Shown in pieces: positions 1-46,309 of a stretch of 46,309 bases of DNA. The stretch lies in the NCBI GenBank assembly GCA_027309555.1, contig DAIDCO010000010.1:1-46309 (forward strand). Direction: 5' to 3'. The notes beneath the pieces were generated by a model that made no database searches, was not told where the DNA came from, and saw only the letters and a list, made by a program, of their open reading frames with translations. The stretch comes from a bacterium (GTDB lineage Archaea; Thermoplasmatota; Thermoplasmata; Lutacidiplasmatales; UBA184). Both the position numbers and the translations under genes were made by a program. How positions within the stretch are numbered: position 1 is the stretch's first letter; every line of letters starts with the position of its first letter.

Positions 1-1
1 C

Positions 2-1387
2 GCCCGACCCGCCCGGCACTCGACCTCGCCGTCGCGGGGTCGTCGGGTCTACATGGTGACCGGCGGCGTCACGAAGTTCGCGAAAGCCCACCCGGCCATG
101 GACTTCCGCCTGATGGTGAAGCGCGCCTACGACTACGCCCTGAAAGGCATCCCGAACCTCAGCACGGACCGGATCGACGGGAGCCGGATCTCCTACTTCT
201 CCGACCATTTCGCTCGCCAGCTGAAGGCGGCGAGCATGGTCCAGGACTATCTCGGGCTTAACCCGAAGGGATCGGTTCGGATCGAGTGGGGGGGCGCGAC
301 CGGGGGGGAGTGCTTCCAGGCGGCCTACGAAGCCGTCGCGAGCGGGCGGATGGACGTATGCCTGGCCGCAGGGTTCGAGACGATGAGCCGGGTCGCGACC
401 TGGAAAGGGAACGAGTTCATCGCGCTCGCATCGGACACGAACTTCGACTTTCCCCTCGGCGGGTTCTATACGGGCTACTATGCGCTGATGGTCGTTCGCC
501 ACATCTACGAGTATCTGCGTCTCGGGAAGTTCGCCGACGTGAAGGACGAGCGGGAGGCCCAGCGCCTCGCGATCGCCGAAGGTTCGCGTATCATGAGCAA
601 GGTCTCCGTCAAGAACCACCTGAACGCCCTCCACAACCCCTACGCGCAGTACCCGAAGCGGCTCACCGTCGACGACGTGCTGCGCTCGGAGATGATCAGC
701 TACCCGCTCACGCGCGAGCAGATCTGCACGATGAGCGACGGGGCCGCGGTCGCGGTCCTCTGTTCGGAGGAGCGGGCGAAGGAGTTCACCGACAGGCCGG
801 TGCGCATCGCCGGCGTCGGCTGCGGGACCGATACGATGCGTCTCGCGGACCGGCCGTTCGGCCGGGTCCCGTTGCTCTCCCACGAGCGGGCGCGCGACTA
901 CGAGGACCTCGAGTACCCGGGAGTACACTCCTTCCGCGCGGGGCGCGCCGCGGGGATCGAGGCGTACCGCATGGCCGGGATCACCCGCCCGAACGACGAG
1001 CTCGATTTCATCGAGCTGCACGACGCCTACGCCTCGAGCGAGATCCAGACCTACGAGGACCTCGGTCTCTGCAAGTACGGTCAGGGCTACGAATTCGTAG
1101 AGCGGGGTGACCCGTTCCTCAAGGGGATGGACTACGGGTTCCCCACCCCCGACGCCGGAGCGATCCCCGTGAACCCCTCCGGCGGCCTCATCGCGTGCGG
1201 CCACCCGGTGGGGGCGACCGGGCTCATGCAGGGCGTCTTCGCGTTCTGGCAGCTCCAGGGAACGATCGCGAAGCACTTCGGCGACCCGACCCTCCAGCTC
1301 GAACGCCCGAAGCGAGGCGCCATCCACAGCCACGCCGGAACCGGGTCGAGCGTGACCGTCTCCATCCTCGAGCGGGGGTTCCGATGA
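2..1387 (+). CDS. Thiolase-family protein (SCP2-type / archaeal acetyl-CoA acetyltransferase-like), 5' end possibly outside the window
   Basis: Thiolase-fold enzyme, the family that makes or cleaves acetoacetyl-CoA-type thioesters. The frame is open to the left edge. The first ATG is at 53 (444 aa from there), but the preceding codons read RGRRVYM, which looks like the first beta strand, so the true start is probably upstream. Residues 101-115 (numbered from ATG 53) look like the usual strand and helix after the active site. NPSGGLIACGHPVGATG near residue 374 is the conserved C-terminal catalytic loop with His384, and HDAYASSEI matches the HDxF-type loop. The nucleophilic Cys is not where expected: GGATGG at 80-85 stands where family members have a CASGG-like motif. 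The next gene is a DUF35 partner overlapping by 4 bases. In archaea such thiolase-DUF35 pairs often sit beside HMG-CoA synthase in the mevalonate pathway. That role here is an inference. Confidence 0.85.
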   Translation, partial: ARPARHSTSPSRGRRVYMVTGGVTKFAKAHPAMDFRLMVKRAYDYALKGIPNLSTDRIDGSRISYFSDHFARQLKAASMVQDYLGLNPKGSVRIEWGGATGGECFQAAYEAVASGRMDVCLAAGFETMSRVATWKGNEFIALASDTNFDFPLGGFYTGYYALMVVRHIYEYLRLGKFADVKDEREAQRLAIAEGSRIMSKVSVKNHLNALHNPYAQYPKRLTVDDVLRSEMISYPLTREQICTMSDGAAVAVLCSEERAKEFTDRPVRIAGVGCGTDTMRLADRPFGRVPLLSHERARDYEDLEYPGVHSFRAGRAAGIEAYRMAGITRPNDELDFIELHDAYASSEIQTYEDLGLCKYGQGYEFVERGDPFLKGMDYGFPTPDAGAIPVNPSGGLIACGHPVGATGLMQGVFAFWQLQGTIAKHFGDPTLQLERPKRGAIHSHAGTGSSVTVSILERGFR

Positions 1388-1911
1388 CCGCGCGGCCCCC
1401 GACGTACTCGAAGTTCCGTGACGTCCAGGCCGAGCTCGAGCGCAGTGGCTCGGCCCTCTTCCGCGACGCCGACGGGGTCGAGAGCCTCGTCATCCGCAAC
1501 CCGTACGCGATCGCGTACATCCATAGCTACGCCGAGGATTCTCCGTTCTTCCTCGGCCTCGCCGACGGCCGCCTGCGGGGCTCGAAGTGCCGGCGGCCGA
1601 AGTGTGGGTTCGTCTACGGAACCCCGCGCGGACATTGCATGGTCTGCGGGGCGCCGACCGAGTGGGTCGACCTCCCCCCAAAAGGTCGGGTGCACTCCTG
1701 GACGACCTGCCACTTCGGCAGCGAAGCGTTCTTGCAGGAGACTCCCTACAACCTCGCGCTCGTCGAGTTCGACGGGGTCGGGAGCCTCTTGCTCGTCCGC
1801 CTCAAGGACTGTGTCGAGTCCGACGTGTACGTCGGGATGCCCGTCGAGGCCCGTTTTGACCCCGCGCCGAAGTACTCGATCACCGACGTCTGGTTCGTGC
1901 CGCAGCGCTAG
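1384..1911 (+). CDS. DUF35 OB-fold zinc-ribbon protein, thiolase partner
   Basis: A 175-aa DUF35 protein: an N-terminal helix, a rubredoxin-like zinc ribbon (KCRRPKCGF then HCMVCGAP, four cysteines) and a C-terminal OB fold that ends in the usual conserved beta strands (YSITDVWFVPQR). Proteins of this family bind thiolases and, in archaea, form complexes that channel acetoacetyl-CoA to HMG-CoA synthase. The start is the ATG at 1384, which overlaps the thiolase stop codon (ATGA), so the two genes are translationally coupled. Length and domain order are normal for the family. All four zinc ligands are present, so this subunit looks intact even though the thiolase next to it lacks the usual nucleophile. 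Confidence 0.9.
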   Translation: MTARPPTYSKFRDVQAELERSGSALFRDADGVESLVIRNPYAIAYIHSYAEDSPFFLGLADGRLRGSKCRRPKCGFVYGTPRGHCMVCGAPTEWVDLPPKGRVHSWTTCHFGSEAFLQETPYNLALVEFDGVGSLLLVRLKDCVESDVYVGMPVEARFDPAPKYSITDVWFVPQR

Positions 1912-2480
1912 CGGGATTCGGACGCGTGGCCCCGACCGACCGGGAGCCCGACGAGGGCGAGTACGTCGGCCTGCCCGCGCGCGAGCTCGGAAGGGAGGAT
2001 CGCGTCCAGGTCGACAAAGGCGAGCTCCTTCCAGGCGGCCGCGGCCGGCGGCTCGGACGACGGCCAACGCGCGCGGAAGACGAAGTGAAGGTCCCAATGC
2101 GGGTCCCGGGCCGAGGTCGGCGAGCGTCCGTAGGCCTCCGAGTGGACGGAGCGCTCCTCGACCGGGGGGAGCGTAGTTCCAAGCTGCTCCCGTGCGATCC
2201 GCTCCGCCGCCACCTCGGGCCCCTCGAAGAAGAGCAGCTGGCTCGACGGGAGCATCCAGCGCTGCCCGATCCGCACGACGCGCGACGGCTCGAGCGCGCC
2301 CAGCTCGAACCAGGGGGCCGTGGGGTCGAGTCGGCCGAGCAGGACTTCGCGGTCCCGGCCTGGGGGTCGGAGGACGAGGAAGACGGAGAGGCACATCCCG
2401 TCGTCCGGCACTACGTAGAGCCCGGGCCCTGGAGCTGTGGTCCCCGCGCGCAATCGAGCAAAGCGCCGGTCGGGGGCCAT
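1908..2480 (-). CDS. Nudix-like hydrolase with degenerate Nudix box
   Basis: A 190-aa protein that I read as Nudix fold. It starts with strands around VFLVLRPPGRDREVLLGRLD, followed by a helix segment EVAAERIAREQLG that resembles the REUXEEXGU part of the Nudix box, and by later strands (HWDLHFVFRARW, ELAFVDLDAIL). The first glycine and glutamates of the Nudix box are not clear, so the catalytic metal site may be changed. Substrate is unknown. It converges on the DUF35 gene and overlaps its stop codon by 4 bases. A non-Nudix small alpha/beta protein is possible. Confidence 0.65.
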   Translation of the reverse strand: MAPDRRFARLRAGTTAPGPGLYVVPDDGMCLSVFLVLRPPGRDREVLLGRLDPTAPWFELGALEPSRVVRIGQRWMLPSSQLLFFEGPEVAAERIAREQLGTTLPPVEERSVHSEAYGRSPTSARDPHWDLHFVFRARWPSSEPPAAAAWKELAFVDLDAILPSELARGQADVLALVGLPVGRGHASESR

Positions 2481-2578
2481 CCGGCCGGGATCGGACCCGG
2501 GCCCAAGAAGGTTACCCGGGGTCGAGATCCTTTCCGCGCGGTGTCAGTCAACTGGAATTGACGCCGGAACTATGACCG

Positions 2579-2592
2579 CCGGCGATCGCCGG
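2579..2592. promoter_or_regulatory. 14-bp perfect palindrome overlapping the ribosome binding site of the cupredoxin gene
   Basis: CCGGCGATCGCCGG is fully self-complementary. Its right end overlaps GGAGA (2591-2595), the likely Shine-Dalgarno sequence for the ATG at 2601. It could be an operator or an mRNA hairpin hiding the ribosome site. In GC-rich DNA a chance palindrome of this length is possible. Confidence 0.35.
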
Positions 2593-2600
2593 AGACCTGT

Positions 2601-3143
2601 ATGAAGGACTCCGAGTGGTTCGGGCTCGTTGCGATCGTGGCGGCCGTGCTGGTCGTCGCTACGGGTGCGCTTGCGATCTCGGCCGAAGGGGTCGCGGGAG
2701 GCTCGGGGGCGGCGCCGGTCACCGTGAGCTACCTCAACCTCACGATCCAGATCAACTCGACAACGGGGATGCCGCAGTACACCCCCGCGAACTTCTCCGT
2801 CGCCCGGGGTGAGCTCTTCGTGACGATCGTCGACCGGGACCTCCCGGCGTCCTGGGCGGGCTGCGCGTGCAATGTGACGGGTACCCAGGGGAACGTCGAA
2901 TCGGTGAATGGCAGTGCCCCGGTCTCCCAGGTGAGCTGGACGGCGGTGGCCCACACCTTCTCGATCCCATCCCTTGGGGTCAACGTCCTCAGCCCGGCCC
3001 AGACCACGGTGACGTTCAGCCTTTGGCTGAACGCGACGGGCTCGTTCTCGTGGATGTGCATGGACCCCTGTGGGTCCGATGGCTACACCGGCGAGCCGAT
3101 GGGAATGCCGGGCTACATGGCCGGCACGATGACGGTCGTCTGA
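2601..3143 (+). CDS. Membrane-anchored CuA-like cupredoxin
   Basis: A 180-aa protein with one N-terminal membrane segment or signal anchor (about residues 7-27) and an extracytoplasmic cupredoxin domain. HTFSIPSLGVN (His118) corresponds to the first copper ligand loop of cytochrome oxidase subunit II, and WMCMDPCG gives the CxxxCG pair (Cys153, Cys157) of CuA sites. The second His and the Met expected 4 and 7 residues after the second Cys are Gly and Thr here. A Met-rich tail (PMGMPGYMAGTM) follows. It may carry electrons or bind copper on the cell surface. It stands alone, with no other oxidase subunit next to it. A GGAGA ribosome site lies at good spacing before the ATG. Confidence 0.75.
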   Translation: MKDSEWFGLVAIVAAVLVVATGALAISAEGVAGGSGAAPVTVSYLNLTIQINSTTGMPQYTPANFSVARGELFVTIVDRDLPASWAGCACNVTGTQGNVESVNGSAPVSQVSWTAVAHTFSIPSLGVNVLSPAQTTVTFSLWLNATGSFSWMCMDPCGSDGYTGEPMGMPGYMAGTMTVV

Positions 3144-3198
3144 GAGGGCCCCCCGCAGACCCCCGCCCCCCGGCTCATGCCGGGCGGGAGCGGGGGGA

Positions 3199-3272
3199 TG
3201 CCGCGGGCCGGGCTTGAACCGGCGGCTTCAAGATCTTCAGTCTTGCACTCTCCCAAACTGAGTTACCGCGGC
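3199..3272 (-). tRNA. tRNA-Phe (GAA)
   Basis: On the minus strand the 74 bases fold as a full cloverleaf: 7-bp acceptor stem (GCCGCGG with CCGCGGC), D arm, 5-bp anticodon stem CAAGA/UCUUG closing the loop CUGAAGA with anticodon GAA, variable loop of 5, and a T arm with UUCAAGC. Discriminator base is A. There is no intron and no encoded CCA. A TATA-like box precedes it at 3298-3304. Confidence 0.95.
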
Positions 3273-3297
3273 GCCGCCGACCCGGACCTATCGCGAT

Positions 3298-3304
3298 GTA
3301 TAAA
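3298..3304 (-). promoter_or_regulatory. TATA box for tRNA-Phe
   Basis: TTTATAC on the minus strand, 26-32 bases upstream of the first base of the tRNA, the standard archaeal position. Confidence 0.6.
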
Positions 3305-3438
3305 GGGTGAGGGGACGCGCGAGCGGACCCTCTTGCGTCGCAGTCCATTGCCGTTCCGGGCGACCGGCGGGCGAGGCCGGTTTCCGAACGCGCGCGCTCA
3401 CGTTCGAGCGGTCGTTGCGCGTCCGTCGGTCCCTTCAG

Positions 3439-3446
3439 TTTATCTA
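3439..3446 (+). promoter_or_regulatory. TATA box for topA
   Basis: TTTATCTA lies 26-33 bases before the GTG at 3472, so transcription should begin at or next to that codon. This leaderless layout is the main reason to choose GTG 3472 over upstream ATGs in frame. Confidence 0.6.
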
Positions 3447-3471
3447 CCGAGCACCGCCTCCACTGGGGGTT

Positions 3472-5946
3472 GTGACCCGCTCGCTTGTCATCACGGAGAA
3501 GTTCAACACCGCGTTGCGCATCGCGATCGTCCTCTCGGACGGTCGGATGAAGCGCACCCGCATCGAGGGGACCCCCGTCTTCGAGTTCGAACGACCCGAC
3601 GGTCCGTACGCCGTGGTCGGGCTGCGGGGGCACATCGTCGAGCTCGACTACCCGAGCGATCTCGCCGAGTGGTCCCTCGACAGCCTCCCGAAGCTGATCG
3701 AGACCCTGCCGCACAAGCGCGTGACGGAGACCGGGATCGTCACGACCCTCCAGCACATTGTGCGAGGCTACGACCGCGTGATCATCGCGACCGACTTCGA
3801 CCGCGAGGGGGAGCTGATCGGGCTCGAGTGCCTCGAGCTCCTGCAGAAGGTCCACCCGTCGATCGAAGTGGCCCGGGCCCGCTACAGCGCGCTCACTCGG
3901 GACGCGATCGAACAGAGCTTCTCCCACCTCGAACACCTCGACCGCGCGCTCGCCGAGGCCGCCGAGGCCCGTCAGGAGATCGACCTCGTCTGGGGCGCGC
4001 TCCTCACGCGGTACCTTTCCCTGACCGCAGGGCAACGGGGCCGCAGCTTCCTTTCCGCCGGGCGGGTCCAGACGCCGACGCTCGCGCTGCTGGTCGAGCG
4101 CGACCAGGCGATCAAGGAGTTCACCCCGACCCCGTACTACGAGATCGTCGCGAACGGAGCCAAGGGAGCCGAGGCGTTCCGCCTCGGTCATGCGCACGGG
4201 ATCTGGGAACAGAAGGCGGAGGCCGAGCGAGTCTTCGCGCGCGTGCGGGACGCGACGGACGGGGCCGTCCGGGAGTTCGCCGAGGAGGAGACCCATCGGC
4301 GCCCGCCGATCCCGTTCTCCACGACCCTTTTCGTGGCCGAGGCGACCCGGCTCGGGCTCGGGGCCGCGACCGTGATGCGAATCGGCGAGGACCTCTACAC
4401 GCAGGGGCTAATCAGCTACCCACGGACGGACAATACCGTGTATCCGCGCGGGCTTGGCCTTCGCTCGCTGGTCGAAAAGTTCCGGGAGGGACCCTTCACC
4501 GAAGCGGCCGAGTTCGTCCTCGCCCAGCCCGCCTTCCGGCCGACGCGGGGACGCACCGAGACGACGGACCACCCGCCGATCTATCCGACCGCCGCGGTCG
4601 ACCCGAAGAAGCTTCGGCCCGAGCATGCGCGGGTCTACGAGCTGGTCGTGCGCCGATTCCTCGCGACCCTCGCCCCCGACGCGGTCGGGTGGTCCCGCAC
4701 CGCGGCCGTCGAAGTACAGGGCGAACGGTTCGAGGGGAAGGGCCACCACTTGACCGACCCCGGCTGGTACCGCGTCTACCCCTACTCCGAACCCGAGGAG
4801 GTGCCGATGCCCGTGCTCGCGGTCGGAGAGACGGTGGCGATCCGCGATGTTCGACTGGTCGAGCAACAGACGCGTCCGCCCCGCCGTTTCACCCAGGGTT
4901 CGCTCATCCAGGAGATGGAGCGCCTGGGCCTCGGGACCAAGAGCACTCGGCACGACGTGCTCCAGAAGCTGTTCGACCGGCACTACGTCGCGCAGCGCCA
5001 GCTCGAGCCGACCTCGACGGGGATCGCGGTCGCGGAGGCGCTGAGAGCCCATGCCCCGGTGATCACGCGACCCGAGATGACCCACCGTCTCGAGGAGGAC
5101 ATGGAGCTCGTCGCCCAGTCGAAGAAGCCGAAGGCCGAGGTCCTCTCCGAATCGCGCGAGATGCTGCGCGAGGCGCACCAGCTGCTTGCAGCGAACGCGG
5201 TCGGCGTCAAAGAGACGCTCACCGGCGCTCTCGACCGCCAGCACTTCGTCGGTCCGTGCGTCAAGTGTGGGGGCGCGCTCCGCCTCGCCCGCAGTCCGCG
5301 CGGCGCGCGCTGGGTCCAGTGTGTGAACAACCCGACCTCGTGCACCGCCACCTACGCGCTTCCATCCGCCGGCTTCATCGAGCCGGCCCCGGAATTCCTC
5401 TGCGGTACGTGCAAGGTCCCCCGGGTGAAGATCGTTTTCCGAGGCCAGCGGCCCGACCTCTACTGCATCAACCCGGAATGCCCGGAGCACCACAAGGCGT
5501 TCCGGATCGGCGTCTGTCCGAACTGCGGAAGTCCGCTCCACATCCGGTACTCGTTCGCCGGGAAGCGGTTCGTCGGGTGTTCGGGCTATCCGTCGTGCCG
5601 CGTCACCTATCCTCTGCCCCAGCGGGGAAAGCTCGAGAAGGATCAGCCGCCCTGCCCGGTCTGCCGGGCGCCGGTCGTGACCGCGATCGAGGCGGGACGG
5701 CCGCCCTGGACCCTGTGCATCAACCCTGTCTGCCCGACGCGCGCGAAACCCGAGGCGGCGGGCGCGGCGGGCAAGGTCGCCCGCAAGACGCCGACGAAGA
5801 AGCGATCCTCGGTCCGGTCCCCCGCGTCGAAACCGACTCCCGAGGGCGCGACCCCGCGGGCGGCCCGGCCGTCTCGCCGGCGGACAAAGCCCGGCCCGGT
5901 GGCGACTCCGTCGCCGTCGGAAGGCCCCGCGCCAACGTCTCCCTGA
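3472..5946 (+). CDS. topA: DNA topoisomerase I, type IA, with four C-terminal zinc fingers
   Basis: An 824-aa type IA topoisomerase that relaxes negative supercoils by breaking one strand through a 5'-phosphotyrosine. The N-terminal Toprim domain has Glu9 (VITEK) and the acidic motif ATDFDREGE (Asp108, Asp110). The active-site Tyr316 is in LISYPRTDN. From about residue 596 there are four C4 zinc fingers (CVKCGG, CGTCKV, CPNCGS and CPVCRA each begin one). A basic, Pro-rich, probably disordered tail of about 60 residues follows. The frame is open farther upstream to 3307, but homology begins at TRSLVITEK, directly after the GTG. It is divergent from tRNA-Phe. Archaeal topA is typically a long, zinc-fingered form like this. 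Confidence 0.95.
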   Translation: MTRSLVITEKFNTALRIAIVLSDGRMKRTRIEGTPVFEFERPDGPYAVVGLRGHIVELDYPSDLAEWSLDSLPKLIETLPHKRVTETGIVTTLQHIVRGYDRVIIATDFDREGELIGLECLELLQKVHPSIEVARARYSALTRDAIEQSFSHLEHLDRALAEAAEARQEIDLVWGALLTRYLSLTAGQRGRSFLSAGRVQTPTLALLVERDQAIKEFTPTPYYEIVANGAKGAEAFRLGHAHGIWEQKAEAERVFARVRDATDGAVREFAEEETHRRPPIPFSTTLFVAEATRLGLGAATVMRIGEDLYTQGLISYPRTDNTVYPRGLGLRSLVEKFREGPFTEAAEFVLAQPAFRPTRGRTETTDHPPIYPTAAVDPKKLRPEHARVYELVVRRFLATLAPDAVGWSRTAAVEVQGERFEGKGHHLTDPGWYRVYPYSEPEEVPMPVLAVGETVAIRDVRLVEQQTRPPRRFTQGSLIQEMERLGLGTKSTRHDVLQKLFDRHYVAQRQLEPTSTGIAVAEALRAHAPVITRPEMTHRLEEDMELVAQSKKPKAEVLSESREMLREAHQLLAANAVGVKETLTGALDRQHFVGPCVKCGGALRLARSPRGARWVQCVNNPTSCTATYALPSAGFIEPAPEFLCGTCKVPRVKIVFRGQRPDLYCINPECPEHHKAFRIGVCPNCGSPLHIRYSFAGKRFVGCSGYPSCRVTYPLPQRGKLEKDQPPCPVCRAPVVTAIEAGRPPWTLCINPVCPTRAKPEAAGAAGKVARKTPTKKRSSVRSPASKPTPEGATPRAARPSRRRTKPGPVATPSPSEGPAPTSP

Positions 5947-6052
5947 TCCGGCATTCGGTGGTCGAGCGAAACCCCAACGGAGCCCCCCGGGCGCTAAGAG
6001 CTGTGCTCCACCACGTTCCGGGGAGGAGCGTTTCCCGGCCCCCCGGCCCGCC

Positions 6053-6060
6053 TTAAATAC
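6053..6060 (+). promoter_or_regulatory. TATA box for the creatininase-uvrA-uvrC operon
   Basis: TTAAATAC lies 23-30 bases before the ATG at 6083, consistent with a leaderless transcript that reads through the creatininase-family gene, uvrA and uvrC. Confidence 0.6.
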
Positions 6061-6082
6061 CCACATCCGGTGTTTTCATTCC

Positions 6083-6808
6083 ATGCCCTCCTCCTCGCGC
6101 CACTTGCTCGAGCTCGACTCCCGGTCGTTTGAGCGGCGGCTTACGTCGAACCCGCTCGTGATCCTTCCCGTCGGTGCCCTCGAGGCGCACGGCCCTCACC
6201 TTCCGCTCGGGGCCGACCAGATCCAGGCCGAGGCGACGGCGCTCGCGCTCGCCGAGCGCCTCGACGGGCTGGTTGCGCCGACGATCCCGTACGGATCCGC
6301 CCCCGGCGCGCGTTCCTTCCCCGGCACGGTATCGCTCTCGATCGCCGAGCTCGAGACCCACGTCGCGGGAGTGCTCAGCGAGCTCGCGCGCTCGGGAGTC
6401 CGGCGTTTGCTCGTCCTCTCGGGCCACGCGGAGCGCGGTCACATGGCCGCTCTTCGGGAGGCCGCGGACCGCGCCGCACGCGCGACGCCCTCCGTCCGGA
6501 TCGTCGTCCTTTCCGACTATGACTTCGTCTATGAGCTGCGCGGGACCGAGTCTCCTGCGGGAGATGGACACGCGGGGCTCCTCGAGACCTCGCGCGTGCT
6601 CGCGCTCGCCCCCACCACGGTCGGTCCCGTGCGGCCGGTCGTCGAGAACCGCCACAGCCCGTTTGTGCCCGGCGCGCCGACCCCGGACGAGTGGCCCGAA
6701 AGCGTCGCGGGCGATACGCGCCCCGCGTCGCGCGAGCTCGGCGAGCGGGTCCAAGCGCACGTCCTCGACCGTCTCGTGGAGACCGTGCGCGCTCTGCTTC
6801 CCGCGTGA
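6083..6808 (+). CDS. Creatininase-family metal-dependent amidohydrolase (possible ArfB-like deformylase)
   Basis: A 241-aa member of the creatinine amidohydrolase family. Metal-binding motifs are visible: PVGALEAHGPHLPLGAD (Glu, His, Asp), SGHAERGH in place of the common NGHGGN, and DGHAGLLETS. The family includes creatininase, mycofactocin peptidase MftE and archaeal ArfB, which removes formate from a pyrimidine intermediate in riboflavin and F420 synthesis. For an archaeon ArfB is the natural guess, but motifs alone do not settle it. The gene starts a three-gene operon: uvrA begins 13 bases after its stop. Confidence 0.85.
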   Translation: MPSSSRHLLELDSRSFERRLTSNPLVILPVGALEAHGPHLPLGADQIQAEATALALAERLDGLVAPTIPYGSAPGARSFPGTVSLSIAELETHVAGVLSELARSGVRRLLVLSGHAERGHMAALREAADRAARATPSVRIVVLSDYDFVYELRGTESPAGDGHAGLLETSRVLALAPTTVGPVRPVVENRHSPFVPGAPTPDEWPESVAGDTRPASRELGERVQAHVLDRLVETVRALLPA

Positions 6809-6821
6809 GCCCGGAGGACCC

Positions 6822-9668
6822 ATGCCTGCACCGTCCGAGGTCATTCGCATCCGCGGCGCCCGCCAGCACAACCTCAAGAACGTCAGCCTCGAGCTTCCCC
6901 GCGGCAAGTTCATCGTCATCACGGGCGTCAGCGGATCGGGCAAGTCGTCGCTCGCCTTCGACACGCTCTATGCGGAGGGCCAGCGCCGCTACATCGAGAG
7001 CCTCTCCTCGTACGCACGACAGTTCCTCGGGCAGCTCGACAAGCCCGACGTCGATGCGATCGAGGGACTTTCCCCGTCGATCGCCATCGAGCAGCGTTCG
7101 GGCAGCCGCAATCCCCGCTCGACCGTCGGGACCGTGACCGAGATCTACGACTTCTTGCGACTGCTCTACGCGCGCATCGGGACCCCCCACTGCCCGAACG
7201 ACGGGCAAGAGATCGCCCCCCAATCGATCGACCGGATCGCCGCCGCGGTCCTCAGCCGCGCCCGGGGCGAGAAGGTCGACCTCCTCGCCCCCGTCGTGCG
7301 GGCGAAGAAAGGGGAGCATCGGGACGTCCTCGACGGACTGCGGAAGACCGGCTACCGTCGGTTCGTCATCGATGGCGTCGAGATCCGCCTGCCGGGCGCC
7401 GAGATCCGTCTCGAGAAGAACAAGAAGCACTCGATCGAGGTCGTGGTCGACAGCTTCGAGGTCGGGTCGGACGAGGAGAGCCGGCTGACCGAATCGCTCA
7501 CGCTCGCGAGAGAGCTCGGGGACGGGCTCGTCGTCCTCCGGCGGCCGGGCGGGGTGCGGGAGACGTTCTCGAGCCGGCGTGCCTGCCCCCGTTGCGGCTT
7601 CTCGGTCGAGGAGCTCACTCCGCGGATGTTCTCGTTCAATAATCCGATGGGCGCCTGCTCCGAGTGCCTCGGCATCGGAGCGACCTTGCACGCCGAGCCC
7701 GACCGCATCATCCCGGACAAAGACAAGCCGCTCGGGAAGGCGATCGCGGTTTGGGGGCTCACGCCGAGCGCGAGTTCTCTTGCCCGCTTCGGCAAGGCGT
7801 TCGGCTACGACCCGCGGCGGCCGGCGCGCGAGCTCTCCCCCGACGGCTGGAAGGCGATGATGTATGGTTCGACCCGCGACGTCGGCGGCGCGGTCGGCGG
7901 GGCCGCGGAGTGGTGGATGGGCTCGGGGTGGCTCCGCGAAGGGCTGATCAACGCGGTGGAGCGCCGCTGGAAGTCGACCAAGAGCGAGGGAGCGAAGGAG
8001 TACTACCTCGGTTTCATGTCGTTCGTGCCGTGCCGTTCGTGCCGCGGGCGACGCCTCAAGCCCGAGAGCCTCGCGGTGACGGTCGAGGGCCGGTCGATCG
8101 CGGACGTTGCGGGGATGACGGTGTCGGACGCGGCCGCCCTGTTCCGCGCGCTGAAGCTCGCCGAGCGCGACGAGCAGATCGTCGGGCAGGTCGTGAAGGA
8201 GATCCGCGCACGGATCGGGTTCCTCGAGAACGTCGGACTCACCTATCTCACGCTCGACCGCGGGTCCGGCACTCTTTCGGGGGGCGAGTCCGAGCGCATC
8301 GCGCTCGCGACCCAGATCGGTTCGGGGCTCGTCGGGGTCCTCTACATCCTGGACGAGCCGTCGATCGGCCTCCACCCCCGGGACCACGCCCGGCTGCTGG
8401 CGACCCTCAAAGCCCTGCGGGACGTCGGCAACACCCTCCTCGTGGTCGAGCACGACGAGATGACGATGCGGGAGTCGGACTGGCTCGTCGACCTCGGCCC
8501 GGAGGCCGGCGTCCACGGCGGCGAGGTCCTGTACTGCGGCCCTCCGGACCGCATCGCGGGGACTCCCCGCTCGCTGACCGCCGACTACCTCTCGGGCCGC
8601 CGGTCGATTCCGGTGCCCGACGTGCGCGCGCGGCCCGGCGCGCGCGCCCTCACGATCCACGGGCCACGGGAGCGCAACCTGAAGGGCGATCCCGTGCGGA
8701 TCCCGCTCGGCCTCTTTGTCGCCCTCTCGGGCGTCTCGGGCAGCGGAAAATCGACCATCCTCGAGGAGATCCTCTACAAGGCCGTCCAGCGCCACCTCGG
8801 ACTGGGGCGGGCGACCCCCGGGCGCCACGACTACATCGAAGGGATCGACGAGGTCGACCGGGTGCTGTTCATCGATCAGTCGCCGATCGGCCGGACCCCC
8901 CGATCGAACCCGGCGACGTACACCGGCATCATGACCCCGATCCGCGAGTTGTTCGCGAGCCTCCCCGAGGCGAAAGCCCGGGGGTTCGCGCCGGGGCGGT
9001 TCAGCTTCAACGTCGCGGGGGGACGGTGCGAGACGTGCGAGGGCGATGGGGTGCTCCGGTACGAGATGCACTTCCTCCCCGACGTCTACGTCACGTGCGA
9101 AGAGTGCGGTGGCCGACGGTTCAACGCCGAGACCCTCGAGGTGACGTTCAAGGGCCGGACGATCGCGGACGTTCTCGGGATGACGGTGGACGAAGCGCTC
9201 GCGTTTTTCGCGAACCAGCGCCGCATCGCGACGCGGCTCCAGCTCCTACGCGATGTCGGCCTCGGCTACATCCACCTCGGGCAGAGCGCGACGACGCTCT
9301 CGGGCGGGGAGGCGCAGCGGATCAAGATCGCCTTCGAGCTCGCGAAGCCCCCGACGGGAAAGACGCTCTACCTCCTCGACGAGCCCACGACCGGCCTCCA
9401 CTTCGCCGATGTCGAGCGGCTCCTCCAGGTGCTGTTCCGCCTGCGCTCGGGCGGCAACACGGTGGTGGTGATCGAGCACAACCTCGACGTGCTCAAGTCC
9501 GCCGACTGGTTGATCGACCTCGGCCCTGAGGGCGGCGACGCGGGCGGCCACCTGATCGCCGAAGGGACGCCCGAAACGGTGGCCGGGATCCCTGCCTCGC
9601 ACACCGGCCGCTTCCTCGCGCCGCTGGTTCGCCCGTCCCTGGCGGTCGTGCGTCGCGCGCGGGCATGA
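6822..9668 (+). CDS. uvrA: Excinuclease ABC subunit A
   Basis: A 948-aa UvrA, the damage-sensing ATPase of nucleotide excision repair. It has two ABC modules: Walker A GVSGSGKSS near residue 35 and GVSGSGKST near 637, and signature motifs LSGGESERI near 485 and LSGGEAQRI near 826. Zinc modules are CPRCGF with CSECLG in the first half and CETCEG with CEECGG in the second. YIESLSSYARQFLGQ is the typical UvrA N-terminal motif. The ATG at 6822 is chosen because PAPSEVIRIRGARQHNLKNV is the usual N terminus and GGAGG (6813-6817) sits at good spacing. The frame is open far upstream, but only as a shadow of the creatininase gene. UvrA in archaea is a bacterial-type gene thought to have been gained by transfer. 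Confidence 0.97.
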   Translation: MPAPSEVIRIRGARQHNLKNVSLELPRGKFIVITGVSGSGKSSLAFDTLYAEGQRRYIESLSSYARQFLGQLDKPDVDAIEGLSPSIAIEQRSGSRNPRSTVGTVTEIYDFLRLLYARIGTPHCPNDGQEIAPQSIDRIAAAVLSRARGEKVDLLAPVVRAKKGEHRDVLDGLRKTGYRRFVIDGVEIRLPGAEIRLEKNKKHSIEVVVDSFEVGSDEESRLTESLTLARELGDGLVVLRRPGGVRETFSSRRACPRCGFSVEELTPRMFSFNNPMGACSECLGIGATLHAEPDRIIPDKDKPLGKAIAVWGLTPSASSLARFGKAFGYDPRRPARELSPDGWKAMMYGSTRDVGGAVGGAAEWWMGSGWLREGLINAVERRWKSTKSEGAKEYYLGFMSFVPCRSCRGRRLKPESLAVTVEGRSIADVAGMTVSDAAALFRALKLAERDEQIVGQVVKEIRARIGFLENVGLTYLTLDRGSGTLSGGESERIALATQIGSGLVGVLYILDEPSIGLHPRDHARLLATLKALRDVGNTLLVVEHDEMTMRESDWLVDLGPEAGVHGGEVLYCGPPDRIAGTPRSLTADYLSGRRSIPVPDVRARPGARALTIHGPRERNLKGDPVRIPLGLFVALSGVSGSGKSTILEEILYKAVQRHLGLGRATPGRHDYIEGIDEVDRVLFIDQSPIGRTPRSNPATYTGIMTPIRELFASLPEAKARGFAPGRFSFNVAGGRCETCEGDGVLRYEMHFLPDVYVTCEECGGRRFNAETLEVTFKGRTIADVLGMTVDEALAFFANQRRIATRLQLLRDVGLGYIHLGQSATTLSGGEAQRIKIAFELAKPPTGKTLYLLDEPTTGLHFADVERLLQVLFRLRSGGNTVVVIEHNLDVLKSADWLIDLGPEGGDAGGHLIAEGTPETVAGIPASHTGRFLAPLVRPSLAVVRRARA

Positions 9669-11401
9669 CCGAGCAGCGTCGGGCCGATCCCCCATCGTTC
9701 GTTCCCGCGAGCCAGCTCGCGGCGGCGACCGGCGAGGGGTTCCGGCCGGGACCGGACGTCCCAGGGGTCTACCTTTTCCGCTCCGCCGGCGGAGAGGTCG
9801 TCTACGTCGGGAAGGCACGCAACCTGCGCCGCCGCGTGCTCGACCACCTACGGGCCCGCATCGAGAAGGACGGCACGATCCTCGCGCAGAGCGCGAGCGT
9901 CGAGTTCGTGCCGACCGCCAACGAGCGGGAGGCGTTGCTTCTCGAGGCGAGCCTGGTCAAGCAGTACCAGCCGCCGCTCAACGTCCTCCTGAAAGACGAC
10001 AAGAGCTACCCGTACCTCGCGGTCACCATCGGCGAGGAAGTGCCGCGGGTCCTACTCGTACGGCGGCCCCGCCGTCGGTCGGGCGTCCTGCTCTTCGGCC
10101 CGTACACGAGCGCCCGGGAGGCGCGGGGAGTCGAACGCCTCCTCTCCGATCTCTTCCAGCTCCGACGGTGCGTTCGGCTCCCGAAGGAGGCGTGCCTGTA
10201 CTATCACCTCAAGGTCTGCAGCGCCCCGTGCATCGGGGCGATCGGCGGCGACGAGTACCGGGCCCGCGTCGACCAGGCGGTCGACATTCTGCGCGGCCGG
10301 ACCGCGCTCGTCCGCCCCGCGGTCGAGGAGGAGATGCGACACGCGTCCGCCCGCGAGGAGTTCGAGCGGGCGGCCCTCTTGCGCGATGCCCTCCAGGGGC
10401 TCGGGGCCCTCCGCGAGCGCCAGTCGGTGATCGGCCGGGGGGCCGGACGCGTCGACGTCCTCGCACTCGCCTATCCGACGGACGCGGCGACCCTGCGCGT
10501 CGCGGTCGGGCTCGTACGGGTCGAGGACGGGGAGGTCCGCCAGACCGAGCCGCACCTCGTCGCGATCCCGGCCGATGACGTCCCCGAGCCGGGCGAGGTG
10601 CTGCGCCAGTTCCTTTCCCAGTACTATGGGAACCAGTTCGAGCTGCCGGAACGGATCCTCGTCGCCGGGCCCCGGCCGGCGGGAATCGACGCGACCCTCG
10701 ACGAGCTGTTCGGCTATCGGGGGATCGAGGTGGAGTTCCGGCCGACCGGCCGGTACGCCGGGATCGGCCGGCTCGCCGAGCGGCTCGCGCGCGCGACCGT
10801 CGACCAGGTCGTGCCTCGGGCCGCCCCGCGCGAGGTCCTCCTCGCGCTGCAGAGCCTCCTCACCCTCCCGACGATCCCGAACCGCATCGAGGGGATCGAT
10901 ATCTCGATCTTTCAGGGCGCGGAAGCGGTCGGCTCCGTGGTCGTCTTCGAGCGGGGCATCGCGAAACGGTCGGAGTACCGTCGCTTCCGCATCCGCTCGG
11001 TCGAAGGGACGAACGACTTTGCGATGGTCGCCGAGGTCGTCCGCCGCCGCTACCTCCGACGGCAGGCCGAAGCGGAGGTCCTCCCCGACCTCCTCCTGAT
11101 CGACGGCGGGGCCGGTCAGCTGTCGGCGGCGCTTTCCTCTCTCGCCGCCCTGGGCCTCGCCGGGACGATCCCGACCGCCGGTCTCGCGAAGCGCGAAGAG
11201 GAACTGTACCTTCCCGACCGGACCGAGCCGCTCCGCCCGAATCCGAACGTGCCTCCGATGCTGCTGCTTCGGGCCGTTCGGGACGAGGCCCATCGATTCG
11301 CGGTCACGTACCACCGGACACGGCGGCGGATGCGACTGCGCGACGAGTTCACGGGGGCTTCCGCGGCCGGCGCGCGGCCCCCCGACCGGGGCCCCGGGTG
11401 A
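9665..11401 (+). CDS. uvrC: Excinuclease ABC subunit C
   Basis: A 578-aa UvrC, which makes both incisions in the UvrABC pathway. The N-terminal GIY-YIG nuclease is plain (GVYLFRSAGGEVVYVGKARNL), followed by the central Cys-containing segment (CLYYHLKVCSAPCIG), the UVR UvrB-binding motif region (EEFERAALLRDAL), and the C-terminal RNase H-like nuclease (IEGIDISIFQGAEAVGSVVVFE, with its first Asp). The C-terminal helix-hairpin-helix pair of the longer bacterial enzymes is not evident. The ATG overlaps the uvrA stop (ATGA). uvrB is not in this window. The last 53 bases overlap the convergent DinB-like gene. Confidence 0.96.
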   Translation: MTEQRRADPPSFVPASQLAAATGEGFRPGPDVPGVYLFRSAGGEVVYVGKARNLRRRVLDHLRARIEKDGTILAQSASVEFVPTANEREALLLEASLVKQYQPPLNVLLKDDKSYPYLAVTIGEEVPRVLLVRRPRRRSGVLLFGPYTSAREARGVERLLSDLFQLRRCVRLPKEACLYYHLKVCSAPCIGAIGGDEYRARVDQAVDILRGRTALVRPAVEEEMRHASAREEFERAALLRDALQGLGALRERQSVIGRGAGRVDVLALAYPTDAATLRVAVGLVRVEDGEVRQTEPHLVAIPADDVPEPGEVLRQFLSQYYGNQFELPERILVAGPRPAGIDATLDELFGYRGIEVEFRPTGRYAGIGRLAERLARATVDQVVPRAAPREVLLALQSLLTLPTIPNRIEGIDISIFQGAEAVGSVVVFERGIAKRSEYRRFRIRSVEGTNDFAMVAEVVRRRYLRRQAEAEVLPDLLLIDGGAGQLSAALSSLAALGLAGTIPTAGLAKREEELYLPDRTEPLRPNPNVPPMLLLRAVRDEAHRFAVTYHRTRRRMRLRDEFTGASAAGARPPDRGPG

Positions 11402-11900
11402 CCTCGATCCAGGTCATCCGCGTCGAGGCCACGTCGGCCTGCCAGAGCGCTGCGATGACCTCGCCGAGGTGGTGAGCCTCTTCGAGGGTCGTTTGCAGGA
11501 AGGCGTCGCCGACCGTGTAGGTGCCCGGCATCCAGGGGGCCCGAACGGTGCGAGCGAAATCGCGCCCGGAGAGGTGGTCGACGGTCTCGGCCGCGCTGGA
11601 CCAGACCCGCGCAGAGTACGCGCGCAGTCCTTTCCAGTCGGTCGGATGGCGGTCCCGCTCGCTGAACCGGCGGGTGAGCTCTCGCGTCCGTCCCGGTACG
11701 ATGTAGACGAGCCAGGCCTCGTGCACGTGGAGGATGTGCACGAGGGTCGCGAAGAGCGTGTGATGGCCGATCTCGCGTTCCGCGAAAGCCGCGCGGCGGG
11801 GAAGTCGGGCAACCCGGCGCGCGAACCGGTCGAAAACGGCACGGTTGTAGTCGAGGAGCTCGCGAGCCTCGGCAGCGGACCGAACCAGGGAGGTGGGCAT
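11349..11900 (-). CDS. DinB/DUF664-like four-helix-bundle protein
   Basis: A 183-aa putative metal-binding helical bundle of the DinB superfamily. Members use a triad of histidines, and many act as thiol transferases or damage-inducible proteins of unknown activity. The sequence shows HTLFATLVHILHVHEAWLVY in helix 2 and EEAHHLGEVIAALWQ in the last helix, which give three or more candidate ligands. It converges on uvrC and shares 53 bases with it, so its last 17 codons (a Gly/Arg/Pro-rich tail) are constrained by two proteins. The exact reaction cannot be told from sequence. Confidence 0.8.
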   Translation of the reverse strand: MPTSLVRSAAEARELLDYNRAVFDRFARRVARLPRRAAFAEREIGHHTLFATLVHILHVHEAWLVYIVPGRTRELTRRFSERDRHPTDWKGLRAYSARVWSSAAETVDHLSGRDFARTVRAPWMPGTYTVGDAFLQTTLEEAHHLGEVIAALWQADVASTRMTWIEVTRGPGRGAARRPRKPP

Positions 11901-11975
11901 GCCGCCCCTACGGCCGGTCCACTCTTAGAACTGCGGGGGGGGGCGACGCGCGATGCTCGGGAGCTGGCGGGCAGC

Positions 11976-12734
11976 CTAGCGGCCACCCGAGCGCCGTTCG
12001 GGCGCGCCGATGAACGGCAACCCCTGCACGCGCCGGGCGACCTCGGTCGGAGCGAGGCGACGCAGCTCGGCCTCCGGCTCCAGGATCGCGACGTCGAGGG
12101 CTTCCGCCGCAAACGGCGTCGGCGAACCTTCGGCGACCGCTTGCACGGCGAGCTTGAAGGCGGCCTCCTCGGTCAGGTGCTCCGGGACCTTCTCCTCGAG
12201 ATAGTCGGCGACCGCCCGGCGGTTGCGGCCGATGGCATAGGCCTTCCATCCGATCGTCGCGCCGCTCGGGTCGAGCTCGACGAGTCCGGGGACTCCGCCG
12301 ATGAACCCGCCGAGGAGCAGCGACACGGCGAACGGACGGGTGCCGCCGAACTGCGTGTACTGCTGGAGCAGGGTGCCGAGGGCGTGGGCCAGGAGCGTGT
12401 AGGGGCCGGCTTCGCCGTAGGTGAGCCGATGGCGCTGAGCCTCGACCCGCAGGAACTCGACGAGCACGCGCGAGTCCGCGATGAGCCCCGCCGTGACGCA
12501 GCCGAGCCCGGCGTCAATCGCGAAGCTCTTCTCGATCGAACCCGCCTCCGCGAGCGAACTCACGGGCAGGTTGCGGAACGCCACGAAGACGATCCCTCCG
12601 TCGTACGTCACCGCCACCGCGGTGCCTCCCATTTGGATCGCCTGGAGGGCGTACTCTACCTGGAAGAGCCGACCGTCGGGGGAGAAGACGGTGCTCGCGC
12701 GGTCGTAGGCCATCTGACCCGGTTGCATCTCCAT
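11976..12734 (-). CDS. psmA: 20S proteasome alpha subunit
   Basis: A 252-aa alpha subunit of the archaeal proteasome. MQPGQMAYDRASTVFSPDGR followed by LFQVEYALQA is the alpha-subunit N terminus and H0 gate helix and is very close to that of Thermoplasma acidophilum. The gene may start at 12734 (MEMQPG) or two codons later at 12728 (MQPG), which fits the family better. Alpha subunits form the outer gating rings. Lys in SIEKSF matches the Lys66 that binds the C termini of activators. The beta subunit is not in the window. About 240 bases separate it from the divergent radical SAM gene. Confidence 0.96.
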   Translation of the reverse strand: MEMQPGQMAYDRASTVFSPDGRLFQVEYALQAIQMGGTAVAVTYDGGIVFVAFRNLPVSSLAEAGSIEKSFAIDAGLGCVTAGLIADSRVLVEFLRVEAQRHRLTYGEAGPYTLLAHALGTLLQQYTQFGGTRPFAVSLLLGGFIGGVPGLVELDPSGATIGWKAYAIGRNRRAVADYLEEKVPEHLTEEAAFKLAVQAVAEGSPTPFAAEALDVAILEPEAELRRLAPTEVARRVQGLPFIGAPERRSGGR

Positions 12735-12941
12735 CGCCGTCGCGCCCCCGAAAGTGAGGCTGGCGAATCGAGGGGGGGATTTGAGCCTGCGCCTTCGCTC
12801 TCCCTCCCCCCACTAGGTGGCGTTCGGTCACCACGGGAACGTCGCGTCGCTCGTTCGTGAACGGCTCGGGTGGGTTCCGCGCCGCCGGCAGGGGCTCGCT
12901 CTGGGCCCGTCTCGGAGGGCCTCCGGTGGAGCCGGGCAACG

Positions 12942-12949
12942 CTTATCCC
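12942..12949 (+). promoter_or_regulatory. TATA-like box for the radical SAM gene
   Basis: CTTATCCC lies 26-33 bases before ATG 12975. The match to an archaeal TATA box is partial, but the position supports this ATG as a leaderless start. Confidence 0.4.
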
Positions 12950-12974
12950 TCCCACCCCGCCTGCTTCCGTTCCC

Positions 12975-14114
12975 ATGGCGCCGAACCGTCTCCACCTCCT
13001 GCCCATGGCCTCGAGTCACCGTGGGGCGCTCTCTCCGGCCTGCGTTCAGTGCACGGAGGGCCGCAAGATGGTGCTGTTCGTTACGGGGGTCTGCCGATTC
13101 CGATGTTTTTACTGTCCCGTCTCCCCGAACCGGAACCAGAAAGACGTCGTCTACGCGAACGAACGCCGCGTCTTCGCCGACGACGACCTGCTCGACGAGG
13201 TCCGCGCGATCGGCGCGGCCGGCACCGGGATCACGGGCGGTGACCCGCTCGGGGTCGTCGATCGGGTCGAGCATTACGTGCGCCTGCTCAAGCGGACGTT
13301 CGGCCCATCGCACAACATCCACCTCTACACCCACGAGCCGAACGCGGAGAAGCTTGCGCGTCTCGCCGCGGCGGGCCTCGACGAGTTCCGCCTCCACATC
13401 CCGCACTACCTGTGGGGGCCGCTCTCCACCGAGGGAAGCGCCTACCGCGCCGTCCTCGAGGCCGCCCCGGACTGGGGGATCCGCCGGGGGGTCGAGATCC
13501 CCGTGCTGCCCGACAAGGCGGCGGAGCTGCGCCGACTGCTCCGCACCCTGGACACGATCGGGGTGGACTTCGTCAACCTCAACGAGCTCGAGTTCTCGGA
13601 AACGAACGAGCAGAAGATGGTCGAACGCGGCTATCGGACCGATCCCCGGAACGGCTGGGGGGTCCGGGGCAGCCGGGCCGTCGCCGAAGCGGTCGTGCGC
13701 GAGATGCGTCTTCGCGTGCCGGTGCACTACTGTTCTTCCCGGTTCAAGGACGGCGTCCAGCTTCGCCAGCGTTTGCTCCGTCGTGCCGAGCGCACGGCGC
13801 CCTCGTTCGCGGACCGCACCTCGGACGGAACCGTGGTCTTGGGGGTCGTGGAGGCGACGGCGGCTCGCGACCTGCCGCGCTGGGCATCCCGCGTCGCGCG
13901 CCGGCTCCGGGTGGGGCCGGACGACTACCGCCTGGACGTCGCGCGCCGTCGGGTCGAGCTCGGGGCCGACGCCTTGCGCACCGCCGCCCGGCGCCTGCCG
14001 TGGCCCGCCTTCGAGATCGAAGTGTACCCGACCTCGGACGCGCTCGAGGTCGAACGGGCACCGCTCAACTCCGCCGCCCTCGTCAAGGTCGGTGCCGCGG
14101 ACGGGGGCACGTAG
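12975..14114 (+). CDS. Radical SAM protein (COG2108-like, related to pyruvate formate-lyase activating enzymes)
   Basis: A 379-aa radical SAM enzyme. CRFRCFYC is the CxxxCxxC motif that binds the 4Fe-4S cluster, and TGGDP is the SAM-binding GGE-like turn. It is preceded by an extra pair of cysteines (CVQCTEGRKM), typical of an archaeal group of uncharacterised proteins related to activases. The rest follows a TIM-barrel pattern (EFRLHIPHYLWG, DFVNLNELEF). The start at 12975 fits the upstream TATA-like box. An in-frame ATG at 13005 is an alternative. The substrate is unknown. The 3' end overlaps the tail of a small zinc protein on the other strand. Confidence 0.85.
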   Translation: MAPNRLHLLPMASSHRGALSPACVQCTEGRKMVLFVTGVCRFRCFYCPVSPNRNQKDVVYANERRVFADDDLLDEVRAIGAAGTGITGGDPLGVVDRVEHYVRLLKRTFGPSHNIHLYTHEPNAEKLARLAAAGLDEFRLHIPHYLWGPLSTEGSAYRAVLEAAPDWGIRRGVEIPVLPDKAAELRRLLRTLDTIGVDFVNLNELEFSETNEQKMVERGYRTDPRNGWGVRGSRAVAEAVVREMRLRVPVHYCSSRFKDGVQLRQRLLRRAERTAPSFADRTSDGTVVLGVVEATAARDLPRWASRVARRLRVGPDDYRLDVARRRVELGADALRTAARRLPWPAFEIEVYPTSDALEVERAPLNSAALVKVGAADGGT

Positions 14115-14296
14115 CCTTCGTCGCACTCGTGCCCTCCCCACGTGAGGTAGCGCGTATCGCCCCGACGGTTCTTGATCGAACACGGACCCCAGCCTCCGTT
14201 CTCGGCCCCGTACCACATCGGGCAATCCTGGCAGTGGAGCGGCTCTCGGGAGGGCGCGCTCCGGGTCCGCCGTGGGGAGACGGCCCGAGCGGTCAC
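13925..14296 (-). CDS. Small cysteine-rich (probable zinc-binding) protein coupled to folD
   Basis: A gene of up to 123 aa that is easy to miss because it starts with GTG and its frame continues from folD's side. Residues 21-62 hold the recognisable core: HCQDCPMWYG, a Cys at 39 in GGWGPCSIKN, and WGGHECDEGY (Cys22, Cys25, Cys39, Cys58, His56). This looks like a four-ligand zinc or iron site. The GTG at 14296 overlaps the folD stop (GTGA on the minus strand), as expected for translational coupling. The tail after residue 65 overlaps the radical SAM coding region and is low in complexity, so the functional domain is probably the first 65 residues. I know of no assigned function. Confidence 0.65.
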   Translation of the reverse strand: MTARAVSPRRTRSAPSREPLHCQDCPMWYGAENGGWGPCSIKNRRGDTRYLTWGGHECDEGYVPPSAAPTLTRAAELSGARSTSSASEVGYTSISKAGHGRRRAAVRKASAPSSTRRRATSRR

Positions 14297-15186
14297 GGGC
14301 TCCCCTCGGGAAGGGTCGCTCGTTCCCAGGCGCGCACGCAGTTCGCCATCAGTTCCGCGACGGTGACGGGGCCGACCCCTCCCGGAACCGGCGTGAACGA
14401 ACGGGCCCAGCCGTCGAGCGACGCGGCATCGGCGTCGCCGGCGGCTCGCACCGTGCCCGGCCGCTCGGGATCGGGGACGCTCGAGAGGCCGACGTCCACG
14501 ATGTGCGCCCCCTCGGGAACATTGGCGCGGGTCAGGAGCCCGGGCTGTCCCACGCACGAGAAGATGGTCCGGGCGTCGGCGAGGACGCGGGAGAGGTCCC
14601 GGGTCCGCGAGTGGGCGACCGTCACAGTGGCGTGGATCCCTTCCGCCTTCCCCATGAGGAGGAGCGCGGTCGGAAGCCCCACGGTCTCGGAACGGCCGAG
14701 CACTACGACCCGCTCGCCCTCGAGCGGAAGGTGATAGTGTCGGGCAATGTCGATCGCGGCCCGCGCGACCGCCGGTGTGTGGACCGGTCGCTGGGCGACC
14801 AGCCGACCGAGATTCTCGACTCCCACCCCGTCCACGTCCTTCCCGGCCCGCACCTCGGAGATCGCCCGGGAGTAGTCGAACGGCGCTGGGAGAGGGTGCT
14901 CGAGCAGTATCGCGTGCACCCCAGGGTCCTGGTCCAGGGAGCGCAGCCGGGCGAGCAGTTCGGCCGGACCGGCGTCGGGCGGGAGCGCTTCGTCGCGAAA
15001 GGCGATGCCGACGTCGGCAGCGGCCTTCGACTGGCGCTTGAGATAGAAGCGGAACGGGCTTTCGACCCCCCGGTGAACGCTCACGAGCGAGGGCGGCGGC
15101 GCGCCCGCCCGACGGGCGCCGATGGCGCCGCGGCTCTCCGCCTGTATGCGGTCCGCGATCGGCTTGCCGAGAAGGCGCTCGGTCAC
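14293..15186 (-). CDS. folD: Bifunctional methylenetetrahydrofolate dehydrogenase / cyclohydrolase (FolD), altered active site
   Basis: A 297-aa FolD, which interconverts methylene-, methenyl- and formyl-tetrahydrofolate with NADP. KDVDGVGVENLGRL (Asp119), VVVLGRSETVGLPTALLL (dinucleotide binding) and TPVPGGVGPVTVA are diagnostic. Aligned without gaps to the E. coli enzyme, the active-site pattern YxxxK reads Y48...Q52, so the catalytic Lys54 is Gln, and Gln98 is Glu96 (ILLEHPLP). The GTG at 15186 is chosen because homology starts there (TERLLGKPIAD) and a TATA-like box lies 31-38 bases upstream. Its stop overlaps the start of a small Cys-rich gene. It is divergent from lonB. Confidence 0.9.
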   Translation of the reverse strand: MTERLLGKPIADRIQAESRGAIGARRAGAPPPSLVSVHRGVESPFRFYLKRQSKAAADVGIAFRDEALPPDAGPAELLARLRSLDQDPGVHAILLEHPLPAPFDYSRAISEVRAGKDVDGVGVENLGRLVAQRPVHTPAVARAAIDIARHYHLPLEGERVVVLGRSETVGLPTALLLMGKAEGIHATVTVAHSRTRDLSRVLADARTIFSCVGQPGLLTRANVPEGAHIVDVGLSSVPDPERPGTVRAAGDADAASLDGWARSFTPVPGGVGPVTVAELMANCVRAWERATLPEGSP

Positions 15187-15216
15187 GGGGGACCTCCTCG
15201 GGTCGAGCCCGGTTCG

Positions 15217-15224
15217 ATAGATAA
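15217..15224 (-). promoter_or_regulatory. TATA box for folD
   Basis: TTATCTAT on the minus strand, 31-38 bases before GTG 15186, giving a leaderless or nearly leaderless mRNA. Confidence 0.5.
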
Positions 15225-15323
15225 CGAGCCGCCCCCGGCCGGTGCTCGGTGACGGGTCCCGGGTCCCCTGCAAGGCACGGACGCCCGGACCGCGAGTCGA
15301 CGCTCCCTCTCGCCCCGAAGGGA

Positions 15324-15330
15324 TTTATAT
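15324..15330 (+). promoter_or_regulatory. TATA box for the lonB operon
   Basis: TTTATAT on the plus strand. Transcription should start near 15353, which leaves about 35 bases of leader before ATG 15389. An in-frame ATG at 15329 lies inside the box and so cannot be the start. Confidence 0.6.
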
Positions 15331-15388
15331 GGACCCCCGCTTCGTTCTTCTGGCGCGACGACCCGGAGGCTCGGGCCGGAACGCTGCC

Positions 15389-17410
15389 ATGGCAGAAGGA
15401 ACGGAACAACCGTCCATCGGGGCTGTAGAGCCTGTGTCGTCCAGCGAGCTGGACAGCTGGGCCCGCACCCTTCCCTACACGTCGAGCGCCCAGGTCGAGG
15501 TCCCGCCGCGACTGCTCGAGCAGGTGATCGGGCAGGACGATGCCGTCGAGGTCGCCCGAAAGGCGGCCACCCAGAAGCGGCACATGATCCTGATCGGCGA
15601 GCCCGGCACGGGCAAGAGCATGCTCGCGCGGGCGATGGTCGACTTCCTACCGAAGGAGCAGCTCCAGGACATCCTCGCCTACCCGAACAACGAAGACTCG
15701 AACGAACCGAAGATCCGAGTCGTCCCCTCCGGGAAGGGCAAGGAGATCGTGGCCGCCCAAAAGCTCGAGGCGGCACAGAAGAAGGAGCAGCGCACGATCC
15801 TGTTCGTCGTGCTGGCGCTCGCGATCATTGCGTTCACGCTCTACATCGTCCTGACGACCCACGACCTGACGGCGCTGCTCTTCGGCATGCTCATCGTGTT
15901 CATCGTCTATGCACTCGTCCGGTTCTCGGGCGGTCGCAATGACTCCGGGGCCGGGGTCGCGAAGCTCCTCGTATCGCACACCGTCGACGACAAACCTCCG
16001 TTCATCGATGCGACGGGCGCGCACGCCGGTGCACTCCTCGGGGACGTGAAGCACGACCCGTTCCAGTCCGGCGGGCTCGAGACCCCGCCGCACGAGCGCG
16101 TCGAGGTCGGGGCGATCCACAAGGCGAACGGGGGCGTGCTGTTCGTCGACGAGATCAACCTGCTCAAGATCGAGAGCCAGCACTCGCTGCTGACCGCGCT
16201 TCAGGAGCGCAAGTTCCCGATCGTGGGTCAGTCCGAGCGGTCGGCCGGCGCGATGGTGAAGACCGAGCCGGTGCCGGCCGACTTTGTGCTGGTCGCCGCG
16301 GGCAACGTCGACAGCGTCCAGACGATGCATCCGGCGCTGCGCTCCCGGATCCGGGGGTACGGCTACGAGCTGTACGTCAAGACGACCATGGCCGACACGC
16401 CGGAGAATCGGATGAAGCTCGTCCGATTCGTAGCCCAGGAGGTCCTGAAGGACAAGAAGATCCCCCACTTCGACGTCGGGGCGATCACTGAGGTCATCCG
16501 AGAGGCCCAGCGCCGCTCGGGCCGCTCGGGCCAGCTCACCCTTCGACTGCGCGAGCTCGGAGGGCTCGTGCGCGTGGCGGGAGACATCGCGCTCTCTGAG
16601 GGCCTCTCGATCGTTCACGCCGATCAGGTCGTCAAGGCGAAGCGTGCGAGTCGGTCGCTCGAACAACAGATCGCGGACCGCTACATCGAGCGACGCAAGG
16701 AGTACCGTATGTTCTCCGTCGAGGGCGCGGCGGTGGGCGTCGTGAACGGCCTCGCCGCGATCAACGCGCAGACGGGCATGGCGGAGTTCTCCGGGATCGT
16801 CCTCCCCATCGTCGCGGAGGTGACTCCCGCCCAGACCCGCGACAGCGGGGTCGTCGTGGCAACCGGGAAGCTCGGCGAGATCGCACGCGAAGCGGTGCAG
16901 AACGTCAGTGCACTGATCAAGAAGTACACGGGAGAGGACATCTCCCGGTACGACATCCACATCCAGTTCGTCGGAACGTCCGACGGGGTCGAGGGGGACA
17001 GCGCCTCGGTCTCGATCGCTACGGCGGTGATCAGCGCCCTCGAGGGGGTGCCGGTCGATCAATCGGTGGCGATGACGGGCTCGCTCTCCGTCCGGGGCCA
17101 GGTGCTGCCGGTCGGGGGCGTTACGGCCAAGGTCGAGGCGGCCGCCGACTCCGGGATCAAGCGGGTCCTCGTTCCCGAGGACAACCTCGACGACCTCGTG
17201 CTCGAGTCGCGCTACCGCGGCATGATCGAGGTGATCCCGGTGCGGACGCTAAGGGACGTACTCAAGTACGCGCTCGTCGGGCAGGGCACCCAAAAGGAGT
17301 CGCTCCTCGAGCGGCTCTCCGCGATGGTGCGCGCGACGAGCCGCACCTCCGAGGAGATCCCCGCTCCGGGCGCCCCGGCCGTTCCTCCGGGACGACCGGC
17401 GGGCTCGTGA
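15389..17410 (+). CDS. lonB: Archaeal membrane-bound Lon protease (LonB)
   Basis: A 673-aa ATP-dependent protease of the archaeal LonB type, which is anchored in the membrane and degrades unneeded or misfolded proteins. Walker A GEPGTGKS (Lys76) is followed by the LonB-specific insertion with two membrane helices (about 135-155 and 161-180), then Walker [10 protein letters not shown] near 252. The protease domain has Ser538 (EGDSAS) and Lys581 (TAKVEAA), 43 residues apart as in other Lon enzymes. The start at 15389 (MAEGTEQPS) fits the promoter. The C-terminal 40 residues are Pro-rich. The next gene overlaps its stop by 4 bases (GTGA), so this heads an operon of four genes. Confidence 0.96.
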
Positions 17411-17649
17411 GGAGCTCCTTCCGCATCCCGGTCCATCTTCCCGCCCCTCCGCGCGCCGCCCCCGCGGTCCCCGACGAATCGGAGGACGACGAGGGTCGTT
17501 TCGTCAATCGACCTTGCTACGAGTTCAACACGCTATTGCGACCGGCGTGGAACGATCGTCACTGCGAGCACTGCCGGCACTACCTGACGGCCCGCTGCCC
17601 GCACATTGACGAGTTTCTGGACGACGTGGAAGATTTGACCCCGGAGTGA
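17407..17649 (+). CDS. Small cysteine-rich protein coupled to lonB
   Basis: An 80-aa acidic protein read from a GTG that overlaps the lonB stop codon. The N-terminal half is Pro-rich and probably disordered. The C-terminal half has RPCYEFN, then [18 protein letters not shown]: four cysteines and several histidines in a spacing that suggests a zinc site. It ends in a very acidic tail. It lies between lonB and nadM with only 13 bases to nadM. No family is recognised. Its place suggests an accessory or adaptor for one of these neighbours, but that is only a guess from context. Confidence 0.7.
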
Positions 17650-17662
17650 TATCCTCCGAGCC

Positions 17663-18202
17663 GTGCGCGGGCTCCTCGTCGGGCGGTTCCAACCGTTTCA
17701 CCGGGGGCACCTGGCCGTCGCGCGCCAGATCCGCCAAGACCGCCCGGGGGCGCCGCTCCTCATCGGCATCGGGAGCGCGGAAGAGTCGTACACTTGGAAG
17801 AACCCGTTCACCGCGGGAGAGCGTTTCGAGATGATCGCCCGGGCCCTCGACGAGGCCGAGGTCGGTCGGGTCGAGATCGTCCCGATCGCCGACATCCGAC
17901 GGCACGCCCTCTGGGTCCGGTACATCGAGGGGCTCCTGCCGACGTTCGACCGGGTCTACACGAACAACCCGCTCACCCGTCTGCTCTTCGAGCGTAGCGG
18001 GTACAACGTGGAGAGCCCGCCTCTCGTCGACCGGCGTCACCTGGAAGGCGTGCGTCTCCGGGAGCGCCTCGCGACGGACCGAGGTTGGAAACCGCTCGTG
18101 CCGCCCGCGGTGGCGCGATATCTCGTGACGATCGGCGCGCCGGCCCGTCTTCGGGTACTGCGCGCCGGCGAGAGCCGCTCCTCCCCGGAAACCGTACCGT
18201 GA
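17663..18202 (+). CDS. nadM: Nicotinamide-nucleotide adenylyltransferase, archaeal type
   Basis: A 179-aa NMN adenylyltransferase that makes NAD from NMN and ATP. GRFQPFHRGH (residues 7-16) is the HxGH nucleotidyl transferase motif, and GSAEESYTWKNPFTAGERFEM is the typical archaeal NadM segment that binds nucleotide. Family members are about 170 residues, so the length is normal. The start is GTG 17663. The 3' end overlaps the next gene by 4 bases (GTGA). The last 20 residues are a short extension beyond the usual fold. Confidence 0.93.
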   Translation: MRGLLVGRFQPFHRGHLAVARQIRQDRPGAPLLIGIGSAEESYTWKNPFTAGERFEMIARALDEAEVGRVEIVPIADIRRHALWVRYIEGLLPTFDRVYTNNPLTRLLFERSGYNVESPPLVDRRHLEGVRLRERLATDRGWKPLVPPAVARYLVTIGAPARLRVLRAGESRSSPETVP

Positions 18203-19431
18203 CCGACCCCGAGGCGTCCAAGCCCCCGCCGGGCCGCCCCCACCGCTTCGAGCCGCTGCCGGAGTGGGTGGGGGTGTCGACGCGACTCGTCCACGGTGCC
18301 CGACGGCCGGAGTACAATGCGGGCGCGGTCGTGCCGCCGATCTATCAGACATCCACCTTTCACTGGCCCCCCGAACGCTCCGAATCCTCCGACCGCGCGC
18401 GGCCGTACCTCTATACCCGCCTCGAGAATCCCTCGCTCGAGGTTCCGACCGAGCTCATCCGCGGGCTCGAGGGCGCCGAGTCCGGCCGTCTCTTCGGATC
18501 GGGAATGGGCGCGATCACCGCGACCGTACTGTCGCTGCTCCGTTCGGGGGACGAGGTCGTCGCCCTTGCGGGGCTGTACGGTGGCACCACCGACCTGCTC
18601 ACCGACCTTCTCCCTCGCTACGGGGTCCGGGTCCGCGAGATCTCCGTGGCGGATGCGCGCGCTCCCGAGAGCGTGGTCGGCGAGCGGACGCGGCTCGCGA
18701 TCGTCGAGAGCCCGACGAACCCGTTGCTCACCGTACACGACCTCGCGCGCTGGGGCCAAGCGACCGACCGGGCCGGGGCGATCCTCCTCGTCGACAACAC
18801 GTTCGCGACCCCGATCAATCAGAATCCGCTCGCGCTCGGCGCCGACCTGGTCGTGCATAGCGCAACGAAGTACCTGGGGGGCCACTCCGACCTCGTCGCG
18901 GGCGTCGTGGTCGGCCCCGAGCGATTGATCTCGCGGATCGACTCGAAGGGGTACTTCGGGGCGGCGGTCGACCCGTTCGTGGGCTTTCTGCTCGCGCGCG
19001 GCCTACGGACGCTCTCGCTGCGCGTCGCCCGGCAGAACGAGAACGCCCGGGCGGTCGCCGAAGCGATTCGGGAGCACTCGGCCGTGACCCGGGTCCACTA
19101 CCCCGGATGGGGCGGGCCCGAGGAGGAGGCGATCGCGGCCCGCCAGATGCGCGGGCGGGGCGGGATGCTCTCGGTGTCGCTCCGCGGAGGCGTCGAAGCG
19201 GCGGAGCGGTTCCTGTCGCGCCTGCGCCTCGTCCACATCGCCGCGAGCCTCGGCGGCGTCGAGAGCCTCGCGAGCGTACCCCGGCTCACCTCGCACCGCC
19301 ACCTCTCGGCGGCGGAGCTTGCCGCCCGGGGGATCGACGAAGGGCTGGTGCGTCTCTCCCTCGGGATCGAGGAGACGGCCGACCTCGTCCGGGACGTCAC
19401 GGAGGCGCTCGACGCGCTCCCGGGGTCGTAG
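18199..19431 (+). CDS. Cys/Met metabolism PLP enzyme (cystathionine gamma-synthase / gamma-lyase / O-acylhomoserine sulfhydrylase family)
   Basis: A 410-aa fold-type I PLP enzyme of the trans-sulfuration family. HSATKYLGGHSD carries the PLP-binding Lys224. YTRLENPSLEVPTELI, FGSGMGAITATVLSLL, LYGGTTDLL and VDNTFATP match the family, and ASLGGVESLASVPRLTSH is the C-terminal substrate motif. Members make or break cystathionine, or add sulfide to acylated homoserine. The motifs do not decide which. The GTG at 18199 overlaps the nadM stop. It is the last gene of the lonB operon, and tRNA-Thr follows after 117 bases. Confidence 0.9.
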   Translation: MTDPEASKPPPGRPHRFEPLPEWVGVSTRLVHGARRPEYNAGAVVPPIYQTSTFHWPPERSESSDRARPYLYTRLENPSLEVPTELIRGLEGAESGRLFGSGMGAITATVLSLLRSGDEVVALAGLYGGTTDLLTDLLPRYGVRVREISVADARAPESVVGERTRLAIVESPTNPLLTVHDLARWGQATDRAGAILLVDNTFATPINQNPLALGADLVVHSATKYLGGHSDLVAGVVVGPERLISRIDSKGYFGAAVDPFVGFLLARGLRTLSLRVARQNENARAVAEAIREHSAVTRVHYPGWGGPEEEAIAARQMRGRGGMLSVSLRGGVEAAERFLSRLRLVHIAASLGGVESLASVPRLTSHRHLSAAELAARGIDEGLVRLSLGIEETADLVRDVTEALDALPGS

Positions 19432-19515
19432 GGGCCGGCAACGCCCTCTCCGCGCGTCGGAGGAAGCGGGCCCGTCGGCCTTCTTCCTGACCGTCCGTCC
19501 TCGCCGAGCGCCAGC

Positions 19516-19523
19516 ATTATAGG
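19516..19523 (+). promoter_or_regulatory. TATA box for tRNA-Thr
   Basis: ATTATAGG lies 26-33 bases before the first base of the tRNA. Confidence 0.6.
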
Positions 19524-19548
19524 GCGTCTCCTTTCGTCCGTCCGTCAC

Positions 19549-19621
19549 GCCACTGTAGCTCAGCTGGCAGAGCGGCTGATTCGTAATCAGCAGGTCGGGG
19601 GTTCAAGTCCCTCCAGTGGCT
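19549..19621 (+). tRNA. tRNA-Thr (CGU)
   Basis: 73 bases fold as a cloverleaf: acceptor stem GCCACTG with CAGTGGC, D arm, anticodon stem GCUGA/UCAGC around loop UUCGUAA (anticodon CGU, reading ACG), and a T arm with GTTCAAG. Discriminator base is U, no intron, CCA not encoded. The remains of a tyrosine recombinase begin within 30 bases of the 3' end, so this tRNA is the likely integration site of the island that follows. Confidence 0.95.
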
Positions 19622-19647
19622 TTGGTCCAAGGGTTCGTATCCGTTGA

Positions 19648-20907
19648 CGTTCCTCTCTCGGAGCGATCGGAGTCGCCCCGGCGGAACCGGTAACCGACAA
19701 TCGCCGGGTTGACATCCACGACGCGCTCGGGCAGATCGCTCACGCCGAAGCCCGTCTTCGTTCCCGCGATCCTGATGTCCCGCCCGAGACCGTCCGCACC
19801 ATCCTCGAGTTCGTCGAGGCCCGTCGCGCGGCCGTCTCCGCGCAGAGGGTGGTCCCCTACCTCTGGAACCTCCACGGAGCAGCGAAGAAGCTCGGCCCGG
19901 ACCTTCTCGAACCGAACCGGGACCCGCCAACGAAGTTCCTCCGACTCTACCGCGACAAAGAGGTCTGGACCCAGATCACCGTCCGCTCGGTCCTCTACTC
20001 GTTCTGGAAGTGGCGGTTCGACCGCAAGGGGAAGGACTTCCCCCGGTGGCTCAAGATTTCGGTCCCCGCACGAGGCGCACGTCGGAGCGACCGCAACGAC
20101 GTGCTGACACCGGAAGAGGTCGCGCGGATCGCCGAACACGCGATCAACCTGCGGGACCAGGCACTCGTCTGGGTCCTCTACGAGAGCGGAGGTCGCATCG
20201 GGGAGGTACTGGCCCCTCGGATCGGGGACGTCGAGCGGACCGAGTACGGAGCGGTCCGACTCTACTTCCCCACGGGGAAGACCGGACGCCGAACCGTCCC
20301 TCTCTTCGAACTGGCGGTCCCGAACCTGCTCCTCTGGCTCAAGAACCATGCGAGAGCCGATGACCGAAACGCTCCGCTCTGGGTTTCGGTCGAGCAGGCG
20401 AACCCGAGCGGTACCGGGATCGGCTACCGCTATGTCGTCATGCTGCTCGAGAGGTCGGCCACTCGGGCTGGGGTCAAGAATCCGGCGAACCCCCACAGCT
20501 TCCGTCACTCCCGGGCTACGGCGGTCGCGCAGAATCCCCGGGTCTCGACCTCCGTACTCGAGAAGTTCTTCGGCTGGCAACCCGGGTCCCCGATGGCGAA
20601 GACGTACGTCCACCTCTCGGGAAAGGAAGTCTAAGACGCCCTCGCCCGAGCTCACGGAATCGAGATTGGGAAGGTCGAGAGTCCCAGGGCGAAGCTCCCG
20701 CGAGTTTGCGCCCGCTGCTCGACCTCGAACGATGCCGACGGCAAGTTCGCCGTCCAGTGCCGAGGGCCGCTGACGCTCGAGGGTGCGGAGGAGCGAGTGC
20801 GGTGGAAGATGGAAGAGGACCGTCTCGCGGACCTTCTCGACGATCCGAGGATACGCGCATTCATCGCGCAAAGGATGCGAGCCCGGCTCGCTCGAGCAGC
20901 CGTTTAG
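19648..20907 (+). pseudogene. Decayed tyrosine recombinase / archaeal integrase
   Basis: One reading frame of 419 sense codons, broken by one stop, encodes a tyrosine recombinase. The core-binding domain (TVRTILEFVEARRAAV, VVPYLWNLHGAAKKLG) precedes the catalytic domain with Arg in GGRIGEV, HSFRHSR and the nucleophilic Tyr at 20605-20607 (AKTYVHLSG). No ATG, GTG or TTG lies in frame between the upstream stop (19645-19647) and GTG 19849, which is inside the core-binding domain. TAA at 20632-20634 ends the frame after HLSGKEV, but the usual archaeal continuation follows in the same frame (DALARAHGIE, then a zinc module CARC...QCRG with one Cys lost) up to TAG 20905. The 261-aa part from 19849 could still be made, without the N-terminal helix and the zinc domain. 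Confidence 0.8.
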
Positions 20908-21317
20908 AACCGGCCCCCTCACATTCGAATCCTTCGTCGAAAGAAAACCCGTTTCAGAAAGAGGAACAATGAACCCCGGGGCGCCTCGCGGGCTCGTGCG
21001 TCAAACCGAGTCGAGCGATTTCGGGGGGGCTTACACAAGCCTCGGGCAACAAATCGGTCAGCCAAGCTGAGGGAGGGTCCGGGCCGTACGCAAGGCGCCG
21101 GTTTCAAGCGAATCGGGGTCTATCTCGTTCCCCGTCGGCTCCCGAGCTTGGTCGGTCAGCGGGAACAGCCTGTGCGTCAGGGATCGGAACGATTCACAGC
21201 TCTGAACCCACCGACATCGGGAGGGTAATTCGTACGCCTAACCCCCGCCGTGAATGGCCATGTTCTGCAGCCCCAAGGCTCAAATACCACGTGACGGGAT
21301 TTTGATGGTCGAGGCCG
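20908..21317. other. Intergenic stretch, no gene supported
   Basis: About 410 bases between the integrase remnant and the next gene, less GC-rich than the core. A 33-codon frame from ATG 20969 has no recognisable product. CAAATACC at 21281-21288 could be the TATA box of the next gene. I see no second copy of the tRNA-Thr 3' end here. Confidence 0.5.
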
Positions 21318-21971
21318 TTGGTGCGCAGAGACCGCCACACCACCCACCCTATTCCTCCGACAAGAGAATGGGATGCCCCGTTGTGGGCGTGGGTCGTGGC
21401 ACTCACCACATTGATGCTCCTCACTTCGTTGCCAGCGATCGATGCCGGCGGCCACCTCGCCCGCATCCAACCGACAGTCGCAGATGCCAGGCAATCAACC
21501 GAATTCTCGCCGTTGGCCCCTCCGCTAAAGGTCCAGCTTGTCGCGAGCCCGTCGACCCTGAACCTCGGGAACGTGACGGGTCTGAATGCGCTCATCTCGG
21601 GAGGAGTCCCTTGGTTCAGCTTCGTGTGGGGCCTCTTACCGACCGGATGTAAGAGCTCCAACCAGTCGAGTTTGAATTGCACTCCCACCGCGGCCGGAAC
21701 GTTTACCGTCAGCGTCACGGTGACCGACAGTATCGGGAAGAGCGACACTAACTCAACCACGCTCGTGGTCAAGGGGAGCCAACCCATGGTCAGTGGTTCT
21801 CCCCTCTCCCTCGGGTCGATCTATGTGTTCGCCGGATTGTTGGGGATAGCAGCATCTGTCGTGACCGCTCTCGTGATCACCATGCTCTTCCGTCGAAGAC
21901 GTAGGCAACCCCCCATGGTCACGAGATTCAACCACCCGTACATTCCGCCCACATCCGAGGAGAACCCATAG
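21318..21971 (+). CDS. Surface protein with PKD/Ig-like domain and two membrane segments
   Basis: A 217-aa predicted surface protein. Residues about 22-42 form an N-terminal membrane segment or signal, about 68-150 a beta-rich Ig/PKD-like domain (SPSTLNLGNVTGL, LNCTPTAAGTFTVSVTVTDS, a phrase common in archaeal secreted PKD proteins), about 163-187 a second membrane helix followed by RRRRRQ. Several N-x-S/T sites could be glycosylated. The layout suggests a domain held outside the cell by two helices. The start is TTG 21318 or GTG 21321, both weak, chosen because a TATA-like box sits 30 bases upstream. Cargo of the tRNA-linked island. Function unknown. Confidence 0.7.
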   Translation: MVRRDRHTTHPIPPTREWDAPLWAWVVALTTLMLLTSLPAIDAGGHLARIQPTVADARQSTEFSPLAPPLKVQLVASPSTLNLGNVTGLNALISGGVPWFSFVWGLLPTGCKSSNQSSLNCTPTAAGTFTVSVTVTDSIGKSDTNSTTLVVKGSQPMVSGSPLSLGSIYVFAGLLGIAASVVTALVITMLFRRRRRQPPMVTRFNHPYIPPTSEENP

Positions 21972-22551
21972 CGGCCGCGGGGATCGTTGCCCGTAGCACC
22001 GAATTGATCGGACGCTGATCCGGCTCGGCTCCGCCAATCGTCGCTTGACCCCCAAGAGGACCGCGCGGAGCTCCGTCGACTTACTCGAGGAGACGGGTTT
22101 CCTTCCGAAGAAGCCGTGGCGATTCTACTCTCGGGTATCCGTCTTATGCTACCAGGAGGGGTCGATGGAACCGGTGCCGTGGTCGAACAGAACAGTCCAG
22201 ACGATTTCGGCGACGAGATTCCTGCGATCTATATCCTCTGGTCGCTCTCGGTAGCCGATTCGTCTAACCATGGAACGGGGGCGCATCCGGGAATCCGGTG
22301 GGTCCTCGAGTAGCGAGGCTACGCGGGAGATCCTCGAGAGGCCCGTGCGGAATGCCGACGCGCTCACCCGTCCCTCCTGGTCGAATCCTCTGACGAGGAC
22401 TCAAGGGCGAGGCAGGCGACGCTCGAGACTCCGGATGACCGGTTGGGGACGCCGAAACTACCCACCCAAACGTCGGAAGACCCGGAATGGGTTGGCCGGC
22501 AGGATACCGTGGGGGCCCGCCGGCGGGGGTCCGGGATTCCCGGTAGCCAAT
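21972..22551. other. Intergenic stretch, no gene supported
   Basis: About 580 bases between the convergent surface-protein and beta-helix genes. Two short plus-strand frames (22045-22254 and 22116-22313) show no domain, no promoter and no codon bias I trust. It may contain decayed sequence. Confidence 0.45.
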
Positions 22552-23661
22552 TCAGCAGGTCTCCACCGAGACGGGCGCGCTCCCGTCGAGGTCGATGATC
22601 ATGGTGTTCGTCTCGTCGCACAGCCAGACGCCGATGGCATCGTGGTTGACCGAATTGTCCTGCAAGGTGGTGTTCGCGAGTATCGGGGCATTGGCCTCGC
22701 CGGGGGCCGCTTCCGCCACCACTTCGATACCGGTAGGCACTGTCGGGTCGTTCGGGGGCCCTTCGAACCCGTTGTTGCCGATCATGTTGTGGGCAAAGGT
22801 GTTATTCCAGACCCGGTCCCCGGGGGCGTTGCTGTGGACCACGATCCCCGGGATGATGCTCCTGTAGATGTGGTTGCCCACGACCGCGTTGTCCCAGACC
22901 CACGTGCCGGGGGTGTCCGCCGCGACCACGATTCCCCCAACGAATGGGCCCGTTCCCGGGGCGCTTCCGACCACGAGATTGTCCCCTACGATATTGGCAC
23001 CTACCCCCGCTCCCGCGTCGTAGGCGGCCAGAACGATCCCGCATCCGAAGGAGTCATTCACGATCATGTTGTCCATGATCACATTCCCGATGGCGGGATG
23101 CAAGGCACCGGGCGCGAGCGCCGCAGGGTCGAACGCTCCGTCGTCGGAGACTCCGATCCCACCGTCGGCCATGTTGTTCAGGACGAGGTTGTCGCGCACG
23201 ATGACACCCGTCGTCCCGGTAAGCTGGATGGCCTTGTCCTCGGCGATGCAGGGAGGAGCTCCGCACGTGTGTGGAGCGAGTCCGTTGTGCACGACCGTGT
23301 CCCCAAGAACTTTCACTCCCATCGTGTCTTGAACAAAGATCCCGTGGTCATTGGCGTTCTTCACCGTAGCGCCGACAATGTCGACGTTCGTCACACCGGG
23401 GCCAACGTATATTCCGACATCGCAGCCCTGGGCATTGATGTATCCGCTGATCCACTGATGAGAGTGGGCGACGACGTTCGCCGTCAATCCAGTAGTCCCT
23501 GCGGGAACGCACACCGGATCCCCTCCGGTCGCTCCAACGCTCCGCGACGCCGCGGAGCCCGCCGTGAGCGGCACCAAGAAGGCCGCCACCGCAAGGAACA
23601 GGGCAACTCCGACCGCCAGTTCTCGAGTCTTTCTTCGCGTCCCGGTTCGCTTCCTTCGCAT
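22552..23661 (-). CDS. Secreted right-handed beta-helix protein (PbH1/NosD-like repeats)
   Basis: A 369-aa secreted protein. The Arg-rich N terminus followed by a hydrophobic stretch (about residues 17-36) is a signal peptide or anchor. From about residue 85 to 345 there are repeats of the parallel beta-helix type: strings such as NVDIVGATVKNANDHGIFVQD, GVIVRDNLVLNNMADGGIGV and VIMDNMIVNDSFGCGIVL, with the N-x-I/V pattern of pectate-lyase-like and NosD folds. Such proteins bind or cut polysaccharides, or serve as surface adhesins. Without catalytic residues that I can place, the role is open. It ends with a Cys as its last residue. The start at 23661 (MRRKRTG) gives the proper signal peptide. 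A frame upstream to 23697 is less likely. Confidence 0.8.
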   Translation of the reverse strand: MRRKRTGTRRKTRELAVGVALFLAVAAFLVPLTAGSAASRSVGATGGDPVCVPAGTTGLTANVVAHSHQWISGYINAQGCDVGIYVGPGVTNVDIVGATVKNANDHGIFVQDTMGVKVLGDTVVHNGLAPHTCGAPPCIAEDKAIQLTGTTGVIVRDNLVLNNMADGGIGVSDDGAFDPAALAPGALHPAIGNVIMDNMIVNDSFGCGIVLAAYDAGAGVGANIVGDNLVVGSAPGTGPFVGGIVVAADTPGTWVWDNAVVGNHIYRSIIPGIVVHSNAPGDRVWNNTFAHNMIGNNGFEGPPNDPTVPTGIEVVAEAAPGEANAPILANTTLQDNSVNHDAIGVWLCDETNTMIIDLDGSAPVSVETC

Positions 23662-23808
23662 GTTCCCCCCCCGCACTCCGGGACCGGCTAGGACCAAGGG
23701 GTAGGGCAGGCGGAACCGCGCGCCCGACTACTTGGCCATCGTCGGACACCGGGTGCCTTTCATCGGATGTGGTCGAGCGTCTTAAACGTGCCGTTATTCC
23801 CGGGTCGT

Positions 23809-23837
23809 GTGATGTGCCGTAAGTAGTTGCTCTCGGC
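23809..23837. repeat. Left inverted repeat of the insertion sequence
   Basis: Matches the complement of 24834-24862 at 20 of 29 positions, ending in the shared TTGCnCTCGG block. Confidence 0.6.
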
Positions 23838-23861
23838 GTCGTGAGCCCAGGTGGCCGTGTT

Positions 23862-24817
23862 TCATCGGTGCACCTGGTCCTCGGGATAGGCGGTCAGGTG
23901 GTCCGCTCGGTCCTTCGGGGTGAGCTTCCTTACGAAGCCGTGGAGGGGTGTCTCGGCGCGCTCGAAGTTCAGGCTGAGGTGGGGTTTGTCCTCGTTATAC
24001 CACGCCACGAGCTCCTCGAGCGTGTCGAACAGCGCCTCTCCGTCCGGCCAGTTGGCTCGCAGCTTCGACTTTAGGGTCCTGAAGACTGGCTCCACCTTCC
24101 CGGCCGTCAGAGGATGTTTCACCCGCTCCAGAATGTGCTGCATGCGGATCCCTTTCCGCCGCTGGAGTTCCCGCAGCTTCCGATCGAAGTGGGCGAGCTG
24201 GCCCTACTGGACCTTCGTGAACTGGGTCCGATGGTCGGTGAGGATCTGCTTGGAGAACCCGTAGCGACGGCCCGCAGTCTCGAAGGTCGTCCACGCGACC
24301 TCGGCGGTCGCCGTGGGCGTTCGGGCCCATCTCACGATCAATCGGGACGCATCGTCGAGGATCACGAGAAGGTAATCGCCCGACGGATCTCCGAGCGGTC
24401 CATCTGCCCGAGGGAGTTCGAATGCCTCCGCTCGAAGCGGACCCACTTGCGGCGGTGCAGCTTCTTCGGAGAGTCGACCACGAGCCTGGCTCGCTTGAAG
24501 GTCGCCCAGAGGCGATTATGGGCATTAGACACACGGTATTCCTCCTCCTCGAGCAGCCGCTCGAGGGCGAGGGGAAGGAGGCGGTGGTGCCGCTCGGCGG
24601 CGAGGATCAGCTCGGCCTCGTCTGGGTCCCGGGGCTTCGGGGGTCGGACGAGGTGTCGGTCCCCGTGTAACGGGAGACTGAGCGTCGCCGGACGGCGGAT
24701 CTCCCGGATCCACTCGGGAGTCACTCTATGGACGCGAGCGATGTGGTAGATGGAGCAGCGGTGTCGGGCCGACTCCCGGAGGATCCCGTGCACTTCGGCT
24801 CGAGAAAGCTTCCTCAC
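23862..24817 (-). pseudogene. Broken DDE transposase of the IS481-like element
   Basis: The likely start is GTG 24817 (RKLSRAEVHGILRES), a helix-turn-helix N-terminal part. The integrase core follows: NSLGQMD holds the first Asp. A one-base frameshift near 24375-24385 moves the frame into GDYLLVILDDASRLIV. An in-frame TAG at 24204-24206 stops it after TDHRTQFTKVQ, where the second Asp (TDH) is present. The rest continues in the same frame after the stop (RMQHILERVKHPLTAGKVEPVF, with the last Glu) to 23862. The C-terminal part resembles IS481-type proteins that act in a single frame. It cannot make full-length protein. Confidence 0.8.
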
Positions 24818-24833
24818 CCCGAGCGCTCTGTCT

Positions 24834-24862
24834 TCCGAGGGCAAGTAATTTCGGGATACTAC
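24834..24862. repeat. Right inverted repeat of the insertion sequence
   Basis: Partner of 23809-23837. With one base added on each side both tips read TGT inward, defining 23808-24863 as the element. Confidence 0.6.
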
Positions 24863-24990
24863 AAGCGCGGAGACCCCCCGCGAGTGGAAGGAGCGCGAGT
24901 GGTGCCGGCAGGAACCCAAACATCCGCAGATCGGCGCTACCGGTGGGGTTCGAGGGCCGGATCAGAACGGCCTGCATCCGGTTCCCGTCC

Positions 24991-26808
24991 TCAGCCGGCG
25001 GACTCTTCCGCGGAGTCCGTGGCCGGCGGGTCGGCCGGGCTCACGCGCGCCTCGATCGTAGCGGGCGCGTCAGTCCTTCGTGGAGCATCGCCCTGGTCCT
25101 CGTGGAGGTACCGATCCCCGCGAAGGTAGGAGATTCCCGCCCCCACGAGCGTAATGACGCCAGCGAAGAGGAAGGCTCCTCGAAGACCGTCGATGAACGC
25201 CGGGGCAATCGCGTTGGGGAAGAAACTCTGGGACGTCAGCTGGGCGGCGATCGCGGGCGTAATCTGGCCGGGGTCCCATCCGGGCACCGACGAGGCGAAC
25301 GTCAAGAGAGTGCCGACCGGGTTGTATCCGAGGAAGGCGGCGAACAACGATTCGGTCGGATTCGCCTGAGCGAGATTGGCCAGGATCGGGCCGTCGGGCG
25401 CACCGACCCCGAGACCGCCCAGCGCGGCCGTGACCGAGCCCGCCAGCCCGGACGCCAGACCGCCAATCACGATGGTGAAGAAGAAGACGAGTGACAGTTG
25501 TTGACCCGTGTTCTGCAGCGTGGCGAGCATCCCCGAAGAGGCGCCGCGGTGGCGGGCCGGGACGGAATTCATGACCGCAGCCGCATTCGGGGCGGCGAAC
25601 ATACCCATCCCGCCCCCCTGGACGAACAGGAGCCCGCCGACCACCGGGTAGCTGAAATTGTACGGAACCAGCAGGAACACGAAGAACGTGACCCCCGCGA
25701 CCACCATCCCCAGCGTGGCCAGGGTTCGGGCCCCCCACCGATCGGACAGCCAACCGCTCAGCGGTCCGAACACGAAGAAACCTCCCAGCAGGGGGATCAT
25801 ATAGACTCCCGACCAAAACGGAGTGCTGGCGAAGGAGTACCCGTGCAGGGGGAGCCAGATTCCTTGGAACCAGATGATCAAGAGGAGCATCATCCCACCC
25901 CGCGCGAGCGATCCCAGGAATGCCGAGGTCACCCCCGCCGAGAACGCCCGGTGGCGGAACAGGGCGAGTCGGAACATCGGCTGGGCTACGCGTCCCTCGA
26001 CGAACAGGAACACGGTCAGGAGGACCACGCCCAGCACGATCGCCGTCCACACGTAGGGATTCTGCCACCCGAGCGAGGAGCCGCCGTACGGCAGCAGCGT
26101 GTAGGTAAGTCCCACGAGCAGGAGGGTGAGGCCGCCCGCGAACAGCGCGTTGCCGGGGATGTCGAGTCGCTCGTCCTTCTGGGGCGGCCGTAGGTCGTGG
26201 AGTCGGTAATACGCCCAAACGGTGCCGAAGACACCCACGGGCAGGTTCACGATGAAGATGAGGCGCCAGGTGGGAATCGTCAGGGCACCCAAATGTAGGT
26301 CCGGGATTCCCGCGAGGATACCACCGATGATGAGCCCGAGCAACGAGCCCCCAATGAAGGCGACCTGGTTGATCCCGAGCGCCTTCCCGCGTTCTTCCGG
26401 AGGAAAGGCATCGGTGAGCAACGCCGCCGAATTGGCAAAGAGAAACGCCGCTCCGACTGCTTGGACCAGTCGGAACCCGACGAGTTCCCAGGCGCCGGTC
26501 GTGCCCATGCTCGGGGTGAAGAACAACAGCACGGAGCCAAGGGTGAAGATCGCGAACCCCAGGTTGTAGACGCGCGCACGCCCGTAGATGTCGGCGAGGC
26601 GGCCGGCGTTGACCAATAACACGGCCGTGACGACTCCGTAGCCGAGGAGCAGCCAGATCAGGATCTCGAAGCTCGATGCGTTGAACGGGTTCACGTTCAG
26701 GCCACGGAAGATAACAGGGATGGAGATCAACAGGATCGTCCCGTTGATCGATGCCATGAGGGCGCCGATCGTCGTGTTCGATAGGACGACCCACTTGTAC
26801 GCGACCAT
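24991..26808 (-). CDS. Major facilitator superfamily efflux transporter, DHA2 (14-helix) type
   Basis: A 605-aa drug:proton antiporter-like protein of the EmrB/QacA group. About 14 hydrophobic helices can be read. DIYGRARVYNLG is the motif A loop after helix 2, and VGFRLVQAVGAAFLFA and IFIVNLPVGVFG are DHA2 motifs. The C-terminal 50 residues are hydrophilic. It probably exports a hydrophobic or aromatic compound. The start at 26808 (MVAYKWVV) lies 16 bases after the MarR stop. The frame is open upstream only as a shadow of that gene. It is co-transcribed with marR, which most likely regulates it. Confidence 0.9.
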   Translation of the reverse strand: MVAYKWVVLSNTTIGALMASINGTILLISIPVIFRGLNVNPFNASSFEILIWLLLGYGVVTAVLLVNAGRLADIYGRARVYNLGFAIFTLGSVLLFFTPSMGTTGAWELVGFRLVQAVGAAFLFANSAALLTDAFPPEERGKALGINQVAFIGGSLLGLIIGGILAGIPDLHLGALTIPTWRLIFIVNLPVGVFGTVWAYYRLHDLRPPQKDERLDIPGNALFAGGLTLLLVGLTYTLLPYGGSSLGWQNPYVWTAIVLGVVLLTVFLFVEGRVAQPMFRLALFRHRAFSAGVTSAFLGSLARGGMMLLLIIWFQGIWLPLHGYSFASTPFWSGVYMIPLLGGFFVFGPLSGWLSDRWGARTLATLGMVVAGVTFFVFLLVPYNFSYPVVGGLLFVQGGGMGMFAAPNAAAVMNSVPARHRGASSGMLATLQNTGQQLSLVFFFTIVIGGLASGLAGSVTAALGGLGVGAPDGPILANLAQANPTESLFAAFLGYNPVGTLLTFASSVPGWDPGQITPAIAAQLTSQSFFPNAIAPAFIDGLRGAFLFAGVITLVGAGISYLRGDRYLHEDQGDAPRRTDAPATIEARVSPADPPATDSAEESAG

Positions 26809-26824
26809 GACCCGTACGGGACCC

Positions 26825-27310
26825 TCAGGCGTCCTCCGACATTCCCAACGCCAGACGAAGCTCCATGACTCCCCGGAGGAGCCCCTGGCGTGCAGGAGGA
26901 GAGATCTTGACGCCGAGGTCCCGGAGCGCCTTTCTCTGGCCTTCCATGGCCTGGCGGAGCAGTCGGTGGCCCGGCACCGTGAGGATGGCAAGACGCGAAC
27001 GTCGATCGGTGGGGTGGGGAGCGAGTCGGATCAGACCCCTACCGGCCAGACGGCGCGCCAAATCCGTAGTGGCTGCGGGGGTTACACCGAGGGCCTGGGT
27101 GATGGACTTCAGGGGGGTGGGACCCCGCGAACATAGCGTTAGCCCGTAGTACTCGGAGAGAAGGAGCCCGTGAGGGTTGAGGGCCTCCTGGGTCACGCCG
27201 CGAAGAATCCGATAGAGCTCACGGACCGAGTCCCACGGGGGCTCCACCGACCCCGTCGCCCGGGCCGCTCCTCCCTCCCGTCGGCGGGAATCGGCGGGAG
27301 GCGTCCCCAT
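26825..27310 (-). CDS. MarR-family transcriptional regulator
   Basis: A 161-aa winged-helix regulator of the MarR family. Such proteins are dimers that bind palindromes and let go when a phenolic or oxidising ligand binds. The core reads LLLSEYYGLTLCSRGPTPLKSITQALGVTPAATTDLARRLAGRG (helices, with the recognition helix at TPAATTDLARRL), followed by the wing LIRLAPHPTDRRSRLAIL. The DRR of the wing is highly typical. The start at 27310 fits a TATA box at 27334-27339. A perfect palindrome touches that box, so the gene probably represses its own operon, which includes the transporter. Confidence 0.9.
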   Translation of the reverse strand: MGTPPADSRRREGGAARATGSVEPPWDSVRELYRILRGVTQEALNPHGLLLSEYYGLTLCSRGPTPLKSITQALGVTPAATTDLARRLAGRGLIRLAPHPTDRRSRLAILTVPGHRLLRQAMEGQRKALRDLGVKISPPARQGLLRGVMELRLALGMSEDA

Positions 27311-27333
27311 GGGAGGCAACCATACTTGGGAGG

Positions 27334-27339
27334 ATATTA
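27334..27339 (-). promoter_or_regulatory. TATA box for marR and the transporter
   Basis: TAATAT on the minus strand, 24-29 bases before the ATG at 27310, so the mRNA should be leaderless. Confidence 0.55.
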
Positions 27340-27349
27340 AGACGTCTTA
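27338..27349. promoter_or_regulatory. Palindromic operator, likely bound by the MarR protein
   Basis: TAAGACGTCTTA is a perfect 12-bp palindrome that overlaps the upstream edge of the TATA box, where the TFB recognition element should be. A bound MarR dimer would block TBP/TFB. I read it as an autoregulatory operator. Confidence 0.55.
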
Positions 27350-27384
27350 CCTCGGGCTGGGGGCGACGGGAGCCCGGCCGACAC

Positions 27385-27828
27385 TCAGGCGTATCGGACG
27401 ACAAGGACCGGGCACGGCGCGTGGTGGACTACGGCGTCCGAAACGCTACCGAGGAAGAGTCGCGCTGTCGTGGAGAGTCCTCGGGAGCCCAAGACCAGGA
27501 GGTCCATCGGGCGGGTCTCGAGGTACGTCACGATGGCATCCGACACGTGGCCCTCGAGTCGAACGGTGACCACGTCGTGCGCCCCGGCCTCCTCGGCCTT
27601 TCGCTTCGCCCGCGCGAGCAATTCCTCGTGGAGGGGCGTGACGTCGACCGGGGCCGAGCCGGGAGCGAGGGGAGAGAGGATCATCGTGGAGGGGAGAGGG
27701 ACGACCGAGATCAGCACGAGCGACGCGCCGTAACGGCGGGCGAGGTTGATCGCAAGTTCCAGGGCGCGCTCGGCGTGGCCCGAGCCATCGAGCGCGACAG
27801 CGATCCGAGTCAAGTCGGCCCCGTTCAT
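27385..27828 (-). CDS. Universal stress protein (UspA family)
   Basis: A 147-aa UspA-fold protein. It starts with RIAVALDGSGHAERALELAI and ends with DLLVLGSRGLSTTARLFLGS followed by VSDAVVHHAPCPVLVV, the ATP-binding motif G-x2-G-x9-G-S. Members bind ATP or AMP and help cells survive stress by means that vary. The start at 27828 gives the normal length. It is divergent from a dienelactone hydrolase gene, with an inverted repeat between them. Confidence 0.92.
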   Translation of the reverse strand: MNGADLTRIAVALDGSGHAERALELAINLARRYGASLVLISVVPLPSTMILSPLAPGSAPVDVTPLHEELLARAKRKAEEAGAHDVVTVRLEGHVSDAIVTYLETRPMDLLVLGSRGLSTTARLFLGSVSDAVVHHAPCPVLVVRYA

Positions 27829-27849
27829 CGGAGGTTACCTAGGAGGGGA

Positions 27850-27874
27850 ACGTCCCTCGAACCGGAAGGGACGT
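27850..27874. promoter_or_regulatory. Inverted repeat between uspA and the dienelactone hydrolase gene
   Basis: ACGTCCCT and AGGGACGT, perfect 8-base arms around a 9-base spacer, centred in the 103-base divergent intergenic region. It may be an operator for one or both genes. A transcribed hairpin is the alternative. Confidence 0.45.
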
Positions 27875-27931
27875 GGGTTCTAATACGTCACCTTAACAGT
27901 TTTCAAGGCCCGGCGGTTAGGGCAGGAGGCG

Positions 27932-28756
27932 ATGACCGAGGCGACTCGCGGGGAGATGGTGAAGTTGCCGGGGAAGGGCCGGGAACTCGACGCCGCTTTG
28001 ATAACCCCGGGGGTCGACGAGCGACGGCCCGCGATAGTCGTGGTTCACGAGATCTGGGGCCTGGATGCCCACATACGGAATGTGGCGGGTCGGTTCGCAG
28101 CCCAGGGGTACGTGACCCTCGCCCCCGACCTCTACATCGGAGAACTACGAGCGGCGATGACTTCCGACAACATCCAGGCCGGCATGGCGTTCTTGCGACA
28201 GGCGCCGCCCGAAGTGCAGCGCGACCCTTCGAAGATCGGTCCGTTGCTGGCCCAGCGGACCCCGTCCGAGCAGGAGGCGTTGCGGACGCTCCTCCGCGTG
28301 ATGAGCCCGGGCCAGCAGCGGCAGTTCGCCGAGGACCTTGTCGAAGCCTGCCGCTACCTTCGGACCCGGCAGGAGGTCGACCCCACGCGGATCGGAGGCG
28401 TGGGGTTCTGCATGGGGGGCGGGTTAGTAGGCCTCCTGGCCACCCTGGACCCGGAACTGAGAGCGGCAGTGGTGTTCTATGGTGCCAACCCTCCCTTGGA
28501 GAGCGTACCGAACATCCGGGCGTCGGTCCTGGGGTTGTACGGGGGCGAGGATCACCGGGTCACGGACACGGTACCGGAGTTCGAGGAAGCGATGCGGAAG
28601 GCGGGCCGGAGGTTCGCCCGGCACATCTATCCGGGCGCCCCGCACGCCTTCTTCAACGACACCCGACCTCAGGTCTATCGGCCGGCATCGGCCGAGGATG
28701 CATGGACTCGCGTCCTCGACTTCTTCGGCCGTGAGCTGGGTCGGCCCTCCCCGTGA
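27932..28756 (+). CDS. Dienelactone hydrolase family protein
   Basis: A 274-aa alpha/beta hydrolase of the dienelactone hydrolase family, which opens lactone rings in aromatic breakdown, and is often broader in substrate. HEIWGL has the family's Glu, GFCMGGG the nucleophilic Cys160, and YGGEDHRV (Asp) and GAPHAFFND (His) complete the triad. A short insertion at about residues 70-130 (ERQ-rich, with LRQAPPEVQRDPSK) is longer than in the bacterial prototype. It sits with efflux transporters and a MarR regulator, which fits turnover of aromatic compounds, but the substrate is not known. Confidence 0.9.
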   Translation: MTEATRGEMVKLPGKGRELDAALITPGVDERRPAIVVVHEIWGLDAHIRNVAGRFAAQGYVTLAPDLYIGELRAAMTSDNIQAGMAFLRQAPPEVQRDPSKIGPLLAQRTPSEQEALRTLLRVMSPGQQRQFAEDLVEACRYLRTRQEVDPTRIGGVGFCMGGGLVGLLATLDPELRAAVVFYGANPPLESVPNIRASVLGLYGGEDHRVTDTVPEFEEAMRKAGRRFARHIYPGAPHAFFNDTRPQVYRPASAEDAWTRVLDFFGRELGRPSP

Positions 28757-28846
28757 GACCATGCGCGCCTTCTCAGCCCGAGAGAGGCGGCGCGATCTAT
28801 CGACCGTCGCCCCGACCACCGGGTAAGGGAGCTCCGCAGGCGCTTC

Positions 28847-30322
28847 ATGGCCGCCTCATCGCCTCGATGGGTCCTCTTTGTCGTCGTCCTCGGGACTCTG
28901 ATGGCGTCCGTGGACACCACGATCGTCCTGCTCGCTTTCCCGACGATCGCGGGAGACCTGCACGCCGGGCTCGATGCGGTGATCTGGACGATCCTCATCT
29001 ATCTCCTCTTGACGTCGATCCTGACCACTCAGATGGGTCGGATCGGCGACCTGTACGGACGGAGCCGGTTCTACAACCTGGGGTTCGTCATCTTCACGAT
29101 CGGGTCGGCTCTCTGCGGCTTCGCACCGACGGCGACCAGCCTCGTGGGGTTCCGGGCGATCCAGGCGGTTGGAGGAGCGTTCCTGTTGGCGACGGGGACG
29201 GCCATCATCTCCGAGCACTTTCCGCCCGCGACCCGCGGTCGAGCCTTCGGTTTCACTACGATGGGGTGGAACGTGGGGGCGACCCTCGGGATCGTGCTCG
29301 GCGGAGTCCTGACGACGTTTGTCGGTTGGCGCTACATCTTCTTCATCAACATCCCGATCGGAGTGGTGGCCGTAGCCCTGGGCCTGCGGTATCTGGGCCC
29401 GAGCGTCCGGAGCAAGGCCCGTCTCGACCTGGTCGGCATGGTGCTGCTCGCGGCGGCGATGTCGCTCATCACCTACGGGGCGACCGACTTCGCGTCGTAC
29501 GGAGCCGACCCATGGAACGTGACTCTGACCGCCCTGGGGGGCGGACTCGTCCTCCCCTTCGTTCTCTGGGAGCAGCGCGCGAAGTCTCCGACGCTCGACC
29601 TGATGCTCTTCCGTTCCCGCCTCTTGTCGACCTCGCTCGCCGCCTCCTTCTTCCAGAGCCTGGGATACCTTTCCGTCGTCTTTCTCCTGATCATGTATCT
29701 GCAGGGGATCCGCGGCCTCTCGCCGCTCTACGCCTCCCTGCTACTCGTCCCGGGATACGTCCTTTCTTCCGGCCTCGCCCCGGCCGCCGGTCGCTGGGCC
29801 GATCGTTGGGGGGCGTGGCGGTTCGCGACTCTCGGGATCGGCCTCATGATCGTCGGCGTTCTGCTCTACGCCCAGCTGACGCTGACCACCCCCCTGGTCG
29901 TGGTCGCGGTGATCTCCCTCGTGACCGGCATTGGCGGCGCACTCTTCTGGCCGTCCAACAACAAGGCGGTGATGGCCGATGCTCCTCCGGCGCACTACGG
30001 CTCGGTGTCGGGCCTTCTACGGACGCTTTCGAACTCGGGAACGATCGGAAGCTACGTGCTCGTGATCACCCTCGCCGCAGTGGCCGTTCCCCGCTACGTC
30101 GCCTTCCGAGTGTTCGTGGGCGCGGGAGGGCTGATCGGGGACGTCTCGATCACGTTCCTCGGGGCGCTCCACCTCGCCTTCTACGCGATGGCGGTGATCC
30201 TCGCGGTAGCGGCGGCGTTCTCCGCGTTGCGCCGACCCCGGCCGAGTGAAATGGCCGGGAGGGGGTCCGAACTCGCCGCGCTCCCACCCTCCGCCGACCC
30301 TCCTGGCCCGCGGTCGAAGTAG
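28847..30322 (+). CDS. Major facilitator superfamily efflux transporter, DHA2 type (second copy)
   Basis: A 491-aa, 14-helix MFS transporter related to but shorter than the one at 24991-26808. It opens with WVLFVVVLGTLMASVDTTIV, the family-specific D1 motif, and has GRIGDLYGRSRFYNLGF (motif A) and RYIFFINIPIGVVAVALGL (motif C region). GGAGCTCC is a possible ribosome site before ATG 28847. It follows the dienelactone hydrolase by 90 bases and may be in the same operon. Substrate unknown, probably an organic toxin. Multiple DHA2 pumps near one MarR suggest coordinated detoxification. Confidence 0.9.
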   Translation: MAASSPRWVLFVVVLGTLMASVDTTIVLLAFPTIAGDLHAGLDAVIWTILIYLLLTSILTTQMGRIGDLYGRSRFYNLGFVIFTIGSALCGFAPTATSLVGFRAIQAVGGAFLLATGTAIISEHFPPATRGRAFGFTTMGWNVGATLGIVLGGVLTTFVGWRYIFFINIPIGVVAVALGLRYLGPSVRSKARLDLVGMVLLAAAMSLITYGATDFASYGADPWNVTLTALGGGLVLPFVLWEQRAKSPTLDLMLFRSRLLSTSLAASFFQSLGYLSVVFLLIMYLQGIRGLSPLYASLLLVPGYVLSSGLAPAAGRWADRWGAWRFATLGIGLMIVGVLLYAQLTLTTPLVVVAVISLVTGIGGALFWPSNNKAVMADAPPAHYGSVSGLLRTLSNSGTIGSYVLVITLAAVAVPRYVAFRVFVGAGGLIGDVSITFLGALHLAFYAMAVILAVAAAFSALRRPRPSEMAGRGSELAALPPSADPPGPRSK

Positions 30323-30462
30323 GTGGTACGCCCGGGCCGGAAACTCCCAGAGAGCTCGTTCCGCCTTCCGAGCCAGGAAACGGAACGGTTAAACCACCCG
30401 GACCGATGGAAGTGACTGGGCACGCTGCTCGAGGGCCACTCAACGGCCGTCGGGGGAGAAGA

Positions 30463-31164
30463 GTGTCGACTGGATTCCGAGCCGCGGCGGGGATACCGGT
30501 GGTCGACGGTGTCGGCCGGATTCCCGGATTCGTCAACAGCTACACGTACCGGGAGGGAGACGAAACGCTGCTCATCGACACAGGCTTCTCCCGAAAGGCA
30601 GGGCCGATCGTTCGGGCGTTCCGAAATGCCGGCGTGCCGTTGGTCAGCGTGGGGAAGGTGCTCCTGACCCATCACCATCCAGATCACATGGGGGGCGCGG
30701 CGTATCTTCTCGAGGCGTCGGGGGCACCTCTGGCCTGTCACGCTGACGACGCACCATTCGTGAACGGCCAGATCACGCCTCCAATGCCCCTGCTGATGCG
30801 CCTCTTCGTCCGGACCCGTGCGGCCCCGGTCGCCATCCCACTGAAGGACGGGGACCGGCTCGGCCCGCTCCAGGTCCTCCACACGCCGGGACATACCCCG
30901 GGAGAGGTCGTTTTCTATCATCCGACTCGAAAGATACTCTTCTCGGGAGATGCCGTGGTCGAGCGGAAGGGGCGGCTCACGTTGCCGGCCCCGAACTTCG
31001 CAGCGAACTTGGACCAAGCGGTTCAGTCCGTGGCTCGGCTCCGAGAACTCGAGGTGGAGGTTCTGCTGCCGGGCCATGGCGCCCCGGTCACGAAGAATGT
31101 CTCCTCGCTCCTCCAGGACTTTGTTCAGCGAGCCTCGGCCCGAGGGATCGGGGGAGGGCGCTAG
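30463..31164 (+). CDS. Metallo-beta-lactamase-fold hydrolase
   Basis: A 233-aa MBL-fold enzyme. THHHPDHMGG is the HxHxDH metal motif, followed by HTPGHTPGEV (His), SGDAVV (Asp) and LLPGHGAP (His), all ligands for two zinc or iron ions. Related proteins are glyoxalase II, thioesterases and lactonases. The GTG at 30463, preceded by GGGGGAGA, is preferred. The ATG at 30406 adds a low-complexity Arg-rich stretch and lies in front of where transcription should begin if TTAAACC at 30388-30394 is the TATA box. The 3' end overlaps a PhoU-like gene on the other strand by 4 bases. Confidence 0.88.
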   Translation: MSTGFRAAAGIPVVDGVGRIPGFVNSYTYREGDETLLIDTGFSRKAGPIVRAFRNAGVPLVSVGKVLLTHHHPDHMGGAAYLLEASGAPLACHADDAPFVNGQITPPMPLLMRLFVRTRAAPVAIPLKDGDRLGPLQVLHTPGHTPGEVVFYHPTRKILFSGDAVVERKGRLTLPAPNFAANLDQAVQSVARLRELEVEVLLPGHGAPVTKNVSSLLQDFVQRASARGIGGGR

Positions 31165-32294
31165 TTCCCGGGTGGCGTACGCTCGCGGGAGGCCATCGAC
31201 ACTTTCCGGTCGGTTTTCGCAACCGTCTCGGGCTCGACGCTCCGGTTGATCGTCACCTCGTTGATGATCACGAGCATCTCGAGCGTCATCAGCAAGTTAG
31301 AGACGACCCGCTGGGCGGCCACGGCGACCCGTCGGTCGGAGATCCGTCGGGCCAGTAGGTCGCCGAGAGTAGAGTTCGCCGACAGCGCTTCCTCGATATC
31401 GTTCAGGCTCGCGTTCGCATCCACGACGGAGAGCTGGGTGAAGGCGTCCATCGTCCGCTCGAGCATCTCGTCGACGCGCTCCACCAGCGCGAGGAGGTCC
31501 GCAGTAGCCGTCTTCGGCAGCCGCTGGAGCCCCGTGAGGTTGTCGCCGAGCTCCCGAGCGACCCCCGAGGCGAGGTCCCCCGTCACCTCGAGCACCTTCG
31601 CGACCAGCCGATAGCCGATCTGGAAGTGGTGGCTCTCCACACCGATGTCCCGTGCGACCTGGAAGTCGTCCGAGGAGAGGAGCAGCTGCCGGACCATCAG
31701 AAGGTAGAACCGGTCGACCTCGTCCTCCATGGGGCCGAGCTGTTGGAGCGCGGCGCGACCCCCTCCGCTCAGCGCGGTCCGGCAGGCCGCGAGCTCCGTG
31801 CGGAGGATCCGCACTACCTGGCTCATCAGGCGATGGAACGGATACTTCCCGGGGTCGACGAAGTTCTGCACCTCGACCGCCCCGGACTCCTCCTCCACGA
31901 CGGTCATTCCGAGGACGTGCGCGACCGTGCGTCGCACTTCCTGGCGCTGCTCGGCCGTGAGTCCCGAGCGGGCCGTCACCAGGATCTGGTCCTGGCCCGT
32001 GATGTAGGCCCCGATCAGGAGGCGAGCGAGCAATTTCGGGGGCGCCCCGCTCGCATCGATCCGAAGGAGCCGCTGCCGGCGGTCGGAGGAGGTTCCGGCT
32101 CGGGCCGGACTGATCTCGAGCCGCCCTTCTCCGAGGTCGCGGAACCGCAGCGTGTCCCCGGTCTGGAGGTTCATCGAATCGGTCCATGCTTTCGGCAGGG
32201 TGATCGAGAGCGAGGAGGACCCGGTCCGCTGCACGCGTCGGGTGAACCCGGGCTCGTCCGGGCGCTCCTCCCTCTCCCTCCGAGCGCGGGGCAT
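31161..32294 (-). CDS. AbrB-PhoU domain phosphate uptake regulator-like protein
   Basis: A 377-aa protein with an N-terminal AbrB/SpoVT DNA-binding hairpin (about 19-65: RRVQRTGSSSLSITLPKAW, then GDTLRFRDLGEGRLEI) joined to a PhoU-like helical domain of about 280 residues (RLLRIDASGAP through NEVTINRSVEPETVA). Archaeal AbrB-PhoU proteins regulate phosphate transport genes. It is similar over most of its length to the protein at 33397-34530, which lacks most of the AbrB part. The two genes point outward on opposite strands around a membrane protein gene. A TATA box at 32317-32324 precedes the ATG. Confidence 0.88.
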   Translation of the reverse strand: MPRARREREERPDEPGFTRRVQRTGSSSLSITLPKAWTDSMNLQTGDTLRFRDLGEGRLEISPARAGTSSDRRQRLLRIDASGAPPKLLARLLIGAYITGQDQILVTARSGLTAEQRQEVRRTVAHVLGMTVVEEESGAVEVQNFVDPGKYPFHRLMSQVVRILRTELAACRTALSGGGRAALQQLGPMEDEVDRFYLLMVRQLLLSSDDFQVARDIGVESHHFQIGYRLVAKVLEVTGDLASGVARELGDNLTGLQRLPKTATADLLALVERVDEMLERTMDAFTQLSVVDANASLNDIEEALSANSTLGDLLARRISDRRVAVAAQRVVSNLLMTLEMLVIINEVTINRSVEPETVAKTDRKVSMASRERTPPGN

Positions 32295-32316
32295 CGCGCC
32301 CCCATCTTCCTCGGCT

Positions 32317-32324
32317 CATTAACG
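32317..32324 (-). promoter_or_regulatory. TATA box for the AbrB-PhoU gene
   Basis: CGTTAATG on the minus strand, 23-30 bases before the ATG at 32294. Confidence 0.5.
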
Positions 32325-32588
32325 GTCCCCCCCGAACTCTCCGGATGGGGCACGCCGGCTCGGGCCCCTGACAGCCTCTCCTTACTCTCCTTACGGCCGG
32401 GACCGGGGTCGCATGACTACCCCGGCCGATTCCCCTACGAGGCCTCCGATGCGACTGGGAGAAGGACACCGAGTGTTCGACCGAGCGAGCTGGCGCCGAA
32501 AGGTCCGAGTGCCGAACTGGCCCCGTCGGATGGAGAGCGGGAAGCGCTCCTCGTCGCTCGGGGCTCGACCGGTCCGGGAGCCGTAACC

Positions 32589-33350
32589 ATGGCGTTCATC
32601 GATTTCCTCGCGTTCCAGGAGGTCACTCTCCTGATCGCCGCGGTGATGATCGGCTACGTCGGCGTGGTCGCGTTCTTCGCCCTGCGCCGGAACGACGCCA
32701 CGGGATTGAAGGGGGTCCTCCGGGGCGGTGCGATCCCTCTCGGCAGCGTCGGTGCGATCGCCACGACGCTCGCATTGTGGGGCGAGGTGGCGTGGCCCCT
32801 TCCGGGCTCCTATAACATACTCTTCACGGACATCTACCTGCTCTTCGGGGTCACTCTGGTGATCCTCGCCGTCTCCATGGCCACCTCCTCGCGGCTGCAG
32901 TTCGCGGGTCTGTTCGCGCTCGTGGCTGGCGGGGTCACGATCGCCTACGGCTGGTCGGGCTACCACCTGGCCATGACCAAGGAGCCGCTCGAGACGTTCC
33001 TCATGTACGGAGCGTTCGGGCTCTCCGGGATCCTCTCGTTCCCGGCGACCCTGGTCGTGGACCACTATCTCACCCACCCGAACGGGACCGCCTTCGCCTC
33101 GAGCGCGGGCATCGCTTCGGCGCGCCGGCGCCCCTCGCTCCTCGGCGCGACCCGGGCCGCCCAGCCCATCGTCGGGGGCTCCTCGGGCGGATCGTCGGAG
33201 GCGACCTCGGACGCTCGCTCGACCTTCCGGGTGCCGATCTACATCAACGCCACGTTGATCGTGTTCGTGGCGTTCGTCGCGCTCGCGGGCATTGCCGCGC
33301 TGCTGTATCTCGACAGCACGTTGCCGGCCCACCTTGCGTCCGCGCCGTAG
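32589..33350 (+). CDS. Multi-spanning membrane protein between two PhoU-like genes (DUF981-like)
   Basis: A 253-aa protein with about seven hydrophobic stretches (the first at 11-32, the last at about 225-245). A Ser/Gly-rich loop of about 50 residues lies before the last helix. NILFTDIYLLFGVTLVILA and the run of small residues resemble archaeal DUF981 membrane proteins, but I am not sure. The start is ATG 32589. Much of the upstream frame is a shadow of the AbrB-PhoU gene. It lies between two related regulators, one on each strand, and 46 bases before the second. Transport or sensing linked to phosphate is a guess from context. Confidence 0.75.
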   Translation: MAFIDFLAFQEVTLLIAAVMIGYVGVVAFFALRRNDATGLKGVLRGGAIPLGSVGAIATTLALWGEVAWPLPGSYNILFTDIYLLFGVTLVILAVSMATSSRLQFAGLFALVAGGVTIAYGWSGYHLAMTKEPLETFLMYGAFGLSGILSFPATLVVDHYLTHPNGTAFASSAGIASARRRPSLLGATRAAQPIVGGSSGGSSEATSDARSTFRVPIYINATLIVFVAFVALAGIAALLYLDSTLPAHLASAP

Positions 33351-33396
33351 ACCGAACCTCCGAGGGAACCACCGCATAGGCCGCAGCGGGTCGGAC

Positions 33397-34530
33397 ATGT
33401 CCGCGGAGCGAACCCGTGTGCATGCCGACCCGCCTTTTCCCCGGGCCGCGCTCCTCGCGCCCCACGAGCTCGGCCGGGGTCGACTCGAGCCCGGGACCCC
33501 GAACGGGCGGGTCCAGAAGCGGCTCCGCATCGACGCGACCGGCGCGCCCTCGACCCTGATCGGCCGGCTGCTGGTGGGAAGCTACATCACCGGTCAGGAC
33601 CAGGTCGTCGTGACGGCTCTCGGGGGGTTCACGGCAGACCAGCGCCGGGAGATACACCGCGTCGTCGACCGACTTCTCGGAATGACGGTGGTCGGTGACA
33701 CCGCGGAGGCCCTGGAGGTCCAGAACTTCATCGACCCCTCCAAGTACGAGCTCCCCCGGCTGCTCCACCGGGTGGTCCAGGTGCTGCGCGGAGAGCTCGC
33801 CGCGTGTCACGACGCTCTCGTCGGAGGCGCCTCCTCCTCGCTCCGGGGCCTCGAAGGTTTCGAAGAGGAAGTTGACCGTCTCTATCTCCTGATGGCCCGG
33901 CAACTCCTCCTTTCCTCCGACAGCCCGCGGATCGCGCGGGACATCGACGTGGAGAGCCGCCACTACCAGGTCGGATATCGACTCGTCGCGAAGGCGCTCG
34001 AGGTCACCGGGGATTTGGTCTACGGGATCGGGACCGACCTCGATGCCCACCTGGCGGGCCTCCGCCGACTGCCTCCGTCCCTGACCAACGATCTCGCGCT
34101 GCGGATTCGGCGGCTCGAGGAGGTGCTGACGAGTACGATGGCCGGTTTCGCCGTGCTTTCGGTGGTCGAGGCCAACACGACCCTGAACCGAATCGCGGCC
34201 GCGCTCAAGCGGGATGCGACGTTGGGCCAGCGGATTGCCCGCCAAGTGACCGACCGGAGGGTCGCGGTGGCCGCCCAGCGGATCGTTTGCAATCTGGTCA
34301 TGGCGCTCGAGATGCTCGTCGTGGTCAACGAAGTAACGATCAACCGGGGCGTGGAACCGGAGACGGTCGCCCTCACCGGTACCCGTGTGGTAATGCTGGT
34401 ACGGGGGGTTTCCCGGGCTCACGACTCCCACGAGGTCCCCCGGCCCCTCGCGATAGCGTCGATCGAGGGAGGGGAGGCGACGCCCGAAAGGGCACCCCTT
34501 CGGCACGGCCTCCCGCGGGTGAGCGGGTGA
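33397..34530 (+). CDS. PhoU-like protein, paralogue lacking most of the AbrB domain
   Basis: A 377-aa paralogue of the protein at 31161-32294. From about residue 48 (KRLRIDATGAPSTLIGRLLVGSY) to about residue 335 (NEVTINRGVEPETVALTG) it aligns without large gaps. The first 45 residues keep only the end of the AbrB hairpin (ELGRGRLEPG) and have lost the strand and helix that contact DNA. A C-terminal extension of about 40 residues (Arg/Pro-rich) is new. It may dimerise with the full-length protein or act as a PhoU without DNA binding. The ATG at 33397 follows the membrane protein stop by 46 bases, so they are likely one transcript. Confidence 0.85.
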   Translation: MSAERTRVHADPPFPRAALLAPHELGRGRLEPGTPNGRVQKRLRIDATGAPSTLIGRLLVGSYITGQDQVVVTALGGFTADQRREIHRVVDRLLGMTVVGDTAEALEVQNFIDPSKYELPRLLHRVVQVLRGELAACHDALVGGASSSLRGLEGFEEEVDRLYLLMARQLLLSSDSPRIARDIDVESRHYQVGYRLVAKALEVTGDLVYGIGTDLDAHLAGLRRLPPSLTNDLALRIRRLEEVLTSTMAGFAVLSVVEANTTLNRIAAALKRDATLGQRIARQVTDRRVAVAAQRIVCNLVMALEMLVVVNEVTINRGVEPETVALTGTRVVMLVRGVSRAHDSHEVPRPLAIASIEGGEATPERAPLRHGLPRVSG

Positions 34531-34942
34531 GGCCCCTCGGACGCCGGCGGCATTGGCCGTGGACCAGGGACAGCCCTCGCGCAGCGCCGGTTTCGGAGGT
34601 CGACCCCATAGTTTCGTACGCCCAGGGGATCGGCGGGTCCGCCGCGATCTACCCCTAGTTCAGGTCCGAGTAGGGAGTCCGGGGCGCGGGGCGGCCGCGC
34701 GAGACCGTGGCCCGGCTTACGGGAGACCGCGGGAGGAGGCGACGGCGCTGCGGACGATCGATGGTCCTTCCCCCGCTCCCCCCTAGAGGAACCCAAGACT
34801 CGTTCGACTACCGGGCCGCGATCGTCGAGGTCGCGAGAGGCCGTGCCGGCCCGCCCCTCCCCGCGTCGCTCGCGCCGTTCCCCATCCCCTCTACGCGAAT
34901 CCTTTTGGCGGCTCCCGGGACTGGCCGGCTCCGAGCGCATCG
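34531..34942. other. Intergenic stretch, no gene supported
   Basis: About 412 bases between the PhoU-like gene and the CDF transporter. Open frames on both strands are low-complexity Arg/Pro-rich and end in stop codons with no domain. Possible weak hairpins near 34640-34690 could belong to an RNA, but nothing is diagnostic. Confidence 0.45.
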
Positions 34943-35896
34943 ATGCCGGTACCCCTTCACGGTGAGACCGAGGCCGAGGTTCGGGTCCTGCGCGGTCTCC
35001 GACTCGCGCTCGAGCTGTCGATCGGGATCCTCCTCCTCGAGTCGGTAGGTGCGGTCCTTTCCCACAGCTTGTCCGTCACGGTAGATGCCGTGCACAACGT
35101 GCCGGACCTTCTCGCCTTCGCCACCTCTTGGGCCGCGTTGCGAGCCACGCAGCGCGGCACGAGCGGCGAGTTCACGTTCGGCACCCATCGCCTCGAGGTC
35201 TTTGCCGGCCTGCTCAACGCCGCCCTCGTCCTCGGGACCGGGGTCGTGTTCGGCTACGCGGCGCTGGCCTCCCTGGTCCAGGGCGCGGGGTTCGCCGGTC
35301 CGGTCGATGCGTTGTGGATGCTCGCGGTGGCGGTGCCGACGCTGGCGTTGCGAGGAGTCAACTTCGCGGTCCTTGGGCGGACACCCGGCCGGGCGCGCGA
35401 CCTGAACCTGCGCAGCGTGATCGTGCACCTCGCGAGCGATGTGGCGATCACGATCGCGCTGCTCGGTGCCGGCATCGTGCTACTCTGGGACCCCGCGCTC
35501 CGTTGGGCCGACTCGGGGGCGGCGCTGGCCATCTCGGCGATCCTCGTGTACGAATCGCTGCCGCTCTTCCGGGGAGGTTGGGACGTCCTCACCGAACGGA
35601 TCCCCCGAGACCTTGAGATCGCCGCGATCGAACGGGTGGCGCGGGAGGTCCCCCGCGTCGTCGACCTCCACGACGTCCACGTCTGGGCGGTCTGCCCGAC
35701 GCTCGTTTGCATGACTGCCCACATTCGCGTGGGCGAAGCGACCTCGGTGCGTGAAGGGATGGTGGTCGCGGAAGCATTGCGGGCCCGCATGGCGGAGGAG
35801 TTCGGCATCCTCCACGCGGTCTTCGAGGTCGAGGCGGGAGGCCCTGAGCCCGGGTCCTTAGGCTCCGGGGGACCGTCGTTCCCGAATCCGTCTTAA
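34943..35896 (+). CDS. Cation diffusion facilitator family metal exporter, zinc type
   Basis: A 317-aa CDF transporter. Six hydrophobic helices can be read. Transport site residues are present in helix 2 (DAVHNVPD: His51 and Asp55) and helix 5 (HLASD: His162 and Asp166), so both HxxxD pairs that prefer zinc or cadmium are intact. A C-terminal cytoplasmic ferredoxin-like domain (PRVVDLHDVHVWAVCPTLVCMTAHIRV) is normal for the family. It exports Zn2+ or similar ions in exchange for protons. The start at 34943 has no clear promoter. The C-terminal tail is Gly/Pro-rich. Confidence 0.93.
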   Translation: MPVPLHGETEAEVRVLRGLRLALELSIGILLLESVGAVLSHSLSVTVDAVHNVPDLLAFATSWAALRATQRGTSGEFTFGTHRLEVFAGLLNAALVLGTGVVFGYAALASLVQGAGFAGPVDALWMLAVAVPTLALRGVNFAVLGRTPGRARDLNLRSVIVHLASDVAITIALLGAGIVLLWDPALRWADSGAALAISAILVYESLPLFRGGWDVLTERIPRDLEIAAIERVAREVPRVVDLHDVHVWAVCPTLVCMTAHIRVGEATSVREGMVVAEALRARMAEEFGILHAVFEVEAGGPEPGSLGSGGPSFPNPS

Positions 35897-35987
35897 GCTC
35901 GATCGGGGCTCGAGCCCGGGTCTTCCCCACCCTCCAGCGACAGATTTTCAAGGGAGGCCCACGGCTGGTACCTCCTTGGAGCGGGCG

Positions 35988-36812
35988 ATGGCATCGATCT
36001 ACCTGACCCGGGTCCGCCGCCCTCCTCCGCTCTATCGACTGGCGCGCGTATTCCGACGGGTTTCGCTCGTCGCCCTCGTCCTGCTCATACTGTACTTGGC
36101 AACGGTCGGATACTCGGCTTCGGAGCTGGTCCAGTCGAGTCCGCGCTCGGGCGGGTTCTCCGCCGGTTTCGCCGCCAACAACTCCGTCTCGATCCAGGGT
36201 AGTTTCTCGCTATCGAACCCGGGGATGTACCCCGTGTCGGCACTGTCGCTCGAAATGCGGATCCAGAACGGCTCGGGCGCGCTCCTCGGAGCGGTGGTCG
36301 CAGGGCCCGTCACGTTGGCGCCCCAGGCGGCCACGACCTTCCCGATCTCCGTCTACCTTCCCATTCAACCGGTGGGCGCGGCGGCGTCGCTCCTGGTGAG
36401 CGACCAGTACCTGACTCTCGGGCTCTGGGGGAATGCGACCTACGCCTATCTGTTCCCGATCTCGATCCACTTCGACCAGCAACGGTCCTGGGGGGCCCCG
36501 TTCTCGAACCTCCGGATCTCGGTCGGTACTCCCGTCGTCGGCGGAGGAAACCTCTCGGCCCCGGTGACGGTCGGCTTCACGAACCACGCAAGCTTCGCCG
36601 AAGTGGGGAACCTGGCGCTCGCGCTCCTCAGCGCCCGCGGCGCGGCGTGCGGGGAGGTTTCGTTCTCCCTCGCCGTCCCCCCGTCGGGCTTCTACTTCCA
36701 GACCGAGAACGCAGCCATGACGAGTGGTTGCTCGCTCTCCGGAGGGAGCGCCGTTGCCACCTTCGTCGGTTCCGGCGCCTCGATCGTCCTTCCGCCCGAG
36801 GCATTGCCATGA
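35988..36812 (+). CDS. Membrane-anchored LEA14/WHy-like extracytoplasmic protein
   Basis: A 274-aa protein with one N-terminal membrane helix (about 27-47) and an extracellular beta-rich part. Two repeats of the LEA14/WHy pattern can be seen: FAANNSVSIQGSFSLSNPG with PVSALSLEMRIQ, and PFSNLRISVGTPVVGGGNL with VTVGFTNHASFAEVGNL. Cysteine pairs near the end could form disulfides. The start is ATG 35988 (TTG 35976 is 4 codons upstream). Its stop overlaps the start of the next gene (ATGA), so the two are coupled. Function unknown. Confidence 0.72.
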   Translation: MASIYLTRVRRPPPLYRLARVFRRVSLVALVLLILYLATVGYSASELVQSSPRSGGFSAGFAANNSVSIQGSFSLSNPGMYPVSALSLEMRIQNGSGALLGAVVAGPVTLAPQAATTFPISVYLPIQPVGAAASLLVSDQYLTLGLWGNATYAYLFPISIHFDQQRSWGAPFSNLRISVGTPVVGGGNLSAPVTVGFTNHASFAEVGNLALALLSARGAACGEVSFSLAVPPSGFYFQTENAAMTSGCSLSGGSAVATFVGSGASIVLPPEALP

Positions 36813-37300
36813 CCACCCCTTCCTCCCGGATGCTCGACCTCTCGGGCTACCAAGTGCCCCCCCTCTCCTACCGAATCCTCGCGGGAAGCGTGCGGCTCGT
36901 GGCCCTGTTGGTGCTGCTCGTCGGTCTACCGGACGCGGTGCTCGCCTACCTCTCTTCGCACGGAGTGACTCCGCCGGTGCCCCTCCTCACGGTCACGGTC
37001 GCGGGCGCGGTCATCAGTGGGCTCGTCACCGCCCGGTACATCCTCCGGCCGACGCGGGCGTTCGGTCCGGTCTCGGCCGCGTCGTCCTTCGCGACGATCG
37101 GGTACTTGCTCACCATCGGCCTCGGAGCGGTGTACCGACTTGCACTCCCGAGTCGCTCGATCGAGCTGACCCTGGGATATGGCTCGTTGGTCGAGCTCGC
37201 GCTCCTCGTCCCTGGGCTCGCGCTCGTGGCGGGCGTTCTCACCACCCTCGAGGACCTTCGGTCCCCCGGGGAGCGCCTGCCGTTCGACTTTCCACCCTAG
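36809..37300 (+). CDS. Small four-helix membrane protein, coupled to the LEA14-like gene
   Basis: A 163-aa protein with four predicted membrane helices (about 28-48, 55-75, 88-110 and 124-145). No family is recognised. ATG 36809 overlaps the stop of the upstream membrane-anchored protein, so they probably act as a pair, such as an envelope complex. It ends 30 bases before the convergent cyclophilin gene. Confidence 0.75.
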   Translation: MTTPSSRMLDLSGYQVPPLSYRILAGSVRLVALLVLLVGLPDAVLAYLSSHGVTPPVPLLTVTVAGAVISGLVTARYILRPTRAFGPVSAASSFATIGYLLTIGLGAVYRLALPSRSIELTLGYGSLVELALLVPGLALVAGVLTTLEDLRSPGERLPFDFPP

Positions 37301-37330
37301 TTCACGCCCCAATCGGCGCACGGGTCCGCC

Positions 37331-37801
37331 CTAGGCGCCGGCGACGACGACTTCCACGATCTTCACCGCCGAACGGGGCCGGTCCTGGCCGTCGCGCGGG
37401 ACCGCGGCGATCTTCTCGACGACGTCCTGGCCGCTGCGGACCCGGCCGAACACGGCGTGCTTCTGGTCGAGCCAAGAAGTTGCCGCGAGCGTGATGAAGA
37501 ACTGGCTGCCGCCGGTGTTCGGACCCGCGTTCGCCATGGAGAGTATCCCGGGCCCGTCATGGCGCAGGGTGGGATGGAACTCGTCCGGGATCGTGTACCC
37601 CGGCCCCCCCGTGCCATCCCCTTTCGGGCATCCGCCCTGAATCATGAATCCGGGGATGACGCGGTGGAACGAGAGTCCCGTGAAGAAGCCCTTGCGCGCG
37701 AGCGTGAGGAAGTTCTCCGAGGTCTTGGGGGCGCGGTCGCGGAAGAGCTCGATCCGGATGTCGCCGAGGGTCGTCCGGAGCGTGACGGTCGGGTTCGCCA
37801 T
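37331..37801 (-). CDS. Peptidyl-prolyl cis-trans isomerase, cyclophilin type
   Basis: A 156-aa cyclophilin that speeds rotation of X-Pro bonds in folding proteins. FHRVIPGFMIQGGCPKGDGT and LSMANAGPNTGGSQFFITLA contain the catalytic Arg, Phe, Met and Gln residues of the family, and SWLDQKHAVFGRV carries the cyclosporin-contact Trp. The single-domain cytoplasmic form is usual in archaea. Start at 37801 (MANPTVTLRTTLGD) gives the right N terminus. A longer frame to 37879 adds an unrelated stretch. A TATA-like box at 37824-37831 precedes it. Confidence 0.95.
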   Translation of the reverse strand: MANPTVTLRTTLGDIRIELFRDRAPKTSENFLTLARKGFFTGLSFHRVIPGFMIQGGCPKGDGTGGPGYTIPDEFHPTLRHDGPGILSMANAGPNTGGSQFFITLAATSWLDQKHAVFGRVRSGQDVVEKIAAVPRDGQDRPRSAVKIVEVVVAGA

Positions 37802-37823
37802 GACGGTCCGACACCGCAGGGGG

Positions 37824-37831
37824 GCTAAAAG
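37824..37831 (-). promoter_or_regulatory. TATA box for the cyclophilin gene
   Basis: CTTTTAGC on the minus strand, 23-30 bases before ATG 37801. Confidence 0.5.
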
Positions 37832-37921
37832 CCGGACGACGGACCGGCTCGCCGACCGGTTTAAGAAGGAGTAGGTCAACTGTTACGAAACGACCGGCGG
37901 CGGGACCGCCGGGCGCCGCGC

Positions 37922-38437
37922 ATGAACCGTTCGATCACTTGGGTAGGCGTCGTAATCATCCTCGCGGGGATCGCGCTCACGGCGTTCCCCATCGTGGTCA
38001 CCGGGGCCGAGCAGCTCGACCTCGAGCAGGAGGCGGGCCTCCTCCTGGCCCCGATCGGATTGCTCGTGGTGCTGATCGGCGCCGTCCAGCCGAATCCGGA
38101 ACGCACGACCATCAGGGGGACGTTCGGGAATCCCGACGAGAACTTCCTGCGTCACTCGGCGGCCGGCGCGGCGGAGCGGCCTCGGCCGGTGCTCCGCCTC
38201 AACCCGCGCGAGGCGGTCGAGTGCCGCCACTGCCGGACCGTGATCTCCTTCGACCTCGCCCAATGTCCCCGCTGCGCCCGTTCGCGCGACTGCCGGGTCT
38301 GCGGGCGTCCGCTCGAGATGATGGGTGACCGGACCGATTGCCCGAGCTGCCACCGGGTGGAAGCGTTCTGCAACTGCCCGCGATTGGAGCGGCCGAACGG
38401 CCCGGCCGCCGTGGGCGCGCGTCCCCGACGAGGTTAG
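37922..38437 (+). CDS. Membrane protein with C-terminal zinc ribbons
   Basis: A 171-aa protein with two membrane helices (about 7-27 and 38-57) and a cytoplasmic tail. The tail holds several CxxC units: CRHCRT, CPRCARSRDC, RVCG, CPSCHR and a final CNC. These would form about two zinc ribbons. Such helix plus zinc-ribbon proteins are common in archaea and largely uncharacterised. It is followed by RNase HI after 15 bases, so they share a transcript. GGTTTAAG at 37858-37865 may be its TATA box. Confidence 0.8.
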   Translation: MNRSITWVGVVIILAGIALTAFPIVVTGAEQLDLEQEAGLLLAPIGLLVVLIGAVQPNPERTTIRGTFGNPDENFLRHSAAGAAERPRPVLRLNPREAVECRHCRTVISFDLAQCPRCARSRDCRVCGRPLEMMGDRTDCPSCHRVEAFCNCPRLERPNGPAAVGARPRRG

Positions 38438-38452
38438 GGAGGTCGTCGGTCC

Positions 38453-38998
38453 GTGGACGATGCCAGAATCCCCCGCGGCCTCGCGGCGGTCGATCCCAAC
38501 TGGGTGGAGCTCCACTTCGATGGCGCCTGTGACCCCCCGAAGGGAGGCGGCGTCGCGACCTGGGGCTACGTGGTCAAGGGCGCGGGACTCTTCCACGAGG
38601 ATTCCGGCCTCGCGGTGCGCCCTTATTCGTCCCACGCCACGAACAACGTCGCGGAGTACACCGCGGCGATCCGGGCCCTCGAATGGCTCGCGAGCCAGGG
38701 GTTCCAAGGTGATGTCGTCGCGATAGGGGACAGCCAGCTCGTCGTCCGCCAAATGCGGGGAGAGTACCAGGTCCGTGCGGAGCACCTACGGGCGTACCAC
38801 GCCCACCTGGGGGCGCTCGCGAAGCGGTTTCGTCACGTCGAGTTCCGATGGGTGCCGAGAGAGGAGAACCAGCGGGCCGATGCGTTATCGAAAGAAGCGC
38901 TCAGTGAGGTGGCCCCCGGGGTCGATCGGTATCGCCCGGACCAGCGAGTAGAGGTACCGGACGAGGACGAAGGGCCCGGCGAGGTCCCGCGAAGTTAG
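38453..38998 (+). CDS. rnhA: Ribonuclease HI
   Basis: A 181-aa RNase HI, which cuts RNA in RNA-DNA hybrids. The four acidic residues are Asp23 (HFDGACDPP), Glu68 (NNVAEYT), Asp93 (IGDSQLVV) and Asp143 (NQRADALS). The fold follows the short archaeal type, with an acidic C-terminal tail of about 30 residues. The start is GTG 38453. It may act in replication or repair, removing R-loops. It follows a zinc-ribbon membrane protein with 15 bases between. Confidence 0.93.
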   Translation: MDDARIPRGLAAVDPNWVELHFDGACDPPKGGGVATWGYVVKGAGLFHEDSGLAVRPYSSHATNNVAEYTAAIRALEWLASQGFQGDVVAIGDSQLVVRQMRGEYQVRAEHLRAYHAHLGALAKRFRHVEFRWVPREENQRADALSKEALSEVAPGVDRYRPDQRVEVPDEDEGPGEVPRS

Positions 38999-38999
38999 A

Positions 39000-39212
39000 C
39001 TAGTTCCAACGGACGGTGTAGACGAGAGTGCGGCCTTCGATCGCTGCGCGGGCCCGAGCCGAGTCGATATAGGTCGCGAAGGCGGCGGCCGCCTCGAGAG
39101 AGAGTTTTGGGCGCGTGCCGTAGCCGCGGGGAGTACCCTGCCCGAGGATGACCGGCATCGGGGCCGGGATAGGATGGGTCACCGCCTTGGGTTTGCGACC
39201 CGCGACGCTCAC
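39000..39212 (-). CDS. Small basic protein, second gene of a tiny-protein operon
   Basis: A 70-aa protein (MSVAGRKPKAVTHPIPAP) from GTG 39212, which overlaps the stop of the preceding small gene (GTGA). The first half is basic and Pro/Gly-rich. The second half has a predicted helix (KLSLEAAAAFATYIDSARARAAI) and a final strand LVYTVRWN. I recognise no family. A gene pair of such sizes could be a toxin-antitoxin or a subunit-chaperone pair, but no motif supports either. Confidence 0.55.
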   Translation of the reverse strand: MSVAGRKPKAVTHPIPAPMPVILGQGTPRGYGTRPKLSLEAAAAFATYIDSARARAAIEGRTLVYTVRWN

Positions 39213-39358
39213 AGCTCCTCGTAGACCGGGAAGTAGCGGGTGGAGTGCGAAGCCACGAGGCAGGGAAGGAGCGCGAGCGAGCCGGCAACGTCGTCGACCT
39301 CGCGAGCTCCGAACGGCATCGCCGCGAGGATCGCGCTAATCCCCGAAACGTCCGACAT
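39209..39358 (-). CDS. 49-aa protein, first gene of a tiny-protein operon
   Basis: A 49-aa protein (MSDVSGISAILAAMPFGAR...YFPVYEEL) that starts at the ATG 39358 and ends with TGA at 39209, overlapping the next gene's GTG. One Cys is in the centre. A TATA box (39389-39396) lies 31-38 bases upstream on the same strand, which makes translation credible in spite of the size. No family recognised. Confidence 0.55.
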   Translation of the reverse strand: MSDVSGISAILAAMPFGAREVDDVAGSLALLPCLVASHSTRYFPVYEEL

Positions 39359-39388
39359 CGTCCCTCGGCAGGTGTCAGACGCATGTCA

Positions 39389-39396
39389 TACATAAA
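39389..39396 (-). promoter_or_regulatory. TATA box for the tiny-protein operon
   Basis: TTTATGTA on the minus strand, 31-38 bases before ATG 39358. Confidence 0.55.
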
Positions 39397-39505
39397 CCCT
39401 GAACCTCGACAGGAAGCAGGGGGGTGGGGGGCCCGGCCCCGAGAGAGGAGGGCGACCGACAATCGGCCGACAGAACCGTATCGCGAGCGGGGAAGCGCCC
39501 GCCGA

Positions 39506-39513
39506 CTTATGAG
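39506..39513 (+). promoter_or_regulatory. TATA-like box for the M2 peptidase
   Basis: CTTATGAG lies 27-34 bases before ATG 39540. Confidence 0.45.
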
Positions 39514-39539
39514 GGCGGAGGAGGTCGGGGCCGCCTTCC

Positions 39540-41276
39540 ATGACCGACCCGCCGGCCCCGGACGTGGCGCGATTCCTCGACTCCGCCGAGCGGCGCCTGA
39601 AGGAACTCTCGATCGAAACCCAGCAGGCCGACTGGATCTACACGACGTACATCACACCGGACACCGAGGCCCTATCGGCGAAGGCGTACTCCCGCCTCAT
39701 CACCTCGACGGTCGAACTCGCTAAGCAGTCGACCCGCCTGCCGGTCGAGAACGCGAGCCCGGAGGATCGCCGCAAGCTCAAGCTCCTTCGCCTGTCGCTG
39801 CCGATCATCGCGCCGTCCGAACCGGCCGAGGGCGAGGAGCTCACGCGTCGGGTCGCCACGATGCAAGGCACGTACGCGAAGGGGCGGTACACTCTCGTGG
39901 GCTCGAACGAGCCACTCGACCTGCAGGGACTCTCCCGAGTCCTCCAGGAGAGCCGGGACCCGGCTCGGCTCGAGGATGCCTGGGCGGGGTGGCATCACGT
40001 GGGCCGGGCGATCCGCCCCGACTTCGAACGGTACGTCGAGCTCGCGAACCGCGGCGCCCGGGAACTCGGGTTCGCCGACACGGGAGCGATGTGGCGCTCC
40101 AAGTACGACATGGAGCCCGACGCCTTCGCTGCGGAAGTCGACCGACTCTGGGCCGATGTGCGCCCACTCTATGAGGCGCTGCACGCCTATGTTCGACGCC
40201 GCCTGGTCGAGTTCTACGGTCCCGAACGGGTCGACCCCCGGGGACCGATCCCAGCGCACCTCCTCGGGAACATGTGGGCTCAGTCGTGGGAAGGGATCTT
40301 CCCGCTCCTCGCCCCACCCGGGAGCGACCCGGGCTACGACCTCACGAAGATCCTGGTCGAACGCGGATCCGTCCCGACCGACCTCGTGCGATTTGCCGAG
40401 CGGTTCTTCGTCTCGCTCGGTCTCGAGCCACTGCCGTCGACGTTCTGGGAGCGTTCGATGTTCGTGCGACCCCGGGACCGAGAGGTCGTCTGCCACGCGA
40501 GCGCCTGGGACGTCGACCTCGATCACGACCTGCGGATCAAGATGTGTATCGAGATCACCGAGGAGGATTTCCGAACGGTCCACCATGAGCTCGGGCACAA
40601 CTACTACCAGCGAGCGTACTCCGCGCAGCCGTACCTGTTCCGCGACAGTGCGCACGACGGCTTCCACGAGGCTGTCGGCGATACGATCTCGCTTTCGGTC
40701 ACGCCGGAGTACCTCGTGCGGGTCGGGCTCCTCCGGGCGGCGCCCCCCGCGAGCGGGGACATCGGACTCCTCCTGCAGCGGGCGCTCGAAAAGGTCGCGT
40801 TCCTACCGTTCGGGATCGCGGTCGACCGCTGGCGCTGGGAGGTCTTCTCCGGAGCGGTGCCTCCCTCGGAATACAACCGAACCTGGTGGGCGATCCGCCG
40901 CCGCTACCAGGGGATCGCTCCGCCAGGGGACCGGGGGGATGAGGAGTTCGACCCCGGAGCGAAGTTCCACGTGCCGGCGAACACGCCGTACATGCGGTAC
41001 TTCCTCGCACACATCCTCCAGTTCCAGTTCCACCGCGCTCTCGCGCGAGAGATCGACGCCGAAGGACCGCTCCACCGGGCATCGATCTACGGATCGGCGA
41101 CGGCCGGCCGCCGCCTCCGGGAGATGCTCGCAATGGGTCAGAGTCACGAGTGGCCCGACGCGCTCGAGACGATCACGGGAACACGAACGATGGAGGCGGA
41201 CGGCTTGCTCGAGTACTTCCGTCCGCTCCGAGAATGGCTCGACGAACAGAATCGCCACGCGCCGTCGGGATGGTGA
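39540..41276 (+). CDS. M2-family metallopeptidase (angiotensin-converting-enzyme-like)
   Basis: A 578-aa gluzincin. HHELGHNYYQRAY holds HExxH (His349, Glu350, His353), and FHEAVGDTISLSV has the third zinc ligand Glu377, 24 residues later, exactly as in ACE. FRDSAHDGFHE around it and RYFLAHILQFQFHRAL later match M2 enzymes. M2 peptidases remove C-terminal dipeptides. No signal peptide is present, so it should act in the cytoplasm, for instance on peptides left by the proteasome. The start is ATG 39540. The length fits single-domain bacterial M2 enzymes. A small PH-like protein follows. Confidence 0.92.
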   Translation: MTDPPAPDVARFLDSAERRLKELSIETQQADWIYTTYITPDTEALSAKAYSRLITSTVELAKQSTRLPVENASPEDRRKLKLLRLSLPIIAPSEPAEGEELTRRVATMQGTYAKGRYTLVGSNEPLDLQGLSRVLQESRDPARLEDAWAGWHHVGRAIRPDFERYVELANRGARELGFADTGAMWRSKYDMEPDAFAAEVDRLWADVRPLYEALHAYVRRRLVEFYGPERVDPRGPIPAHLLGNMWAQSWEGIFPLLAPPGSDPGYDLTKILVERGSVPTDLVRFAERFFVSLGLEPLPSTFWERSMFVRPRDREVVCHASAWDVDLDHDLRIKMCIEITEEDFRTVHHELGHNYYQRAYSAQPYLFRDSAHDGFHEAVGDTISLSVTPEYLVRVGLLRAAPPASGDIGLLLQRALEKVAFLPFGIAVDRWRWEVFSGAVPPSEYNRTWWAIRRRYQGIAPPGDRGDEEFDPGAKFHVPANTPYMRYFLAHILQFQFHRALAREIDAEGPLHRASIYGSATAGRRLREMLAMGQSHEWPDALETITGTRTMEADGLLEYFRPLREWLDEQNRHAPSGW

Positions 41277-41391
41277 GCGACCGGACCCGGGGGAGCGCCC
41301 CGCGGCCCGAACGGGTCGTCCGCGGGTCCGCGGCCCGCCCGGCTCCTCGGGGAGCTGTCCTCCGGCCGACGAGCGTAAGAGCGCTCCGGGG

Positions 41392-41877
41392 GTGTCGAGG
41401 TCCGAGATGCTGCTCGAGGCCGGCGAGCACTTGCTCCGGAGCGCGTACGCCGTCCTCGAGCCCGACCACCGGCCGAGCGGCGTCCCGGGACCCGGGGTCC
41501 TTTACCTCACGAATCGCCGCCTTGTCTTCGAAGCCCCCGCTTCGGGCGGCGTCGTGCGCGACCTCCTGAGGGGCCGCGAGAGCCGGCTCGTCTTCGACGG
41601 CTCGCTCCAGGCGGTGCGGAACGTGAGCGTGCGTCGCGCCCGTCTCGGGAGGGCCTGGCTCGTCGTGGAGGCAGGCGCACGGCGGCCGGCCTTTGACGTC
41701 CTCGACCCGGAGGGCTGGGTCGCGGACCTCGCGCGGGCGAAGCAGTCGCTTCCCCCACCCGGGGTCATCGTCCCCACGGTCATCGAGCGCGAGGTCGTCA
41801 AGGTGCGGTGCCGCTATTGCGGGAACCTCGGCAACGAGGTCGCGGGCCGCTGCCCGACGTGCGGCGCGTCCTTCTAG
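41392..41877 (+). CDS. PH/GRAM-like domain protein with C-terminal zinc ribbon
   Basis: A 161-aa protein. The first 110 residues look like a bacterial/archaeal PH or GRAM-type domain (LYLTNRRLVFEA, RESRLVFDGSLQAVRNV, RAWLVVEAG), then a linker, then a C4 zinc ribbon CRYCGNLGN...CPTCGASF. GTG 41392 gives MSRSEMLLEAGEH. ATG 41407 gives MLLEAGEH. Either is plausible. Binding of lipid or protein is the usual role of such domains. It follows the M2 gene by 115 bases and is convergent with the ABC permease gene (15 bases apart). Confidence 0.75.
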   Translation: MSRSEMLLEAGEHLLRSAYAVLEPDHRPSGVPGPGVLYLTNRRLVFEAPASGGVVRDLLRGRESRLVFDGSLQAVRNVSVRRARLGRAWLVVEAGARRPAFDVLDPEGWVADLARAKQSLPPPGVIVPTVIEREVVKVRCRYCGNLGNEVAGRCPTCGASF

Positions 41878-41892
41878 CCCCCGCGACGAGGC

Positions 41893-43491
41893 TCAGAAGG
41901 GAAGCTCGCGGAAGAGCCGGTCGAACCCCGTGCGGGCCCAGTAGACCGCGAACCCTCCGATCCCGAGCGCGATCGCGAACGCGAGAGCGAGCAGGCCGGG
42001 GGCGGGGGAGCCCACAGCGAGGATCGCGAGGATCCCCGGAACGAGGAAGCCGAAGAGGACCACCATTCCCGAGCCGAGGGCAGCGAGCATCGCGCCGGGT
42101 CGAAGATACTGCGGACGCGGGCGCTCCTGGAAGTCGGAGTACCGAGCGGCGAACGCGAATCCCCAGAAGGCGAGGACGACCGAGCCCACCGCGAGGAGGA
42201 GCGCGAGGGCGAGGAGCTCGAGCGGCGGGAATCGGAACAGCCCGCCGACCGTCGCCGTCATCGCCTCGGCCCCGACCAGGGCCGGAAAGAGGACGGAAGC
42301 CGCCTTGGCCCGTAGGACGGTCCGCGACGAGATCGGGTAGGCGAAGAGCGATTGCAGCGAGCGCCGTTCCTGGCCGATCGAGGTGGACGCGAGCAGGAGA
42401 GAGAAGAACCCGGCGACCCACCCGGCCCACAGAACGGAGCCGAAGAGGCCGATCGAACTCCCCTCCGCGAGGAGGAGAACGATCAGGACCACCGGTACCA
42501 CGAGCGTCGGGAGCATCTCCCGGCGGCGGACGAACCCGCGGAGGTCCTTCGACGCGAGCGCAGCCTCCGCAGCGGAGAGACCGAGGGCACGCCACAGTGG
42601 GTGACCGCGCGAAGCGAAGGGGACCGAGAGTCGCGCTTCGGTCGGCATCGGGGTCCAGTATCGGGCGCGCAGGCGACCGGCGAGGAACACCAGGAGGGCC
42701 ACGAACCCGCACTGTCCCGCCGTGAAGCCGAGTCCGAGGGCGACCTCGCCGCGGGACCAGAGCGACAGCGCTTCGGTGGACCAGAAGACGGGGACGGCCG
42801 CCGTCACGAGCTCGTGCGCGGAGAATTGCTCCACGAGGGGGAGCAGTAGGACGGGGTTGAACGCGAGGTCGAAGGCGAGGATGAGCACGACCAGCAGCAT
42901 AGCGCGGAGGAGGATCGCGATCTGGCCCCGCCGGCCCGTGGCCGGCGCGCCCGTGCGTTGAGTGGCGGCGCGTACCATCTCGACCAGCACCCCGCCTTCG
43001 AAGAGGCCCACGGCGGAGAGCACGGCCGCGAGGAGGTAGGTCCCGAGCGCCCCGCCCGCGACGGCCACGGGGAGGAGCGCGCCGAGGAACAGGGCGACCG
43101 CCGGGGAGTAGGTGTACGCGATGGCGCTCGCGGAGCTCGCGACGTATTCCGAAGGGGTGACCGGCAGCCAATTGGCCGCATCGCTGCCGGAGAACCGGGC
43201 GGTCGTCGTGAGCTCGAAGAGGACGCCCGCGATGAGGACCGCCCCGACGGCCACGAGCGGCAGGAGGGGTGCGGTGGTCGCCGTCACCTGAGCGAGCTCG
43301 CCCCCGGAAAGGCCGATCGGCCGCAGGACGGCGGAGGCGAGCGCGACACCGACCGTGAAGAGAGCGACGTCGAGGAGCGCGATGAGCCACGAACGGCCGG
43401 CCCAGGCCTTCGGGTTCGAGGAGGTGCGTCCCGACCGTAGCTGGGAGGCGACCAATGTCTCGGTGAGGCGCCGGACGCGATGCAGGTCCAT
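41893..43491 (-). CDS. ABC-2 type exporter permease
   Basis: A 532-aa integral membrane protein with about 12 hydrophobic segments. Features are a cytoplasmic N terminus (RRLTETLVASQLRSGRTSSNPK), alternating long helices and a charged loop FVRRREMLPTLVVPVVLIV. A polar ERRSLQSLFAYPISSRTVLRAKA loop is typical of ABC-2 permeases. Together with the ATPase gene 10 bases upstream, it forms a two-gene transporter of unknown substrate. Confidence 0.88.
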   Translation of the reverse strand: MDLHRVRRLTETLVASQLRSGRTSSNPKAWAGRSWLIALLDVALFTVGVALASAVLRPIGLSGGELAQVTATTAPLLPLVAVGAVLIAGVLFELTTTARFSGSDAANWLPVTPSEYVASSASAIAYTYSPAVALFLGALLPVAVAGGALGTYLLAAVLSAVGLFEGGVLVEMVRAATQRTGAPATGRRGQIAILLRAMLLVVLILAFDLAFNPVLLLPLVEQFSAHELVTAAVPVFWSTEALSLWSRGEVALGLGFTAGQCGFVALLVFLAGRLRARYWTPMPTEARLSVPFASRGHPLWRALGLSAAEAALASKDLRGFVRRREMLPTLVVPVVLIVLLLAEGSSIGLFGSVLWAGWVAGFFSLLLASTSIGQERRSLQSLFAYPISSRTVLRAKAASVLFPALVGAEAMTATVGGLFRFPPLELLALALLLAVGSVVLAFWGFAFAARYSDFQERPRPQYLRPGAMLAALGSGMVVLFGFLVPGILAILAVGSPAPGLLALAFAIALGIGGFAVYWARTGFDRLFRELPF

Positions 43492-43501
43492 CGTTGGGGC
43501 C

Positions 43502-44326
43502 TCAGTGGGAGAGCGCCGAGACGACGTCGTGGAGGTCTCCCGTCCCCGTGAGCGCGAGGAATACCGCCTCGAGTCCCGAGCCGCTAAGACCGGCGCGGTC
43601 GCGGAGGCTCGTGACGGTCCCCGAAGCGGTGACCACGCCGTGGTCCAGGATCACGACCCGGTCGCAGATCGCCTCGGCAATCTCGAGCACGTGCGTGCTG
43701 AACAGGACGCCGACCCCTTCGACCGTCGCCAAGTTTCTCAACAGGTCCTTGGTCACCCGGGCGGACCGAGGATCGAGGCCATTCAACGGCTCGTCAAGGA
43801 CCAGGAATCGGGGGCGGTGAGCAAGTGCGGCGATGAGCGCCACCTTCTGCTTCATCCCCTGAGAGTATCCGCTGATCAGGGCGTCCTCGTGACCCACCAG
43901 CTCGAGCCCGGTGAGGAACTGCGTGATTCGCTCGCGGCGCGTCGTGCGGTCGAGGCCATACATGTCGGCCACGAAATCGAGGTACTCGGCCCCCGTCAGA
44001 AACTCGTAAAGGGCGGGTGACTCCGGGACATAGCCGACCCGGCGCTTCGTACCGATCGGATCCGAGCGGACATCTTGGCCAAAGAGCCGGATCGCCCCAG
44101 AATCCGGCCGCAGGAGCCCCAGGATCGATCGCATCATGGTCGATTTCCCGGCGCCGTTGGGCCCGAGGAGACCTACGATCTCTCCGCCGGGGACGCTGAA
44201 GCTGACGTGAGAGAGCGCGCGGACCGGCCCGAACGACTTCGATATCTCGTCGACCTCGAGCGCGGGACCTCCCTCGCGCCCGGCCGACTCGAGGGCGGGC
44301 GCTCTCGGCATCGCGGGACCGGACAT
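43502..44326 (-). CDS. ABC transporter ATP-binding protein
   Basis: A 274-aa ATPase of the ABC-2 exporter group. Walker A GLLGPNGAGKSTMM, signature SGYSQGMKQKVALI, Walker B FLVLDEPLNGLD and H-loop STHV are all present. The N terminus (first 22 residues) is an extra low-complexity stretch. It pairs with the permease gene that follows with a 10-base gap. A TATA-like box is at 44352-44358. Confidence 0.95.
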   Translation of the reverse strand: MSGPAMPRAPALESAGREGGPALEVDEISKSFGPVRALSHVSFSVPGGEIVGLLGPNGAGKSTMMRSILGLLRPDSGAIRLFGQDVRSDPIGTKRRVGYVPESPALYEFLTGAEYLDFVADMYGLDRTTRRERITQFLTGLELVGHEDALISGYSQGMKQKVALIAALAHRPRFLVLDEPLNGLDPRSARVTKDLLRNLATVEGVGVLFSTHVLEIAEAICDRVVILDHGVVTASGTVTSLRDRAGLSGSGLEAVFLALTGTGDLHDVVSALSH

Positions 44327-44351
44327 CGCCGGCTCGGGACCTCGACCGGTG

Positions 44352-44358
44352 TCTTAGC
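44352..44358 (-). promoter_or_regulatory. TATA-like box for the ABC transporter operon
   Basis: GCTAAGA on the minus strand, 26-32 bases before ATG 44326. Confidence 0.4.
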
Positions 44359-44488
44359 GTACGTCGCCTTCGGGTCCGATGGTCGGAAGCGACGGGCCTT
44401 GATTGCCGGCGTCGATCTCGGCCGGCACGGCGGTCGTGGTCCCCGTCCCATAGCGGGGCGGCCGGGCGGCCCGGCCCGGGAGTCTGAG

Positions 44489-45209
44489 ATGCTATTCGCC
44501 GCGCTCGCCCTCGCGCCCGGCGGCTCCTCGCGGATGGAGAGGCCGAAGCCGCTCGTGCAGCTCGCGGCGCGCCCGATGCTCACGTGGGTCCTCGAGCCCT
44601 CCCGGCTTCGCGAGTCGAGGAGATGATCGTGGTCCTCGGCACGCCGGCCGCGCGGATTCGACACGAGGTCCCCCTCGGGGGGCCCGCGACGTGGAGAACG
44701 CCGACCTGCGTTCGGGATTGGGTCGCTCATTGCGGGCGGGCCTCCTCGCCGCAATCTCCCCCGAAGCGGAGGCGTTCTTCGTGGTCTGGGGCGACGCGCC
44801 GTTCGTCCGACCGTCCACGTAGGACCTCCTGGTTTCCGCGCGGGAGCGTGGGGGAGCTCGAATCGTCCTCCCGATCTACCGGGGGGTCCGGGGAGATCCG
44901 GTGCTCCTGGACCGATAGCTCGGTGGAGAGCTCCGCCGGATCCGAGGGGACCAGGGCGGCCGGTTCGTCGTACAACGCCATCGGTCCGAGACAAGGGAGG
45001 TCTCCGCAGAGGACCCCGGCGTCGTGATCGACCTCGACACTCCGGAAGATGACCGTCGGGCGCAGGGAGATCACGCGAGGGGGAGGGTCCTTGCGGACCT
45101 AGCGAGGTCGGTCCAGCCTTGGGCCCAAAGGGGGGTGGGAACGAAGCGCGTCGCGGCATCGCCCCCGGGGGCCGGACGGTTCCCAGCTCAGTTCTCTCCG
45201 GACCAGTAG
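44489..45209 (+). pseudogene. Degraded MobA-like nucleotidyltransferase
   Basis: An old NTP-transferase gene of the MobA/MocA (molybdenum cofactor nucleotidyl transferase) type. ATG 44489 begins LALAPGGSSRMERPKPLVQL, the family signature with one Ala to Pro change. A frameshift after RPMLTWVLEP leads into EEMIVVLGTPAARIRHEV. A second near 44690 leads into VENADLRSGLGRSLRAG and FFVVWGDAPFVRPST. There an in-frame TAG (near 44820) is followed by DLLVSARERGGARIVLPIYRG, and another TAG after VLLDR is followed by LGGELRRIRGDQGGRFVV and VIDLDTPEDD. Apart from these four lesions the protein pattern is preserved to about 45100, so the loss is recent. Confidence 0.78.
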
Positions 45210-45808
45210 GATGGAAGGCCAGCGGGAAGCGCGGCAAGTAGGGAGACTGCGTTCGGGCCCCTCGGAGCCGGACGCAGCGCTTCGACCGCATGGACGAGCA
45301 GCTCGTACGCGGCATCCTCGGCCTCGCCAGAATCGTCTCGCCCGCCCGGTCCGGGCACATACACCCGGAGCGTCCCGCGATCGACCCCCAGCAACACGTA
45401 TCCCGACCCATCTCGTCGGGCCCATGCGAGGACGCGTCCGTCCGGCCGTTCCACGACCCCCACCCATCGGAGGGAACCGAACCAACGACCACTGAGCCGG
45501 CCGAGGAGCGAGCCGGGTGCGATGCCGGGCGGAAGGGCGACCTCTGCGATCGGCGACAGATCGTGGGTGAGTTCCCCGGCCGACCGGAGCTGCTCGGAGA
45601 GGATCCGATAGCCCCCGTTCACTCGTTCGACCAATCCTTCCCGCTCGAGCCGGCGCAGGGCCCGCGCGAGCGATTCCGGGTGGGCTTGGAGGATGCGTCG
45701 GAGACCGCTGAACGCGACACGCCCGGGAAGGCCCTCGAGGGTGTGCAGGATGCGGTCGTCGAGCCGCCCGAGCGGTTCGGACCCCCGATCCTCCGTTCCC
45801 GGCGGCAT
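45188..45808 (-). CDS. Winged-helix-turn-helix transcriptional regulator
   Basis: A 206-aa protein with an N-terminal winged helix (about residues 18-72: LDDRILHTLEGLPGRVAFSG, HPESLARALRRLEREGLVERV, wing GGYRIL). The rest, GLL-rich with strands (SLRWVGVVERPDGRVLAW, GYVLLGVDRGTLRVYV), could sense a ligand or bring dimerisation. No subfamily recognised. A TATA-like box at 45831-45838 precedes ATG 45808. It converges on the MobA-like pseudogene, with the last 22 bases overlapping. Confidence 0.8.
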   Translation of the reverse strand: MPPGTEDRGSEPLGRLDDRILHTLEGLPGRVAFSGLRRILQAHPESLARALRRLEREGLVERVNGGYRILSEQLRSAGELTHDLSPIAEVALPPGIAPGSLLGRLSGRWFGSLRWVGVVERPDGRVLAWARRDGSGYVLLGVDRGTLRVYVPGPGGRDDSGEAEDAAYELLVHAVEALRPAPRGPNAVSLLAALPAGLPSYWSGEN

Positions 45809-45830
45809 CGGTTCGCCATCGGAGTCACGG

Positions 45831-45838
45831 GATTTAGC
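45831..45838 (-). promoter_or_regulatory. TATA-like box for the winged-helix regulator
   Basis: GCTAAATC on the minus strand, 23-30 bases before ATG 45808. Confidence 0.5.
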
Positions 45839-46017
45839 GGGGCGGTTACTTCTCCGTTACCCGACAACTCGGCCCCGTCGACCCGGTGCCGTGAACGTCC
45901 CCTCTCGCGCGACGTCCCGTGGAGCGCGGGAATTGTGACCGGTGATCGTTGAACCCGCTCAATATCCCATGGGCCCCGCTACGGCTACCGGAACGCGTCG
46001 TTCCGAGGTAAGAAACC

Positions 46018-46272
46018 ATGTCCGAAGAGAACGGAGAGTGCACGTCGCGAGGAATGCAGCACGGTCCCTGGGTCTGGTCGGCGTACCGCGCCTACAACGA
46101 GCTCCTGCGGGAGAAGATGAAGAAGCGGTTCGAAGCGCAGGAGGGCCCCTGGATGGACCGCGTAGCGGACCTGCTCGTCCAGATCGTGAACGCCCGTTGG
46201 GAAGGGGGCCGAAAGAAGGAGAAGGAAGAGGAGGAGTTGTTCGACCAGCTTGAGCAGCTCCTGAACGAATGA
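46018..46272 (+). CDS. Small charged helical protein of unknown function
   Basis: An 84-aa protein, rich in Lys and Glu, likely all alpha-helical: WVWSAYRAYNELLREKMKKR, then MDRVADLLVQIVN and a strongly charged stretch (GRKKEKEEEELFDQLEQLL). It has one Cys. GAGG at 46005-46008 is a good ribosome site, and AATATCCC at 45961-45968 may be the TATA box. No domain recognised. It may bind nucleic acid or form coiled coils. It ends 37 bases before the window edge. Confidence 0.75.
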   Translation: MSEENGECTSRGMQHGPWVWSAYRAYNELLREKMKKRFEAQEGPWMDRVADLLVQIVNARWEGGRKKEKEEEELFDQLEQLLNE

Positions 46273-46309
46273 GCGCGGGGGGAGTCGCGTCGGCGATCGG
46301 GCCCGGCCC

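Follow-up and report, generated by a model that had tools for sequence, protein, structure and literature searches.

The archaeal tyrosine integrases closest to the one described here are those of the classical kind (type II, pNOB8/SNJ2-like), which are reviewed in PMC8371274, where 17 families are distinguished. In that review, the suicidal SSV-type integrases are marked by the domain PF16795 and by a KxxR box. For KplE1 intS and other tRNA-linked integrases, the promoter overlaps attL (PMC2951348), and elements integrated in tRNA genes are described for Thaumarchaeota (PMC6563490). Passages of these three papers and of PMC12302457 were the literature used for comparison.

The stretch of DNA analyzed here (the window) is a whole contig of 46,309 bases; the genome to which it belongs (2.04 Mb, 114 contigs) is 90% complete. 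The contig runs 26.7 kb past a tRNA-Thr(CGT) gene and then ends. The features at the tRNA were mapped as follows.

19549-19621, + strand: tRNA-Thr (CGT), the attachment gene, its 3' end being the left att core (ARAGORN; Rfam RF00005, 69.4 bits)
19631-19642, + strand: GGGTTCGTATCC, a near copy of the T-arm (10 of 12 matches to GGGTTCAAATCC), 9 nt past the tRNA; a proposed integrase-binding arm
19645-19647, + strand: in-frame TGA between the tRNA and the start position
19666-19668, + strand: start-codon position of the family, here ATC (in the alignment, ATG in most relatives and GTG in G031 and G029)
19666-20631, + strand: tyrosine recombinase with N-terminal, core-binding and catalytic parts (PF00589, E=1e-15; phrog_1, 2.8e-21)
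20632-20634, + strand: TAA, an in-frame nonsense codon where relatives have a sense codon
20635-20904, + strand: in-frame remainder with the zinc-ribbon tail; an Ala codon (20749-20751) at the position of the third Cys

With good confidence, we take this feature to be attL, the left end of an integrative island that is anchored to a tRNA gene of a Thermoplasmata archaeon and carries its own recently inactivated, classical (non-partitioned) tyrosine integrase. The right end of the island is either lost or past the end of the contig. What is seen bears out decay but lends no support to partition, and the integrase family and its att system are delimited in relatives rather than in the window itself.

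The protein belongs to the tyrosine recombinase/integrase family (PF00589). Its catalytic set of R, K, H-x-x-R, W and Y is complete (first bases of the codons: R 20194, K 20278, H 20494, R 20503, W 20575 and Y 20605), these being the residues with catalytic roles in the family. It does not belong with the chromosomal XerA proteins, since it scored 63.7 bits against the cut-off of 220 for NCBIfam NF040815. Structure prediction for one open relative was too weak to build on (mean pLDDT 70.3, pTM 0.40). The integrase frame is open from 19648 to 20631, is interrupted by the TAA nine codons past the catalytic Tyr, and continues in the same frame through 20635-20904 to a TAG at 20905-20907. The tail beyond the TAA reads C-x2-C ... 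A-x2-C, while four Cys are invariant in all nine open relatives aligned (in one of them, G031, the contig ends once the Cys motif is complete). The first in-frame ATG, GTG or TTG is a GTG at 19849, with none before codon 62. Since a canonical start codon, a tail Cys and, through the TAA, the tail itself are lost, the integrase of the window should no longer work. A sequence-only reading of this DNA had proposed a tRNA-Thr-linked integrase in decay, with an intact catalytic core, no in-frame start codon, a TAA between the catalytic domain and the zinc-ribbon tail, a missing Cys in that tail and an otherwise preserved frame, and all of this was borne out. Its further claim of a loss at the 5' end was not, as the start position of the family is present at 19666-19668 and simply reads ATC.

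Initiation at ATC 19666 is possible as far as the sequence goes, and a frame that starts there or at GTG 19849 and ends at the TAA could in principle encode an active, tail-less recombinase. Such a functional short form would fit the complete catalytic set, which is present up to and beyond the Tyr, the low dN/dS described below, and the occurrence of the ATC allele at two loci, by which it may predate the parting of the copies. We consider it unlikely, however, because the tail with its four Cys is kept in every open relative aligned, what remains of the tail in the window has a Cys loss of its own, and use of GTG 19849 would drop 61 residues that relatives retain. An error of assembly or sequencing that made the stop or removed the start also has to be weighed, given that the TAA is known from one assembled metagenome sequence and the locus comes from a single MAG. 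This is very improbable, since ATC is found on two contigs, and the Ala codon and the TAA both arise by substitution within the frame, which is open everywhere else.

Named loci with homologues of the integrase come from Thermoplasmata archaeon MAGs (12 of 13) and a Euryarchaeota archaeon MAG (1 of 13). Start positions were compared in 11 members, namely the window and the ten of these 13 loci that have a tRNA called upstream. An ATG or GTG lies 42 to 45 nt past the tRNA 3' end in 10 of the 11, and the window has its ATC at +45. For G033, G067, G013 and G079:C42, the start was taken as the first ATG between +38 and +50, where alignments put the same context, and was confirmed to be in frame for G033 and G067. 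The spacing is kept at tRNA-Thr(CGT), Thr(GGT), Gly(CCC), Cys(GCA) and Leu(CAG) genes. G029, for which ARAGORN called no tRNA, has a tRNA-like 3' end with a GTG at a similar distance, and no tRNA was seen beside the G025 and G075:C13 integrases. Six of the 11 members (the window, G033, G067, G078, G026 and G071) have an in-frame stop between the tRNA and the start, while in the remaining five it continues without a stop into the tRNA. The integrase frame of G031 (L083 9509-11080) even crosses the whole tRNA gene and extends past it, with 524 codons in all, and its start aligns at a GTG at +42. A VHI triplet upstream of the start is rejected as conserved protein sequence because stops interrupt that frame in the six members.

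These start positions bear directly on the mechanism that the sequence-only reading had put forward, in which the att site lies inside the gene, the 5' end is cut off at integration as in suicidal SSV-type elements, and mutation follows. That explanation would account for the lack of a canonical in-frame start, for the integrase abutting the tRNA 3' end and for the N-terminal fragment elsewhere in the genome, and the frame of G031, open right through the tRNA, is in its favor. The 5' end in the window is nevertheless complete and aligns with the starts of open relatives. Where a stop separates the tRNA from the start, the ORF cannot span the att core derived from the tRNA, so that in the window's own subclade the att core lies outside the ORF and nothing was cut off its 5' end. 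An att core inside the ORF was therefore not found, a result that is decisive for the six members with a stop and not for the five in which the frame is open into the tRNA. PF16795 is absent from the window integrase, PF00589 being its sole match at E<=0.1, and the KxxR box is replaced by HSFR in the window and by YALR in the sister clade. Together, the stops before the start, HxxR in place of KxxR and the absence of PF16795 speak against the suicidal SSV type, and we regard partition as extremely unlikely. Decay of a classical archaeal integrase, with att outside the ORF and the gene left whole, agrees with what was found: relatives are whole beside the tRNA and the window copy is broken by point changes.

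The N-terminal fragment that the sequence-only reading had suggested looking for does exist in the same genome, but it duplicates the N-terminus in the window and does not complement it. On contig C41, a tRNA-Thr(GGT) is followed by 229 bp that correspond to the spacer and codons 1-61 of the window with four differences, ATC being kept; past this point the sequence is different. Over codons 1-61, the protein is identical in the two copies, so that none of the residues missing under partition would be supplied by it. The ATC allele is therefore either older than the copying or was passed on by gene conversion. Further along C41, at 6.7 kb, lies a second tRNA 3' end.

Remnants that keep the 5' part only were also found in G022:C8, G067:C8, G067:C72 (at a tRNA-Cys), G072:C60, G073:C4 (at a tRNA-Gly) and G075:C2 (no tRNA call), and end at about +190 to +590 in the six measured. 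With C41, this makes seven 5'-only remnants, against no sure 3'-only remnant (G080:C4 is a possible case). Such a bias would result if the side next to the tRNA were protected, and equally if end sequences were kept because they are needed. A recombination hotspot at codons 61-68 was considered when C41 and G022 first seemed to share an end point. It was ruled out by comparison with the best-scoring full-length relatives, where G022 ends at about +240 and C41 at +229, and the others at about +190, +240, +335 and +590. The remnant ends shift with the scoring scheme and the reference, G072 ending at +141 or +190 and the G067 remnant at tRNA-Cys being given by the looser scheme only. On one contig, G067:C72 (L071/L072), a full-length but broken integrase at tRNA-Thr(GGT) and a 5' remnant at tRNA-Cys(GCA) form a divergent pair of loci separated by 26 kb.

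Substitution patterns were used to date the damage. Pairwise Nei-Gojobori dN/dS, which averages over both branches, was 0.088 and 0.103 for the core (225 codons) of the window against G033 and G067, respectively, 0.148 and 0.189 for the tail after the TAA, and 0.200 and 0.172 for the N-terminal 60 codons. The G033-G067 pair gave 0.077 for the core, 0.149 for the tail and 0.193 for the N-terminal part, values similar enough to those of the window that no marked relaxation is indicated. Against G031, the core value of the window, 0.305, was a little higher than those of G033 (0.237) and G067 (0.243), a point that tells against our assignment, with dS near 1 and close to saturation. A core dN/dS near 0.09 implies that the breaks are recent, the frame having stayed open because of purifying selection until recently. 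The G033 and G067 integrases are themselves frame-shifted, at different places. We conclude that the integrase was constrained for most of the divergence and was lost recently and more than once.

A search of 78 genomes gave 38 match places, of which 14 with the catalytic part alone (model positions 141-348) were left out as other recombinases. The strongest match left out, G080:C4 (89.5 bits, an open frame of 365 codons and no tRNA in the 4.5 kb examined), could instead be a 3'-only relative. Disruption is common in the family: eight copies are open (G029, G025, G026, G065, G075:C13, G078, G071:C40 and G079:C54) and six are disrupted (the window, G033, G067, G079:C42, G013 and G071:C13). The G031 copy is open as far as its contig reaches, and G088:C27, likewise truncated by the end of its contig, was left out of this count. 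A tree of 14 proteins has two clades (the G013 copy, with its three stops, was omitted, as were the N-terminal frames of G033 and G067), with tRNA-Thr used in both and support inside the larger clade partly weak. The box motif is HxxR in the clade of the window and YxxR in the sister clade, which is found at Gly, Leu, Cys and one Thr tRNA.

Right ends were recognized in relatives by a second tRNA 3' end, which lies 31.3 kb past the tRNA in G033, 6.7 kb past it in G000:C41 and 3.2 kb past it in G072; a weaker one, with three mismatches, is found at 49.6 kb in G078. The second tRNA 3' ends found carry an upstream motif that contains TGAAC, the right end reading TTTGAACCC(T/A)TAG or similar. A pattern drawn from three G033 sites matched 16 sites in 11 of the 78 genomes, so that 13 sites in 10 genomes are new, and the reversed pattern matched none. 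Thirteen of the 16 have a tRNA-Thr upstream on the same contig and strand, at 0.65 to 7.3 kb in 12 cases and at 31.3 kb in one; the other three have no tRNA in the stretch examined. Tandem pairs of right-end sites occur at two tRNAs (G033:C3 and G088:C61). The motif sites are mostly without a family integrase: tblastn of 12 short intervals and C41 with six family sequences gave a match in the C41 remnant only, recombinases of other families being judged solely by reading the ORF list. An empty site was found for one pair of close relatives. In G073, tRNA-Thr(GGT) runs directly into the host flank, while in G072 the site is occupied by a 3.18-kb insert followed by a second tRNA 3' end and then a G073-like flank (92.9% over 1525 bp). 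The end of this insert nearest to the tRNA is a 5' integrase remnant. Comparison of right flanks with all loci gave this empty site for 1 of 17, and none for the window.

The second copy of the tRNA 3' end anticipated by the sequence-only reading was thus present in C41 and some relatives and was not found in the window. No right-hand att site was detected in the 26.7 kb after the window tRNA, nor any second tRNA 3' end of the CGT type elsewhere in the 90%-complete genome, which counts against the island reading. Four weak matches to the last 13 bases of the tRNA are present in the window (10389, 23521, 24555 and 38676), one with one mismatch, which lies upstream of the tRNA, and three with two mismatches. 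In total, 13-base matches are above the chance mean of 1.57, a count of five being reached in 2 of 100 shuffles, and the att motif is absent at the two of the four that were looked at. With a weight matrix built from 17 Thr-type sites, no score exceeded 8 either in the window or in any of five mononucleotide shuffles, and most other integrase loci searched gave no right end. The matrix fails to recover the G078 site, which is outside the 17 training sites because its spacing differs by one base, and therefore speaks for Thr-type sites only. No right end was found within about 10 kb in 11 other integrase loci, and searches of G026 and G013, both genome-wide, and of G067 gave no second tRNA 3' end beyond tRNA copies; G065 (on another contig) and G022 each have a single match with three mismatches.

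One candidate boundary was suggested by G062, in which an MFS gene (L106/L161) with about 87% DNA identity over 127 bp to window 28847-30322 lies close after tRNA-Thr(CGT), as if window 19622-28846 were extra there. An island of 19622-28846 is not claimed, since just 127 bp are aligned and no att site is near 28.8 kb. In G071:C28 (L159:101-170) and G022:C1 (L160 beside 6872, - strand), a different and near-identical sequence, TAGGTCAAAGTTCATCG..., directly follows tRNA-Thr(CGT) and is perhaps another type of island.

The islands delimited in relatives vary in size and content. In three of them (G095, G101 and G033:C3), the whole island measures 647 to 742 bp. A protein of about 110 amino acids (LESIEEADTEFLALPPE...) was found by tblastn in seven of 13 island intervals (G016 L199, G003 L200, G012 L205, G088:C61a L198, G095 L203, G101 L206 and G033:C3a L178), always near the right end and with 77 to 100% identity to the G016 copy. 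It has no Pfam match, recalls RelE/HigB-like toxins, and is possibly a directionality factor or a maintenance gene. The G016, G003 and G093:C33 islands (L199, L200 and L201) share a related cyclase-like protein of about 640 amino acids, at 46 to 48% identity to that of G016, whose N-terminal 400 amino acids match guanylate cyclase. Shared genes and a right-end motif without a family integrase are what trans-mobilized units would be expected to look like, although loss of the integrase in place would look alike. Past its integrase, the window encodes a PKD-domain ORF, MFS, MarR and Usp proteins and others, with nothing detectable in common with the G033 and G078 islands (ORFs of at least 90 amino acids, 2.5 kb of the G033 island excluded). 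Of 10 ORFs scanned among the 27 in the G033 island, two match DDE transposases (one just under the cut-off) and seven match nothing; matches for 10 of the 49 in the G078 island include a DNA methylase, GmrSD and metabolic families, and none of these 20 ORFs was recognized as a virus hallmark or structural gene. Four viral contigs encode homologues of the integrase at 28 to 34%. Free relatives, which the sequence-only reading had proposed for comparison, did not appear: there was no match of at least 60% identity for the G065 protein in plasmids (64 records) or phages (8 records), or for the window protein in phages (15 records).

In 17 family loci, a near copy of the T-arm sequence GGGTTCAAATCC lies at +6 to +9 from the tRNA, with 7 to 11 matches of 12 (median 9); these loci include the window, C41 and remnants and are not independent. 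Flanks of 27 tRNA-Thr(CGT) genes without an integrase match scored 5 to 7 of 12, and shuffled family spacers scored 8 or more in 296 of 3,400 cases. The right-end TTTGAACCC is the inverse of the T-arm copy. We read the T-arm copies as putative integrase-binding arms. At about 28 nt upstream of the start codon, the left copy, which reads TTCATATC in many members, could also serve a leaderless promoter as its TATA-like element, either in addition to being an arm or in place of it. In the mechanism we envisage, the integrase, bound to inverted T-arm-like arms, would carry out recombination between the chromosomal tRNA gene and the tRNA 3' end carried by attP, and integration would restore the tRNA and leave int as the first gene inside.

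Tentatively, and with more doubt than conviction, we propose a broader model in which this archaeal integrase family finds tRNA genes through the universal T-arm (the internal promoter box B), the T-arm mimics serving as inverted arms, TTTGAACCC on the right and GGGTTCATATCC on the left. Related enzymes could then switch among the tRNAs for Thr, Gly, Cys, Leu and others; islands reduced to their ends, down to 650-bp units with one conserved small gene, would be moved in trans; and tRNA-Thr genes would be docking points shared across the genus. If the T-arm copies are recognition arms, they would explain in a simple way how a tRNA integrase can acquire a new target. In the relatives, both ends of the island and an empty site are defined, as is often not the case for uncultured archaea. 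The islands can now be mapped from sequence in many Thermoplasmata genomes, and one can ask if a single integrase acts for many islands that lack their own. As for the window copy, it is an ordinary casualty.

A classical tRNA integrase is a known kind. Weak evidence suggests that the family is new. No description of the family, or of T-arm copies as integrase arms, was found in the titles and abstract openings covered, a body of literature outside which most subscription papers fall. The family resembles the classical archaeal integrases, as given in PMC8371274, in that the gene stays whole on integration, the tRNA 3' end serves as att and the domain is PF00589, as well as in the YxxR box, here in the sister clade only. 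It differs from that description in the start fixed 42 to 45 nt from the tRNA, the adjoining T-arm copy, the C-terminal zinc ribbon and, in the clade of the window, HxxR. The nearest annotated viral homologues, at 34 to 35% over 70% of the window protein, are in the pleolipoviruses GacPV1 and ThalV2 (BK065156 and BK065158), in which the integrase is the first annotated gene, although these are circular records whose start may be an arbitrary choice; unlike them, the G033 and G078 islands have no virus structural gene among the ORFs scanned. Integration at tRNA 3' ends with varied cargo, in some cases without virus hallmarks, is shared with the Thaumarchaeota elements, which are of a different phylum and for which integrase-less islands with one common att motif are not described in the excerpt of PMC6563490. 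As in KplE1 intS (PMC2951348), the integrase is the first gene inside attL and is transcribed away from the tRNA, so that its promoter must lie in or beside att. KplE1 intS is bacterial, whereas the spacer in the present family measures about 45 nt and its promoter may be of the leaderless archaeal type.

Follow-up and report, generated by a model that had tools for sequence, protein, structure and literature searches.

AbrB-PhoU proteins are widespread in archaea and are usually read as phosphate regulators. In Bacillus, AbrB itself is countered by an antirepressor, AbbA. Among the closest known systems is Thermococcus TK2245, a SpoVT/AbrB family protein containing a PhoU domain (PMC7325993). 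Protein A of this work shares its AbrB-type N-terminus and PhoU C-terminus; its locus differs from that of TK2245 in not lying beside phosphate genes and in having a divergently transcribed DUF981 partner, an AbrB-less duplicate (protein B) and a dedicated DNA repeat. With bacterial PhoU (Aquifex 1t72, Pseudomonas 4q25), A and B share the two-bundle fold, but they carry an extra alpha/beta domain in front, their sequence similarity is weak, and no pst genes adjoin them. The candidate role of B resembles that of AbbA, as a protein without a DNA-binding role that would tune an AbrB-type regulator; however, AbbA and AbrB are not paralogues, and the B-A interaction is putative. Within the library searched, AbrB-PhoU fusions appeared only in listings and as one haloarchaeal PhoU2, and DUF981 gave no literature.

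The window, that is, the whole stretch of DNA that was analyzed, is the entire 46,309-base contig C11 from the 2.04 Mb genome of an uncultivated archaeon, whose nearest named relatives are the uncultivated Thermoplasmata archaea WH2.bin83, YP4.bin112, UBA184, JOPF047, JOPF086, and YF1.bin60. Gene A lies on the minus strand (32294..31161), followed by the divergent DUF981 gene (32589..33350, ATG start) and gene B (33397..34530), both on the plus strand. The neighbors of this trio encode a dienelactone hydrolase, an MFS transporter, a metallo-beta-lactamase-fold protein, a cation efflux protein, and a cyclophilin. Protein A (377 aa) consists of an AbrB domain, a small alpha/beta domain, and a PhoU part, and has orthologues at the eight trio loci found. 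Residues 22-66 match MazE/AbrB (PF04014) above the cut-off with an E-value of 4e-9, and an RRVQRTG-SSL-TLPK-type motif is present in every A relative. The PhoU match (PF01895, E 2e-4) reaches 22.0 bits and thus stays below the cut-off of 23.5, which the A protein of genome G049 passes at 24.7 bits. Judged from its sequence, A is a putative DNA-binding regulator of the AbrB/MazE (SpoVT-AbrB) type, with a candidate site only. Sequence searches against solved structures gave no meaningful match for A or B.

Protein B, also 377 aa long, had been taken in the preliminary description for a copy of A that matches it along the PhoU domain, has lost the first strands of the AbrB hairpin, and has gained a C-terminal tail, and each of these points was confirmed. 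The two proteins align from A residue 53 on, with 58% identity over 318 aligned residues (E 4e-124). Of the AbrB domain, only the final strand (GRLE, within LGRGRLE) is left in B; Pfam gives no AbrB match, and the motif is absent in all seven complete B proteins. In a check that had been set beforehand, none of these seven, all from the clade having B, kept the AbrB hairpin. The tail of approximately 40 residues is real, although poorly conserved across the B proteins and predicted to be disordered. A frameshift hiding the AbrB part was rejected, as no AbrB motif occurs in the other upstream frames and the relatives lack it as well. Likewise, the mechanically assigned start at TTG 33292 was rejected in favor of the ATG at 33397, because relatives carry in-frame stops close upstream of this ATG.

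Built on 35 relatives, a structure model of B (mean pLDDT 83) begins with a disordered segment; a small beta-alpha-beta-alpha-beta-beta domain (residues 42-110) comes next and is followed by helices forming two three-helix bundles. Among solved structures, its best matches are those of PhoU (target TM around 0.72, probability 1.00, E around 6e-3), so B is A stripped of the AbrB domain, its alpha/beta and PhoU portions being left intact. On the sequence level, B scores 16.1 bits against Pfam PhoU, below the cut-off of 23.5, while the B protein of G015 passes at 24.3 bits. Of the PhoU-part residues conserved in 90% or more of the A relatives, nearly all are retained in B, which has nearly invariant residues of its own as well (S/E-P-R at A positions 210-212, D at 218).

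The conservation of the block was searched in 78 genomes of the genus. The trio, with constant order and orientation, occurs in eight genomes, namely the window's own, six others with a complete trio (G016, G013, G002, G045, G049, and G015), and G017, where the contig ends within B. A seemingly broken DUF981 gene in G002 was rejected as such, the gap being a run of N in the assembly. A check likewise set beforehand, whether the trio remains linked in relatives, came out in its favor within the clade having B, and it is to this one clade of the genus that the trio is limited. Gene A stands without B in many relatives: A with a divergent DUF981 gene but no B was found in three genomes of the same genus (G037, G014, and G023) and in four of another genus (G087-G090), and A without an adjoining DUF981 gene in G004, G012, G018, and G076. 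A likelihood tree computed on the shared part places the B proteins in a single clade (support 99/98), whose sister group is formed by the A proteins from these genomes (99/95). From the gene distribution and the tree, it can be concluded that the A-DUF981 pair is older and that a single duplication of A gave rise to B. In G004, B was likely lost, since its A protein falls inside the A clade, yet no B gene stands beside it. The amino-acid sequence of B has evolved approximately twice as fast as that of A, which argues that a shared A-B interface is not strongly held; with a dN/dS of roughly 0.3-0.45, compared with around 0.18 for A, B is nevertheless under purifying selection. As a side observation, the A proteins of G013 and G017 (L052, L057) are identical over the tree columns and have the same intergenic stretch, though the genomes represent two species, which possibly reflects one population or a stray contig.

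The intergenic stretch between A and DUF981 measures approximately 290 bp in the trio loci, and its best conserved portion in their alignment is a tandem 9-bp direct repeat, TCTCCTTAC TCTCCTTAC (GTAAGGAG on the A strand), written TCTCCTTACTCTCCTTAC and located at 32377..32394, which is a candidate operator. Its 20-base form is found as a single copy in the window's genome at up to three mismatches. With the 17-base form and at most one mismatch, ten copies were found in the 78 genomes, all ten upstream of an A gene. Apart from G015, where the copy deviates at more positions, the trio genomes each carry one, as do G004, G023, and G037; in G004, the repeat lies beside an A gene without adjoining B or DUF981 genes. 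Half-sites (GTAAGGAG) also stand upstream of further A relatives, other genera included. That the site tracks A even without B and DUF981 alongside makes A the simplest binding candidate. Around 25 bp before the start of A, the alignment shows a conserved AT-rich box (TTAA, 32319..32322, minus strand), which may serve as the TATA box of a leaderless transcript, and the repeat lies approximately 55-75 bp upstream of this box. Such a position would fit an archaeal activator or looping site more than a simple blocking repressor, although position as such does not tell activation and repression apart.

On the other side of the repeat, a conserved basic small ORF of 45 codons (32449..32586, plus strand) ends 2 bases before the DUF981 start codon. 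Start, motif (FDRAxWRRKxRVP, weakest in G049), and stop are kept across the trio loci, most of which have only a few bases between this stop and the DUF981 start, and all its matches at E < 1e-3 in the 78 genomes fall within trio loci. The ORF is likely, though not proven, to be coding, because its dN/dS is below 1 but it is short. In A-DUF981 pairs without B, a different ORF of approximately 20 codons was read by eye at the same place (L061, L062, L064, L087, L088, and L089); this mini-ORF before DUF981 often ends in Gly-Gly-Gly-Ala or similar.

The preliminary description had proposed a regulatory circuit consisting of a DNA-binding form, a non-binding partner, and a possible sensor. The circuit as such is favored by the conserved repeat, which stands beside A only and in the divergent promoter region, whereas the phosphate role assigned to it found no support, as discussed below. 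Gene order, the single duplication, the AbrB-less form of B, the purifying selection on it, the dedicated repeat beside A, and the receiver domain that fills the AbrB slot in one B and, in degenerate form, in another can be read directly from the sequences. Beyond these, we propose a self-contained module, to which we give an even chance of being right. Protein A would bind the tandem GTAAGGAG repeat, located between the two divergent promoters, and control both its own gene and the operon of small ORF, DUF981, and B. As a DNA-binding-free partner, B would associate with A via the alpha/beta and PhoU parts that it has retained, in mixed oligomers most probably, and would thereby exert feedback on A that reflects the state of its own operon and perhaps of the DUF981 membrane protein. 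The DUF981 protein would be the membrane input. The PhoU fold and PhoU-part residues retained in B speak for this module as well; its faster evolution and the many relatives in which A does its work without B speak against it.

The DUF981 protein (253 aa; Pfam PF06168, E 4e-37) is, as described earlier, a multi-spanning membrane protein between A and B, with six predicted helices and an Arg-rich loop before the last one. According to the model, this loop is poorly ordered, and an alignment of 24 relatives shows a conserved R-A-x-Q-P motif in it. PhoU acts on a transporter or a kinase, and by analogy B may not touch A at all, but instead work as a soluble PhoU-type modulator on the DUF981 protein of its own operon, leaving A as merely the transcription factor of that operon. 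We regard this as a real possibility, if a rather unlikely one. It gains from the loop and from the gene arrangement, B being always downstream of DUF981 on the same strand and 19-57 bp away in five genomes. However, the loop motif also occurs in DUF981 proteins without adjoining A or B and is therefore not specific to B.

The same explanation is favored by the genomic surroundings of DUF981 paralogues elsewhere and by a receiver domain in one of the B proteins. Elsewhere in the genus, four genomes (L097, L098, L101, and L102) have a DUF981 paralogue between the genes of a histidine kinase and a response regulator; where the domains were checked (L097 and L101), these are a PAS histidine kinase and a REC-winged-helix response regulator. 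Possibly, this arrangement represents a conserved signaling unit. It resembles the trio in placing DUF981 beside signaling genes and, where B has a receiver, in the REC domain of the downstream regulator; the regulator there combines REC with a winged helix, while here A is AbrB-PhoU and B is PhoU or REC-PhoU. In two further genomes (L094 and L095, in G038 and G010, respectively), DUF981 was seen directly downstream of a gene for a mandelate racemase/enolase-type enzyme, a setting unlike those with signaling genes. UreI, the urea channel of Helicobacter, ranked first among the fold matches of the DUF981 model (probability 1.00, yet E 0.13); an assignment as an AmiS/UreI channel was rejected, as this fold lead came without a Pfam match and profile comparison gave a probability of 0.5%.

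In the B protein of G049, the AbrB slot ahead of the PhoU part is occupied by a receiver domain (PF00072, E 6e-10). This domain has 35% identity to a DUF981-linked response regulator; its Asp, Ser, and Lys are retained and one acidic residue is replaced. In G015, the slot holds a degenerate receiver (E 0.02, below the cut-off) that has retained the Asp but lost the Thr and Lys positions, and in the window's B a receiver domain is absent. The grouping of the two B proteins in the tree is weak (86/46), so that a receiver gain in both and a loss in the others are not told apart. Together with the paralogues flanked by kinase and regulator genes, the receiver in some B proteins points to general signaling around DUF981.

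A third explanation, in which the ratio of A to B sets a threshold for phosphate genes, follows the preliminary description and draws on the PhoU fold, yet we consider it highly improbable. The genome keeps phosphate-type transport loci with their own PhoU and AbrB-PhoU proteins on other contigs. On C64, a cluster of binding protein, two permeases, ATPase, and PhoU is pstSCAB-phoU by layout, its PhoU having 238 aa and two PhoU domains. On C63, the gene of an MFS transporter with a fused DUF47 (PhoU-like) domain (L105, 1639-3717) adjoins another AbrB-PhoU gene, and this locus is more likely than the trio to encode the phosphate-linked regulator of the genome. In addition, none of the trio neighbors is a phosphate gene, the repeat occurs only at the trio in the window's genome, and both A and B remain below the Pfam PhoU cut-off. 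Least probable of all is that the duplicate B is decaying and has no function of its own, a view for which its faster evolution, its disordered and poorly conserved ends, and the A gene of G004 without an adjoining B might speak, but against which stand the intact ORF in seven of seven complete cases, a dN/dS well below 1, the nearly invariant B-specific residues, and the domain added to B in some lineages.

Returning to the self-contained module, a broader version of it can be outlined, which we put forward only tentatively and consider rather unlikely: a duplicated transcription factor may have been made into a signaling partner by removal of its DNA-binding part, replaced by a receiver in some lineages, resulting in a one-operator circuit in which DUF981 and B would set the activity of A via mixed PhoU-domain oligomers. 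The natural domain swaps at one position (AbrB, nothing, or receiver) suggest a general module for signaling and interaction in the PhoU part. For the AbrB-PhoU proteins, the block represents a case without a phosphate link and with a precise candidate DNA site, and DUF981, a family of unknown function, gains a signaling context.
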